The position numbers and the translations under genes are program-made. Below, piece after piece: positions 1-64,000 of a stretch of DNA of 64,000 nt (within the stretch, counting starts at the first letter, position 1; the number at the start of each line of letters is the position of its first letter). The notes under the pieces were generated by a model that saw only the letters and a list, made by a program, of their open reading frames with translations, was not told where the DNA came from and ran no database searches. Origin of the DNA: Fistulifera solaris (lineage: Eukaryota; Bacillariophyta; Bacillariophyceae; Naviculales; Stauroneidaceae); contig AP026123.1 of NCBI GenBank assembly GCA_030295235.1, positions 2,418,001-2,482,000 on the forward strand, read 5' to 3'.

Positions 1-3000
1 GGCGCATTTCAACGAGGTAGGCTTGTTGTATTTCTTGGTCTTATCTGGAGCTTTCGCTCACACAACATCCACATCAGCACATGCTCTTTTTGGGGACCAA
101 ACCGTATCCACAAGAGGATTCGTTTGAATCGTTTCTCTCGTCGAATGGAGGATCCTCCAATGCGTTCACCGATAGCTTAGATACGGTGTATTACTTTGAT
201 CTCAATGCGGATGGGGATGCCAAATTCGCGGAAGCCTTGCAACGTTTTGGAGCCTTTTTCAGTGAGCCGCTCTTCACCGAAGCAGGTACGCTTGAAAAGT
301 CGTCGTTGGAGCCTGTCTTGCGTAAACCTCATCTCGTTCTTTCGTTGTACCATCTTACAATGCAGCGACGGGTCGAGAACTGAATGCCATTGAAAGTGAA
401 AACGCCAAAAATTTGCAACAAGATTCATTTCGTGTGTTTCAGCTGGCCAAAGCACGCGCCAATCCGGATCATCCCTTTAGTAAATTCTTTACGGGAAACA
501 AGGCTACCCTGTTGGACAACACTCTCGCACAAGGCATTAATCTGCGAAACGAATTAATTCAGTTCTATCAAAAGTATTATTCGGCCAATCAAATGACCTT
601 GGCAGTGGTGGGTCCTCAATCCTTGGAGCAATTGCAGGACATGGTGGAGAAGGCATTTACAAAGATACCCAACCGCGACGTGCCGCCGCCCGAGGAATCC
701 TGGCGTGGTATTTTGCCCTTCACTGCCAACAAAACATTCAATTCGAGTCCCATTCCCGCCTTTCGGCATATTGTAGAAGTCGTTCCAGTCCAGGACATTC
801 GTCAAGTGACCATTTCGTGGCCCAAACTCATTGATTCACCGGAGGAGCTGCTGTTGAGTCGACTGGATAAACCCAACAATTACGTGGCGCATTTACTCGG
901 CCACGAAGGACCAGGGTCCTTGTTATCGTATTTGAAACAAAAGGGATGGGCGAATTCCGTTGCTTCTGCCAACGAAGAAGAGTTGAATGACTTCGAGTCG
1001 TTTGATGTTGTGATCGGTTTGACGACACAAGGTTTGGAGCAAGTCGATAGTGTCATTGGGGCAGTCTTTTCGTATATTCGAATGATGCGTGAGCAACCAA
1101 TACCTAATTACATTTTTGAAGAGGTTCTCAAACTAGACGAGATCCAATGGCGATTTACGACCAAGAATGGAGGAGCTGGTTACGTTCAGTCGTTATCCAC
1201 CGCCATGCAAAAGTATCCTCCCGAGCTCTATGTGGCCGGTCCTAGACGTCTTGCGCTCAGCGAATACAACATGGATCCGCCTTTAACCGGTAATCCACGA
1301 TCATCGTTCTCATCGCGTGCACAACTAGAGAACACTCGATCTCTTGTCAACAATTATTTGACAAGCTTGACCGCGGACAATGCTATTATAACGGTACTCA
1401 GTAAAGCATTTGAAGGCAAAACGGACTTGAAAGAAAAGTGGTACGGAACCGACTACCGCGTCCGTGAAATTCCATTCAAGACATTGGATGAATGGAGAAA
1501 TCCCACGCCTGCGAAAAAGCTTAAATTGGCATACCCCAAGCCAAACCCATTCATACCGACAGAAGATGGACTGAGTGTCCGGATACCCAGGTCAAAAGCG
1601 GAAGATTCCAGAAGTCGGTCTTTTGAAGATCGAATGGTTCCCATCCCGCCACCACGAGTGATTCGAGATGATGGGCCCGACGGTCGATGGAAGGTGTACT
1701 TTCGGGAAGACGATCGTTTTGGTAAACCCAAAGGGTATCTAATCTTTCAAGTCATGTCGAAGGAAGTGTTTTCTTCTCCCTTCAAGGCTGCATTATCCAA
1801 TTTATTTGAGTTGTGTGCAACGGATCGGTTGACTGAATACGCCTATGATGGTAAGAATTGTTGCGCGTTTCATTAATTTTCCGTAAATAAGATGAATTAC
1901 TAACCCACCGGAATTAAAGCATCACTAGCGGGGCTAACCTATGATATTAAGGTACTGCCGCGCGGTGTTCGCCTTACCTTCGGTGGCTACAATGAGAAGC
2001 TCGTCCAGTTTGCTGCGTATGTATCACAAAAACTCAGTAAGAACGTGAGGGATTTTCTTCCAAAAAATGACCAGGAGTTCGAAAGATACAAGGATCAGAT
2101 CATGCGCATGCTCGTTTCGTTTGACGTAAAGCAGCCTTATGCCCACGCTGCATATTATTCCACTCTCGCTATACAACCTCTGCATTATCAATATGACACA
2201 AACGAATTGAGAGAAGCGACGCGAAGACTGACACTGCCAGATCTCGTAGAGTACACCAATCTACTTTGGAAATGGGGTAAAGGGGAAGCTCTTATTCAAG
2301 GAAATTTAATTGAGCCAGAGGCGTTGAAAATAGTGGATCAAATCACGAGCGTCCTTCCTTTTCAACCGATCTCTGCAGCCGACGTTCCACCGAGAATACG
2401 TTCATTGCCCCTTCCGACCTCAAAAGCTGGTTCTCTTCCACCACTTCTTTACGTGTCAGAGCCGAATCCGTCGGATGAGAATTCTTGCTGCAACGTCTTG
2501 ATACAGAACATGGACGCATCCGAGAGAGATCACGTCCTCATTGAAATGCTTGGATCCATTGTTCGCGAACCTTTCTACAACGAACTCAGAACCAAAAAAG
2601 CAGCTTGGGTATATTGTCAGCTCAGGTGTCCGAGGACTTGGTGACGCGCGATCACTGACGTTCATTGTGCAGTCTAGCGTAGCAACAGCTGACACGTTGA
2701 CCGTGGAGATTCTGAATTTCCTTGATAAGGTTGAAGAAGACATTTTACAAAAAAATCTCGAACGCGGATGTGGCTGTGTACGCAAAAGCTTGATTGACCG
2801 CAAAACGGAACGCGACAAAGACTTGGCAGTGGAAGTAACTCGAAATTGGGGTGAAATTGCTAGCGGACGATTGCAATTCGATCGTCTACAAAAGAAGCCA
2901 TTGCTTTGCTCAACATTGAAAAAGCAGATCTCATTGATTTCTGGAGAAAACTTTACACCAGTGACAATCGCCGAATGCTCATAACTCAGGTTGTACCTAA

Positions 3001-3136
3001 GGATGGGACTGCTTCATCCAAAGCGCCACCTCGATCAACAGGTTTTGGAACACCGAGTTTTTCTTCGGATGCACTGATTTTGGGCATTGACGATATAGAA
3101 CAGTTTCGACGAAACCAAGAGCAACTGATTGTGTAG
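1..3136 (+). CDS. M16 metallopeptidase, insulysin-like (5' truncated)
   Basis: Zinc protease of the insulin-degrading-enzyme group, which degrades short peptides inside a closed chamber. The window opens inside the gene. Exons read as 1-16, 78-285, 366-1850 and 1920-3136, with GT-AG introns of 61, 80 and 69 nt. The inverted zinc motif HFNEH is split by the first intron (GAG | CAC), followed by MLFLGTKPYP. Family hallmarks follow: GGSSNAFTD, the downstream zinc-ligand Glu in NAIESENAKN, HPFSKFFTGN, TEYAYDASLAGL, and the C-terminal RTKKQLGYIVSSG. Two single-base faults interrupt the last exon: the A6 run at 2594-2599 (one base too many) and the A4 run near 2890-2893 (one too few). They restore each other's frame about 300 nt apart, but a stop at 2642 lies between them. 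The family and the first three exons are secure. Confidence 0.88.
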
Positions 3137-3322
3137 CTCGTACTTGTACATGATCGCGGGTCAGTGTGTTTTGGGGCGGCTAAAACACCGATTAGTCAGA
3201 AGCTGTTCATGAGTCAGCTGAACAATGCCGATGAAACGATGCAATCTGTAAGTAGTTATTGGCTGGAATGTCGACAGTCAATTCCTCAAAATTAATTATA
3301 AATTAAGTTGAACAAAGGTGCT
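3137..3322. other. Convergent 3' spacer
   Basis: About 190 bases between the tail of the M16 protease (+) and the tail of the ubiquitin-like gene (-). It is AT-rich near 3290-3310 and has no reading frame worth calling. It presumably holds both polyadenylation regions; no specific signal can be assigned. Confidence 0.5.
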
Positions 3323-4285
3323 TCATTGGCCATCATCCTTCAACACTTTTCCTTCCATGTGTAGTTTAAAATCTTCGTCCTCCACGAGTTCAACTATTAG
3401 TGGTATCATTGCCGCCAGAAGTCCTCGCCATGCTTTTGGATCATCTGCTATAGCATCTCTTTCGTTCGCCAGACATCCCAATGCGTTGCGAAGTTCATCT
3501 ATTGCATCCGTTGTCTCCTCCATCATCTTGTCAATCATTGATGGAACATCCAAATTCATCACAACACTGCTGTATTCGCTTGCTCGCACATTGATGCAAT
3601 TTCCACAATTTTGATCCGCTTCAAGCGCTACAAGCTCTTTGGAACTGTTTTACAGTCCGCTTTAGGTCCTCTGTAAGGCCTACCGATGCTACTAAGGCCA
3701 TTTGTTGCGCTGTCGTTAACTTTAACCACTGTATCTCGTGCATGTCACTCGTAACCACCAATATAAGTTTGTGAAGACGTGCTTTCAATAGCGTTTGACG
3801 CATCCTCTCTATTTCTTCCGAATCATTAATCAGTTCTTGAAACTGAGTGCAATTCTCCATGATGACGAATCGTTTGAGGCTTTCTTGCAAATCAGAGGTA
3901 CTCATCACCAGCTGCTCCGGATTATCCGCAATGCGGTGAATCATTTGTGCGCACTCTCTCAGCTTGTCTGCTGGCTTAAGCTTTCGAGTCGCAACTTTAC
4001 TTCTTTTCTTGTCGGACACCGCTTTCAATTTGGCTCCATTCTTGACACCCACCTCAAGCAAGACATCGTCGTCGTCGAGGAGTTCCGAGCCAGCAAGAAT
4101 CCTGTACTGCGACATGTCGACACCCGCCTTCTTCTGTAATTGATCTTGCAGATCTTGGACGGTCGCAACATCAGATATGTCATACTTTTTTCTGCCCACG
4201 GTCACTTGAACACTCAGCAAAGCCTGAACGTCATAGAACTGTTTGTGAAAAACACAACAGATGAGCCACACACGCAGTCAGGCAT
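3323..4285 (-). CDS. Ubiquitin-like domain protein
   Basis: About 303 residues after repair. Exon 1 is tiny: ATG at 4285, four codons, then a GT-AG intron of about 49 nt (4224-4273). This start is preferred because the longer upstream reading opens only with GTG and runs through the intron. The N-terminus is a ubiquitin-like fold: VTVGRKKYDISDVATVQDL leads into QLQKKAGVDMSQYRILAGS and an acidic loop LLDDDDVLLEVGV. The remainder is helical and charged. A layout of Ubl domain plus helices recalls BAG-type Hsp70 cochaperones, but I cannot recognise a BAG motif. One extra base near 3621-3626 (GCTT for GCT) separates the last 100 codons from the rest. The gene is divergent from the membrane-protein gene at 4892. 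Confidence 0.6.
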
Positions 4286-4891
4286 CACCCCCGGCGTCGA
4301 GCAGCTAACTAATCTGACCTACCACAAGAAGGACCAGGATCGAGTAAAATAGGTAAGGTTTCATTATTTGTTACTTGTCTGTAACGTTCTCCTCCACATT
4401 GAATCGAATAATGAATGTGACGAAAAAAGAAAAAAATGCGGCAAAGATTTTCGGCGACGTAAAAATCAACGAATATATTTCGGTACTCAAACAGTAGAAT
4501 CACAAAAACGGAGCGACACAGATTTGTTTTATACTTGTAGTGTTGCGATTTATTTATACTCCGTACTCCCTACTAGCTACGGTACTAGTAATGAGAACGC
4601 TTTAGCCTAAAGACTATAAAGCGTTTTTCCTCAACGAGCGGTACTCAAAAGACTTAGTAGAAAGTTGAAAAACTGACCAGAACCGAACGACACTGAACGA
4701 ACAACGAACGGTGTTTTATGAACGCGGCAACATCGCCAAGAGCAGCGCATCTTTTGATTGATTAAAATTGGGTCAAACCGACAATCATTTCGTCGTATTC
4801 AGCAGTCCAGTCTCCATACAAGAAGAAATCAGCAAGGTGCAACTAATAAGAACTGTTGGTGTGTCGACTGGAGGTAGCAACCGGCGTAAAA
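4286..4891. promoter_or_regulatory. Divergent intergenic region
   Basis: This 606-base gap lies between the starts of two diverging genes, so it should hold both promoters. It is AT-rich and contains TACTCCGTA at 4557-4565, one copy of a 9-mer that recurs in several spacers here. No clear TATA box or initiator can be assigned. Confidence 0.4.
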
Positions 4892-6737
4892 ATGACAACT
4901 TTATCGCAATTTGTCGCTCTGCATTTCGTGTACCGCCGTCTCTTCTTGGGATGCGGGTTCCTTCCTCTTCTGACATTGATAGCGCCTGTCCTCCTTTGGG
5001 TGTATTTGGGAGTATGGAATATACTTTCAGGAGGGTATGCCGGCGTCACGCATGTGCTATCGCTCGGAATCGCCGTAACAGCGTATCATGGCATTCACAC
5101 GCTGTCAAAAACGGAAGAATCACGTCAGAGAGCATTGCAGATCAATCGACAATACGTTCCTGTACTCATGATATGTTGTGCTTTATTGATTCATGTAACA
5201 GCGTCGTCAATGGGTTTGCGGTCGTTTTCGGGGCCTTATGGTTGGGTTTTCTCCTTTCGAGACTCTCTTCGAATGTCATTCGTTTTGACTCTTTTGGGGA
5301 TTGCCATTCTGGCTCGATTCATGGGTCCTCAATCGCTGGGTAAGTTCCAATTGATCGTGTGCTGTATGATGTGTCGACACAGATACTGACATGTCGTCTC
5401 TTACTCCAGTTCGTTGCTCCACTGTCCCATTGGCGCCGAACCCCGTCTATGTGGCATTGCGCGATATCTGGACGGATCCTCTGTCGATTGTGCAACCCGG
5501 CGATACACCCGGAAAACTTCTCACTCACACGTTTGATCGCGCTCCACGCAACAGTCGACGCTTCCAAACGCCGCTGTTGGCTTCGGAATTGGTGCATACG
5601 GCCCTAGCGATGGTGTTGGGCGTGATGCTGGCGTTGGTGATGGAGTTGCCCACACCGCAGGGTCATCACGAATTGTTGGGTCCCGCCATGCAATGGTGGA
5701 CATCCGTCTTTATCTATTCGCTGTCGCTTCTACTGCCGGTATTGAACTTGGAGCACGAATTGGATCCTAGAAATGTATCCATGAATTTGAAGAGTAGTTT
5801 GACACGCGCCTCAAAGAATACCTTTTTCGCCATTCTTTTCGCAGCGATCCTTTCTATCACCTTCTTTCACTCGACTGGTTCTGGGATTCGATGGACAGCT
5901 CGCGTCGGCATCCATAGCCTCCTTGTCAGTCTGTACATTGAGTTCTTGCAACAAATTATCAGCATGGCACTCTTTTATCCTCGTTCGGACTGTCAATTGC
6001 TCGTCCACGAATTGTACGATGACGGGACCGAATTACCCTACGTCAAAGTGTTACTGTGCGGTATTTTACGCGGCGACGAGGCAGTGAATCTGATGCACAA
6101 AGTCACGGCCGAGCAAGACGAATACGATCGCATTCGCAAGTATGCCGGGTCTCTGGCGTCGGCGCAGCTCAAAATGGGTGCCACCGCCGGCGTGGAAAAG
6201 GCTGAAGCGATGCTCGAAGAAGATGTCCTCCAGTTGGTGTTGCTGGAATCTGTTTATAGTACCCGAAAAGCTGTTGTACAATTATTGGACACACCGCATT
6301 CTCTCTATCTCTTCCGGGCACTTTGTGTGACAATATCCACGTTTGCCGAAATCTTATTGCGCTGCACTTCACTGCAGTCGAGTACGGAGCTGGTATTGCC
6401 ACCTGGCTTTTTGTGTGCGATCGAATATTCCATTGTGGGCATCTCGCGTTGTATTCAACAAAGCTTTCCCGGTGGCTCCGATTGGACGCTGTCGCCTCTG
6501 GCAACGGTATTACCGAGTGTTCTGGAAAGCATCTTTTCCTTGCGCTTGGCGTTGCTCGACTTTGCCCAACGGCGTGGAGATGGGCGTCCCGTCGGCCTGC
6601 ACTTCCCGGAACTGATACATTTGGTACGGTTGTGTGATACAGCTACGCGTCAATGGATAGAAGGCAAATCCGTCAAATTGTGGAATATGGCGACGGAAGA
6701 ATGGGTCCGCGAAATCAAAACTCGGCCTGCCACCTAA
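4892..6737 (+). CDS. Multi-pass membrane protein, possibly nucleoporin NDC1-like
   Basis: 591 residues in two exons, 4892-5339 and 5410-6737, joined over a 70-nt GT-AG intron. The start is ATG 4892 (MTTLSQFVALHFVYRR); the open frame extends upstream only to a TTG. The N-terminal half has about six hydrophobic segments, e.g. CGFLPLLTLIAPVLLWVYLG, LVHTALAMVLGVMLALVME and FIYSLSLLLPVL. The C-terminal half is soluble and helical, with SLYLFRALCVTISTFAEILL in the middle. Six membrane spans followed by a helical cytosolic half is the plan of NDC1, the transmembrane ring nucleoporin, and the length agrees. Primary similarity is not strong enough by eye, so the name is a suggestion. Confidence 0.75.
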
Positions 6738-7121
6738 TAGCATTTCATTGGGGGTAGTGGAGGCCATTTCCGAAAAGCTCTACCACAAAGAAACTATCAC
6801 TGTTTCATACTTCTCGCTATATTGTGATAGACAAAGTATTTAGATTCTACTTATTCAAATACTTTAGATTTGACTATAATTATTACTCGTCCGTACTACG
6901 TATTTCATCGCGTGTCCTGCGGCCGCCGGAATGGGTTAATCACGAGTCGTCTTACGTCTGTGCTACACACGGACGATATCTTCATTAACACGAAACTCTC
7001 CGCCGTGTCCGCTCTTATTTCTTTCACAATTAAATACTTGTACTTCACCAAACGTTATTGCAGTCAACCTCTCTTTCGTTCTCATTTCTCATTCTTTATT
7101 CTACTTTTGCACATCAGAATT
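6738..7121. other. Spacer upstream of SmE
   Basis: 384 bases, AT-rich, ending in a pyrimidine-rich stretch just before the SmE ATG. No gene is seen. It probably contains the SmE promoter and 5' leader. The sequence ACATCAG immediately before AATTATGCC could also serve as a 3' splice site if the SmE leader is spliced. Confidence 0.4.
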
Positions 7122-7498
7122 ATGCCGCCCCCCAAGAAGGTCAAAAGGTGATGACATTGCCGATCAATGTCATCTTTTCGCATTTACAGGTACGTGCTGG
7201 TAGGCGAGCGTCGAATGGGCACCTTTCTCTCTTTTTCTGACACACATTTTTGTTATTTTCATCAACAGAAAAAGACGCGCGTACGAATATGGCTGTACGA
7301 AGATACACGCATGCAAATTGAAGGCCAAATAATTGGCTTTGACGAATACATGAACATGGTGTTGGATGATGCTGTCGAATTGGATTCGAAAAGAATAATT
7401 CACGACAAGAAGTGGGACGTATCTTGTTGAAGGGTGATTCGATTACTATGTTGCAAGAAGCTCAACCTGTACGACCGGCTGCCGAAGAGGAAGGATAG
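7122..7498 (+). CDS. SNRPE: Small nuclear ribonucleoprotein E (SmE)
   Basis: Core Sm-ring protein of spliceosomal U snRNPs. Two exons, 7122-7189 and 7269-7498, flank a 79-nt intron (gtacgt...caacag). Conserved blocks: [16 protein letters not shown], then [16 protein letters not shown] (Sm1), [16 protein letters not shown], and [13 protein letters not shown] (Sm2). The expected length of 99 residues is obtained only if two missing bases are allowed: one C in the C6 run at 7125-7133, which would connect ATG 7122 to the QKVM frame, and one T near 7415 between HDKK and GRILLKG. If the first is not an error, translation could start at ATG 7151 or come from an unseen upstream exon. Family assignment is certain; the 5' end is not. 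Confidence 0.9.
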
Positions 7499-7618
7499 AT
7501 TATTATTGTCAGTTGATGAGGGCACCACATTGGGAAAGAAAAGAAAAGTCATCATCTTTACGGTTTAACAACGCAATACATAACAAAAAGTGGTTTTACG
7601 TCTTGATTATCTCACTAA

Positions 7619-8298
7619 TTACGCATTTTTCAGCTCATCGGGATCCACCCCCATGGAACGCGCTAATTTTCTTCCTTGAGGACTCTGCATAATCGCGTTG
7701 AGACCTTCGGCCCCTTTCGGGGCTGCACACCGATTAGCTTACTGGCGTAAAATTTCACGGACAAGCCGCACAAAAAGTAAATAAAGAAAAAGGAGCAGGC
7801 TTGTGTCGTCAAAGTGATCGATTCGGGAGTGGCGTCGTCGCTCAATTCAAACTGCAATCCCCGACTGGTTACGAATCGCCGAAGGAACTCAAAGGGAACC
7901 GAGAACGGCAGCACCCCCAACACCTTTCCGGAATGTTCCGTTCCTAGTATGCGCATCAGTAAAACGAACAAGATGGACGTGTAAATATTGGGTGCCGTAT
8001 GTTTTTGGGCCACCAGGGCGACCGCTTCAGCGTGGTCGTCTTGGGCACGTTGCCACCGCTTCTTCCAACGATCATTGTTCTTTTGTGCTTGCTTCGATGT
8101 AGTCGATAATATAGCCTTTTCTTGTTCTTTTTCCATCACTTCTCGTTCGCGTTGCAATTTCACGTTGGCTCGTTCCAAGGCATTCAAGGCGCGTCGATAG
8201 GATTCCGTGTGGTAGACACGCCAATTGAACCACAAATCACAACCGATTTGAATGGTAACAATCGTCAAGGCGATACTGCTAATATCCGATGCTGTCAT
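7619..8298 (-). CDS. TMCO1: TMCO1-like ER calcium channel
   Basis: 226 residues after restoring one base. TMCO1 is an ER membrane protein of the Oxa1/EMC3 superfamily, linked to calcium leak and to the multipass translocon. The plan matches: an N-terminal helix (SSIALTIVTIQIGCDLWF), a long basic coiled coil rich in K, E and Q, a second membrane segment, then LPFSVPFEFLRRF and the C-terminal helix pair CSFFFIYFLCGLSVKFYASK followed by LIGVQPRKG. The start is ATG 8298; the longer frame begins only with TTG. A missing G in the run at 7711-7714 diverts the frame to an early stop at 7663. With it restored the tail reads GLNAIMQSPQGRKLARSMGV and ends at 7619. Convergent with SmE. Confidence 0.85.
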
Positions 8299-9007
8299 GG
8301 TCAAGAGCAATTATAATGTTTGAATTTTAATGTTATAGCAGAGCTCAGTCTTGCTCTTGTTGGTGTTGTCATGGTGTTGCTGGCTGCGCCCGGCATCATT
8401 GCACCAATTTGAAACAGACGGTAATTCTGTTGGCGTTAGTTAGGAGTATTAATTTGAACATGGTATGTAGTCTAGAGTAGCAGACGGAAATTCTGTCAAA
8501 TTTTTTTGCTGCAACGGAAAATCTGAAAATCATTTCTTTGCGGACGGAATTTCTGTTTGAAGAGTCTTCAGGTGGGTTTGTATATCAAAGTTTAACAAAT
8601 ACGGAAAATCTGTCTGATTATTCTTGATTTGCATTGCAACTTCATTATTTCAGCTGCTGCAAGCTTCGGACCCTTCGACCTAACATTACCGGTATGAACT
8701 TAATGTTTCTCTTTTAATACACGCGTGAAAGCTTCGACGAAAAAAGAGTTGATGTCACGGAACTGTCGTTTTTTAATCGGTTTTTAATCGGCAAATGCTT
8801 TGTGGGGGTTGATTGTTAACAGAAACTGCGCCCCGAACCATGGTCTCGTCGATCAATAATATGGAATTAATGGAGTTTGAGGCTTTTTAGAAACTATTCC
8901 TTGTGTGATCCGAATGCGCTCTATCAAGCAGTATGCTGACATTTTTCTAGAATCAACAAGTATAAACTAAACTAAGACTTTGCCGTAATAAAAGCAACGT
9001 CGCCAGA
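8299..9007. promoter_or_regulatory. Spacer with repeated ACGGAAATTCTGT-like elements
   Basis: 709 bases upstream of TMCO1 and downstream of the SNARE gene. Five copies of a quasi-palindromic 13-mer, consensus ACGGWAWWTCTGT, lie at about 8419-8430, 8484-8496, 8514-8526, 8544-8556 and 8601-8612. Centre-to-centre steps are near 66, 30, 30 and 58 bases. The cluster sits 120-315 bases upstream of the TMCO1 ATG, which suits a promoter array. No gene is seen in the rest. Confidence 0.5.
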
Positions 9008-9553
9008 TCACGGGGTCAATCCCATGAGAATCAGAAAGACCAGCAAAATAAACAAACCAGCCACAATCAATTGCAGACGCCACACACTCGAATCTTCGCG
9101 CAATCGCATAGCACGACGTGTTTCCTCTTGCAGACTATCCTGCGCGGCATCTAAATTATTCTCCATATCCCCCAACAAAGTAACATGCATTCGCGCCTCT
9201 TCTCCAATCGCCGACGTTTGATTGCGAAGACGTCCTACACCAATTGCTAGATCGTCAATCAAATCATCTTGTCGTTGCATGGCCAGCGTCACGTGAGACA
9301 GCGGTGCGTCTGTCGGTTGCGGCGGCTGGTATCCTCCGGACGGTTGCTGCGAACGCAAATGTTGAATCAAGCGCCTCCGACGCTGCGCTTCCGTTTGTGG
9401 TAAATTGTATTCGGAAAGTTGCTGCTCCAAGCGCTGCAAACCCTGTTGCAGCGACTGCACATCTCCGCTGCGTGACACGAGACCGCTCGTTCGCATCTGC
9501 GATGCGGCGCGGGCTAGCCGTGCGTACTCATTGTCCCAGTCGGTAATTGACAT
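9008..9553 (-). CDS. Qc-SNARE, syntaxin-8/SYP5-like
   Basis: 181 residues, uninterrupted, ATG 9553. Tail-anchored membrane-fusion protein. An N-terminal helical region (residues 1-90) is followed by a SNARE motif at about 93-150 (RQDDLIDDLAIGVGRLRNQT, then IGEEARMHVTLLGDMENNLD) and a C-terminal anchor, residues 160-178 (LQLIVAGLFILLVFLILMG). It aligns without gaps over the motif to syntaxin-8-type Qc SNAREs, where the sequence around the ionic zero layer is E-Q-N. Here the same position is His123 (R-M-H-V), so the canonical glutamine is absent. Organelle assignment (late endosome/vacuole) is inferred from the subfamily. Other Qc types (Bet1-like) are less likely because an N-terminal domain is present. 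Confidence 0.83.
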   Translation of the reverse strand: MSITDWDNEYARLARAASQMRTSGLVSRSGDVQSLQQGLQRLEQQLSEYNLPQTEAQRRRRLIQHLRSQQPSGGYQPPQPTDAPLSHVTLAMQRQDDLIDDLAIGVGRLRNQTSAIGEEARMHVTLLGDMENNLDAAQDSLQEETRRAMRLREDSSVWRLQLIVAGLFILLVFLILMGLTP

Positions 9554-9912
9554 TTGATTCTGTTGTTATATATTTCAGTAAAATAAGAACCGAAGACTTT
9601 GCAATTACCAACAATGCATTCAAGAGAAAGCAATAACGGTTCGATGATTCATTGCTTGCATTTTTAGCAGCAACGACGAAAAGCGGTGCGGCGGCGTGAC
9701 TAAAAAACTGTGTACTTTATGTTGTCGCAGCACCATTTGCATTTGACGTGGCATACACGACACAAACTTCGAACAACACACGTGACTGCTTGATAGGGTT
9801 TTAAAAGCCAAGCTCCATCCTTGTGAAGAAGTTTAGTTAGCATTACCATTTACATCCACTTTATTGAGCTAAACCCATCCACGCAGCTGACAGTGAACCC
9901 GAGCTACGGCAG
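9554..9912. other. Spacer without recognised gene
   Basis: 359 bases between the SNARE start and the end of the plastid TPR gene, both on the minus strand. It should contain the SNARE promoter. Only short, unconvincing open frames occur. No repeat or RNA gene was recognised. Confidence 0.4.
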
Positions 9913-10795
9913 TCATGTAATCTTTTCACCAAACGAAGTCGCATATTCCGTGCGCACGGCTTGCTTCATGTACTCCGATGCTTTGGTAATTTCACCTCGA
10001 GCTTCACAGTACAAACCTAGATAAAATAGCGCATAGAAGTCATCTGAAAGTCTGTAGCATACAATTAAGCAATAATGAGATTTCACTGTCGCCACCCCAA
10101 AGTTCGAAATAGTGTAACACTCACGTACCTTTCGCTTTGATGTCCTGCCAATGCTAGATCGTGTTCGGTCCCTTCGCCTCGAAACAAACTGTATACTTTA
10201 GCCTAAATTAACAACTAGATTGAGGCGATCTATGTCATCTATGTGACAAAAGCCGACACAAGCACCTAACACATTAGAAGACACATACCATTATTTTTCT
10301 CCGGTCCCGCTTTCCTGGAGGCAACGCCATGGCGTTGGGAGGTTCATTGGGTCGTAATCGCATTTGCGAGCCAATATCCCACACAATTTCTTCCACATCC
10401 AAGGGATTTACTTGCACGTCCGTGCGAAATTGTTGACTGGCTTCGGCAAACCGGTCAGCATAATAGTAGCTGAGTCCGCGTTGCCACAAATAGGGAGTCA
10501 AGGACGGCTTCAGTGCTTCGGCTTGGTCAAACAGTTGAATGGATAAATCCACTTGGCCATTCCGAAAGGCGTCCATGCCACGGAAGACTAGTTTCTGGGC
10601 CAAGTAGGGGTCGTTGCTAGTTGTTTTCTCGGCCAAGAAAAGCCTTGTGGACGTCTTTGAGCGGACATGGAATGAGGTATGACAGGGAGTAAACGCATCC
10701 CCTATAGCTAAGAAGCATACAATGATGAGGATTGTTGACATTGTGGGAGGCACGCGGCTAAAATATCGAGGCTTCCGTCGTGTGTTCGCCCTCAT
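9913..10795 (-). CDS. Plastid-targeted TPR-like protein
   Basis: 239 residues from three exons: 10795-10289, 10202-10129 and 10051-9913, with GT-AG introns of 86 and 77 nt; the coding total is exactly 720 nt. The second methionine (10741) starts a good signal peptide, MSTILIIVCFLAIGDA, followed directly by FTPCHTSF. A cleavage site with F at +1 and a Ser/Thr/Arg-rich stretch is the diatom bipartite plastid presequence. The mature part holds TPR-like helix pairs: KLVFRGMDAFRNGQVDLSIQ, then LWQRGLSYYYADRFAEASQQ, and FYALFYLGLYCEARGEITKA in the last exon. TPR arrays bind protein partners; the partner is unknown. I recognise no orthologue with a function. Stroma is the expected compartment. Confidence 0.75.
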
Positions 10796-11626
10796 AATAA
10801 CTATAATATTTCGCGTGCTCTATTTGTCGTGTGATAGCTGAATGCGAGCTAAAAGGCTTCTGGCAGAGAAAAATCAAAGAAATGAAGGGTTACAATAGTC
10901 TTTATCTCAGCGCTTTGTTTGTCTTCATTCTTTGCGTTTTATCATGGTCGCGTTCCGACGATCGCGGCCATTTTTGCGTCTGGATCGTGACTGAGATGCA
11001 GTCGTGGTCTCCGTGAACCAACTCTTTGCGTCCATAGTAAAACGGATGACAGCGTCTCGCAAAGGCTCTCCGATGTAAAATATAATGATGTGTAATGCAA
11101 GCGCTGCTAAAGCCTATCGCATTGCAGCAACGACAAATGAAACGAACGAATTGTAGCTAGCACTGTCGCTCGACAGAATATCGACTCATGACTGAAGAGC
11201 AGTCGTGGCGAAATACGGACAATACACTTGGGTTCATAGTAAAACTCGCAGACAACGTATCGCGGGCTTTCCGGCGTAAAAATAATATCGTGGCTTTGAT
11301 TCAAACAATGCTAAAGACTATTTCACTGCAGTAACGACAACCGGGTTTTAGGAAAATTTGACGAAAGAACGAATTGTACGTAGTAGGCAGCATTGTCGCT
11401 CCAAAGAATTTGATTCATACGACGTAAGCATAGTAAATTCTAGCCATGACTGAATGGCAGTCGTGGATAAGTTATACTGCACGTTTATCCGAATTTTTTC
11501 AGGTCTTGAGCCTTTTACAAAACAAATTCGCTTGAAACAGTTGCTAAGATACATATTTTTTACCTATTAGGCCATAAAACGAGAGAAACCTTGAAGCGAT
11601 CATATCCATTCACTCAAAGTACAATA
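10796..11626. repeat. Spacer with degenerate tandem stem-loop units
   Basis: 831 bases without a gene. Diverged copies of a unit of roughly 200-260 bases can be followed by eye. Each contains GACTG-N5-CAGTC then GTGG (10989-11007, 11190-11208, 11448-11466), a CATAGTAAAA-like block, and a GCAGYAACGACAA block (about 11123-11136 and 11327-11340) followed by ACGAACGAATTGTA. Spacing of the stem-loops is 201 and 258 bases. A reverse-orientation copy of the stem-loop appears at 50864. This looks like an old local duplication of a noncoding element or transposon remnant. Confidence 0.55.
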
Positions 11627-12382
11627 CTACGGCGCGTTTCGCTGAGCTGGATTGGACCGAAACACCGGTGAATTGACAAAAGGATCCACACTCGTTCGAT
11701 GATTCTGTGCCGCTTGTCCCCACCAAATGAGTTGTGACGTGCATCGTTGTAAATAAGTGTCCCATTGCTCACCATTCTGTCCAGCTTGCAAGGATCCATC
11801 CTCCAACAAAACATCTGCCGCATGGGGAATATGAATCATGGCAGATACGGGAAGGCATCCCAACTCCGACAAGATGGGTCGCAATGCAATGGCGGCTCGA
11901 GTTCCTCCCCACTGACCCGCCGAGTACGTGACAATCGCACTCGGTTTGTACGAAAAGATCGACGAGCCAAAGTGATTGACAAAATTGATCAATGCCGGTG
12001 AGGGTGCGTGATTGTATTCGGGTGTGATCATGACGTACGCATCCGCTCGTTCTAGTGTTTCTTGTATTTGCTGTAAATGCAAGGGGGTTTGACTTTTGCT
12101 GTAGGCAAATGCAGGCTTGTCCATCAAGGGCAATTGTCGAGAATCAAGCACGGAAACCACCAAATCTTTTTGCTGTTCCAAATGTTGTACGAGGAATTTG
12201 CACACACGCGGTCCCAGAACCGGTTTCGGAGGGCCGTCCGTACGGGACGTGCCCGTCACGACAGCAACGTGCAAGAGAGCTTTCGAACACGTGACGATCG
12301 AAGACAACATGCTAAGAGACAGGCCACAACGTCGTCTCTTAGTTGCTGATGGCCTCGCGACATTGTAAATAACCATCCTCAT
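11627..12382 (-). CDS. NADPH-dependent FMN reductase family protein
   Basis: 251 residues, intact, ATG 12382. Flavodoxin-fold quinone/azo/chromate-type reductase that transfers electrons from NAD(P)H to FMN. Key motifs: VAVVTGTSRTDG (phosphate loop, residues about 39-50), then YVMITPEYNHAPSPALINFV, the near-universal family signature P-E-Y-N-x-x-x-P-x-x-L, and YSAGQWGGTRAA, equivalent to the S-x-G-x-x-G-G-x-R-A flavin-side loop. About 35 N-terminal residues precede the fold and contain a short hydrophobic stretch (CGLSLSMLSSIVTCSKALL), possibly a weak targeting or anchor sequence. Substrate cannot be read from the sequence; detoxifying quinone reduction is the usual role. Confidence 0.85.
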   Translation of the reverse strand: MRMVIYNVARPSATKRRRCGLSLSMLSSIVTCSKALLHVAVVTGTSRTDGPPKPVLGPRVCKFLVQHLEQQKDLVVSVLDSRQLPLMDKPAFAYSKSQTPLHLQQIQETLERADAYVMITPEYNHAPSPALINFVNHFGSSIFSYKPSAIVTYSAGQWGGTRAAIALRPILSELGCLPVSAMIHIPHAADVLLEDGSLQAGQNGEQWDTYLQRCTSQLIWWGQAAQNHRTSVDPFVNSPVFRSNPAQRNAP

Positions 12383-12877
12383 TCTATAAGATGCCTTACG
12401 AGAAATATTAGCGGTTAATATTCCTTAAAAATAATCTTGGTCTTGTGGTTGTAAAAGCTTTTGTTTCTGCGATGTACTCCGTAATAAACTGCGCAGGTAG
12501 CGCGACGAAAGCCTCGTGACTGAAATAGGAGTGTCGAGTCGTTGGAAATTGTTTTGACCGTCACTGTAACTATGGAGGCTTTATTTGAAGCCTCAATAGC
12601 AACACCGAAGAATTTTGCATCTTGTTCGTTCAATTCTTCGACACTAATGAAAATAAGCGCAATGCCCTTATTGGCACGCTCGATATAGTTAACGAGTAAA
12701 CTTCTGTAAAAAATGCATCGATGACGGGCTCATTTTTCGTGGCCAAAAGAATAAGCTGTACGCTATGGAGAACAGAGCCATGAGGAGAAAGGCTACGAAA
12801 AGGAGCATAGAACTTGATCCTCTATATTTCAGCAAGATAGATGGACGTTTGAGTCGACCGCTTTCACTCCGCTAAGA
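12383..12877. other. Spacer with possible small signal-anchor ORF
   Basis: 495 bases between two minus-strand genes. On the minus strand, ATG 12808 opens a 39-codon frame ending at 12689 with a strongly hydrophobic start, LLFVAFLLMALFSIAYSLFF. In another frame the DNA stays open and protein-like just downstream (ERANKGIALIFISVEELNEQ, about 12620-12680). One base gain or a short intron would join them into a small membrane-anchored protein. There is no homology support. A TACTCCGTA motif lies at 12475-12483. Confidence 0.25.
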
Positions 12878-15071
12878 TCATGGAATCTTCTCAAGCGTCA
12901 GCAGCCGAATGTCGTAGGCCACCGCCAAAAAGGTCTGTCCATGGGCTTTTCTAGCACGATTGAGCGATCTTCTTTCCGCATTACTAAAATGGATTCGTTT
13001 GTTCATGGATCGCAATCGCTCCACCGCCTTGAGTCCAATGACGGCAACGTCTGCCAAATCGACAGATAGCTGTTGGACCTCTTGTAAAATAGGAAAGCGT
13101 TCTATTGAGGTTGATAGCTTTCCATGATTATCTCTCCATAGAGAAAGACATTCCACAATCTCAACGTATGCGCTACGATTCGTATCAGCGCGATCGGTAG
13201 GGCTCGATTGCAAAAACTCCTCCACTAAGAATCGAAAGCGGCGAGCCACAGGGGCATCCGGCCGTGCGGCATCCACAACACGCGTCAATGGAGAAAAGGT
13301 AGTGTAGCCCAGTTGCTGGCCTCGCTCATAACCGGGTACAGGTTCTAGAACGTCCACCAAATTCTTGAGTGCCGAGATATCGGATCCCTGAACCAACCGG
13401 CGCAGCATCATCTCGTAATTCTTGATGTATGTAAGCCCATGCTCTTCCAACTGATAGCTCACTATATCTAAACGGCGATACATGTCATGCGTGTCCGACA
13501 CATTTTGTGGCGACCATAAACGCTCTGCTATTGCTGCAGTACGTGGCCAGATGCGAGAATCAATGGTTTCCGGGCTTACAAACTCGGACCACATCGTAGC
13601 TTCGCCTCCGAGAACCAGTTCTTGTTCCTCTCGTGTCAGGTTGACGTCTAGCGGTAGCGGGTCATTTTGGTAGTGCGTCTCCGCTGAGAGACACAAGTCG
13701 ATGTAATAACCATTCGAAAGAATGCTTCGGTATCCCTGTTGACCTGCTTGAATCATGGAATCATGACCACGCCAAGATTGAATTACAATGTTTTTGGCAT
13801 GTTCGGATGCAATATTTCGTCCCAACCGATCATGATCTTTCCTTCCTTTTCGAGTATACTCGCAACGCGATTGTTAAAGTACGCTTGCAGTTCGTGAGCA
13901 TTTGAGATATTGTGATCCAGCATATATTGTTGAATCGTTGCACTTTCGTTCCATTCATTGATTTTGACCTCGTCGCCACCCATATGTACGAAAGGATCGG
14001 GGAATAATGTAGTCATCTCGTGCAAGAATGTTTCAAGAAATGAATACAAGGCGTCTTTGGTAGGATCCATGACATGTTCGGAAATACCCCAATAGGGAGA
14101 TAATTCATAAGGACCCGGTGCGCTACCAAGCTCGGGATATCCCACCAACCACGATGTCGCGTGTCCAGGGAGATCAAACTCGGGGATGACGCGGATACCG
14201 CGATCTGCGGCATACGCTACAATATATGTGATTTCGTTTTGCTTGTAATAGTGCCCAGCGGATCCAAGCTCATGTAGTTTGGGAAATTCCTTGGATTCGA
14301 TTCGAAATCCTTGATCATCAGTCAGATGCCAATGCAACACATTGAGTTTCACGGCAGCCATGGCGTCAATGTTCCGTTGAATGACATCGACGGGCATGAA
14401 GTGTCGACTCGCGTCAATGAGCAGGCCACGCCACGGAAAGCGCGGTTTGTCGTGTATGGAGCCGGTCGGCCAACTGTAGGATTGCCGGAAGGGATCGACC
14501 GAAAGGAGCTGCAGCAGTGTTTCCAATCCGTGCAAAATCCCGAGATCCGTCTCCGCTTCCAACATTATTTGAGCCGTCGCAATCTCTATGGAATAAGACT
14601 CATCTTCTTTTAGTTTCGTTTCATCCCCTCGTCGCCCACACCGAATTTTGAGTACGGGTGACTTCTTATTCCACTGAAAGAAGGAAGGCGTCTCATTTTT
14701 ACCATACGCTGGTGAATTGCTCTCAAAAATAGACCGGTTCGACCCGAAAGACGTCGAAGAAATCGCTTGGCCGCTCGAAGGAGACGCTCGTCGGAGTTGT
14801 CGTTTTCCGGTAATTCTATATAAAAATCCGTGTCCAGTAGGAATGGGTCATCCTTTGTAAAAGAGACTTGCCAAGGTATAGGCATCAGTGCGAGAGTCAT
14901 ATTGCTGCCTTGTCTTTTTCGAGGAAGAATCCCCAAGAGATCTTGAATGGACGACGCCTCGGAAGACAAGATTTCTTGTAATCCGCGCTCCGAGGCGAAA
15001 AATAAACGACCACAGGCAATGAACGAAGCGAACAGGAAGGAGTGTCGGAGACTCCTGCAACAAGCTATCAT
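12878..15071 (-). CDS. Beta-N-acetylhexosaminidase, GH20 family
   Basis: 731 residues after two one-base restorations, ATG 15071. Hydrolyses terminal GlcNAc/GalNAc from glycans or chitin oligomers; the N-terminal hydrophobic segment suggests the secretory/lysosomal route. The GH20b domain ends with GILHGLETLLQLL. The catalytic barrel has FPWRGLLIDASRHFMPVDVI, NVLHWHLTDDQGFR, GIRVIPEFDLPGHATSW and the catalytic pair in HMGGDEV (DNA about 13967-13987). GWDEIL, then VIQSWRG and ATMWSE complete the barrel. Frame breaks: T5 run at 14696-14700 (one base short) and T5 run at 13791-13795 (one short, between NMPK and NIVIQSW). The C-terminal 200 residues are an extension after the barrel, helical and uncharacterised. 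Confidence 0.92.
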
Positions 15072-15783
15072 TGTCTCTTAGAAGGAAATCATGCCGACTG
15101 AAATAATGGAATGAATGATAGCAGAGGTGTCGTCGGCGGTATCGGCGTTTTTCATCTCGGCGCGGGCAAATCTTTGAAATCTTTTTACTATAACACCAGA
15201 ATGTAGATTACTTTTTTCCGCGACGACTCATTTATTTCGAGTCACGACCTCGAGAGATTTTGACATCGTTGGGGCATCGAACATTGGCGATGCCGTCAGC
15301 CACTTTCTCAACGGCAATATCTCTCGAGATGCGAGCGTCCGACTTGGGATCGGCTATTAACAAGGCTGAGATCTCTAGACTGGTATGAACTTGAGAGTAT
15401 CTCACAAGTCCTCAAGTCAAAATCGAAGCACTTAGCACTTTAGTGCCTTCATCAATCACTCAATATGCTTTATGACAGCCAAAATCAGTTTGCCGGTTTA
15501 TTATCTTTTCAGTTGCATTTCGATTTGTGATGTCGATCATCGTTTAGGTGGATAATCGGATCGGTGTATTTTTCGTTTTTTCTATAGCACCCAACTGTAC
15601 AGAGGGGACGGATCCAAGACTGGGGTTTCGGTCACGCTGATCTTATTGCTTCGAATGAATGAAGTCAATCAATGCGAGCATGTGTTACTTATCCGATCTA
15701 CAATAACTTGACGAAAGAAGAGCACAGGTGGAAGAAGATAATGATAGTAGCTCAAGAATGGTCTATCAGAAGAGATTATGACA
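15072..15783. other. Spacer with dispersed 27-bp element and stem-loop
   Basis: 712 bases without a gene. At 15202-15228 lies a 27-base segment (TGTAGATTAC then a T-run then CC and ACGACT) that recurs with few changes at 50846-50872. It runs into a stem-loop: CGACTC, loop ATTTATTT, then GAGTCACG, ending near 15247. Further AT-rich sequence continues towards the end of the kinase gene. Confidence 0.45.
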
Positions 15784-17917
15784 TTATGAACGAAAAGATG
15801 AGTCTCTCGTAGCCTCAGCTCGAGCCAGAGCAGCGGCAATGTCTTCGACACGAAACGGTTTGGTGAGAACTTCATCGCCTCCGGCTACGGAACACGTTTC
15901 TTTGAAGTCGGTGGAAATATAGGCAGTGACAAAGACAATGTACGGAGCATCACGACGCCGGGATCGCTGCTGAATGGCTTGACAGGCTTGCAATCCGTCG
16001 ACTTTGGGCATAAGGACATCCATAAAGATCAAGTCGTACTCGTTCATAGACTCTTGTTCGATGGCTTTCTCGCCATTGTCGACAATATCAACGTCTGCAT
16101 ATCCCAATCTGGATAGCATGCGGGATAATATCTTTTGATTGATGACATTGTCTTCGGCAACTAAAATTCGAAGGTTTTTCGGTGAGGATGCATCGCTCTG
16201 CGGGCTCTCGGTCAAAGATGACAGTGAAGACGATTCCGAAGACATGCGAGCGTCTGACTGCTTCATCAGAATGGCATTTCGCAAAAATTTGATGAGAACA
16301 CAGGGTAGTGTTTGCTCGATAGATAGGATATGAGCATCGGTCGCTGGTATGGCTTCTTTGGGACCAAAGGATATTAATGGGATGTGCCGTTCTTGTAATT
16401 GCTTGACGGAGTCAGCTTCATAGAGTTCTTCGTGAAACAGGCATACAGAATGAGCAGCAGTTGATGGTTCTGCACAGAGCTCCTTTACGGCGGCCGATAG
16501 ATTCGGGAAAACATCAAAGGCAATACCGTAGTCGCTGAATGTGTCGAGGGCAGCGGCAAATGAAACATCCTCGGGGTCATTGGCGATGAATAGAACTCTT
16601 GTGTTGGGCAAGCCGTCTGTGGTAAGATCGACTCGCTGGTCCACAAATGGTAATCGACTGTAAACCGAGTGAATTCACCCGGTTTGCTTTCTACTCTAAT
16701 CTTTCCCCCTAGCGCTTGTACCAACTTGTACGTGATGGTGAGTCCCAACCCGCTTCCACCGTACGTACTCTCTGTCTCGGAGCTTTCTTGATGGAATGGC
16801 AAGAAAATACGGTCAATTTCTTCTTCTTTGATGCCGATTCCGTAATCGGTTACTTCAAAGCGTATTAATGATCGATGTGACACGTGAGGACAGATGGAAG
16901 CCGTGGTGTTTTGAAATCGAAAGACGGTGCTACGGGACAAGGAACTTCCTGCCATGGATTCATCGATCACGTCGGACAGTGAGGAATTTGATAGTGCGCC
17001 TAACAGGGGAAGAGAGTCATGGGATGTTTTTGCCCACAAGTTGGTCAACATGGCTTCCGTAAGTGTAGACTTTTCGTTGCAATCCACTTCAGATGTCTTG
17101 GTCTCGTATTCCTCTTCTGCTTCGACGAGAGTCTGCAAAGACCGTCGGTTGGACAATGGTCCACAATTTTGACTTCAAGATGAACTACCCCTCCTTTCTC
17201 ACTAAATTTGACAGCGTTCCCAAGAAGGTTGTACAGAATTTGCTGCAGTCTCCGCGAGTCTGTGGTAAAATGTTCTGGTACACACGAGTCGTAGCAAGTT
17301 GCAATTCGAACGTGTTTCGCTTGCGCTTGCATTTGTATCGATCGCACTGTGGAATCGAGTGCCTGTTGAAGATTGCTCTCTTGAATCAAAACATTGTAGC
17401 TACCAGTTTCGAGCTTGGTCCAGTCAAGCACATCGTTAACAACCGCAAGGAGTAAGTCACTGGAAGATAAGATCATCTTCATGTATTCTGCTTGTTGGGG
17501 TTCTAACTCCATGTCGACCATCATCCTGGATAAACCGATGATGCAGCTCAGGGGTGTTCGAATTTCGTGGCTCATGCATGCAAAGTAGCGCAATTGAGAT
17601 GATGCTGCCTTGTGCGACAATGTTTCATGTTCGCGTAATCTGGAATTTTCGGCTTGGAGGTGTTGAATGCGCGACTCGAGTTCTGTTTGCTTGGGTTTTT
17701 GTTTGTTGGTAGCAACTCGAGAAGCTGCTTCTACGTTGTCGGCACTGGCGCTTGTTTGGAACACGCTTACTTTCATTCCAGCCAAAAGGGTATCTCTGCA
17801 GTTCTCCCATATCCAATGTTTTATTTGTTCTTCGTTTGCCCACGCTTCGCAAGGGACTTCCAGGTCGATTGGAGCGAGCTCTATGCGGAATCTAGTGGTG
17901 CACATGTTTCTTGTCAT
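15784..17917 (-). CDS. Soluble hybrid histidine kinase with receiver domains
   Basis: 711 residues after two one-base restorations, ATG 17917. Two-component phosphorelay kinase. Order: an N-terminal region of about 80 residues, a coiled coil (residues 78-100), HisKA with H117 in FACMSHEIRTPL, HATPase_c with N-box ILYNLLGNAVKFSE (residues 227-240), G1 DYGIGIKEEE, F-box IFLPFHQ and G2 GGSGLGLTI. A degenerate receiver-like segment follows (RVLFIANDPEDVSF), then a true receiver: acidic pair in ILVAEDNVINQK, phospho-Asp in IFMDVLMPKVDG, Lys in VLTKPF. No membrane span, so cytosolic. About 90 Ser/Glu-rich residues are inserted between N-box and G1. Missing C bases near 17151 and 16650 break the frame. 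The input signal is unknown. Confidence 0.9.
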
Positions 17918-19440
17918 TGTCGGTTGGGAAAGTGGTCAATGATAGAGATAAAGAATCTCTTGTCGTGAAAATCATTGATGGGAAGGTGGTCCTGTGTTGA
18001 TCAAAAATTGTTTGCTCGTGATGGCGGCGGTCGGACACGCGAATCCTGTACACCAAGCACCAGCTGTCATTTTGTCGTTTTGTCGAATAAGAAGATCTAC
18101 AGAGTTTGTCCGAAGCGTCCGAAACTCAATACCTGGGACGTAGTAAGATACTATCAGGAAGCATTAGAAATCAGTCTTACGTAGTACTTAATTAGTGACT
18201 GTCAGCAAATCAGATAATCCGAATTTTCAAAGTCCGTGCTTCTGAAAAGACACTGGGAACCTCTTTATACCCACTACAGTACACAAAATCGACACAGGAC
18301 AGATTGGAAGAAGGAAGGCGGTCAATTGTTCTTTATCTACTATAATAGCTTTTTGTAGCGAAATGTCCTTCCATTTAGGATTTATTTAGCATAACTCCGC
18401 TTTCGTGATGTGGTATTCCGTTGTTTTACTCTTTTCCTTATGGATGCGGAGAAATGGAGGTTCTCCGTTCTCCTGCCTCTTGACTTCTTTGTTGATTTTA
18501 GAGCGGACCACTTTTGCTATCGGATTCAGTGTACAATGGGCGTAGCTCCCAGCGCTACATGTGTGAGTCAACAGTGCTCAAGGCAAGATTGAAATCATCT
18601 GCAAAAGAGAAACAAGAAACACAAAACACAAAACAACCTTCGCCTCCCATCTCCTTATCCTTGTTTCTTGCTTTTGCCGCACTAAAATCCGCAAATCGCC
18701 CGTAACGATCCCCCGAGAAGCGAGAACACCAGAAGGGATCAAAAACCGCAATAGCCAATAGCTGGGGTTCAACGTCTCAGCAAGCACCGAAAGCTATCCT
18801 AAGAATGAATTACTCTCCGTATTCCATATGCAGTCAGCGCTTAAATATTTACGTTGCTTCGTCACAATGTCAAATGGCTCTGAAGCTCCAGCATATCTTT
18901 TCCGAGACTCCAATACTATTCAGCTCCAGATCCGTCGCATTTTCCTAATCTGTGAGGTGAGATAAAGAAAAAAGTGAGCAGTTGTTCTCTTGCTTGCGTT
19001 CGTAAACAAAGCCCTAATTCCTGCGGAAACTGCATCAAAAATTGATCTAAAACATCTGGAACTCCTCGATCGTAGATAGTAGTCGTAGTTCGCAATTTAT
19101 TTTTACTACGGAGTACTTTATTGACTCTGGAAAGTCTCTCCTTAGTCCTTAGTCCTTAGCTCGTCGCTATGAACAGATAAACTTACAAGTCGGATCGGTT
19201 TCGATGACGCTCTCGGAATAGGGTGATCACGATTTGCCACGTGGACGACGGAAGGATTTGCAGCCGACGACGAGAATGAAGCGCAGAATGAAAATGAATG
19301 ATGGACAACAACTTGTATGGAATCTGGATTCACCTTACCGCTAACTATCATCTATTGAGGTGTTTTGCATCGAAATCATAGTAGTTAGAGCTGTTTCCTT
19401 CAGGCTGCGAAACGACCCGATTTTGTATCGCAAACGACAA
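17918..19440. promoter_or_regulatory. Long divergent spacer
   Basis: About 1.5 kb between the kinase start (-) and the dihydrouridine synthase start (+). Only short frames with no protein-like character were found. A TACGGAGTA motif (complement of TACTCCGTA) lies at 19107-19115. An A/C-rich stretch spans 18600-18640. It likely holds two promoters; I see no RNA gene. Confidence 0.4.
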
Positions 19441-20746
19441 ATGTCGACATTGCAGCGCTTCGTCCTGATGTGGTTCGTTTCTACCGTTCGCGCCTTGCAA
19501 ACTACCCAAGCCCCACCGCTGGTTCTGGGCGATCAGATCATAAAATCGGTGGCGGCTCCGATGGTTGCCGCGAGTGATTACGCGTTCCGTTGTTTGTGTC
19601 GACAATACGGAGTCGATTTGACGTACACACAAATGTTGCACGCCAAGAACATCGTCCGTGATCCAATTTTTGTAAGGAATCACCTTGATTTCTACGAATG
19701 CGGCATTGTTGAACAGAAGCTTGTAGCAAGCCAGCAATTGATATTAAAAGATACCACAGTACGACCGCCCCTACCGAGTGTCACGGCCACCAAAGGTCCC
19801 CTCATTGTACAACTCGCCGGAAATGATCCTACTCTGGTTGCCCAAGCCGCTCAAAAAGTCTTCAATTTACATCCCCAAATTGCCGGATTCGACTTGAATT
19901 GTGGCTGCCCACAAGCGATTGCACGCAAGGGGAATTATGGTTCGTTTTTGATGGAACACGACAATGGGAAAACGGTGTGTGATATCGTTCGGTCGCTCCG
20001 ACAAGCCGTACCGGTTCCCATTTCCGTCAAACATCGCTTAGCGACCGATCCATCTCAGAACATTTCGCGATGGCGGGCTCTGCAAGAGGCGGGTGTGTGT
20101 TTCATCACGGTGCATGGTCGGACTTTTGTACGAAAACAAGACAGCGGTGGGACCGTGTCACGTGGAATGGAGTCAGAAAGCCGTAGAAACATTGAGTATT
20201 CCCGTCGTTGCCAACGGTGGTGTGGAACGCTTCCAGGATGTGGAACAGCTCCTGCAAAACACGGGAGCATCCGCAGTCATGTCTTCGGAAGGGCTGTTGG
20301 AGACGCCGTATTTGTTTCGTGATGATCCGGTCAACGTCAAGGATGCGCAATTTCAAGTGACCCGCGATTATTTGGCGTGGTGTATTCATTTTCCGCCGTT
20401 GCCGGGAGTATTGGGGCCGCGTGGAAGTATGACGGTGGTCAAGGGACACGTATTCAAATTTTTGCATCGCTATTGGTCGCAACACGAAGATTTACGCGAT
20501 CGGCTGACGGATCCCTCTGTCGATACGTTGGGGCAACTGGAGGGTGTCGTAGACGAACTTTGGGCAAGAGTTTCGGAACAAGATGACTGCGAAAGCGTAT
20601 CTTGGTACCGCCGACATCGAAAACAGCGAACCAAAGTGGAACAAGTCCCGGTAGTTCTTTCCGCGGATGAACGCAAAGCACAAATCAGAGAACGAATCGA
20701 CCAAATGAGAAAAGATCAAAAGAACGTGTTACGGTTATCGGCCTAA
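19441..20746 (+). CDS. tRNA-dihydrouridine synthase (Dus1-like)
   Basis: 434 residues after removing one surplus T in the T4 run at 20124-20127. Flavoenzyme that reduces uridine in the tRNA D-loop. Start ATG 19441, because the upstream frame opens only with GTG. Barrel motifs: APMVAASDYAFRCLCRQYGV, QLAGNDPTLVAQAA, GFDLNCGCPQAIARKGNYGS with the catalytic Cys in GCP, PISVKHRL, ITVHGRT (frame break just after), then IPVVANGGVERFQDV and AVMSSEGLLETPYLF. The first 18 residues (LQRFVLMWFVSTVRALQ) are hydrophobic and could be an organelle presequence. The last codons overlap the end of the next, opposite gene by 12 bases. Confidence 0.9.
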
Positions 20747-21733
20747 CACTTCTTCCTCGGACACCAATCGGGACGAAAGACCCACGTGTTCGTGAGGAAA
20801 TGTTTTATAGCAACCGTCGACACCGCATTCAAAGCGCGGCGCCATTGAATCCGTCAATGCCTGTTCTTCGGGCCGAATGCGGCATAAATCTTCATCGACC
20901 GGTGGATTCGCACGAAGCACACTGCAGCGGTCTAGCCATGTTTCGACGGCCGATTCTATTACGGCACCGGTATCATCCACCAGACCTTGGAACTGTAAAT
21001 TTTGCTGAATAATGGCTCCATTTTTCAGTGCAATAAGTGCCGGTAGACTGTGATTAGGGTCAATGTCGGAAAAATGTTTCGGATTCAGGAGGAGTGTCGA
21101 CCTTCCGTCACTCCGCAAGAACAGCGTACCCATGGTCTTGGGCGCCAACGTTCGTTCGAAATACAAATCCAACGACGCGGAAGTTGGACTGTCGGCATCG
21201 AACAAGTGCAACACACAGACGGGGGCTCGTAAAGCCGCTCCGAGCACGCGCGACGGATGCATTTGTCGCACCGACCCGTATCCATGAAAACGGCGAATTT
21301 CATTCTGTAGCATGTTCCATTCGAGTTGGGCTCGTCTCCATTCATCATCAGGTAACTCAGAGTCTTCTAGTAAATAATCAAATTCGTCTTCTTCTTCGTC
21401 CTCTTTGTTGACTTCCTCTGTTTCATCTTTTACTACTTCGTCTACTTTGGGTAATTGTTGTTTCAGTTGAATCAATGCCCAGTATTCTCCTCCATCCTGA
21501 TTCGGATCAAAACAGCAGCGACAATCCTCCGAGGTAATCAGATTCCGTCTCTGTCGTTCACGTGCCGCCACGACATCGTGCTTGGACAAGGTGGCCATGA
21601 GTGCGTTGCCTTTCCGGTTCGTTTCAATCTCGCGCTGACAACACGATTCCAACGTCGGATCAATGTCCTCCAAGTTGGGTCGTTCGACGTGCACGGGGGC
21701 TCCCAGTCCTTCCAGTCGGTTCGCTTGAAACAT
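20735..21733 (-). CDS. Thioredoxin-fold protein, phosducin/TXNDC9-like
   Basis: 332 residues, intact, ATG 21733. The N-terminal 100 residues include Cys pairs (CCQREIE, CRCCFDP) and an acidic stretch EEVNKEDEEEDEFDYLLEDS. The next part reads as a thioredoxin fold without the redox CxxC: HGYGSVRQMHPSRVLGAAL, VCVLHLFDADSPTSASLDLY, then LPALIALKNGAIIQQNLQFQ containing the usual cis-Pro region. This is the pattern of phosducin-like/TXNDC9 cochaperones that regulate CCT folding. A C-terminal CGVDGCYKTFPHEHVG could bind a metal. Which phosducin-like subgroup is uncertain. Tail-to-tail with the Dus gene, sharing 12 bases at 20735-20746. Confidence 0.6.
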   Translation of the reverse strand: MFQANRLEGLGAPVHVERPNLEDIDPTLESCCQREIETNRKGNALMATLSKHDVVAARERQRRNLITSEDCRCCFDPNQDGGEYWALIQLKQQLPKVDEVVKDETEEVNKEDEEEDEFDYLLEDSELPDDEWRRAQLEWNMLQNEIRRFHGYGSVRQMHPSRVLGAALRAPVCVLHLFDADSPTSASLDLYFERTLAPKTMGTLFLRSDGRSTLLLNPKHFSDIDPNHSLPALIALKNGAIIQQNLQFQGLVDDTGAVIESAVETWLDRCSVLRANPPVDEDLCRIRPEEQALTDSMAPRFECGVDGCYKTFPHEHVGLSSRLVSEEEVLGR

Positions 21734-21774
21734 TATTTGAGAATATGCTTATAAAAAAGAAGAAAAGATTGAAT

Positions 21775-21805
21775 AATGAGCAATGAGCAATGAGCAATGA
21801 GCAAT
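21775..21805 (+). repeat. Heptamer tandem repeat (AATGAGC)4
   Basis: Four perfect head-to-tail copies of AATGAGC at 21775-21802, with a partial fifth. It lies about 40 bases upstream of the thioredoxin-fold gene start, in its presumed 5' leader or promoter. A simple microsatellite-like repeat. Confidence 0.8.
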
Positions 21806-21977
21806 CGACAAGTTCGCGTTGCACGCGAATGCGACGCAAAAAAATGAGGCAGTGGGCGAGGTGATGACAGACGCTTCTGGTACTTCGGGTCGGGTACTGA
21901 CGCCGATGATCGAACTATGGTGGTTTGCTATTAGGTACCGTATGAAGGATTCAAGTCAATGCACTTTAGCTTTAAAT

Positions 21978-24425
21978 CTAAGATTTTCGCCTCCTCTTCT
22001 TGGCTTCGTGTCCAATTTGCTTCTTGCCCCGTTTCATGCCACCCTGATTGTTTTGGTTGAGACCTTTCTTACCCCGTCCTTTGGAGCGAGCTTCAAAACT
22101 AAACTTGGACATGGTAAAATTCTTCTTGCGCTTTTTTCTCCTCGTTGGTGGATCCTCCCTCGCGTTGTTTGGCTTCGAACTTGGTTCGTCCGGCAATGAC
22201 TTTCTCAAGTCGTTCGGCCTTGCTCTGTCGCTTTCGCCTTGCGTCGGCCATGATATCCTCTGGATTCACGGCTCCGGCAATCTTGATTCGATTCGCTTCG
22301 TCTTCATCTTCGCTGTCGTCACTCAAATCTTCCAAGTCCCGTCCACGTGCCTTGGCTCGTTTGCGGCGTGCCGCTTCGCGAGGGTCTTCCCGGGCGCGTC
22401 GTTCCAGTTCTACCAGTTTGCGCATCTTTTCAAAATCGGAAGCAGTGAAAATGCGCTCCGACGACACTTTCTGCTTCAATAGTTCACGTTCCTTGGGTGT
22501 CATTTTGGAAACATCCGGAACGGCAGAGTCTTCTTCTCCATCTTCTTCTTGTTCCTCTTCGGCGTCGAGATTTACCAGGTGGGAGCCTCGTCGTCATCAA
22601 CTTCCTCCTCCGCCTCATCATCTTCATCAACGTCACTCGCATCCTCGACATCTTGCCATTCCCCAGATACATCATCATCATCATCGTTACCTTCAGAACC
22701 ATCGTCTTCTTCATTCTGGGCTTGCTTCTTTTGCTTTGCTGCTTTCTTTGCCTCGTATTCATATAGTAGTTCGGCACCTTCCACTCCTGAGGCTACTTTC
22801 TTTTCTCCGTATCGAAGCGGTTTGGCACCTGCCTTGTGCAAAGCTGATCCCTTGAGGCCTCGATTTTTGCCCTGAAGCAAACCAGGGTAAACATCTCTGA
22901 CAAAGTTAAGCCACCCTTTTCCAGCAATAGCCACACTGCGATCGCGGTGATTGCCGAATGCTGCCAGGTCTCGAGCAAACGCTTCAATGTCCATGGTTGT
23001 TGAGTTTGTGATGCCATCTACTTCCTCTGTAGAGAGAGATGATGGTACTCTTGTGCAAATGGCTCTGGCGGCGTTGATACCTACGGCCATCTGTTCCTCC
23101 GAGCAACGTTCAGTGATGAAATTGTGCGCAATCGTCTTCAAGATTCCGTGAATTTCGTCAGGTGGGACATTCTCGTGGCATGCCTGTACTGCATAGGCAA
23201 GAATGGCCGTCACATCACGCTGGTGGCCTCCCATGTACTTTTGCAAGAATGAATACAGCGGTAACAAGATCAGCTCGTGATTACCCACCAAGCGGGTCAC
23301 AAAGTTGATCATCAGTAACTTTACTTGGTATTTGTAGGCCGAATTGTTTGACCGCAATTTCTTGAACACGGCTTCAGCAAGACCTTGAGGATCGCGCAAT
23401 AGCTCAATGGCGGGATATAACTTCTTGCACGCTTCAACACCTTTGTCTTTGTCAGGGTTCATATTCATTTCCATCCACTCGTCTTGCATCTCGCGCTTCT
23501 TTTGTGCCTTAACTTTGTTTTTGAGTTGTCGATTCACGTGTCGTTCTCTCGCCGCCGTCTTTTTCGAATGCGAATGATAATCGATGGCGTTCTTTTCACT
23601 CCAGTCTACTTCTTCCTCCGCAGCATCGTCTTCGGCCATTTTTTCCTCAATGTTCAAAAAAAATCGCATCGCCCGACACATAATGGTAACATTGGGCGAC
23701 AAAACTGCTGAAGCAACAATCGCCACAGTCCTCTCTTCCGTCCATATCCGTCTTCTGTACAATTCGCAAACCAAATCGGTGGCTCGTTTCGCGGCAACGT
23801 CCGTGGACGACTCTTCGTCTCCGGACGCGGGCCCTTGGTGTCCACTGATTAGTTTGTGAAGAAAAGTTTGTATCGAGCGATTAATGGTGTCATCGCGCTT
23901 GCCCTTCTTGTTAATGTTACGAATATCATTGACCAGATGATGATACAGCAGTTCTCTTAGTTTCTTGTCAGGGACCACCGCCATGATGCGAAAGAACAGT
24001 TCGAGGATGCGGATTGGCGGTAGTACACCCTTGTTTCTCATGAGAATGAGTGCGGATACGCACGTTTTGCGAACATCACGATGAAGCGCTGTCACAGGTA
24101 AAGAGGAGCTGATCATCACATTATTCTTGTCCTCGGCAGACTGTTCTCCGACCAAAAGCCCGATGAGTAAATTCGCGATATGGTCCGCATGTGTCGTTTT
24201 GTAAGAACTACTCGATACAGCGGCAGCAAATTGGATAAGCTCAATGAGTCGAGCGGACGGCTCCGTAGCGGGCTGCAAAGCAAGAATTCCCAATTCGGAC
24301 TCGAGACGTCGCACTTGAGCCTCAAAGTCTTCCTTGTATCCGGAAGGGTCTCGCTTGCACAAATTCTGCAATTGGGGGAGCTTGAGCGTCACCTCCACGC
24401 GTTTTCCTGTTCCCGATCCTCCCAT
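21978..24425 (-). CDS. SDA1: SDA1 homologue, 60S ribosomal subunit biogenesis/export
   Basis: 815 residues after two compensating repairs, ATG 24425. Nucleolar factor needed for maturation and export of pre-60S ribosomes. N-terminus: LKLPQLQNLCKRDPSGYKED, the typical SDA1 opening. ALHRDVRKTCVSALILMRNK and RAMRFFLNIEEKMAED belong to the NUC130/3NT region, followed by the SDA1 domain: an acidic stretch, then MTPKERELLKQKVSSERIFT. The end reads STNEEKKRKKNFTMSKFSFE then ARSKGRGKKG, a strongly basic tail typical of the family. Frame breaks: a missing base in the GGG run at 22581-22583 (the frame otherwise stops just after APTW) and an extra base in the T6 run at 22132-22137. No introns seen. Confidence 0.93.
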
Positions 24426-24775
24426 ATTTCACTTTGAGCACTAATCTCTGATAAAATGAATAAATTTTAGCGTCTAGGCTTGTAAAGAGGCTGAAGTTCA
24501 CTCTTTGAACAAGCAAAGAACAATAACGTACTCCGTATTTTTTTTTTAGAGACGGCTAGAAAAGAAAAAGGCAGCAAATTTTTTTTGGGTGGCCAGCTAC
24601 GTGTAGGATGGGCGAACGGACGGCCGCTGTTCCCCCATCGTCTATCCTTAACTCTAACAAAATAATCGCCAACCGCACCTCGCATCCTCACTCGTCGAAC
24701 AAATTTTTTTAATAATTTTATCTTTGTAATGCCTACCGTACCTTGACGAACGAAGGAAACTATAATCGCTATCGT
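24426..24775. promoter_or_regulatory. Spacer with poly-T run
   Basis: 350 bases upstream of SDA1 and downstream of the PI4-kinase, both on the minus strand. It carries TACTCCGTA at 24529-24537 followed directly by a T-run to about 24547, a second T-run near 24580, and a third near 24705. No gene is seen. Confidence 0.4.
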
Positions 24776-27700
24776 TTAGGCTGCAATACCTTGAGACATG
24801 TACTGGTAAAGGTCGTACTGACGCGTTCCGTAGGACGTTGTTGCCTGCTTGATTAGATCGAGAGCAAATGCGACAGTTTCTTCTTTCGTTTTGTTCGGAC
24901 AAAAGCGATCCCGTAACTTGTCTAAGAATTCGTTGGTATCCTTTCCCTCAAAACACTTGAAGGTACTATCTTCGCACGTTATTTCAACGATTGTCAGAAA
25001 CGTGTCGCGGTAGGCTTGCAGTGCTAAGAAACCGCAACAAAAGAGAGTGACAAACTCGGAAAATAGAGAGGATCGCAAGCCACCCATGACGTCGAGCATT
25101 TCTTCCGTAAGTTTGAAGGGCGTTGACATTTCGAGACTAAACGAGCCGCCTGGAGCAATTCCGAAGACAAATCCGAAATCAATATGAATAACGTGACCCG
25201 CTGTATCCAACAGAAGATTTCCATTGTGTCGGTCTTTAAACAGGAAGAAGTACGACATTAAAGAATATGCCGCCAGACTACGAACAAAGTTCATTTGTGC
25301 TGATCTGAAGGCTTCACTTGGGTCTGCAGTGAACTCTGTCATTCTTCTGAAATGCTCTCGTAGCCCTCCTTTTCCATAACCTGGTCGTTTCTTTAGGGCG
25401 TCAAAAGACATTGCATTCCGAACCATTTCTATAACACCCGTTGTCCGTCCTGTTGCGAGAATACGGTACGGACTGACCCACAGTTCTAATCCGGCCAAGT
25501 CAAACGCTTCTTGACACAGTTCAATTAGTTGCATGACGAAAGCTTCCTGCCGCAAATCGTCGTTCGACTTGACAATCACACCCAGCAAATCCCATCCAGG
25601 CAAGGTTCCTTCAGGACTAGACGACAGGATCCGTGATTTCTTTTCGGCCCACCTCTCTCCAAACGCAAATCTACCCCAAAACGCGGAATCCTCGTTCAGC
25701 TTATCAACGTTTTCCGAGTCTAGAAGAACAGAATGTCTAATAAAAGCAGCGTCCTTCTTCACCAATTCCAGTAGTTCAGCATTGTTGACCATTCCACCTT
25801 TCCACAGAGTTAAGGCTTTCAAAACAGCGGGTGGAACAGGTCCACAGCCAACAAGCCTTGGGTCAATATCCCCAGCATCAATTGTTGTAACTTCCTCTTC
25901 CTCTGAACCGTCGTTTCCTGGCTCTTCATCGCCGATATTATTACCGGACGCAACTCGATTAAGTGATACGTGCTGCAAAACTTTAGCTGCATCGATTGCG
26001 CTTAGTTTCCCCCTGGGCGACACGAGTTTGAATTAGTAACAACCGTATGGACTCCATCACCTCGTCTTCTTCACATGTCTGAGCAGGTTGGGCATCATCT
26101 TTTGCAATTAGCTGTGGAAGGGATGACTTGTCTTCATCCGAACTACCCTCCTTTTCATTGCGAAGTAGAAGCTCGGTTGCTCGCTTCCGTTCAAGCTCCT
26201 GGAGGCTGCGTTGTATTGATATGGCAGTGCCCGCCGCGATAGAGTTACCTTGCATACCACGCAGCATGATTGCGTTCAAAACATCACGACGGACATCCCC
26301 GGTAGGAGCAAGCGAATTGTGAGAGTCGTCGAAACTTCCCTGCTTCGAATCGAGAAGTCCTCGTGTAGCAGTTTTCTTTCGCGTTGACTTAACCAAATCA
26401 CCAGATTCTTCTCCTTTTATGTCGCTATCTGCGAGGCCGGTTTCATTATCCGCGTTAATTTCTACTTCATCTTCCAATGAAATCTCGTTTAGCGTTGCGG
26501 TGACATCCGCTTCCATGTTGGAGCTCGCTTTGATGTCTGGTAAAACAATGTCTTTCAGTGCCTGTACAGCAACAGAATTTACTATATCCTCAACATCCTT
26601 TCTTGGTGTCCTTGGTCGACTGCCGCTTGCTTCCAACACCGATGTCTTTCTGGTGCCTGCACAGACAAAAGAATGTATTCTGTTAGGTCAGTTGCATCCT
26701 CGTGAATATAATGAAAGACGTGTAAGCAAATTTACCTTTGGGGGTATGGAGATGACTTGCTGACGGACTTTCATCCGTCTCATCGGTCTCTGCCCTTTGA
26801 CGTTCGTGAAAGGGTTCAAGTACGTCGCCACCTTCGCTTTCCTCCGTGCAAGTGTTTGCTTCACTTATATCCTCTTGTTGATAAGCCCTTTGTTTCTCAT
26901 CAAGCTTCTCTTCCTCCTTACTAGCTCCTTCGTCCACGACCTCCATTAACAAAAGTACTGGGGTCCTTTCTTTACTCCGGAAAACATGACCTTCGGTACT
27001 CGGAATTCGCATAACACGGATGTAATCGTCTCTAACTCTATTCAAAGGATCGCCGCCCATGGTACCTGAAGAATTTAGCGATTCCAGCTCTTGCTCCAAA
27101 ATGGAAGCTCTCTCGGAAACATCTTTGTGCCTTAACTTCTCCGCAATATCTGAAAGTCTCCGAGTGAAATTTAGATGACACGAAAAGTAATCAGCATTTT
27201 TAGCAACTCGCAGCTTCTCGAGAACCGCCTCTTCGGGGATTAGTTCATTTTGTGTCCGCAAAAGTAAATCCATGCGTCCTGATCGACACAGTTCGAAGGT
27301 TGGACGCATCCGCATCTCCTGAATCTGTTGCATGCGCTCTTGGAGCAGCTGCACCTGATGGCCTGTAGGGGACAACATGTTGCGTAACGATACAGATCCA
27401 CCACCCCAGCAGCCTTCGAAATCAAACAGAACTGATTCAAGCTCACAAACAAAACGTAACACGGCATGCCTTCGTCGTCGACACGACGTCGAACACGAGG
27501 GATTGCCAAGCGATTCTTCTAAATCAGCAGTATGACTCCAAACAAGATCCAGTGCCAAATGTACTGAATAGCGACATGACACCGTAATTAAGAAGTCCTC
27601 ATATAATTCGATGCGCCGGGCTTCAGCAATGTTGGCGGCCGGTAGCATCCGTAAATGTATTTGACATATTTGAGGCCAGTAAAAGCCGACGGTCGACGTT

Positions 27701-29052
27701 TCACCCTCTTCGCATAGTTCCAACAGGAAGTCTAATATACAGATCAAAATATCATCCTGGGCGCTACCCCGTCGAGATGGTGATGACAACGCGCTTTCGA
27801 GCAGCAACTTCATAGCACAACCCAAGTCGCCTGAAACTCGAAAGGCCTGCTTCTTCAACGCTGCAACACTTTCATGCGACTCTTTCCGTTTCTTCGTCTT
27901 CTCATCCAATTGCTCCAGGAAATCTGGAGCACCTATTACGCCGTCTTCTAAATTTTTGCAAAGCGATTCTAGAAAAGGCGATGCCGTAGCCAAGCGACCA
28001 AACTCTAAAGGGTCTCGGACGACTTCTAGCAAGGCCACCGTCGACGCGGAATTAGGCGGTAAATGAATCCATGATTGTTTCATATTGGGCGAATCTTCCA
28101 CGGATTGCCATGAATCGGGAGGAGAGGGTGTCCCATCCGTGTCACGATCCACCTGCGACCACGATTCCGTCGACCCAGAATTATCCTTTGTATCTTCTTC
28201 TATCGGCTCCTCTGAGCCGTCGTTTTCCGATAAATCCGATTTCATTTGCGGCTCCGACGCGAGAACTGTCTTCCAACACAACTCCCTCGCCTTTTCCAGT
28301 ACTCGCTGTTCGTGCTGCGCTGCTTGTAACAGTAATTTGTAAAATTCAACATGCTGTAGCAGCCCTTGCGCTGTCGCACAATCTTCACACAAATCAACTT
28401 TCCCTTCGTAACCATATTGCGTCATGGGTGCGACATTCGATCCAATGGATTTGGTACCGACGAGGTTGATGCTCGCGATCGAGCTCGAATTGGTTTTCAC
28501 GGGAGACGCCACCGGAGGTTTTCCACCCTCGACGGCACCACACGAGACGCAGTAGCTGCGGTTCGAGCGCACAAACCGCTTGATTTGTGCTTGTGGTTCA
28601 GGTGGAAGAAGCGTCGGTTCGGATATAAAGTCACCCAAGGAAAGTTCCAGACCGGCTTGAAATGCGGCGAGCCACACGTTCCGGCATTCTTTCGATGTGG
28701 CCTGGCAAAGGAGGTGCGTGCCTTGATTCGAGACCAGTCGGAAGGAAATTTCGTAGGTGTCTTTGATCGATGCCGAGGCTCCCACGACATAGAATACCAC
28801 ATTCGGAGGGTCTCTTCGGCTCCATACTAGCTGACTTTCGTAGCATTCGAGTCGACAACCCACAAGAATACAGTAATCGCAACTTCGTGCTTCGGGTGAG
28901 GCACTTGACGATACCGAAATAGATAGCGAATTCAAAGAGGCACCGAGTTCAGAGGAAGATCCAGAGACAGGCTCTTTTTGTCGCCATAATGTCCCGGAAC
29001 AGACACCGTCTTTCCGAGTTGCCGAGTAATAAGAGGATGAAATGACGTTCAT
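24776..29052 (-). CDS. Phosphatidylinositol 4-kinase with N-terminal PH domain
   Basis: 1,398 residues: exon 1 29052-26736, 79-nt GT-AG intron 26657-26735, exon 2 26656-24776. Makes PI4P on Golgi or plasma membrane. Residues about 55-140 form a PH domain (CDYCILVGCRLECYESQLVW ... ECRNVWLAAFQAGLE). A paired-Cys segment (CVSCGAVEG, later CEDCA) follows, then a helical region resembling the lipid-kinase accessory domain. The C-terminal kinase has GWDLLGVIVKSNDDLRQEAF, the catalytic loop FKDRHNGNLLLD and the DFG equivalent HIDFGFVFG, as in type III PI4K-beta. An extra G in the C5 run (plus strand) at 26009-26013 splits the frame just before the kinase. A PH domain fused to a PI4K-beta-like kinase differs from the animal enzyme. 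Confidence 0.9.
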
Positions 29053-29768
29053 CGTCTTTCAGATTTTTTGTGTGCGTGATCGAAATATTTTTGCTGCACC
29101 GCGAGTCTTTCGCGGTCTCGCTTGCAAAAGAAATGAAAATGCAAGTCTAGGGAATAAATTGTTAGAGTGGACGAGATCACACAAGCTGTTGTTTGGCAAA
29201 GCAAGACGTCGCTTTAGTTTCTACAAGTACCTTGTACCATGGTCATCACATCGTTGCGAAATGCAAAACGCTCATCAAAAAGTATTATACTATTTACTCT
29301 ATTGTACTCGACAACGTTGTCTGGTTTGAAGTAGCGACCGGTACTGCATTCTTGCGCACAGAAGGACAGACCTACTCATTTTCACGACTCGACTCGACGA
29401 CTCCTTTCTACTCCGTACCCTGGTAAGGTCTTACCAGGTAATCCGCGTAATCCGTAAGGCGAAAGTGAAAATGTCAAAGCTAGGGCTTGCCAACATAGAT
29501 CAAAGAAGATAAATCGAAAATTAGTCACTTGTCTGTGCTTTTAGCCAGGGTGTGGGAAACATGATTATTCTAAGACAACATGGCTGAAGACCTGAAAATA
29601 TACAACAATCAAAGACTGTTTAAAAAGCTCGGTTACTTCAGGTCATAACAATGTTAAAACGTAATTTAACTACAGCAGAATGATGTATTGAATGACAGAG
29701 GCCTCAAGCCTCGACTGGGCTTGAATGGTATCGTAAAATTAAGGTCGGAGACCTCGCCAGCAAAACGT
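29053..29768. other. Spacer without recognised gene
   Basis: 716 bases upstream of the PI4-kinase and downstream of the MYND-RING gene, both on the minus strand. It includes TACTCCGTA at 29409-29417, near a run of CGACTC repeats at 29385-29400. No coding or RNA feature is supported. Confidence 0.4.
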
Positions 29769-30937
29769 CTATACGGCGTTGATCTCTTCCCATAATTCCC
29801 AGCTCTTTTTCTTGTTTTCGTCGTCCCAAGGCGACTCATACAGAATGGCCTTGGCGGCTAGCGTCCGCGCTTCCTCCATATGTCCGATGCCTTTATAAGC
29901 ACGGGCCAACGTATGATGGGCACCCGGATCCGTTCTTAACCCTTTGAGTGTTGCCTCTCCAAGCGAAATGGCCAGATCATAATTTTTCATATTGTAGGCA
30001 CAAATCTGGAAATTGTGAAAGAGTTCACGTTGCTGACATCTCGGGGCCCACTTGAAACCCTTCATGAAGAAAAAGATACGTATCTGCCGCAGCTTGCCAG
30101 TTTTCTAGCTTCATTTGCAAATCGGCAATTTGCATATGCAATTGAACCAAAGCCTCCTTACGAAGAACAGCACCCGGTTTCCCAAGATTATGCTTCTTCA
30201 CTTCCTCGTTGAAGTTCAGGTTCATGGCTCTACATCTCATCATGATCGCTTCAATCTTTGCACCTTTCTCTGCCATTTCGGTCCATCCCGGAAGGACTTC
30301 TTGTAATTCTTGCAAGGCAACCTTACTTTTACCTCGCAAACTGAGAAGGCTGGCTCGATCGTGCGTAAAGACAATCTTCATATTGGGCCCGCCGTTGTCG
30401 CACACTTTTTGAACATCCGCCAGCGCTTGATCCAACAACTGGTGCTGTTCTTCGACCGGCAAGTCACCCCGCTGTACGCGAGCGGCAATCAAGCTGACTT
30501 TGGCTGCCATGGACTGCGAAAGATCCGGAATTTCTGAGCGACAGTAGGGACAATTCGCTCCGCCGGAAGTTCGACTGAATGTCTGATAACGGATGAGACA
30601 GGCATAACAGAACGCGTGTTTGCAGTTGTTGAAAACAATGGGATCAACAATCGTCTCTTCCAAACAGATTCCACACGGCCCAGCCGTCTCCGCGTTCCCC
30701 CTGCGAAATACCCGTAATATCATCCATCTGATTCAAATCATCGACTACTGCCGTCAACCGCTTCATCTTTTCTACCGAATGACAGACAACTTTGTGTCGT
30801 TTCCATGCCGCTTTTTGGCAGTCGCGGCTGCAGTAATAGACCGTTTTACAGTTCGAACACCGCTGGGCCGGATGTTGTTGTCCGCAGTGTTCGGCGTCGC
30901 ACGTAATGTAACGTCGTAATGTGTTCTCGTCTTCCAT
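29769..30937 (-). CDS. MYND-RING-TPR protein, putative E3 ligase
   Basis: 388 residues after removing two surplus bases, ATG 30937. N-terminal MYND zinc finger: CDAEHCGQQHPAQRCSNCKT, then VYYCSRDCQKAAWKRHKVVC. A RING finger follows at about residue 82: CGICLEETIVDPIVFNNCKH, then AFCYACLIRYQ and CPYCRSEIPDL. The C-terminal 250 residues are helix pairs of TPR type, e.g. LHMQIADLQMKLENWQAAAD and AHHTLARAYKGIGHMEEART. RING domains recruit ubiquitin E2 enzymes; MYND and TPR bind partner proteins, so this is probably a substrate-specific E3, which is inference. Extra bases: C5 run at 30697-30701 between MYND and RING, and G4 run at 30043-30046 in the TPR part. Confidence 0.85.
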
Positions 30938-32322
30938 AATTTATTTTTGGTCGAGGGTCTGGTGGGAATCCGAGGATACGATGCTTGTTTGTTTGCTCTT
31001 TTCAAAAGAAAAAATGCAGCGTTATGGTTATTCGTCAACAATGAAAAGAAAATTCGTAAGATGATAGGTCTAGCTTGACAGATAGTTGGATCACTCACGA
31101 CTCGTTTTTGAGTCGCGGTCATTTGGTTTTTCCGCAAGACAACGCTGTGACACAACCAGTATGTCTAACACGGATTGAGGATTTTGATTCGGGAGTATCG
31201 CAGTTTCACGGCGTAGATAAACGAGCTTTCTAATATAATTTTGATCTGTCTTTGCCTTGTTCGTTTATTCGTTTACCGCCTTGTGTTTCTCCCCTGCGCG
31301 TTGGAGGAGCACTTGTTGACCGATTGTAAACACTATACCCCTCCTGGATAGTCTGCTGAAGTGTAGGGTCGCGCCTACTTTTCCTCCGTTCGATTGTTGT
31401 CGTCTCTCCCGTCCGGTCGAGGGTGACTAACGATTACAACAGAGGTGCAAATCCTTTCGAGTAATTGTCATAGCTAGTTGCATGCAGAAAACAAAAAAGC
31501 AGAGGCAGAGAGAAAACGACAAGGCGGAATAATAAGCACGAATGTCAGAGTGTCGTTTCGGTTTTTTACTATCCGAAAAAGTGAAACGTTTCGTTTTGGT
31601 GTACCGGCTCGATGATGAAGGGGGGGGTTTGGGGGGTGAGGTTTTTGAAGTCATCATTATTTTTCAGGCTATTTTTAGGCTATTTACTATAGTTCAGAAG
31701 GTACTAAAAAAAATCGGGCAAGGTTTTTTCGACTACTTAGAAGAAGTATAGTCAATTGCGGTCATTTTTAAGAAGATTACTATTTTGTATTAAAATAGAC
31801 AGCTAAATTATTTGAAAGAACAAGAAACAGCCTATCTAGTATCGTCTTAATTTGATCATGACAGCGTAGAAACATGTAGTGTCTGATGAAAAGTAGCCTA
31901 TAGCTTCTAACTTTATATGCCGTATTGTAAAGGAGATGTTAGCAATGACTATTTCTATTTAATAAATACAATATAAATTTAGCCTATTTCCTACTGAGTT
32001 TTGTTTCTTTCTTCTTTGCGGCTTCCGTGATCCGTGATCCATGCGATCTTCACATTCATTTCGATGTTCTCTGGTTTTTGTTTTTTCGCCGCAACCGTCG
32101 TGTATCGTGTTCATGCCGTAACATCATTGCATGTGATCCGGAATCGTGCGTTCGCTTTCATCTATTCATGCCGTAACATCATTGCATGTGATCCGGAATC
32201 GTGCGATAACTTCGATTTCAACGTTTTTGGATTTAGACCGCGAGTATTATGATCAGCTCTACCAAGAAAAATAGAATCCGAGAAGCGGTAAGACGAAGCG
32301 CGCGAAGTCTCTGTTTGTAGAT
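30938..32322. other. AT-rich spacer with stem-loop
   Basis: About 1.4 kb with no supported gene. Near 31089-31110 is a perfect hairpin, CGACTC-GTTTTT-GAGTCG, related to the stem-loop at 15222. A G-run (31621-31626) and several TAGGCTA/TAGCCTA words occur around 31670-31985. The region from 31740 to 32000 is strongly AT-rich. It grades into repeated DNA and the Helitron-like fossil. Confidence 0.4.
32110..32205 (+). repeat. 41-bp direct repeat, two copies
   Basis: A 41-base segment starting TTCATGCCGTAACATC and ending CCGGAATCGTGCG is present at 32110-32150 and identically at 32165-32205, 55 bases apart. A weaker third version (TGATCCGTGATCCATGCG) lies just upstream near 32028-32045. It borders the mobile-element fossil. 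Confidence 0.8.
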
Positions 32323-33091
32323 ATGGATGGTGCGTCTGTGGTTGCTAAAAGAAAGCGTGCTGCATTTGCAACACGCAACTAGATCATCGAAATGCAGCTA
32401 CGATATCTTTGAAGGCCTTATCAGAAAGGAATTGGTTTACGCCTGATTCTTCGTTAGATGTACCAGTTCCATTTTTCAAGAGAGAGTATCAGGTTCCTGC
32501 AGATATTACGTCAAGACTATCTACGGAAGAAAGAAGGTTACTATCTAAAGTTATTATATCCCCACGAACGTGCTTTGAAAGGAAAAATCAATCTTTAAAT
32601 CTATCAATATGTAATTCATGTCATAAGTCAAAAGTAAAGCCACAAAAATCAATTGTCAATATTCCCATCGGAAGAGAGCCCGAGAAGTAAAGCCACAAAA
32701 ATCAATTGTCAATATTCCCATCGGAAGAGAGCCCGAGATTTTAGCTTCGTTAAATGATGTTGAGCTTGCTTTAATCACCATGGGAAGAGTTTCACGACAT
32801 ATCTTTACGATTTATGGTGGTGCTCATAAGTCGATGAAGACGTGGCATAAGATGTATGTCAATGATGTTAGTCATACAATTGCGGCGCTGAATACGTTAG
32901 AAGTTGCTATCGCAAGACCTACTATTTTCTGTGTCCTGTCGGGCCCGTTTACTCCTCAACAAAAAGCGAAAGCTTTGAGGATCGTCGCGATTCATTCACG
33001 ATCAACAATCATTCACGGATTCACTTTTACGCCTCATACTAGGCGCAAGCCCACAATCGTACAAAGTGTTTCATTAATTATCCAAGACTGA
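32323..33091 (+). pseudogene. Helitron-like DUF6570 fragment (decayed)
   Basis: ATG 32323 opens RKRAAFATRN, which reaches a TAG. The other frame continues as DHRNAATISLKALSERNWFT, then RLSTEERRLLSKVIISPRTC, LSICNSCHKSKVKPQKSIVN and IPIGREP. After a tandem duplication it resumes as ILASLNDVELALITMGRVSR, HIFTIYGGAHKSMKTWHKMY, then IFCVLSGPFTPQQKAKALR. The C-x2-C, LANGL-like/LNDVE..LI, strand-and-G-G and TGP-like blocks match DUF6570, the region just upstream of the rolling-circle and helicase domains in Helitron proteins. A single base loss, a 53-bp duplication and the absence of the rest of the transposase show it is dead. The family call is from memory of the pattern. Confidence 0.5.
32632..32737 (+). 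repeat. 53-bp perfect tandem duplication
   Basis: Units 32632-32684 and 32685-32737 are identical, starting AAGTAAAGCCACAAAAATC. Because 53 is not a multiple of three, the second copy throws the DUF6570 frame into a stop right at the junction. Deleting one unit restores continuous coding (REP then ILASLND). Perfect identity implies a recent event. Confidence 0.9.
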
Positions 33092-33338
33092 CTTTCTGTC
33101 ACGTGTCATTACGGTACTGCTTGTGCAAGGAAACCTACATTTGATGCTATAGTAAAAACGGATGCGTCTTTTGACAACAAAACGCATGCGACGTTTTTCA
33201 ACATTGTTATGATGCTGTCATAACTAGCAATGAATTGAACTTTGTTGTTACCCTTGTTCATTATTACAATTATCATTATCAACAACGTTAAAGAGAGTTT
33301 GTCTGCAGGGACTGGACTGATTATGAACACGACGAGTG

Positions 33339-36300
33339 ATGTCGGAAGATGAGTATGATGGCATATTCGGGTTTGGTTCTATTATAAATTCATCGACCCA
33401 CGCGGCATGGCTGGAAAACGTCAATGCCTCTTCCTTTGCGGGACGAATGGCTCGCATCCACGGGCAGTATCAGCGCGCGTGGAATTTCCGGTCGGCGACC
33501 GGCTTTACTGCTTTAGGAATTTTAAAAAGCGATGAATCAGTACACGTGATGAATGGAGTGCTCTTCAAAATTCCGGATAGTGTCATTGCCGATTTCGATC
33601 GACGCGAGGTCGGATACGATCGAATTGAAATTCCACAGGATTGTATTGAGCTCTTGGCACCCGAATGTCATGAAAACCCTCAGTTGGTCCACGAATTTGG
33701 TGGCATGCCCAAGAAAGTGTGGATTTACGTCCCTCAGGAGGGCCAGGATGCCGACGAAAATCATCCTCTTCTTCAATCGTACGTCGATACAGTCATGCAA
33801 GGCTGCTTAGAATGGGGTGGACAGCCCATGGCACGAGAATTCGTTGCAACTACCGTTCAATGGAGTCCCTATTTCCTCAACGATACCCCATCGTCCCGGC
33901 GTCCGTGGCTGTTTCGGAAAGAATACGATACGATCGATAAAATTCTCCGCGAGACCCCGTCCACGCATTTTACCGAACGAAAGCACCCCGAAGAGTTCGC
34001 TTCCGCCTTTTTGTCCAACATGCGTGGCATCTGGTCGGTACCGCGGCGCAATACAACGTTTACCGGACGGGATGGAGTTCTTTGCAAATGCATCAGACTC
34101 TCACAACACAATCCAAAAATCGAAGTCGTGGGGATGGGCGGAGTCGGGAAAAGTCAACTATGCACGGAATATTGCTATCGATACTATCCTTCTTACTATG
34201 GACTGGCGATTTGGCTCAACGCCGAAAGTGCGGAAACACTGGCTGCCAATTATCGCCAGCTCATGGCCGATACGACCGATGTCGATGTCAAAGATAAGGA
34301 CGCTGACGAGGTTGTTACCGAAGTCAAAGCCCGTCTGTATCGTCTGAAAGTACCATGGCTTTTGGTATTTGACAATCTGGAGGATCACTCGTTGCTCGAG
34401 AAATTCGTGCCTCGCGGAGGAGCCAGTGGGCACGTTTTAGTTACTTCACGATGGGTGGAATCTGTGAGTTCTGTGACAACGCTCTCCTTGGATTGCTTTG
34501 ACTCCGCTGAATCGGTCGAGTTTCTCTGTCGGTCCGCTGGTGAACGTAACGTACAAGGGAAAGATAACCTAAAGGCCGCCCGAGCGCTGGCTGACCGTTT
34601 GGGGCATTTACCGCTAGCACTCGGTATGGCGGCCGCTTATATGCAGCGATGTGATGTCGCTTGCTCGGAATATTTGAATCGGTATCGTCAAAGTGGTACT
34701 CTGCTCGCCCATCGGGCTAGTAAGCTTGTTGACTATCCGCTAGGAGTGGCTTCGAGTCTCTCGCTCAGTCTGAACGTTATTCAACGGGAAAACAATGAAG
34801 CTTTCGAGCTCCTCCACCTACTAGGTTGGCTTGGACCTGACCAAATTACAAAGGCTCTAATGCGATCTCTGTTAACTGCAAAGTCGGAAAGGAAGAGCAA
34901 GGACAAAGAAATGGCGATGGCAGCCTCTGTGAGGAAGCAGCGCCTACAGAAAGCATGTATATGTTTCTCTCTCACAACATTGTTGGTCGTCAGCGCAGCC
35001 CGACTGTCGAAGCAGCGTTTACGTAACGCAGGTTTTGTGTCGGCTATTTGTGTTGTGTCGACAGTATTTCACTTGTCGAAGAGCTCGAGCGAAGTACCGG
35101 TGAGAACCAGGAAACCATCTTTCACTTCTTTCGTGTACGAGGAAACGGACGAAATCTGGAATATATTGAAATCGTTTTCCATCATTACCGTCAAACATGG
35201 AAAGGGCTCTATGCACCGACTTTTGGCACAAGCTCTCAGGCATGCACAGAGCGAAGATCTAGCTTGCCGAAATCTGGAAATATGTTTACGGGCTGTGCTC
35301 ATGGGATGGACTTTTAAACCAGAGAAGACCGAAACATGGCAAGCTTCTCTTGCCATTTTGGAACACGCAAAGTCTGTGACAATGCACTCTTTTGAACACA
35401 AGACATCGATGCTTGTCGAGACCGCTATGTTATCGAAGGAAATAGGCATACTTGCTACAATGGTTCTGAATCGCTTTGTTGAAGCAGAAAGTGCCTTAGA
35501 GCTCTCGTTGAAGATACTTTGTCAGGCTGAACGGATTACTCATATACACCGCAAAGTGCAGGCCGAGTCGTTGTATGAACTCGGTAGGGTCCTGCGTTAC
35601 CAAGGAAACTTTGAAAAGTCGGAGGAAAAGCTGCGAGAGTCTCTCATGATTCGAAAGAGTCTGAGTCGTCACGATCCTACGATACATCAAGCCATCGCTG
35701 AAACGCTGCATGAGATTGGTATGAATGAAGTGAAGCGGCATTATCTTGATTCTGCTGCATCTTTCTTCCAGCAGGCTCTTGACCTGAAACAAGTCATGGA
35801 TGCTGAATACAGCTTAATGCATAGAGATCAACTAGACGCTAGCTACGCGAAAACATTGCATCAGCTTGCAGCCGTATATGTTGCAAGAAAGCCCCCTTCA
35901 CTAGCCAAAGCCGAGACATTGTTACAGGAAGCGTTGAGTCATAGCACCCAAATAGGTCAACGAGCTGCTACTCTCAAAGAACTAGCTCGGGTTACCATGC
36001 GCCAAGGACTTTTAAATCGTGCGGAACTTTATTTGGCTCAAGCCCTGGAGCTCTACGAAGAGCTTTACGGAGAAAACGCCTCTCACATCAACGTAGCGGC
36101 GGTGAAATTCCAGCAAGGAGCGTTAGAGTCACAGCGCGATAGGTTGGACGAAGCCTGGGTCTGCTTCTCGGACTGCTTACGAATCCGACGCCAGGTGTAT
36201 GCTTATGCTCGCACCCAGTCTGACAACTCCGACGACAATCCTGTCCATCTCGATGTTTCATCAGTTCTTCACGAGTTGGGTCATGTTGCTTTCAATCAGC

Positions 36301-36948
36301 ACAACTTGAAATCCGCGCTCGAAATGCTCAAAGCCGAAAGATCCGTTTTAGAAAGACTTTTGAAATAACACCTACAGAAAGAATCTCGCAAGCTCGTTTA
36401 ACAAACCTTACGTGGCTGAAAAAGTGCTATCAAGCGATTGGTGACGAAGAAGCGGTGCTTCAAATTGCTACGGAGAGAAAGGGCTTGAAGCTTAAAAAGA
36501 AAGGTACCGAAAAAGAATCCAAGCATCATGGAAGCGACAAAAATTTGGAAAAGAGGACTTTGCTCCAAGTCGAATCGTTGCGATGTCGTCTTGTAGTTAG
36601 ACAGTTTGCGCTGACGAGTGATACGGAACGAGCTGCGTTCCATAGCGACGTTCAGACCGTTCTCGCCGAGCTAGATATCGCAATTCGCAATTCCGAGTCT
36701 AATTCTATGCGATCCGGTGCCGAAATATTTCATAACACTGTGACCAAAGCGCTTGCTTCCAAGCAAATGTTCCCCAAAGGAGTCTTGCTGCAAGCTTGTG
36801 ACGATTTGAGGTAAGTAGACAGTCTCTCCTGCGATGTTTTTTGTTAGTTCGTCACCAACAAGTATTCTCCACCTTTTTCATCTTCAATAGGGATGTTCTT
36901 CGTGATCAAGGTATACAAGTCAATGATATGATGCAAAAAGCTTTGTAA
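33339..36948 (+). CDS. STAND NTPase: GGCT-like domain, NB-ARC, TPR array
   Basis: 1,176 residues: exon 1 33339-36810 (one missing A near 36357; without it a stop falls at 36368), 80-nt intron 36811-36890, exon 2 36891-36948. ATG 33339 is preferred to the GTG before it. Residues 5-180 resemble gamma-glutamylcyclotransferase/AIG2 folds: GIFGFGSIINSS (the YGS substrate loop), then NGVLFKIPDSVIADFDRREV and GYDRIEI with the expected catalytic Glu. NB-ARC follows: FTGRD, Walker A VVGMGGVGKS (263-272), Walker B WLLVFDNLED, VLVTSRW, the GLPL equivalent LGHLPLAL and an MHD-like SMHRLLAQALR (624-634). Many TPRs complete it, e.g. ESLYELGRVLRYQGNFEKSE. The layout is that of NLR-like signalling switches. 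Ligand and output are unknown. Residues 539-580 are unusually hydrophobic. Confidence 0.85.
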
Positions 36949-37042
36949 CATTATCCTATATATGTGTTTTTTGAGGACAAAACGTTGTGTGAACGCTACA
37001 TCTACATGTTAAGGCAAAAATAGAGAGTCGTAAACCGTAGAC

Positions 37043-37813
37043 TTAGAACATTCCAAACAATTTCTTCTTGTCACCCGGAGCATTTTGTAGTTTTTCCACG
37101 AGAAATTCCTGCACATCACCGCCAAATGCCTTGGCATAGTTTGGTCGTTCCGCGCAGGCTTGCATATAGCTTTGCACTGTGGGCCATTGACTCATGTCGT
37201 GCAGCACCGTCGGAAAGAACTGCAGTGTATACAACAAATAGGACGAAACAGCCACATCGGCACAAGAGAAACCAGCATCGGGAACGAGCCACATTGTCCC
37301 ACTGTTCTTTTGATTGGCTTGCAGAATCTCTTCGAGTCGATTGATGCGTTTGTTGGGCTTGCGCAAGCCGGTATCGTACACTTTGCCTTCGGGTGTCTCC
37401 AAGAAACAAATGGGATCCAGTGATGCGTTGGCCCATACAATCCAGGCCGTGACCGCCGCGGCTGCCGCCGGGCTCATGGCCGCAAATTTCTGGTGCAAAT
37501 ACTGCAGAATGGCACCGGATTCAAAGACCACGACATCGTTGTCGTCGGTAAGACACGGTAGTTGACCGAAGGGGTGGGGATTCTGTTGTAAATTGCCCAT
37601 CGTAAAGTCGACACCCAATTCGAAGCAAGCCCAGTTGACCAACGGAGAGCGAGAACCGGGATGGCCATAAATGGTGACCGGCAAGGCCGTGCTCGATGTA
37701 GCCGCCGAGGAATAAGGTCTCGTCTGCAGCGCGTGATGGCCTTGGTGAGGGCGAAAGGCGTCCGCGGTCGCCAAGAAGAGCACCAAGAATCCAACACGAA
37801 CTAGAAGAGCCAT
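37043..37813 (-). CDS. Plastid-targeted glutathione S-transferase
   Basis: 256 residues, intact, ATG 37813. Conjugates glutathione to electrophiles or reduces peroxides. The N-terminus is a textbook diatom plastid presequence: signal peptide ALLVRVGFLVLFLATADA, then F at +1 (FRPHQGHHALQTRPYSS). The GST thioredoxin fold starts at TIYGHPGSRSPLVNWACFEL with the Ser of GSRS as likely catalytic residue. QLPCLTDDNDVVVFESGAIL provides the cis-Pro and the E-S glutathione contacts. The C-terminal helical domain contains ADVAVSSYLLYTLQFF. Class cannot be assigned confidently. It diverges from the HECT ligase across a 637-base gap. Confidence 0.9.
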   Translation of the reverse strand: MALLVRVGFLVLFLATADAFRPHQGHHALQTRPYSSAATSSTALPVTIYGHPGSRSPLVNWACFELGVDFTMGNLQQNPHPFGQLPCLTDDNDVVVFESGAILQYLHQKFAAMSPAAAAAVTAWIVWANASLDPICFLETPEGKVYDTGLRKPNKRINRLEEILQANQKNSGTMWLVPDAGFSCADVAVSSYLLYTLQFFPTVLHDMSQWPTVQSYMQACAERPNYAKAFGGDVQEFLVEKLQNAPGDKKKLFGMF

Positions 37814-38450
37814 GGTAAATGAATAAGATGGATGGAACAGACGAATGTTGTCTTCTCTTCGCCTTTATGACGATGATGGCTTTATCATTTTTTCGAGAAA
37901 AAAGAGCGATGGAATGTCGCAAAACACGTCATCACCTTGACTATAAACATAAAGTGTATTCACCTTCACTAGACTTTTCCGCGACTGCATTTGAGTCATG
38001 AATAAAAAGATCTTCCGAGGAGGACGACGAGGAGGGTCGTCGTCTCAAAATGCTAAGGATACCGTTTGCCAGCTCGGTAAATATCTTTGACTTTATTGAA
38101 AGACGCTTATCTTGAGCAGCATTTGCAATATACGCCTCGATTGTCTTAACGCTCGATGACTTCCTTTTTCACAGTAGTAAGTACTGTACCAGGTACGTGT
38201 TCACGACTGGATTTCAGTCAAGAGGCTAGCTGCGTTTCTCGTCCTCTCTTTTATTTGAACTCCCTCCTTCATTGAAAGATCTTTTCTCTTTCCTTGCTAT
38301 TATCATTACCTTTTTCCGTTTTCGAAAACTTTATGCACCTCATGGCGCAGCGCCCTTCCTTTTCTTTAGCTGGTGAACTGATTTGCTGTTGCTGACCTTA
38401 CAATTGCTTTCTCAACGTGACATCGAAGCGTCGATCTTTTTCGCAATAGC
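37814..38450. promoter_or_regulatory. Divergent intergenic region (GST / HECT ligase)
   Basis: 637 bases between two start codons on opposite strands. It includes a GAGGACGACGAGGAGG purine tract near 38017 and pyrimidine-rich DNA at 38225-38330 ahead of the HECT gene. No gene is seen; presumed bidirectional promoter region. Confidence 0.4.
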
Positions 38451-41233
38451 ATGACACCGGAGTGTCAATGCACGGGGTGCATTCATCCGAATTGTGGAAA
38501 ATGCCAGGCCTGTCGAGAAAGCAACGGCGGACTCTGTTTGCTTCGAAGATGTCAAAGGTTTGCTTATTCGCTGGAATCGGAAGAAAAATGGCAGAACGAG
38601 GTACACAAAGTGAACACGAAAGCTGCGGAAACGCTTCACATCCAATCAACAAAACAGAGTGATTCTCGTCATCACTCGGTACCCATCTTACCCAAAAGTC
38701 TTTCCACGATACACAAAGACATTAATTTAACGCGTCCGAAAGCCTTTCCGTGCGGAACATGCTCGCACTGCCTCCGGGGACCGTGTCAAGTCTGCCCCTC
38801 CTGCCACGAATTACAAAAGAAATGCCCATTTCTGGTGTGCGAGAATGTTGCCTATTCGATTCACCAAATCAAAAAGGCAGAGCGTATGGCGCGGCAAGCC
38901 TTCCAGGTGCATCCGCAACGTCTCTCTGTAAGGTTCGAGAGTCTTTTCGGCGTCGATGGATTGCTGACACGACAAAAACTCGAACGACAAAAAGAAAAAG
39001 AATCGCTTTATCAGAACATGTTTGGTGAAACCGGTGATACGCCACATCGACAAATTATGCTGCGATCCCGATTTCCTCGGACACCCCATAAAACAGACGA
39101 TGACAGCATCGTCCTAACGTCCTCTGGGACGGATAACACAGTTGCTAGAACTCCTAGCACACCCCAAGCGCGTAAAAAGGACGATGACAGCATCGTCCGG
39201 ACAAGTACGTCCTCTTGGAACAATGACAAATTTGCTGGATTTCCTCGCACGCCCCAAGCTCGTAAAAAGGACGATGACAGCATCGTCCTGACTTCCTCTT
39301 GGAGTGATAGAAAAGTGATTGCTAGATTTCCTCGCACACCCGAAGCGCGTAAAAGGACGATGACAGCATCGTCCGGACAAGTACGTCCTCATGGAATGAT
39401 AGAAAAGTTGCTAGAGTCACTCCCTGTCAAGTCGCGAAGGATACCAAGATGAGCCAAGACGGTACAAGTAGAGATTCCGACACGTGCGAAACCTCCAATC
39501 AAATGATTCGAAGCCTTGACTGCCGTTCCATTGGGCACAAACGCAAAGCCGAAGACGATGCTTATGCAACACAAAGAGCGAAAACAGGAAGGACAAATCG
39601 ATACGATGACATTGCATCGCCTCGATTGAAATTGCCTCCCAAACAAATCTTCGCCGAACCTTTCAACGATGAAGTAACTTTGATGCAGCACAAATCCAAA
39701 GATCCTTGTCGACGCTGTAGAATTGTGACTGTACATGGGCTCTGTTTCGACTGCAATCGGATTCAAAAAATTAGCACGAATGATATCCTCTTTTCTCATG
39801 TCGACATGGATCCAGCACAGAAGGCTCGTGTGATGCAGTATATTCAATCTTCCTTGCGCGTCTCTACGATGAATCCGAGGGTGGCGCTTCGTCTGTCAGT
39901 ACCGAGCAGACGAAGTCAAAAGTCAAGTTTGACGATTCTTCGTATCAATATGTGGAGCAGCTGTGGCGTGATCGCGATCATCCGTACCTCTTCGGAGATC
40001 GAATATCGCGCCATTCGGCTTCGTTTGTTGCCGGTATCGATGCATCAACACGCCGGGGTAAGTAAGCTTTTGTAGAGAGTGAATAGGTGTCTTTATCTCG
40101 TCTCATCGATAGCATGACAGATGGTGCACGCCGAAAAGGAGATGAGGTGCGAGGCAACGATGGAGGAGGTCCTACACGCCAATTTCTTTCCATGTTCTGG
40201 CGCAACCTACCAAATGTGACAGTGACGAACAACATTTATGGCAAGTTCAGTATATTTGAGGAAACGGACACTTATCTGCGACCGTTGTGCGACGACAGAA
40301 TCTACGGATTGATGGAAGACTACTACAAGTTAGAAGAGACCTCAATCTATCGCTGCTACAGAGCCTTGGGGCGAATGATTGGTTTTTGTATTTTTCATCA
40401 GTTTCACATTAACCACAGCGTCCTTTCCAAAATTCATCGCAACTATCTTTTTCGCGGTGTTTCTCCCAAAGATTCTTTTGGCAACAACGAGGAGGTCACG
40501 CTATGTAATGATCTGGGAACTCTCCTCGACTGCGAAGCTGACAAAGTTACAAACCCTGATCGAAGACTCCTAAATGATGCTCATGAAATCTATATTGAGC
40601 AAAATATGATTTTTCTTGAAGCGGTAAAAGAAGGAATGCGGCTGGGTACGTTTAATAGATGTCATCTCACTGAATGGATCTATTCTCGTTCGCCTCACGT
40701 TACTCAAAAATGAGCTAGAAGTTATGACTGCCGAGGCTATTCCTGAGACTTTCAGCTGCATTGATCCGTCGATAATAGATGCATTCTTTTTTGGAACGAC
40801 AACATTCGATGTCGAGGACCTACTTGCCGCTTTGAAGCCCATTTACGCCGATGAATCTGAAAATAGGTCTTCAGACCCGACAATCAACAATCGACTAGCG
40901 ACACAGAAGAAGACTCTCCGAAGAAACGGTATAAATAACCAACCAGAGGGTGCATTTGTCAATGTTATCCGGACAATGAATCGCCATTACGAGGACTTTC
41001 TGACCACTTTCGTACAGTGTGTGACCGGATATGAGTACTTGCCAGCAGCCCTCACCATCAACATTGAATTCAATTACAAAGATTTGCCCAGCAACGATGC
41101 TTTACCCGTCAGCCATACTTGTGTACATACTCTGAAACTACCTGGTCTCGCTTACAATGCGAACGAAGAACTCATCAGAGAAAAGCTATGCATGGCGTTG
41201 GATTACTTCAAAGAAAAAATGAGTTCAACATGA
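38451..41233 (+). CDS. HECT E3 ubiquitin ligase with two CXXC zinc fingers
   Basis: 886 residues: exons 38451-40061, 40113-40645 and 40719-41233, with two bases restored in exon 1. Two Cys-rich fingers at the N-terminus: CQCTGCIHPNCGKCQACRES then LCLLRRC (about 5-38), and PCGTCSHCLRGPCQVCPSCH then CPFLVC (about 101-133). Both follow the C-x2-C-x2-C ... C-x2-C-x2-C pattern of CXXC domains, which bind unmethylated CpG. A repeat region (about 215-330) and a CRRC...GLCFDC element precede the HECT domain: VEQLWRDRDHPYLFGDR, GGGPTRQFLSMFWRNL, then the C-lobe FLTTFVQCVTGYEYLPAALT and LPVSHTCVHTLKLPG with the catalytic Cys in HTC. The last intron (40646-40718) removes a stop. Base losses: A4 run at 39351-39354 and near 39855. 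Confidence 0.82.
39090..39420 (+). repeat. Intragenic minisatellite, four units of 84-90 bp
   Basis: Inside the HECT gene. Each unit contains ACGATGACAGCATCGTCC, starting at 39097, 39181, 39271 and 39357, and encodes RFPRTPQARKKDDDSIV plus a Ser/Thr-rich spacer. The core is a perfect hairpin, GACGATG-ACAG-CATCGTC. Units 2 and 3 have CGTAAAAAGG, while unit 4 has CGTAAAAGG. The lost A shifts the frame, and restoring it reconnects KKDDDSIVRTSTSSWNDRKV to the downstream coding region. Confidence 0.85.
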
Positions 41234-41356
41234 AATAATAATCTACTTCCTATCATTTCATTCAGCCACCAGGAAGAAAGAACCCTTAGCATGTCATGTC
41301 AAACGACTCTATTTCGTTAATGTTGCACAAAGAGGGATCCTTTTGATGCATCTAAG

Positions 41357-42781
41357 TTACTCGTCTTCTTCTTCGTCACTACTCTCAGTGTCTCCGAAGA
41401 CATCAAAACGATTTTGAAATACCTTTCCGTGTTGCCGCAATCGGTTCGTGCTCAAACAACAATCCAGTTGGTTGGCTACAACCTGCGAAGCGCGTCGGAT
41501 CCCCATCAAGTTGGCCGCATCTGGACCGGTATACAGCGAACTCAACGCCCCAACAACAAACATGTGAGGCGCGATTTGTAAGTCTTCCGTTACTGCAGGG
41601 AAGCCACCATGGATTTCGAGCTCCGGGTGCATCTTTTGAATGCTTTGAATGAGGGAATGGGACTCACAGTCGGGTTGATATCCACACGCTAAAATGATAG
41701 CATCAAAGTCGAAAGAATGGTCGCCAATTTGCGTCCGAATATATTTCCCGTCTTCTATGTCCTCGCACAATATCTTGGGAGTCCCTACAACACGATGCAA
41801 CAAACCCTCCTGTTCGAGGCGCTCCAAGTCTTTCATATAACCAGGCGGGACACTGCCTCCGCCTCTCGTGCCTTTTAATAAAGCCAGTCGTTCATCGACG
41901 GATAGGTGATAGAAGTCGTACAAACACTTATTGGTGAGTCGTTTGTCAAACCATTCGACGGGAATATCAAAGTGACGGCTGGAGAGCGTACGACGGCTGC
42001 ACAAAACTACTTGACGTGCCGTCTTGGCACAGCGTTGTGCCACTTGAACAGCCGTTAAACCACCTCCTAGTACAAGGACGGATCGCGGAGAGTGCTCCAA
42101 AATGCTCGCCATGTCCGTCCATTGACACACGCGGGGGGGAGGAACGAATGTGCGAAAGAAATGAGGGCCAGATGGGGCGACCAATGGGACCCATGGCAAG
42201 AATCAAATGATCCGTGCCAATAAGGACGTGCTCGTCGTTCGTCGTTTGAACAGTTAATTGAAAACGACTAGAACTGTCGCTATGCTCGACATGGACAGCA
42301 CTTCCTTGCAAAAAGCCATGCTTGAGCCGTTGACTCAAATCGTCACAGAAATCACGAAACAAACGAGCTGAAGGAAGTTTCCACAACCCAATTTGCGATT
42401 GCCCCAACGGCAATAGCTCTTTTCGGTCAAAGAGACCTGATTCATGGAGTTCGTCAACTCGACCATGCTCGACGGCATACGCGAGCAATGCATTGGCATC
42501 GAAGAGGTTCGGATGTGCCAATGCCGGTGATCGAAGGTGCTCGATCTGAAGTGTCGCGAACGACTTGTTCCACTTCTGCATCCATGACGAATGGGGATCA
42601 ACAATACAAACCGAAAGGGTATCAGCCTTCTTTTGACGCCGGAAAAGGTGTGCGCTCGCTCGATCTGCTCGTCATTCAAGACGTCCAAGGAGTACGGTTC
42701 TCGGATTGCTGACAGGCACGCCAAACCGGCGGGCCCCGAGCCGACGATACAGATATCATATGAATACTTTGAGCTGACCAT
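41357..42781 (-). CDS. FAD/NAD(P)-binding oxidoreductase, monooxygenase-like
   Basis: 474 residues after one loss and one gain are corrected, ATG 42781. The N-terminal FAD-binding Rossmann motif is YDICIVGSGPAGLACLSAI; CIVDPHSSWMQKWNKSFATL follows, with the typical flavin-end strand. The second, NAD(P)H-binding motif is RSVLVLGGGLTAVQVAQRCA. DAIILACGYQPDCESHSLI is the ATG-like motif (LACGYQPD) and ANLMGIRRASQVVAN ends the fold. The HLRSPALAHPNLFD segment and overall plan resemble single-component N- or S-hydroxylating flavoproteins (lysine/ornithine hydroxylase, OSGIN). Substrate is not deducible. The tail is acidic (ESSDEEEDE). Breaks: A4 run near 42630 (one short) and G7 run at 42133-42139 (one extra). 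Confidence 0.8.
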
Positions 42782-43506
42782 CGTCGTTTATGAAGAAAGA
42801 AAGGTTATAAAGATAGAGACGAGACTGTGAAAGCGTTCGAAGTGTGAGAAAGCTGCCAAAGATAACAATGGGAAGACGAAAAAATCATGCCCATTATAGG
42901 CTTTTTCAAAATCTCCCCCACCTGCATGTAGGCTAAAAAATAGCTTACTGCGCTTAAGTAGTATAGCCTATAGCGTTATGTACCGTTATTTTTGAAAGTC
43001 GAATAGGATGCGTTTTCCTTTGACGGTGTTTGCGAAGCAATCAAAAAATTACAACGCATCAACCGATTGATTAAGCCTGTTTAGCCTATTAAACATGCAG
43101 CGAATGAGTCACTACCGTAGTGTTCAATATCCTTGGAAAGAATAAAGACTTGCTGTGCTCGCCACGTTTTCGCTGCCGTGTCCGTTGCTTGCGCGAAGAA
43201 GAAAAAGAGAGGAGAAGTTGGATCCATAAAGAATAGTAAAGTTAGATACGTGCCTATCCAATGTATTCTATCTCCTTTTTTTGAAGCAATATTTCTTGTA
43301 TCTAATTTCGTCCTTCCGCGTTGACCACTGTTCATACTCAGCACTTGGCACTTGACACAGGCCTTATGCACCGTCGCGACATTGCGGACGTTTGTGTGAG
43401 TCACGTCAAACCGTGATTTGAAAGTCACGACATCGACATCAAGACATTAATTGCTTCGCATCGCGAAGCTGCAAATATTGCATCACAAACCTTATTCGTT
43501 CGTTCA
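42782..43506. promoter_or_regulatory. Divergent intergenic region
   Basis: 725 bases between the flavoprotein (-) and a glycosyltransferase (+). Several TAGCCTA/TAGGCTA words lie at 42920-43090 in AT-rich DNA; such 7-mers are expected by chance at about this frequency in the window. The word GATGCG and its complement (43007, 43044) flank a 40-base interval. No gene is seen. Confidence 0.35.
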
Positions 43507-45040
43507 ATGATTCCTGATACCAAGAAGCATAAGAAACAATCGGTTTTACAATGTTTTATGCTAGCTCTTCTATCCGCGTGCTTCTTAATCGCGGCGAATA
43601 CGATGTTTCATTCGACGCAATGGATCACGGATGAGGTTTCGAATTATCAAAAGCACAAGGAAGCTTTTCTGCAATCTTCGGCCGTGAATACTACAAAATT
43701 AGAACACAGAGACAGCGGTATGTCCGCTTGTTTACTGGTGATGGATGACAATCATTTCTTGATTGAATGGTTGGCTTATCATTATCATGTACTGCCACTT
43801 CGTCATTTGATTGTAGCAGTCGATCCCCGTAGCCAAACATCTCCTGCGTCTATCTTGGACCGTTATCGAACACGGATCAATATCACGCTATGGAATGATA
43901 CAGATTATTATACAGCCAATCAGAAAGAGCGCGAGGAAGCGGAATACTGGGCGGAACGAAAGTTTGGTAGTGATATACCCAAGTCGTTAATTCAGCATCG
44001 AGCTCGTCAACGTTTGTTTTATTATCATTGCATGCAACATTTGAAAGCCGCCGGACGCGATTGGACCTTATTGACGGACTCGGATGAATTTCTTCGCATC
44101 AATTATCACACGGTACATCAGGTGTCAAATCCAGCGACCGGTTCGATCATCGTCCCACCCGTCTCCGAGGAAGGCTCGGTGTTGACATTTCTTCAACATA
44201 ATCAACACAACCCTGCATTGAACCTAAGCACATTTAGTCCCTGTCTTCAAATACCGCGGATACGATTCGGTACGGTCGAACCAGAGAATGGTCACGCCTA
44301 CCTGGGCATCAATGCGAGTGCATTGCAAACCACTCGTTTTCGCACACACGCCAAATCGGGCAATTATCCGCTCAATCGCATTTCCAAAGTGTTGGTGAAC
44401 TTAAAACAAGTCCCATGGGAAGACTTGGTTCCCGTCGAAAGCATTCATTTACCGCTCAAACATTGGTGCAAACGACGCAAGTTGCACATTCGAACCCATC
44501 AACAGGTCTTGGTGTTACACCATTATATAGGAACGTGGCAACAATATTCCTTTCGGGAGGATGCTCGGACGGGGAATGAACGGAGTGCTCAGGTACGTAT
44601 CTTCGTATCGCTAGGAACGGTAGTCTACCATAGCTGATTGTGTGTCTTTCCAAAAGTCGTATCAAAAGGCTGCCAACGTGGCGCAAGAGACAGACGATGC
44701 AATCTTTCCATGGCTACAAGGCTTTGTGGAACATCAGGGCCTGGGAACGGCGCAAGAGTTATTGAAAGATGTGGGGGAAGTGCCGGTCGTTGCACAAGTA
44801 CCCTCTGTCAATAGTAGGACGACACCAGCTAAGGAGTCTTTAGCCAATAAGGAACCACCAGTCAAGCCCCTGAGATGGCTACCCACCGATCCGCCAACGC
44901 CTAGCATCCAATTATTACCTCTCGCTGCAACGAATCAAACCAAAGCGCCGCTCGTATTGGCCGAAGGAGTCGAAAGCGTGGAAGGGGATGATGAAATCGC
45001 CCCACCCGATAAGATTGATTGGGACAAAGCCTTTCCCTGA
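43507..45040 (+). CDS. Type II membrane glycosyltransferase, GT92-like
   Basis: 489 residues: exons 43507-44592 and 44657-45040 with a 64-nt GT-AG intron. A short cytosolic tail and signal anchor (VLQCFMLALLSACFLIAANT, residues 13-32) give Golgi type II topology. The GT-A-like core begins ACLLVMDDNHFLIEWLAYHY, the usual start of GT92/DUF23 domains (K-N-E..yl.EW..yH), with LRHLIVAVDPRSQ and the metal-binding DxD in DSDEFL (191-196). LPLKHWCKRRKL and LVLHHYIGTW end the domain. The last exon is Pro-rich and low complexity. Sugar donor and acceptor are unknown; protein or lipid glycosylation in the secretory path is the likely role. Confidence 0.75.
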
Positions 45041-45499
45041 TCCTTTAAAATTCTAGTTTTGGAAGAAGTTTGTGGATTTGAGTTCAATTCTAGGTTTTCG
45101 TTGTGATTATAAAGACTAAATTTTGACGATATCTACGAAACGCGAATTTTCCGGTTAGAAATGGCCCTCAGTCGCTTTTACCCGTTCACGAGCCGCTGTC
45201 CGTTGTGTACACATTCGTCCACAGCTTAAATGTTCTGATGTCGTGAGTATCAGTCAACAGTACATTAGTTACTCGACGAACATCTTGCCGCGTCGCGGAA
45301 CAAAGGATGTTCTGCATATAATGCAATCCGTCATACGACATCTTCATCACGTTTCATTATTATCGAAAAGCAGAACAACGGCTCGCGGATACCATTCGAC
45401 TCCGTTTCAACGAAATTTTGACGGACAGAATTTTCCCACGCTCGTGAACCATCACACGAATTATGGAGGGTGTGTTGTTGCTCGTCGTCTCACTCCAAG
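45041..45499. promoter_or_regulatory. Spacer upstream of first EamA transporter
   Basis: 459 bases between two plus-strand genes. A short open frame (45243-45503) has no protein-like support. It presumably carries the transporter promoter and 5' leader. Confidence 0.35.
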
Positions 45500-46789
45500 A
45501 TGAAAGGTAACCAAGTCTTCGTGTGGATCCTGTTCGTCAGCTTATTCGATCTCATGCACAGCTGGACCGTTCCTCCGCCTCCTTATTTTCTCAAGAGAAT
45601 CTCGTCTTCGTTTTCGGCATCTTCCAAGAACGCACATCGACTTCCACAACCATCTTCCGACTTGGACGGTCGCCACTTTCATGATTCCGATAGTGAAGAG
45701 CGCTTGAATTTCGAAGATGAACTGGAAGAACAATATACAGAGCTCGTCAAGCTCAACGGAGATGCCGCGGCAGCGACAATCCGTCCCAAGACATATGATG
45801 AGTCCTCGACGGTTTCCGATGTCTTTTGGGCGCGCTTACTCGTTTTGGGCGCGGCTACTTTGTACGGAAGTAGTTTTTCCTTTGTCAAACTCATGGGGGA
45901 AAATGCACCAATGCCCCCGGGTTTGACGAGCACGGTGCGCTTCGGTTTAGCAGCCATCTCGGCGTGTCCGTGTGTGATCACCAGCTTTGGACGACGAAAA
46001 TCGACGGAATTTGCGGCCGTCATGGCCGGCTTGGAAGTGGGCTTGTGGAATTCGATCGGCTACTTGGCACAAGCTATCGGACTTGAAACGACCATGGCCA
46101 GTAAATCGGCCTTTCTTTGTAGTATGGCGGTGGTCATAGTTCCTCTGCTAGATTTTATATTCAAAGGAAAGAAGCTGGCGCCTCGACAAATTCTGGGAGT
46201 CGTGCTCGCCATTATGGGAGTCGGGGCGTTAGAGTTGGGGGATGTTGCTGATACACTGACCGCGGAGAGCTTGATTTCTCAAGGGGATTGGATTAGTATG
46301 TTACAGCCTTTGTTTTTTGGTTTTGGCTTTTGGAGGATGGAAAAGGCGATGCACGATTTTCCGGATCACCCCTTGCGTGTTACGGGAGGTCAACTGTTAG
46401 CCGTTTTTCTAGGATCTGCGTTGTTCACGGTGGTCATGGAATGGGACGACATTGATATACACGAAATGAAAATGTACTTAGCAGACCCTTGGGTATGGAT
46501 GTCACTGGCTTGGACGGGCCTCGTGACGACTGCCTTGAGTATTTATATGGAAACGGTGGCTATGAAATCAATATCAGCCGCCGAAACAACACTACTCATG
46601 TCCTCAGAGCCCGTCACTGGTTCCCTGTTTGCGGCTGTTATTATGGGAGAGCGACTGGGTCCTCATTCGATGATCGGATCTTTCCTCATCTTTCTGAGTT
46701 GTACAATACCCAACTTGAGTAACGAGGTCGTGCAAGGCGTTTTCGATAATGGTAATGCGAGCGAAAAACCTGAAACACGAAAGAAATGA
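45500..46789 (+). CDS. EamA/DMT-family transporter, plastid-type presequence (copy 1)
   Basis: 429 residues, intact, ATG 45500. Drug/metabolite transporter superfamily with about ten membrane spans in two EamA repeats. N-terminal signal peptide KGNQVFVWILFVSLFDLMHS is followed by WTVPPPPYFLKR. W at the +1 position is an accepted variant of the diatom plastid-import signature, so a plastid envelope is the inferred site. Family landmarks: LLVLGAATLYGSSFSFVKLM, GLTSTVRFGLAAISACP, MASKSAFLCSMAVVIVPLLD, LAWTGLVTTALSIYMETVAM, and SAAETTLLMSSEPVTGSLFA. This is the most divergent member of a group of four. The substrate is unknown. Confidence 0.85.
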   Translation: MKGNQVFVWILFVSLFDLMHSWTVPPPPYFLKRISSSFSASSKNAHRLPQPSSDLDGRHFHDSDSEERLNFEDELEEQYTELVKLNGDAAAATIRPKTYDESSTVSDVFWARLLVLGAATLYGSSFSFVKLMGENAPMPPGLTSTVRFGLAAISACPCVITSFGRRKSTEFAAVMAGLEVGLWNSIGYLAQAIGLETTMASKSAFLCSMAVVIVPLLDFIFKGKKLAPRQILGVVLAIMGVGALELGDVADTLTAESLISQGDWISMLQPLFFGFGFWRMEKAMHDFPDHPLRVTGGQLLAVFLGSALFTVVMEWDDIDIHEMKMYLADPWVWMSLAWTGLVTTALSIYMETVAMKSISAAETTLLMSSEPVTGSLFAAVIMGERLGPHSMIGSFLIFLSCTIPNLSNEVVQGVFDNGNASEKPETRKK

Positions 46790-47539
46790 ACGCTATCATT
46801 ATTTTTGCGCTTTTTTGGGGGATGACACACCGCCGCAGCTTCCTTCGCCTCCACTTTACACGAGCATCCTACCGATAGACTATTGTTATTACTAATAAAT
46901 GAAGATTCACCGACATACTTATAGCATTCGTACACGCCACGACGCAAGGCACAGAAATGAAACTTGACGGTATTGGATGCTGTAGATATTTTATCAAAAA
47001 CTAGCATAAAGTAAATTTTCGAAGAACTTACTGCGACAAAATAATGCAGTCAGCAAAGAACAATATCATTGCCAATAATACGTTCATACAATTTGCTTTA
47101 AAAATATAGTCTAAAATAGACCTAATCTTATGATACATTGTGTTGTCAGTTAGTTCCGGGACTGACGCTTGTGTGAATCGCGGACACGAATACTCTTTAT
47201 TTTACAGTGATTTCCGGGCTGTTGTCGAACATGGCGGATAGAGCAACTTTCGTCCGACAGCACCATGGTCCACAGCAGCTCAGTTTAAATTTACAATCAA
47301 TTTGGTTCGTTGTCAACGTTGGACTTAGAATTTAACCAATATATCGCATGAACAAACGTCGTCAAGAGAGTCCGGGACTGAAATCTAGTTGAGTCTCGTA
47401 AACAGTGTCACCTTCACACTTTGCGTTACAGTAAATACTTTGTAGTGGAGTGATTTTCTTCGTTTTCGCACCGCGACGGCAGCGTGTGTTCTCGGCACTT
47501 TTCACCATGGCGATTCGTTCTTCATGAAAATGACTTACC
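46790..47539. other. Spacer without recognised gene
   Basis: 750 bases between the first transporter and the fucosyltransferase-like gene, both plus strand. AT-rich (47040-47110) and without a credible frame. It likely holds a terminator region and the next promoter. Confidence 0.4.
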
Positions 47540-48772
47540 ATGGCAAGCCATTCCGGGAAGAGGCTAGGGAAGATATATGCATTCATCCTACTTGTAGTTG
47601 CAGTTGGTTTCTGTGATCTTGTTTTGAAAGAGAGCTTTCTTCAGCAGCAACAGAAACAGCAACCGAACCGCGATGACTGGAAAGTCGATCGTATCAAACG
47701 TCCCCCTATCAATGCTTCTACAACGCAACTCAATACACCTCCTGTTTCATTGACTGCATCGAACACAGGGAACTTTTGGGATAATTCTACAAAGCTACCG
47801 CAATGGATGAAGGACTATTTTACGTGGCATCAAGAAACCTTGCAGTCTTTAAACGAGAATAATTGGAACTCGTATCATTATTTTCTGTACCGATGTGTTC
47901 CGGCCGATAAGAAATGCTCCGGTACATCGGATCGACTCAAAGCCGTACCGGCCTTGCTATTGCTGGCGTATCAAACCCGGCGACTTTTGTTCTTTCACTG
48001 GAGTCGCCCGGCTCGATTGGAAGAATTTCTCGTGCCGCCCATCGGCGGCATGAATTGGAGTCTTCCAGCCTGGCTTGCGGACAAATTGAATGTTGAACAA
48101 CAAGGACCGAAATATTTTTTCGAGTCGAAACGGGATTTTGATAAATTTCCTCAGTATTCCGACGCCATTGCTCGCGTCAAGAATGTGAGAGGCTCGGAAT
48201 TCTATGACCGATCACGCAATGAAGCCGAACTCTCGTTCGATCAGGTATATCATGAAGTATGGAGTATTTTGTTCGAGCCGTCTCCCGCGATTGCGGCACT
48301 CGTGCAAAAGGAACAACAAGCGATGCAGTTAGAACCAGGTCGTTACGTGGGGGCTCACATCCGTGCTCTGTACATGTCGGATACGGTCGACCAACATGAA
48401 GAAATCAACGCAATTCTCTGCGCTCGCTCCATGAGACCAGACTGGCCTATTTTCGTGGCGTCGGATTCGGTGAATACAACACGAGCCGCCGTGGCGTACG
48501 GGCAAACGCAAAATCTAATAGTAGTGGCTCGACAAGCTCAGGACGAGCCATTACATCTCGATCGAGGGCGTGATTTTCTCGTCAAGTCGGAGGATTGGAA
48601 AGGACGACCGGCCTCGGATTTCTATGATGTATTTGTGGATTTGTACCTTCTAGTACAAAGTCGGTGCGTCGCCCACGGAATCGGCGGATTCGGCCGGTGG
48701 GCGAGTCTCGTGGCGGGGACATTGGATTGTGTTATTGATCACCGAAAACAGAACTGTTCGGCTATTTCTTGA
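47540..48772 (+). CDS. Type II glycosyltransferase, fucosyltransferase-like fold
   Basis: 410 residues, intact, ATG 47540. A signal anchor at residues 13-29 (YAFILLVVAVGFCDLVL) is followed by a Gln-rich stem. The lumenal domain shows FLYRCVPADKKCSGTSDRLK, LLLLAYQTRRLLFFHWSRP, the GDP-sugar binding YVGAHIRALYMSD (compare V-x-x-H-x-R in fucosyltransferases), WPIFVASDSVNTTRAAVAYG and a final loop LYLLVQSRCVAHGIGGFGRW. These correspond to the GT-B donor-side motifs of the GT23/65/68 O- or alpha-1,6-fucosyltransferase group. Cys residues suggest disulfides. Exact linkage is not predictable. It sits inside the transporter cluster but shows no functional link to it. Confidence 0.7.
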   Translation: MASHSGKRLGKIYAFILLVVAVGFCDLVLKESFLQQQQKQQPNRDDWKVDRIKRPPINASTTQLNTPPVSLTASNTGNFWDNSTKLPQWMKDYFTWHQETLQSLNENNWNSYHYFLYRCVPADKKCSGTSDRLKAVPALLLLAYQTRRLLFFHWSRPARLEEFLVPPIGGMNWSLPAWLADKLNVEQQGPKYFFESKRDFDKFPQYSDAIARVKNVRGSEFYDRSRNEAELSFDQVYHEVWSILFEPSPAIAALVQKEQQAMQLEPGRYVGAHIRALYMSDTVDQHEEINAILCARSMRPDWPIFVASDSVNTTRAAVAYGQTQNLIVVARQAQDEPLHLDRGRDFLVKSEDWKGRPASDFYDVFVDLYLLVQSRCVAHGIGGFGRWASLVAGTLDCVIDHRKQNCSAIS

Positions 48773-49236
48773 TTGCAAATAGACCGAAATGGCGACACGT
48801 CGAAAAACCTCGAGCGTCTGTTCGTGAGAAACGATCCCTAGCTGCCAGCTGTCACGGTCCCATGCATTCCGAAACAAACCTCACTCCAGTCGGAGTCACT
48901 CATCCGGTACTTGAGCCGGTACTCAAAGGACATGTTGAATGTGTTGAAGACATCGGAGATCCGTTCCTCTTACTCTTTGTCTCACTGTCGACGTCAGCAT
49001 TCTCGCGGAAAACATCCGCAATCGTCGATCGTAGGCCGGTCCACCAGCTGTTGTTTGTATCGCACGAACAGTATCCCTTCCACGTTGACCCAGAGAAATT
49101 TCACCCGCGACGCAAATGCCTGTTTGAAAATACAACACCAACAAAAGCCATCCGATCCGGAGTCGTTGAACAAAAAAGGACGAAAGAAAGAAGGAAACAA
49201 CTTGCTAATACCATTGAAAGAATAGAGAGACACAGC
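48773..49236. other. Spacer upstream of transporter copy 2
   Basis: 464 bases between the glycosyltransferase stop and the second transporter. A long open frame crosses it, but its translation has no protein-like features and it leads into the transporter presequence in the same frame. Probable promoter and leader. Confidence 0.4.
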
Positions 49237-50495
49237 ATGATGACGATGCGAAGGCCGTGCGTCCAATTTTCGCTTTACGCCGTTCTTTTGCTTCCATCGC
49301 CGAAGGATGGACCTCAACGCATAGTATGGGCCGGCGGATAAAGCCCATTGCGTTATATTCTGTATCGAAAGACTCCTATGCAAAGCTCAATACGTTGAAT
49401 GGGACATCTCTGGCTGCGGCACAGCTGGAAACGGAATATTATCCGTTTCTTGACGAGAAAGCTACAACGGATTTGCCGTCCGAGAATATTATAGAAAATA
49501 CATCGAAAGACGATGACGAGAACATGAAAAATAATATCAACAAGGCTCGTGCGTTAATTCTTTTGGCAGCTACATTGTATGGAAGTAATTTTCCGCTCGT
49601 TAAAATGATGGGAGAGAATACCCCTCTGTCGGTTGGTATGACCAGCACACTTCGGTTTGGTTTGGCTGCGATCGCGACAAGTCCTTGGCTACTCAACAAT
49701 ATAAACCAAATACGGAAGGAATGGTCGACGGCTCCTGAAGCGGCTGCGATGGTAGCGGGTTTTGAAGTCGGGTTATGGAATTGTGTTGCTTATATTGCAC
49801 AAGCCGTGGGCCTGGAAACGACTCTCGCGAGCAAGTCGGCCTTCTTTTGCAGCATGGCGGTCGTCGTCGTTCCGCTTCTGGATTTCTTCTTCAAAGGCCA
49901 AAAGATTCAAACCAATCAAATTGCCGGTTTGGTTCTGGCGATTGTTGGCGTGGGGGCACTCGAGCTCGGCGACATGGATCTCGCATCGAGGACCCTTTTG
50001 TCGTATGGGGATCTGGTGTCGCTCATACAGCCTCTCGCGTTCGGAATGGCGTTTTGGCGCATGGAGGCAGCCATGCACAAATACCCCAATCAGGCCATGC
50101 GGGCCACCGCTGCTCAGTTGAGTGCTGTGTTTCTGGGTTCAGCAGTATTTGCGACATTTTTCGAAGAAGGTGGACTCGACGTTCCTCTGGTACAATCTAT
50201 TTTAACCGACCCTGTCACCCTCGCACCGCTCCTTTGGACCGGTCTTGTAACGACAGCGCTGACTATTTACATGGAATCGGTCGCAATGAAGACGCTATCC
50301 GCTGCGGAAACGACTCTATTGCTATCCACTGAACCTGTTTCCGGGTCTTTGTTTGCGGCTGCCTTAATGGGAGAGCGCCTTGGTCCGAATGCTATGTTTG
50401 GGTCGGGGTTAATTTTGGTGAGCTGCATTATTTCGACATTAGGCTTTGACAAACTGCAATCTTTCTTGAAACGAGACAAAGCCTCGGGGCCTTAG
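49237..50495 (+). CDS. EamA/DMT-family transporter, plastid-type presequence (copy 2)
   Basis: 419 residues if one T is restored in the T4 run near 49286. Starts at ATG 49237 (alternatives 49240 and 49246). With the repair the presequence reads RRPCVQFSLYAVLFASIAEG then WTSTHSMGRRIKPI, again with W at +1, parallel to copy 1. Without it the signal peptide is lost and only a GTG-started frame reaches the transporter body. Body: ALILLAATLYGSNFPLVKMM, GENTPLSVGMTSTLRFGLAA, LASKSAFFCSMAVVVVPLLD, LWTGLVTTALTIYMESVAMK, LSAAETTLLLSTEPVSGSLF. About ten membrane spans. Very close to copies 3 and 4. Confidence 0.85.
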
Positions 50496-51664
50496 GCACG
50501 GTAGACAGGGAACTTTTGAATAGAAAATACAAGACATTTTCATGAGCACAGCACGTGATCATCATTTTGTGGGCGCTTGCATTATTTAATTACAATACAG
50601 AGGTAAAGCAATAACAATGAATACTATTACATGTATTGTTGACCATGGTCTTCGGGCCCGATTCTGACCTAGTAGCGATCGATCGCTAGCTTGGTAAGCA
50701 ATAATTGTCGCCATCACAATGAGCAACTGCACTTTTATCTGCAACGTTTTGCAACGTACTTAGACACGTGCCGCATGCCTCAATTATTTATAATGTCGAA
50801 AATCCTTGCGAATTTTAGTAATCGAGACTCACTATACGAATGAAGTGTAGATTACCTTTTTCCACCACGACTGCACTTCAGTCATGAATAACAACTCTTT
50901 GCTACGTACAAAAATCGAGAGGAGTACACTACAGTATGTTCGAAGTCAGATGTCAGCGACTAAGACCACTCACCGTTTGCGAAGTATAGAATCACGTCAC
51001 GTGTGCGTTGCACACTTTTAGTTATTAGTCAAGTCATAGTCTCGTAATAATAGTTCGACGATACCTTAGCCGACCAACAGTGTTATCCTTAACCCTTTTG
51101 GAAATAAAGTCTAGCCGCCTATCCGGCGTCCGCCAAATTCGATTGCAGATCGGCACGCGAGGCAACACGTCGAACTTCGAACCAAATATTCGAAATCGAC
51201 CATGTCTTGAACCAATACCAGGTAAGAGACATACGAGATACGCTGGTAGAGACTTTCTAGATTATGTTTTCAAGAGAGCCTTTAGATTGCGTTTTTCGTC
51301 CGTGACTGCAATCAGCAATTGTGGGTTGTGGGGCTGGGGGATTCTCGAAGTGGGACTCTCTCTTATGTAGCTTTTCAGAAGATGACAAATAATAGCAAAT
51401 AGCAAGGAAAAGGAAAAGGAAAAAGCAGTCAACAGTCGGCATATGCCCCCGTCTTACTTATGGTGAATAATGACGAACTATCAGGGGCAATAGTCCTCCA
51501 GCAGGAAACATGTCTCCCTTACTTGCCACACTTTCTGCTCACATCTCACATTCTTGGGGTCCGAAACGAGCGAAAGCACGCATCGAGCAAAAGATTCATG
51601 TTTGTCATTCGACATCTTATAATTCCATTCAGCAATCATCTTCAATCTTCTTTGCTGTCAAATA
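50496..51664. promoter_or_regulatory. Spacer with dispersed elements upstream of transporter copy 3
   Basis: 1,169 bases without a gene. It contains the 27-base element shared with 15202 (50846-50872) and an inverted copy of the stem-loop family (CCACGACTGC at 50863 through CAGTCATG). A 13-mer, CGAAGTGGGACTC, lies at 51346-51358 and recurs upstream of copy 4. An A/G-rich run spans 51400-51425. Confidence 0.45.
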
Positions 51665-53011
51665 ATGTGTTTGCCAAGTTCTTGCAACGAGGTACACGAT
51701 ATTGAGGCCGCGTTGGTCCTTCCCATCGACGATGATAAAGAGGATGTAAAAGCCGATGACGAGAAGTTGAACGAGAAATTGAATGGCTCCGACGGCACAA
51801 TAGAGCAACGGCGAAAAGGCGATGTTTACCGAGCTCGGGCACTGATTCTTCTGGTTGCTACACTTTACGGTAGTAACTTCTCTCTTGTGAAAATGATGGG
51901 AGAGGATACTCCTTTGTCGGTCGGTATGACCAGCACGTTACGATTTGGATTAGCCGCTATCGCGACAAGTCCTTGGCTGTTTTCCAACTTTAATCAAATA
52001 CGAATGAAATGGTCGACGTCTCCCGCTTCGGCGGCGATGGTGGCGGGTTTCGAGGTCGGAATATGGAATTGTATCGGCTACATTGCTCAGGCGGTAGGTT
52101 TGAAAACGACATTGGCGAGCAAGTCGGCCTTCTTCTGCAGCATGGCTGTTGTTGTCGTTCCACTCCTCGACTTCTTGTTCAAAGGTCAAACGATCCATTT
52201 CAATCAGATTGCCGGTCTTGTTCTAGCAATTATCGGCGTTGGTGCACTCGAGCTTGGCGACATGGACTTTGCATCAGGGACCCTTTTGTCGTATGGTGAT
52301 CTTGTGTCGCTAATACAGCCGCTAGCATTCGGATTGGGTATTTGGCGCATGGAAACGGCAGTGAGAAAATATCCTAATCAGGCAATGCGGGCAACAGCAG
52401 CACAACTGAGTATTGTATTCCTTGGGTCCGCAATTTTCTGCACTCTTTCTGGAGATGGTGGGTTTGATAGTACGCAGCTAAAAAGCATACTTACAAAACC
52501 TATGGTGCTTGCACCGCTACTCTGGACTGGTCTGATAACGACAGCATTGACTATTTATATGGAATCGGTCGCAATGAAGACTCTTTCGGCAGCGGAGACT
52601 ACTCTTTTACTTTCAACCGAACCCTTTTCCGGATCTTTATTCGCTGTCACTCTTATGGGGGAGCGTCTTGGATCAAATGCTTTGATTGGATCGGGCATGA
52701 TCCTGATCAGCTGCATTGTTTCGACCTTCGACGTATATAAGATCGGATGGCCCTTCAAAAGAACCAAGAAACGACGCATAATAGTTCCAGCGATCTTGTC
52801 ACCCTTCCTTTTCTTGATGGGAGTTGCTCTTCACATGGTGGTAGTTGTAATGAAACAACTTGACCTCATAAGATATCTAGAAATAATCTATCCGAAATCG
52901 CTATTTTTTGGAAATTTACCGGCGATCCACCAAAATGAATTGGGAGATAGTTGTTGTCGTAAGGCGTGGCCGCTTTCTCTCTCTTTTTGTCTGTATCACG
53001 TTAGCCGTTAG
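51665..53011 (+). CDS. EamA/DMT-family transporter without presequence (copy 3)
   Basis: 448 residues, intact, ATG 51665. Two EamA repeats as in copies 2 and 4 (ALILLVATLYGSNFSLVKMM, LASKSAFFCSMAVVVVPLLD, TALTIYMESVAMKTLSAAET). The N-terminus is MCLPSSCNEVHDIEAALVLP followed by an acidic stretch. There is no signal peptide, so a different membrane from copies 1 and 2 is expected unless an upstream exon is missed. The C-terminus is longer than in its paralogues and adds IIVPAILSPFLFLMGVALHM, one extra hydrophobic segment, then a Cys-containing tail. That extension may be read-through past the ancestral stop. Confidence 0.85.
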   Translation: MCLPSSCNEVHDIEAALVLPIDDDKEDVKADDEKLNEKLNGSDGTIEQRRKGDVYRARALILLVATLYGSNFSLVKMMGEDTPLSVGMTSTLRFGLAAIATSPWLFSNFNQIRMKWSTSPASAAMVAGFEVGIWNCIGYIAQAVGLKTTLASKSAFFCSMAVVVVPLLDFLFKGQTIHFNQIAGLVLAIIGVGALELGDMDFASGTLLSYGDLVSLIQPLAFGLGIWRMETAVRKYPNQAMRATAAQLSIVFLGSAIFCTLSGDGGFDSTQLKSILTKPMVLAPLLWTGLITTALTIYMESVAMKTLSAAETTLLLSTEPFSGSLFAVTLMGERLGSNALIGSGMILISCIVSTFDVYKIGWPFKRTKKRRIIVPAILSPFLFLMGVALHMVVVVMKQLDLIRYLEIIYPKSLFFGNLPAIHQNELGDSCCRKAWPLSLSFCLYHVSR

Positions 53012-53870
53012 CATCAAGATCTAGCTCCTAGAGCTCTCTCTCGAATGAATCAGCTTACCTTAGTCTCTGATTTCAGCCGATGCAAGACAAATTAAAAAGT
53101 GGGCAATAATAAAATGGTTTCTCCGCTCGACTTTTTCGATATTTTGCTTTTAGCGAGGAACGTGGCCGATATTAGAAGCAAGTCACGAGTATAAGACCGT
53201 CATTTCGCGAAGTGGGACTCCAATCTCCAACGTAGAAACGTAGTCAACGCTCATCGCGCGCATTTACTTATTAGTAGGTTGTAGGCGGACAAAGGACAAA
53301 GGTTTTCGGTTTTCAGCATGTATAAAAGACAAAACCTTATTCCTTATTCCCTTTGCCCTTTACACCCTACAATTTCAGATTGTTAGCCTGTTAGCCTGCG
53401 TTCGGAGTTCGGAGTTCCGAGTTCCTCTGAGCTCTGAGTTGATAGTTCGGAGTTCGGACGTTTTTGGCAGGATGCACAGCTGCACATGAATCGGGCTTAC
53501 TAGGTACGGTACCGTTTATATTTTAGATTTTAGATTATTCATGGGCTGCTCGCTGCACCTTGACATTTGATATGCCCTTTACAGGTTACAGAGAACACCG
53601 CAACAACACAAATATTATGTAATGCATTACAATGAGCGAATCGCTCTTCATAAAGTGCCAATGCCAATAGCCAACAACCAACAACGACTGAATTCAAGCG
53701 GGCATAATTAGTGTTTAAGTCAAAAGGATCCTCCAAGTTGGATCCTCCACGCGCTCACATTGAAACCCAAGAAGAAAACCAGCCAAGATGCCATTATTTT
53801 GTTTACTGTTTTGCCGCAAATCCACCACACCACAACATTTGTCGTCTATTACTTCTCTATCATCAAAAAG
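53012..53870. promoter_or_regulatory. Spacer with GTTCGGA repeats upstream of transporter copy 4
   Basis: 859 bases. CGAAGTGGGACTC at 53208-53220 matches the element upstream of copy 3. Simple-sequence DNA at 53384-53460 repeats TTAGCCTG and GAGTTCGGAGTTCGG. No gene is supported. Confidence 0.45.
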
Positions 53871-55026
53871 ATGTGTTTACCAAACTCTTACGACATTAAC
53901 CCCGATATCGAGGCCGCATTGGGTCTTGCACTAAATGAAGATAAAGATACCTCGCTAGACGAAGAAGAGCTCCATGAGAAAGCCATTGGCTCTGTTGAAA
54001 CTAGCGAGCAGCCCAAGAAGAGCGACATATACAAAGCTCGTGCGCTCATTTTACTTGTCGCTACGCTGTACGGAACCAACTTCCCTCTTGTGAAAATGAT
54101 GGGGAGAATCTTCCACTGTCCGTCGGAATGACAAGCACTTTGCGATTCGGATTGTCAGCTATGGTAACTAGCCCATGGCTATTTTCCAACTTCAATCAAA
54201 TAATAAGGACCTGGTCAACATCCACCGAGGCTGCTGCAATGGTAGCCGGTTTTGAGATTGGATTGTGGAACCTTCTGGCGTACACCACGCAAGCTGTTGG
54301 CTTGAAAACAACGCTTGCGAGTAAATCTGCCTTCTTCTGCAGTTTGGCCGTCGTCGTGGTTCCTCTCCTTGACTTTCTCTTCAAAGGACGCACCATAAAA
54401 TTGAATCAGATCGTCGGTCTAGTACTGGCGATTGTTGGTGTCGGTGTACTCGAACTTGGGGACATGGACATTGCGACAGGAACGCTATTTTCCCGAGGTG
54501 ACCTTATCAGTTTGATTCAGGCTTTCGCCTTCGGAATGGGCATCTGGCGCATGGAAGCAGCCATGCAAAAGTATCCCAATCATGCGTTGCGCGCCACTGC
54601 GGCACAACAAAGTGCAGTCTTTTGGGATCCGCACTCTTTGCCACTGTATCTAGAGACCACGGAATTGATCGTTCGCATCTGGAAACCTTGATTACCAATC
54701 CTATGCTGCTCGCGCCAATCCTCTGGACTGGAATCGTAACGACGGCGTTGTGCAAATATATGGAGACAGTGGCGATTAAGAGCTTGGCGGCAGCAGAAAC
54801 GACTCTTTTTCTTTCAACTGAACCTGTTTCTGGGTCTCTATTTGCTGCTGTCCTGATGGGGGAGCGCTTTGGTTTGAACGCAATGATCGGCTCGGGGCTC
54901 ATTTTGGTGAGCTGCATCACGTCCACTTCAGGCTTTGATAGACTCCAGTCCATCTTAGAAAAGAATCAAGAGAAGACGGTTGATGGGCTAGAAGATGTGG
55001 CTACAGTTCCCTTTATTGATGCTTGA
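53871..55026 (+). CDS. EamA/DMT-family transporter without presequence (copy 4)
   Basis: 385 residues after two restorations, ATG 53871. The N-terminus MCLPNSYDINPDIEAALGLA is clearly paralogous to copy 3. Breaks are located by comparison with the paralogues: a missing G in the G4 run at 54101-54104 (MMG then E-N-L-P-L-S-V-G-M-T-S-T-L) and a missing T in the T4 run at 54620-54623 (SAVF then L-G-S-A-L-F-A-T). As written the gene is split into three frames, so a real pseudogene cannot be excluded. However, the rest of the sequence shows no decay. Landmarks: LASKSAFFCSLAVVVVPLLD and LWTGIVTTALCKYMETVAIK. Confidence 0.8.
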
Positions 55027-55168
55027 TCCAACACGCGTAATATCGGGCGTGTCTACTGTTATCGCCAATATGACGGCGATTGTTTTTCTAGTGTACAATT
55101 AATTTCATGAGTAAAGCGATGCTTGTTTCATAGCCAGACGTTCTTGCATCGTCGTCAAGCTCTCGTTA

Positions 55169-58100
55169 TTAAAGTAAAGCTTGTTTCTCGGCCATTCTCT
55201 TTTCTAGTTCCTCTATTTGCAACGAAATGTCGTCTTTGGTTTGGTTCAAAGCTTTCTGAATGAACATCTCCATGTAATGAATCCGTCCATTCCACTCATC
55301 CCCCCTCTGCGTCCTTTGTATCGATCTCTTTTACACCGGCAACGGACACTTCTCGTACGCCGAAAATATACCATGCACCTATCCCAACAAGAAAGTTCGA
55401 TATGCGCTGCAAAATATTGAAAAGGGCCTTCGTCCAACCGGGTGTGAATTCGTCCACGATCTTCTCAAAAGCGAAAATTGTCATTATCAGCAGACCAGCT
55501 GACAGCAGGACGAAAAGAACTACCGCAACAATGAGATTGAAGTAATCTTGTCGCCTGTCGACAGCAACAATTGCACGCGAAGCGTGAAAGATTTCTGCGT
55601 TCAAGGCCGTTGATATCATTGATATAAGAACCAACCAACGTCCGAAATAAAATAGAGTAAAGAAAACTTTTGTCGCCGACCCCACCTCGTTCTTCATGGG
55701 CTTCATGCCGGGACGAAGAAAGGCTTCAAGAGCTTCATTCATAGCTACAAATTCTACTCTTGCTCGGCCAAATAGGTTGCGGCCACTGATTTTTGCACGT
55801 TCGTACGAGTCGTCAATTACAGCGATCAAGACGTTCAACAGAATAACCACTCCAACAATTGTGAAGAGAAAGAACAAGTAAATCATGCCATTGGTCGCTT
55901 TGTAAGCATCAAGGTCAAAATCCCCGAGCAAAGGGCGTAGATTCGTAAGTACGCTGCCATCTGGTTGGACGAGCAAAAATCGGCTAACGTTTCGTCGAGA
56001 TCGTCTGGGTTTGAATCGCAAAATGTCCCATTGTCCTTTGTGGCCACGGCAATACTGATCATCATTATTGTCAGCATCAGATCTAGGATCAACGAGTGCA
56101 AAAGTGTTTAAGTAAACTTACCTCATCATATCGCCTATCATGAAAATGATAACAAACAAGACAATTGCGAAATACTTCAAATCGCGCAAAATCTTCGTCA
56201 CGGCCATGACGAAAGTTGACATGTGTTTGTTCACCACTTTTAGTATACCAAGCACTTTCAACCAGAGCAGACCGACCACGGCCGCATTGAATCCATTGCG
56301 GTACTCGCCAGGGTTCCGCTTATTCCATGATATTGCACACAGCGTCAAAATGACAGTTAAGAAGTCCAAAATAGTCCACATGTTTGCCACGTATGCTCGG
56401 AATACAGTCGGTGAAAAGTTAAACAACGCCATCGCTTCTGCGCCCTTTCGTATGATATAAAATGTGCAAATGAAAAGAGCCACTTGCGCAGGAATGGCCT
56501 CGCCCACAGCGGATGACGCGTTTCCTGTACTTTGGAGACCAACACTTGTTCGAACAGCCTAACAGGAAGCAGAAGAAAATGAAAGTTTCATTGGATTTTT
56601 CAAGGGTAGCAAAGCAAAAATGATAAAACTTACCAGCATGAGAGTGATATGCAATACGATATCAACCAGCATTAACCCAACAACAAAAGGTCTGGTTAAA
56701 TTTCTGTTCATAAGATGCCAAACGGCGTTTGATGTTGCCGCTCGCTCGACATCTTTGATGTCAAGCACAACTAGCGACGCGATAGTGCCCTTCAGTCGTT
56801 CCAACTGTGCAAATGTCTCCTGGCGCAGGTTCTCGCACTCATGTAAGTCTTCCCCGTGACGCTTCGAAATCCGCCGGTTAAGTCGGTGCTGCTTGCTTTT
56901 GAAATAATCAAGATGCTAAAGACAACAGTCAATTGTTGCGATGTTAAATAATCAAGACAGCGTGCTACTTACAAATCAACAGCGCGCTTCGCTGGTGTCC
57001 CCTGTTTCCTAAGCATGTTTGTCAACCATTGGCCAATTGATTCTGGTACAAGACGCAACCGATGAAACAAAGGCATTTCAAGTATTGCATTTCTCAGGTT
57101 GTTGTCATCAATGAGCAAAATAGTCTTCCACAAGAATGGCAAGCATTTTATCAAATGAGATGCGTACTGTGAGCGGGCTTCTTGATCGAGATTCAATAGG
57201 ACGCGATGCTGACTACTTTGCGAAGAGCTATCGCTAGTTCCTCCAGTGCTTTTATCTCCCGCTTCTTCTTCGTCAATGTCACCTTCATATTTGATCTTTC
57301 GCACACCTCCGTTTTTCCCGGCCTAATCGAGGGACAAACATATTAGTGATAAGAGACGAAAAAAGCTTTCATTTTCTTTGCCTTCAACCGTGCACCGCAG
57401 TTCCAACAAAGAGGAGTCTCCGTATAGTTCATTACTCTCCACGCACTACTCACCAGCTGATCGAATATCTCTGAAATCATTTCAAATGCAAAATACACTT
57501 CATCCCACACCTACAGAAAAAGCATTAGATCAATCACTTTTCTGAAAGGAGATTAGAACCACAATAATCACTCACCTTAACTTGTGGGTATAAGCGCGCA
57601 GCCTTAGGTGATGGACCTCGGCCTACACCATCGTTCGACTCGTGGAATAAGCTGTCGACACGAATGAATTTCTCATCGACATACTTCATCATATGTTTCG
57701 CACCCGCGAGAGCTGTCCGTGTTGCTCCCGCTGTGACTTGGGCTGCAGCCCGAGTTACATGATTTACGCTCATCCGCCGAGAATTACCCTGTTGCTGATC
57801 GGCACCGTGCTCCTCACTGAGACTAAAGAAATTTGTGACATCGGCGCGTCTCCTCAACCGATCTTGCTCCTCAGAATCATACACCCACGTGCACCAATCT
57901 TCGATAAGAGTCACGAATGGCATTCTATCCATACTATCCTTGCTCGTCATGGCTTCTGGATATATTTGGATGAGACGCGCAATCACGGCAATGACTGTGA
58001 AACGACCTTGTGGATCGAGAAAAAGGGCATCATTATCCGCCAAAACGTGCAATGGCGACCTGCCCCGACTATCTAGAACCGCCGCGTCACCTGGTCTTTC

Positions 58101-59027
58101 GTCAAGCTCTAGTTCCACATCTTCATAGTTAATGCTAGAGGCCGCGCACAGTGCATGCAACTTCGTCGGAGGACCGAGCATCTTGACCATGTCCGGTTCA
58201 GAAGCGTTACTATTCGGGCTCTTGTCGGAAAGGTCCCTGCTACTGATATGATTGATCACTTTCATTATAGCTGGTGACGGTACAAGCTTTCCAGACTCAT
58301 TGCACCAATTTTCGCTTGAATCGTTGGCCGGATAAAAATAGCTGCGCATGAGAACTCTAGCTTCACGAATATGTTGCGGGATGATTGATTTGCGAAGAAA
58401 GAGCCCAGATAGACCTTTACTTTGACTTTTTTGCATGGCTGGTTTCTTTAAGCTTTTCAGAGGACTTTGAAAATCCCACGGATTGTACGACTTTGAATTA
58501 TTGATCGAGGGCGATATTGTGGAGGGAGACGATGTCCTTTTCGCAAAATTTGACTTGGATTTGACCGAAACCATACTTCCGCTACTGCTATGAGCGTGGT
58601 TTAGTTTGTTTTCCAAGGTCGAGTCTATTCGTGGCGGAAGATCGAGACTTTCAGAGCGCTTCGTTTCAGAAAGTTGTATTTGTTCTGGTTGCCGGAAGAG
58701 GGGAGTGCCACTGCCAAATTTACCAGACTGAGATGCGTTTCCTTCTGAGAGATCTTCCTGACTATGAATCTCATTGATAGAGAGTACTTTCGACAGGTCT
58801 TCCTGTTGGTGTTGCTCGGTTGCTGCCTTTTCTCGAGGCTCCGCTTGCAATGCAATTTTCCGTAAAGATACTCTTCCCGAAAAGTTTTTAATTTCTGCAG
58901 CAAAATGGTACACGTCTTGGTCTTGGTCCGTCAGTGAAGAAAGTATGATCTCAGGCGTGACGTTGTTGTCCTCGGAAATGAATTCGAGCTCATAGTCGTC
59001 TGCGACAGGCAACGCAAAGACATTCAT
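55169..59027 (-). CDS. Ankyrin-containing TRP-like cation channel
   Basis: 1,154 residues in six exons: 59027-57576, 57510-57454, 57322-56973, 56915-56634, 56558-56122 and 56054-55169. The N-terminal 450 residues are Ser-rich, then ankyrin-like: PTKLHALCAASSINYEDVEL and SRGRSPLHVLADNDAL. Membrane region: RPFVVGLMLVDIVLHITLML, AIPAQVALFICTFYIIRKG, WTILDFLTVILTLCAISW, YFAIVLFVIIFMIGDMMSI, a loop with Cys, then MIYLFFLFTIVGVVILLNVL and IAVIDDSYERA, the characteristic S6/TRP-helix start. The end is a coiled coil (DDISLQIEELEKRMAEKQAL). Three one-base faults: near 55950 (T short), G6 at 55307-55312 (one extra) and a G short at the 56972 donor. Ion selectivity is unknown; calcium entry is likely. 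Confidence 0.82.
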
Positions 59028-59694
59028 TACTAGTTGGCCACCGTCAAACGCCCTCACACGCCCTCAAAAACCCTTTGGCGTTGCGCCTTTGTCTCGTTCG
59101 GCCGCCAGAATACGAAGATTTTTAACAGTCGAAAATTGATTGTTGCTTCTGGATGATGAATAACACTATTACTGTCGGTAGTCGACTCGCTTATGTAGCC
59201 AATGCATTCCTTTGACTTCGACACTGCAGTGTTTTCGTTGTCATGTTGACGGATGAGTCGTGGGTCATGGAAAGATCCCAAGTCACGAATAAGTAGTCAT
59301 CACAGTGACGTACCGTGTCGTCACCACGGACCTCCTGACACTCCCTCTACTCTTTGTATATATAGAGTGACGAGAGAGGATGACGTATGATCCCAAGTAT
59401 TTAAGCTCGTGGGACTGAAAACTGGAATCAATCTTACCAAATACTTCGGAGTATAAATTCAATGGCCTTTTAATGGTTAGATTCCCCTCTACATTCTCAG
59501 CTACAGTGCTTTGACTACAGAACAAATGGAATAATGTTTGGGTTGACCGTTGTGAGATCTTGATAGCATTTTTTCCAATTCAAGTTTTGGCCATACGAGA
59601 AATTCAGAACGGCTTTGAACATTAGAGAGAGAACCATCACGGGACAAGAATAAACGAAAAACTTAGTGCGCTCCAGTATAACCTGAACTGTAGG
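59028..59694. promoter_or_regulatory. Spacer upstream of the channel gene
   Basis: 667 bases. Several open frames on the minus strand (59054-59281, 59283-59525) lack protein-like character; one leads into the channel's first exon in another frame, so an upstream exon is possible. A near-copy of the TACGGAGTA word (TTCGGAGTA) lies near 59445. Confidence 0.35.
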
Positions 59695-60054
59695 ATGGCC
59701 GGCGGTCCAGCTTCGCCGCAGGAGAGTTCGTACACCGCTGAACAGCGCCGCGGTATTTTCGATCACACTTGCGTTGTCGAACTGTGGCTCGCATTACGTT
59801 GTTGTGAGTTGCTTCTTCTTTTCCTTTGTTGCCTTATTTCTTGTTTCGAATTGAATTTGGGTCTCTCGTTCTCGTCTCATCATTTCAATCCATCTACCCC
59901 ATCACGATTTTATCCCGCGCGAGGAACGAAATCTCACGCAATATCGAGTAGTGTCGAACGATTGATTACTCTTCGACGGAACGATTCGACGTGTGTCAGC
60001 ACCCTGCTTGGTTCTTTGAACATCGACAAGGATTCATTCGATTTGTTTGTGTAA
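59695..60054 (+). CDS. Small hypothetical protein, possibly spliced
   Basis: Open frame of 119 codons from ATG 59695. The start AGGPASPQESSYTAEQRRGI and the end STLLGSLNIDKDSFDLFV look protein-like. The middle (about 59805-59990) reads as hydrophobic low-complexity sequence and is flanked by a GTGAGT donor (59804) and a GTGTCAG acceptor (59999), so an intron is likely, though the phase is off by one base. It ends two bases before the next gene's ATG and may instead be its 5' leader with an upstream frame. No family recognised. Confidence 0.3.
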   Translation: MAGGPASPQESSYTAEQRRGIFDHTCVVELWLALRCCELLLLFLCCLISCFELNLGLSFSSHHFNPSTPSRFYPARGTKSHAISSSVERLITLRRNDSTCVSTLLGSLNIDKDSFDLFV

Positions 60055-60056
60055 AT

Positions 60057-62545
60057 ATGCCAGCCAATGACAATGAAGTAATCGATGAGCCCAGTGAAGT
60101 GGTACGTCAAATTCATTGATTATCGAGAGAGAAGATGTTGTGCTTGTAATGACCGTGTGGCTACTTCGCCGCGGCGGTCTTTGTATTTATACCTTTGATT
60201 TACCTTTTACTCATCCAAGAAATTGGCACTTTTCTTTCCGTCAGGACGTATTATGTGGGCGTGGAGGAATGAGCAATCATCATCCGTAGTAAGTTTTATT
60301 TCAGCAATAATTTTTTTTTGGAAGGATGAACGCTGACACTCTTCTCGTTTTTCTTCACCGCAGAGTTGAAATTGTTTTTGAGGCCTGCCCGGAATGTTTA
60401 CGAGTGTTTTCTCATCTCTTTTCTTAACGCAGGGGCAATGAATGGTATCGCAGATTGATTCGTTCGAATCGACCGTTGTATCGGGCGTGCCCGAAACATA
60501 CTAAGTTACTAGTGAGCAAAGCGATCGTACAAGCGGTCGAGCAGCAGGGTGGGCGGTTTCTAGACCGCGATAAATCGAATGGAAAATGGCACAAAGTGTC
60601 GTACAAACGAGCGGTCGACAAAACGTCGCAAGGTTTACGCGAACGAGACCGAGACGATGACGCCAGTGGAGATGACGATGAAGAAAATGGTGCCGATCCG
60701 GTCACGGTTCCGGAATCCTTCAGTGGTCGCAATGCTAAGGTGAATTTGAATGAACTTGCGAGTGTGGCTATTCAGCACGCGAACAGCGGGGTAGTTCGGG
60801 CGCCTTCGGCTCATTTATCGGCTCCGCAGTTTGCCGGTCCGTACAATCCCATGATGGCACGACAGTCAATGGAAGCGATGATGAGTCCAGAAATGCAGCA
60901 ACAACGAGTCATGAGTGCAGCTTTGAAGCAACAAAGAATGGCTGAATTCAATGATGATATGAACCCTCTTCCACCGGGGTTGGCGATGCGTCAGTCTTCC
61001 ATGTTCCAGATGCTCAAACACGTTCAGCTTTTACCAGGGGTCAGTGATATCGGTCAAGCTGCTCGACAACAACCAGGGCAACTGCCTTTTCCAACGAAAT
61101 TGAACAACTTGCCCGAGGAAGGAAAACAAAAGAGGAAAAGAAGTCTCATCGATGACGGCGACGAAGAGGATGGCGCCCGATCCTTCAACGGCCAAACGGC
61201 GGCTGCCAATCAAATGCTGCAGTCGAGGCTTAACACGTCAAGTCTTGGGAATTTGCCCGTTAGTGCCAGTCAACCTCCTTTGCTTCAACCGGGCATTTCC
61301 TCACAGCTCCTGCAGAGTTTCGGCACACCGGCTTTTCCTTCGTTTCAATCCATTCCGAGTCTCGGAGGCAATCAGCTGAGGTCTCAGCAATTGAACAGCA
61401 CGCAATTCGGACAATCGCAGCTATTGCAACAGATGAATCAAAACTCACAAGCTCAATTGATGAATCAGATGCAGCTTCAGCAACAAATGAATCAGGGGAC
61501 GGTGAACCAAGCACTGCAGCTCAAGCAAGCGCAATTACAGCAACAGCTGAATCAGGGACAGTTTCCTTTTCAAGGCTCAATGAACCAGCAATTCGGTCAA
61601 GGTCAAATGATGAATCATCTTCAGTTACAACAGCAGATGAATAGTAATCAATTGCAATTGATGAATCAGCTCCAGCGTCAATCCAGCGGCGGATTGTCTC
61701 GTCTTTCAAGTGCACAGAACATGCCAGCTCCACCATTGGGTGTCCAGAGACTGCCTTCTCAAATGGGTTTTCAGTCGTTTAATCCCAGTGGAATGAACAC
61801 GGCTGTAGGTCTACAAGATGATCCATTAAACGCTCCTTCTTTTACTCGCCTGAAGACTCAAGTGTCGGACTGGTTGAAAAATTCGTTTTGGCCTGTCGGC
61901 TCAAATCCACCTACAGCACAGCAACAAGCCGAGCTGCAGCAACAACCGATTGGCGGCGGTGATGGCCAGAATGAGGCGAAAGAAATGAGTCAGCAACTGG
62001 CTGTGAACACGGCTACTGCAATCGCAAAAATGATTCCGCCTCCGAATCCGGGTGCTATGCAAGATCGCAAAGGTGCTAAACGGCAGAAATTCGGGTCCGA
62101 CAATGGATCCGTCGGAGACCGGCAGACACCCATTATTACCACCGTTCCACCTCCTGGTCCTCAGCGATCGATTCAAATCAACACCATACCGCCAATCAGC
62201 AGCAAGAGCAAGCAGCCGAACAGCAAGTCGAAGCAAAAAGTGCTGTCCGAGACAGAGGAGGAAGCCGCTGCCGCCATGACATCCGAAGTAGAGCGAAGTG
62301 TTTCAGCGTCGCTTCTGACCTTGGCTTCTACCCCCACTGGTTTATTCAAAGGTCTTTCAACCTTGTTCAGCAATCCTAGTACTAGCGTTGTCATGGGAGC
62401 CCAGCCGATACCACCCATTGAACAAGCGCGGCCTCCGTCGCCCGATTTTCCCGCCGCGGGTTTGAAGAAATCAAAGAAGAGTTTGTTAGACGATGACGAC
62501 GATGAGCGCCCTGAAGAAGCACGTCTTCGCACTGTACCCTGGTAG
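60057..62545 (+). CDS. DUF6824 domain protein with Gln-rich C-terminus
   Basis: 732 residues in three exons: 60057-60101, 60245-60285 and 60433-62545; the coding length is an exact multiple of three. Splicing assembles the diatom-type DUF6824 domain at the N-terminus: DVLCGRGGMSNHHPGNEWYR (residues 16-35, crossing an intron), then LYRACPKHTKLLVSKAIVQA and GGRFLDRDKSNGKWHKVSYK, ending AVDKTSQGLRER. This family is abundant in diatoms and, from its basic, aromatic composition, is suspected to bind nucleic acid; that role is unproven. An acidic patch follows. Residues about 290-410 are dominated by Q, N, L and M (QMQLQQQMNQ type), resembling transactivator or prion-like segments. A regulatory nuclear protein is plausible. 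Confidence 0.82.
61395..61695 (+). repeat. Q/N/M/L-rich coding low-complexity tract
   Basis: About 300 bases within the DUF6824 gene made of imperfect CAGCAA/ATGAATCAG units that encode QQMNQ-type repeats. Codons vary (CAG, CAA, CAT), so this is not a pure trinucleotide expansion but a conserved low-complexity protein segment. Confidence 0.7.
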
Positions 62546-62718
62546 TGAAGGCTAGTGATAGATACTAATGTAGTGTATTTTCCGTAAATAATACCGAGTA
62601 GATATTAATTTCTATTAAACCAACTACGTTCTGCGTGCTGGATCCCCTCCAGCGGAGTAAACTACTGCCAGTCGTTTTGCATTTGAACTCGGCGAATGTC
62701 CCTTTGCACTCGATTCAA

Positions 62719-63264
62719 TTACAAAAGATCAAAATCATCCAGCTTGTCATTGTATTTTTGTACAGAGCGGCGAATCTTCGACTGGTCTACCCAAGTAACA
62801 TAATCTTCCATCGATTTGGTTACTAGAAACGACGGATCGGTTACGACGTTGGGTCCAATTCGTACTTGTCCTTGCTCGATCCAAGTAATGGCAGCCTTGA
62901 TTGTCTCTGCCATTTTCAAACGCACCATAATTACAGGTAATCTTCGTCGACACAAAGCGGATACGGTAATCTGTTCTGCCGTTTGTAGTGATTTAGTAGT
63001 ATTAATGCACCCCATATCGTTCAGTTTGGTGAGCAATTGTTCCGTCATGGCAATACGAAACGAGTTATCTGCAGGTAACGTTTTCAATTTGGCCGCTAAT
63101 TTTGTGACCATACCAACTATTCGATTGTAACTGGTGTAATCATCCCGATTCTGCAAATGATATCTTCTCATAACCTTGGCGACTTGCAAGTTGTCTTCGC
63201 CTTTCCATGAGTACAGATCTACTTTTCGGAGAAGTTTCTTTTCATGGTGCTTGAGTTGCCTCAT
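62719..63264 (-). CDS. IMP3: U3 snoRNP protein IMP3
   Basis: 181 residues, intact, ATG 63264. Component of the small-subunit processome that promotes U3 snoRNA pairing with pre-18S rRNA. The length and sequence match the family throughout: MRQLKHHEKKLLRKVDLYSW, VMRRYHLQNRDDYTSYNRIV and the S4 RNA-binding domain CRRRLPVIMVRLKMAETIKA, then IEQGQVRIGPNVVTDPSFLV. The end SVQKYNDKLDDFDLL is nearly invariant among eukaryotes. It has no frame faults, which makes it a useful control for the quality of this part of the window. Convergent with the DUF6824 gene across 173 bases. Confidence 0.96.
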   Translation of the reverse strand: MRQLKHHEKKLLRKVDLYSWKGEDNLQVAKVMRRYHLQNRDDYTSYNRIVGMVTKLAAKLKTLPADNSFRIAMTEQLLTKLNDMGCINTTKSLQTAEQITVSALCRRRLPVIMVRLKMAETIKAAITWIEQGQVRIGPNVVTDPSFLVTKSMEDYVTWVDQSKIRRSVQKYNDKLDDFDLL

Positions 63265-64000
63265 TTCTACGTTACTAAATTATCCAGCAGTCAGAAAGAA
63301 GTAGAATGATGAAATGCAGATTGAACTGGTTAAATGCTGATAGATTCCAGCGTTCTTGATCATAATGGCATGTCAATGCAAAAGCGTGGTTTTCTTTTCT
63401 TGGTTTTCGCAATGGTGGAGGACAAGGGACGACACGGCCAGACGGACAAGCGATCCGTAAAGGTTAGGGTTTACCATCTTACCGGTCTACTAACGACAAA
63501 AGCGTGACGCTGATGAATATACCACTGTACTCTTTACTATCAATCAGTGATAAAATGGGAAATGGGCCAACATTTTACTACAGTGAGTAGAGAAATGGTC
63601 TGTCCGAGCGGAAATTCTTCATACTAACTTTCGATTAAGAAGCTTAAATATCAATACCGCTCCAATTTGCCGTTCTTACATCAAGTGTACTGCGTTCAGA
63701 AAGGAACGTGGACCCGCGTCGACACTCTCATAGCAAAGAATACTAGTAGAATGATTGTGTCACACCGACCAACGCACCAGCCAGCCATCTCTTCTCATGC
63801 TCGATGAACTTTTTCTTTTTACGTTTACGAGGTTCTTTTTTTTTGCGAAGTGAACAAAGTCACGCTTGAATATTCATCTCAACCAGCTTACTAAACTTAG
63901 ATCTCAAGATACTAAGGGTGAGGAAGTTTCGGCTTGTAGTGATGATCTGTCTTGCTTGAAAATTGCTGCCCGGCTGGTCGAAACTCGGTCCTGTTTCGGT
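63265..64000. other. Terminal spacer
   Basis: 736 bases upstream of IMP3 to the window edge. It contains T-rich tracts at 63810-63845. No open frame with protein-like character, RNA gene or repeat is supported. It likely contains the IMP3 promoter. Confidence 0.4.

Follow-up and report, generated by a model that had tools for sequence, protein, structure and literature searches.

The gene at positions 33339-36948 of the window (the whole 64,000-nucleotide stretch analysed, C3:2418001-2482000 of a 51.7 Mb assembly of the diatom Fistulifera solaris) has a predicted product in which a GGCT domain (residues 1-205) is followed by an NB-ARC domain with a winged helix and then by a TPR array. On the strength of its sequence and structural models, the product could be a single-chain, nucleotide-gated (STAND-gated) gamma-glutamyl cyclotransferase acting near a membrane, with an activity that is predicted, and this is a reading in which we place a middling degree of confidence. 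The original prediction from this DNA, that a GGCT-like fold occupies the N-terminal place of the effector in a STAND protein of the NB-ARC/TPR type, was borne out by AlphaFold2, fold matches and Pfam. What appears to be new is a STAND/NLR-like protein with an enzyme not found reported at that place, together with an unusual hydrophobic insert. No description of a GGCT-NB-ARC fusion was found in the literature searched, in which subscription papers were thinly represented; this agrees with the earlier statement that no such description was known.

Structure of the gene

The features of the gene, all on the plus strand, are as follows.

33339..36948, plus strand: whole gene (exon 1, 33339-36810; exon 2, 36891-36948)
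36811..36890, plus strand: GT-AG intron, with ends read by eye and a join consistent with P0001
33339..33953, plus strand: GGCT-fold domain, residues 1-205 (AlphaFold2, Foldseek/VIA, NCBIfam NF049903 below its cut-off)
33606..33608, plus strand: Glu90, putative catalytic acid in D-R-R-E-V-G-Y (column invariant)
33954..34058, plus strand: conserved linker with RKHPEEF (pattern counts)
34059..34868, plus strand: NB-ARC, residues about 241-510 (Pfam, motifs)
34131..34154, plus strand: Walker A, GMGGVGKS (Lys271 in 120/120)
34359..34385, plus strand: Walker B, LLVFDNLED (Asp345 and Asn346 in 120/120)
34599..34643, plus strand: GLPL-type motif, LGHLPLAL (Pro425 in 120/120)
34953..35009, plus strand: first hydrophobic segment, residues 539-557 (Kyte-Doolittle 1.74 over 19 residues, P0001)
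35028..35075, plus strand: weaker second hydrophobic segment following a basic loop, residues about 564-579 (below 1.6 in F. solaris)
35208..35225, plus strand: MHD-like motif, SMHRLL (His in 110/113, then Arg in 113/113)
35406..36359, plus strand: TPR array, from residue about 690 (Pfam TPR families)

The initial ATG at 33339 lies inside the plus-strand frame 33327-36368 of the window DNA, and the best protein match of the gene is F. solaris FisN_20Hh102 (1176 residues; 98% identity over residues 1-480). This public protein, P0001, was used as the reference for the gene model, the motif columns and the identities. The coordinates 33339-36948 are correct if exon 2 supplies the last 18 codons and the stop, which agrees with the end of P0001.

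Compared with P0001, the window assembly lacks one T and has one extra A at about 34080-34118 (residues 249-262), two changes that cancel each other, and it lacks a base near 36361 (residue about 1008), which produces an early stop at 36366-36368. These indels were deduced from the protein letters of P0001, and the last two also appear as length differences in the DNA of a second copy, on contig C4. All three fall within short homopolymer runs and have the look of errors in the assembly; they were taken as such since the frame is uninterrupted in P0001 and in P0002, which is 86% identical. The C4 copy encodes residues 1-1176 in three pieces, with 92-95% identity, has its intron at the same place as the C3 gene, and also changes frame near residue 249.

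The N-terminal GGCT domain

For residues 1-214, AlphaFold2 returned a model with the GGCT fold (pLDDT 92.1, pTM 0.89), whose fold matches in the PDB (Foldseek, VIA) were human GGCT, ChaC2, YkqA and AIG2-like proteins, so that the expectation of a GGCT structure at the N-terminus was confirmed. Profile searches upheld the assignment in part. Pfam gave no GGCT match on the full-length protein and only GGACT on the domain alone (15.6 bits, E 0.025; cut-off 22.8), while NCBIfam NF049903 (FTN_0599-family GGCT) matched with E 3.3e-9 and 36.6 bits against the cut-off of 480 of this narrow model. Because the Pfam matches are absent or below threshold, the GGCT assignment rests on the fold, on conservation and on the sub-cut-off NCBIfam match. 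In a PDB sequence search with a profile, the sole match was an AIG2-like protein (E 0.0053), and a looser limit added nothing useful.

FTN_0599 GGCT is the nearest named family, matched at E<=0.1 by all the rows of a 70-row GGCT alignment that includes bacterial relatives (A1); on sequence grounds, the window domain is a relative of this family and not a member of it. The ChaC model (Pfam PF04752) found no match in the window domain and matched 1/70 rows of A1.

FGFGSI and FDRREVGYDR, the two stretches from which the domain had been proposed, are both present in the translated window frame. Glu90 is kept in all 116 rows that have a letter there (4/120 are gapped) and in 70/70 rows of A1; its putative catalytic role is assigned from what is known of the GGCT family. 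Among the rows with letters, of 120, the binding-loop columns hold Gly13 in 101/101 and Ser14 in 100/101. R89, E90 and Y93 are invariant in A1 (70/70), where R187, R188, P189 and W190 occur in at least 90% of rows. The D-x-R-E-x-G-Y core of the fused domain resembles that of ChaC. The linker pattern R[RK]HPE[ED][FY] was found in 116/129 family members and in 0/80 bacterial loci (plus-strand frames); our own motif pattern was absent from 7/80 bacterial GGCT relatives.

Some types of GGCT enzymes do not use glutathione. The two ChaC-family matches in the same genome have internal stops and no active-site motif that could be clearly seen. Since the F. solaris genome also matches separate GGCT-type families, most of the glutathione degradation in the cell could be due to enzymes other than the fused one.

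The NB-ARC switch and its repeats

Pfam recognized the NB-ARC domain at 34.8 bits, above its cut-off of 23.5; TPR_12, TPR_10 and TPR_2, all TPR families, passed their cut-offs too. The repeat array thus follows NB-ARC as had been predicted, and as in NLR proteins. The letters claimed for Walker A, Walker B and GLPL are present like those of the GGCT domain, with invariant key columns, and the full AlphaFold2 model contains an NB-ARC fold and is similar to Apaf-1, to NRC receptors of plants and to a STAND-TPR protein of known structure. The protein has the STAND/NB-ARC features Walker A, Walker B, GLPL and NB-ARC fold. The 'MHD-like' motif of the original prediction holds for its His (110/113) but not for its Asp, which is replaced by Arg in 113/113 rows, so that the family motif reads M-H-R.

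An insert in the winged-helix region

The winged-helix region contains hydrophobic segments that were absent from the original prediction. They lie in an insert between the winged-helix 'GPDQITK' stretch and the winged-helix end, the median identity of which to P0001 is 13% (91 proteins), as against 58.6% for NB-ARC, 62.5% for the winged-helix end and 52.7% for the TPRs. When a segment was defined as 19 residues at Kyte-Doolittle >=1.6, the insert held two segments in 57 of 120 proteins, one in 43 and none in 20, and 103 of the 120 had no such segment outside it. F. solaris has one segment that reaches 1.6, and P0002 has none.

The family was also compared with control NB-ARC/TPR proteins (the 39 listed matches after a score gap, 34 of them measurable), the region being set by distance from Walker A. 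At least one segment at 1.6 was present in 103/119 family members versus 2/34 controls. At a threshold of 1.3, two or more segments were present in 102/119 versus 1/34, with segments elsewhere also frequent at that threshold (66/119 family members, 24/34 controls). The median length of the loop that separates the two best segments is 10; among the 96 proteins measured (of 127, the other 31 being without the flanking patterns), its net charge is positive in 94 and negative in none. AlphaFold2 drew a single long helix at 505-559, and its confidence is low at 559-587.

Low identity with kept hydropathy is a pattern as in a membrane segment, and the insert suggests membrane association. By the positive-inside rule, the basic loop would mean that the switch faces away from the cytosol, an awkward and unexpected location.

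Relatives and ancestry of the fusion

The homologue search scored 7995 candidates and gave 1550 proteins at E<=0.001, the best 120 being used; a second search, from which the best 120 of 164 were used, added nine family members, for a set of 129. The GGCT motif followed by Walker A was found in 123/129 of these top homologues, a share that belongs to the top matches and does not extend to the other 1430 proteins. The exceptions are P0079, P0084, P0098 and P0115 (GGCT pattern absent) and P0030 and P0249 (Walker A pattern absent).

Among the rows with a source name in the best 120 of the 1550 matches, the diatom labels were Fistulifera, Seminavis, Mayamaea, Thalassiosira, Cyclotella, Stephanocyclus, Conticribra, Nitzschia, Cylindrotheca, Skeletonema and Attheya, and the dinoflagellate labels Polarella and Prorocentrum; Phaeodactylum was not among the names in these 120. 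The Polarella protein contains both motifs. The Prorocentrum model is without the GGCT motif, and its match starts inside the domain. A distant member, P0096, is a EukProt entry.

Six MMETSP-labelled proteins (P0013, P0032, P0041, P0048, P0056 and P0069) carry both motifs in one chain; the label is that of a transcriptome project. They argue against the alternative in which the GGCT and NB-ARC parts are separate transcripts, and a chimera or a pair of separate genes was rejected from these six proteins together with the 123/129 fused homologues. The NB-ARC/TPR protein Thaps3_22882 of Thalassiosira pseudonana, detected in a proteome (PMC5599023), may belong to the family.

A tree was calculated from 113 GGCT domains (53 fused, 43 bacterial, 16 others and one paralogue from F. 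solaris itself), sampled as alternate fused domains passing a motif filter and 43/80 bacterial loci. The 53 fused domains and four rows labelled standalone form one group, with support 100/99. The four rows look like fragments of fusions from their sequences: P0179 continues into Walker A, P0167 and P0172 (the latter by its start) hold the fusion linker, and P0190 has a linker-like stretch. With the labels as given, the tree needs three changes for the character 'fused', because of these four rows, and 0% of the bootstrap trees need only one. A single origin of the fusion is the simple reading and a probable one, and is compatible with the well-supported branches.

The nearest rows outside the group are mostly proteobacterial standalone GGCTs, with moderate support (87/88, 89/91), and the F. 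solaris standalone paralogue (C4:501649) is placed elsewhere, on a long branch. Signs of a bacterial fused ancestor were looked for as Walker A in the GGCT frame, which occurred in 0/80 loci (80 of 85 brought up by one conserved stretch). A virus-borne copy was considered and rejected: in the three loci on viral contigs the match starts only at residue 231 or 265, in the NB-ARC part or beyond, and their frames, read by eye, begin with other or unrecognized domains.

Copy number and selection

The F. solaris genome is allodiploid. A GGCT search of the genome located the fusion at two loci only, one each on C3 and C4, which are inferred to be homoeologous from the paired copies. At least eight NB-ARC loci were found by the Pfam search, and in the frames read no GGCT domain was seen at the other six. 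Between the homoeologues, dN/dS is 0.14 over 1145 codons (0.11 for GGCT, 0.03 for NB-ARC, and 0.21 both for the insert and for the winged-helix end with the TPRs), and the TPRs are nearly as conserved as NB-ARC in median identity to P0001.

An expanded, diversifying family is a usual, although not strictly defining, trait of NLRs; the picture here is one of two fused loci with conserved TPRs. The presence of one copy per subgenome, the conserved repeats and the purifying selection suggest that a conserved stress/redox switch fits better than a fast-evolving pathogen receptor. The NLR immune-receptor reading of the original prediction therefore keeps its architectural basis but is weakened by these same observations.

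Possible function

In the resting state, the ADP-bound switch and the TPRs would keep the GGCT enzyme off. Binding of a ligand or partner to the TPRs would open the switch, with exchange of ADP for ATP and probably clustering of the protein, and the clustered GGCT domains could then release 5-oxoproline from glutathione or from other gamma-glutamyl compounds in the vicinity of a membrane. The resulting drop of the local glutathione pool might feed into acclimation to stress or into the fate of the cell. Since each subgenome has a single copy and evolution is slow, the signal is more likely a conserved physiological one than the target of a diversified set of pathogen detectors. A more detailed version, in which a membrane-tethered STAND switch has a hairpin anchor in its winged-helix domain, the NB-ARC ring assembles the GGCTs and the output is destruction of the thiol pool, is put forward tentatively.

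The alternatives overlap with this proposal, in that those concerning the substrate and an immune role share ground with it, so that the likelihoods expressed here do not sum to one. The chief rival to a STAND-gated enzymatic output is that the GGCT domain is the sensor, binding glutathione or a gamma-glutamyl metabolite, perhaps with slow turnover, and reporting the state of the thiol pool to the switch, whose output would be oligomerization, an effect of the hydrophobic insert on membranes, or recruitment through the TPRs. The same conservation data fit this idea, and the insert, with its loop net positive in 94/96, could itself be the output; plant NLR CC domains are described as pore-forming, the pores being permeable to ions (PMC10952240). 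However, the putative catalytic residues show no drift (116/116), and the usual NLR order has the output at the N-terminus and ligand-binding repeats at the C-terminus (PMC12258605); a sensor role seems to us rather doubtful. Also tentative is the idea that GGCT acts not on glutathione but on gamma-glutamyl amines, gamma-glutamyl peptides or a modified protein, in which case the switch would control that pathway and not redox. Against this stand the core motif, like that of ChaC, and the nearest named family, that of FTN_0599, which is tied to glutathione use (PMC7340319).

A true immune or cell-death receptor, in which the TPRs bind a ligand that comes from a pathogen or from damage and this leads to glutathione depletion and death, would agree with the likeness to Apaf-1, plant NRCs and the STAND-TPR protein, with the preference of fungal NLRs for NB-ARC with TPRs and their N-terminal enzyme-type domains (PMC4986451, PMC12258605), and with the description of CHAC1 as a key stress-linked enzyme (PMC12756093). 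Yet the fusion occupies just two of eight NB-ARC loci, one per homoeologous contig, the TPRs show no sign of a fast-changing sensor (52.7% vs 58.6% median identity for NB-ARC), and dN/dS of the winged-helix end and TPRs is 0.21, which makes this role unlikely. Far less credible still is an origin of the fusion in faulty assembly or gene modelling, or a gene in decay: the assembled frame is shifted or cut short by three short indels and the C4 copy is shifted near residue 249, but the same fusion recurs in 123/129 homologues examined, six with transcriptome-project labels, dN/dS is 0.14 and P0001 reads through.

The known outputs of NLR-type switches include pores, NAD cleavage, lipases and nucleosidases. 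If the STAND-gated enzyme is real, a sensing switch would be tied directly to the redox buffer of the cell in diatoms and at least one dinoflagellate; the fusion may thus be an unrecognized route linking sensing to the cellular glutathione pool. In the diatom Phaeodactylum, cells commit to death or survival after the glutathione redox potential of the chloroplast has become oxidized, the early post-stress redox state separates dying from surviving cells, and little is said to be known of how such algae carry out cell death (PMC6682412). The fused family is a testable candidate for death/survival control in diatoms related to Phaeodactylum. Should the membrane-tethered version hold, it would be a new kind of NLR output and a candidate gene behind the glutathione 'death threshold' proposed for diatoms, and the family, widespread in algae, would set the glutathione level that decides between acclimation and death.

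Comparison with known systems

The FTN_0599-type GGCT 'ChaC' proteins (NF049903) and the proteobacterial standalone GGCTs share the fold and active-site residues of the diatom domain. They are, however, standalone, some with a TAT signal (5/70 rows of A1 match a TAT model), while the diatom protein is fused. The Francisella FTN_0599 protein supports glutathione use, on genetic evidence (PMC7340319).

Plant TNP proteins (TIR-NB-ARC-TPR) and those fungal NLRs whose N-termini are patatin, PNP_UDP or sesB-like resemble the diatom protein in having an N-terminal effector, an NB domain and, in part, TPRs, but their N-terminal domains are of a type different from GGCT. 'Cyclotransferase' and 'AIG2' are absent from the main text of the fungal NLR papers searched, including PMC4986451 and PMC12258605.

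The stramenopile NB-ARC/TPR genes cited in PMC11378527 have the NB-ARC/TPR architecture in common with the fused gene. They are described as expanding by tandem duplication, with exon shuffling, whereas the fused gene has one copy per subgenome and a GGCT domain. Among the matches listed, the next-nearest NB-ARC/TPR proteins are TPR proteins of the FxSxx-COOH system in Streptomyces, together with related NB-ARC/TPR STANDs, which lie behind a steep gap in E (1.7e-60 to 1e-17); the GGCT motif is present in 0/39 listed matches after the gap, and the hydrophobic insert is absent from 32/34 control NB-ARC/TPR proteins at the 1.6 threshold.

RipAY of Ralstonia solanacearum is a ChaC-related glutathione-degrading enzyme with thioredoxin as its activating partner (PMC4959522). 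Unlike the fused diatom protein, it is an injected bacterial effector, and the analogy concerns gating only. RipAY is not known to have an NB-ARC or a TPR. By analogy, RipAY shows that a fold of the GGCT/ChaC type can be gated by a partner.

Separate GGCT-type and NB-ARC loci in F. solaris

Judged by sequence similarity, F. solaris has, in addition to the fusion gene, putative separate GGCT-type loci that are paired (L106/L107 and L108/L109). These are listed here together with a pair of standalone GGCT-like genes on C3 and C4, the two contigs that each carry one copy of the fusion.

C4:501649 (L003/L007), standalone GGCT-like gene, 306-codon frame
C3:546118-546632 (L004/L005/L008), other member of the pair, split into two frames
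C2 (L106) and C1 (L107), ChaC matches (E 6.5e-7 and 8.0e-7), with internal stops
C38 (L108) and C39 (L109), GGACT matches (E 3.0e-19 and 1.5e-18)

In the tree of GGCT domains, the standalone gene on C4 was placed outside the clade formed by the domains of the fusion proteins. Six additional NB-ARC loci, apparently three homoeologous pairs, were found on contigs C7, C8, C15 and C16 (L009-L013, L016); they have long N-terminal parts as well as TPR-like stretches.

Other features of the window

Besides the fusion gene (33339-36948, +), the window holds:

32627-33088, +, DUF6570 (weak match at E 1.5e-4, slightly below the family cut-off)
37046-37864, -, glutathione S-transferase-like gene (Pfam GST_N, E 8.4e-8)
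45422-46786, +, EamA-type transporter gene
51623-53008, +, EamA-type transporter gene

The glutathione S-transferase-like gene and the fusion gene are arranged tail to tail, and the alignment with the C4 region extends into the former (90%). Immediately upstream of the fusion, the frames matching DUF6570, a domain known from Helitron-type elements, look like a fragment. The two transporter genes are about 5 kb apart.

A homopolymer indel appears to be present near residue 249 of the fusion protein, the same in both subgenome copies (window ~34080; L006 ~3767), and false frame shifts may occur in further genes of the assembly.

Viral and bacterial frames

Among the bacterial frames with a GGCT match, L039 and L051-L053 measure 471 to 743 codons from stop to stop, and L039 was read by eye as two tandem GGCT domains. 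In two viral-contig frames, inspection of the sequence letters by eye suggested a trypsin-like (L023) or a TIR-like (L024) start, followed in each by an NB-ARC part.
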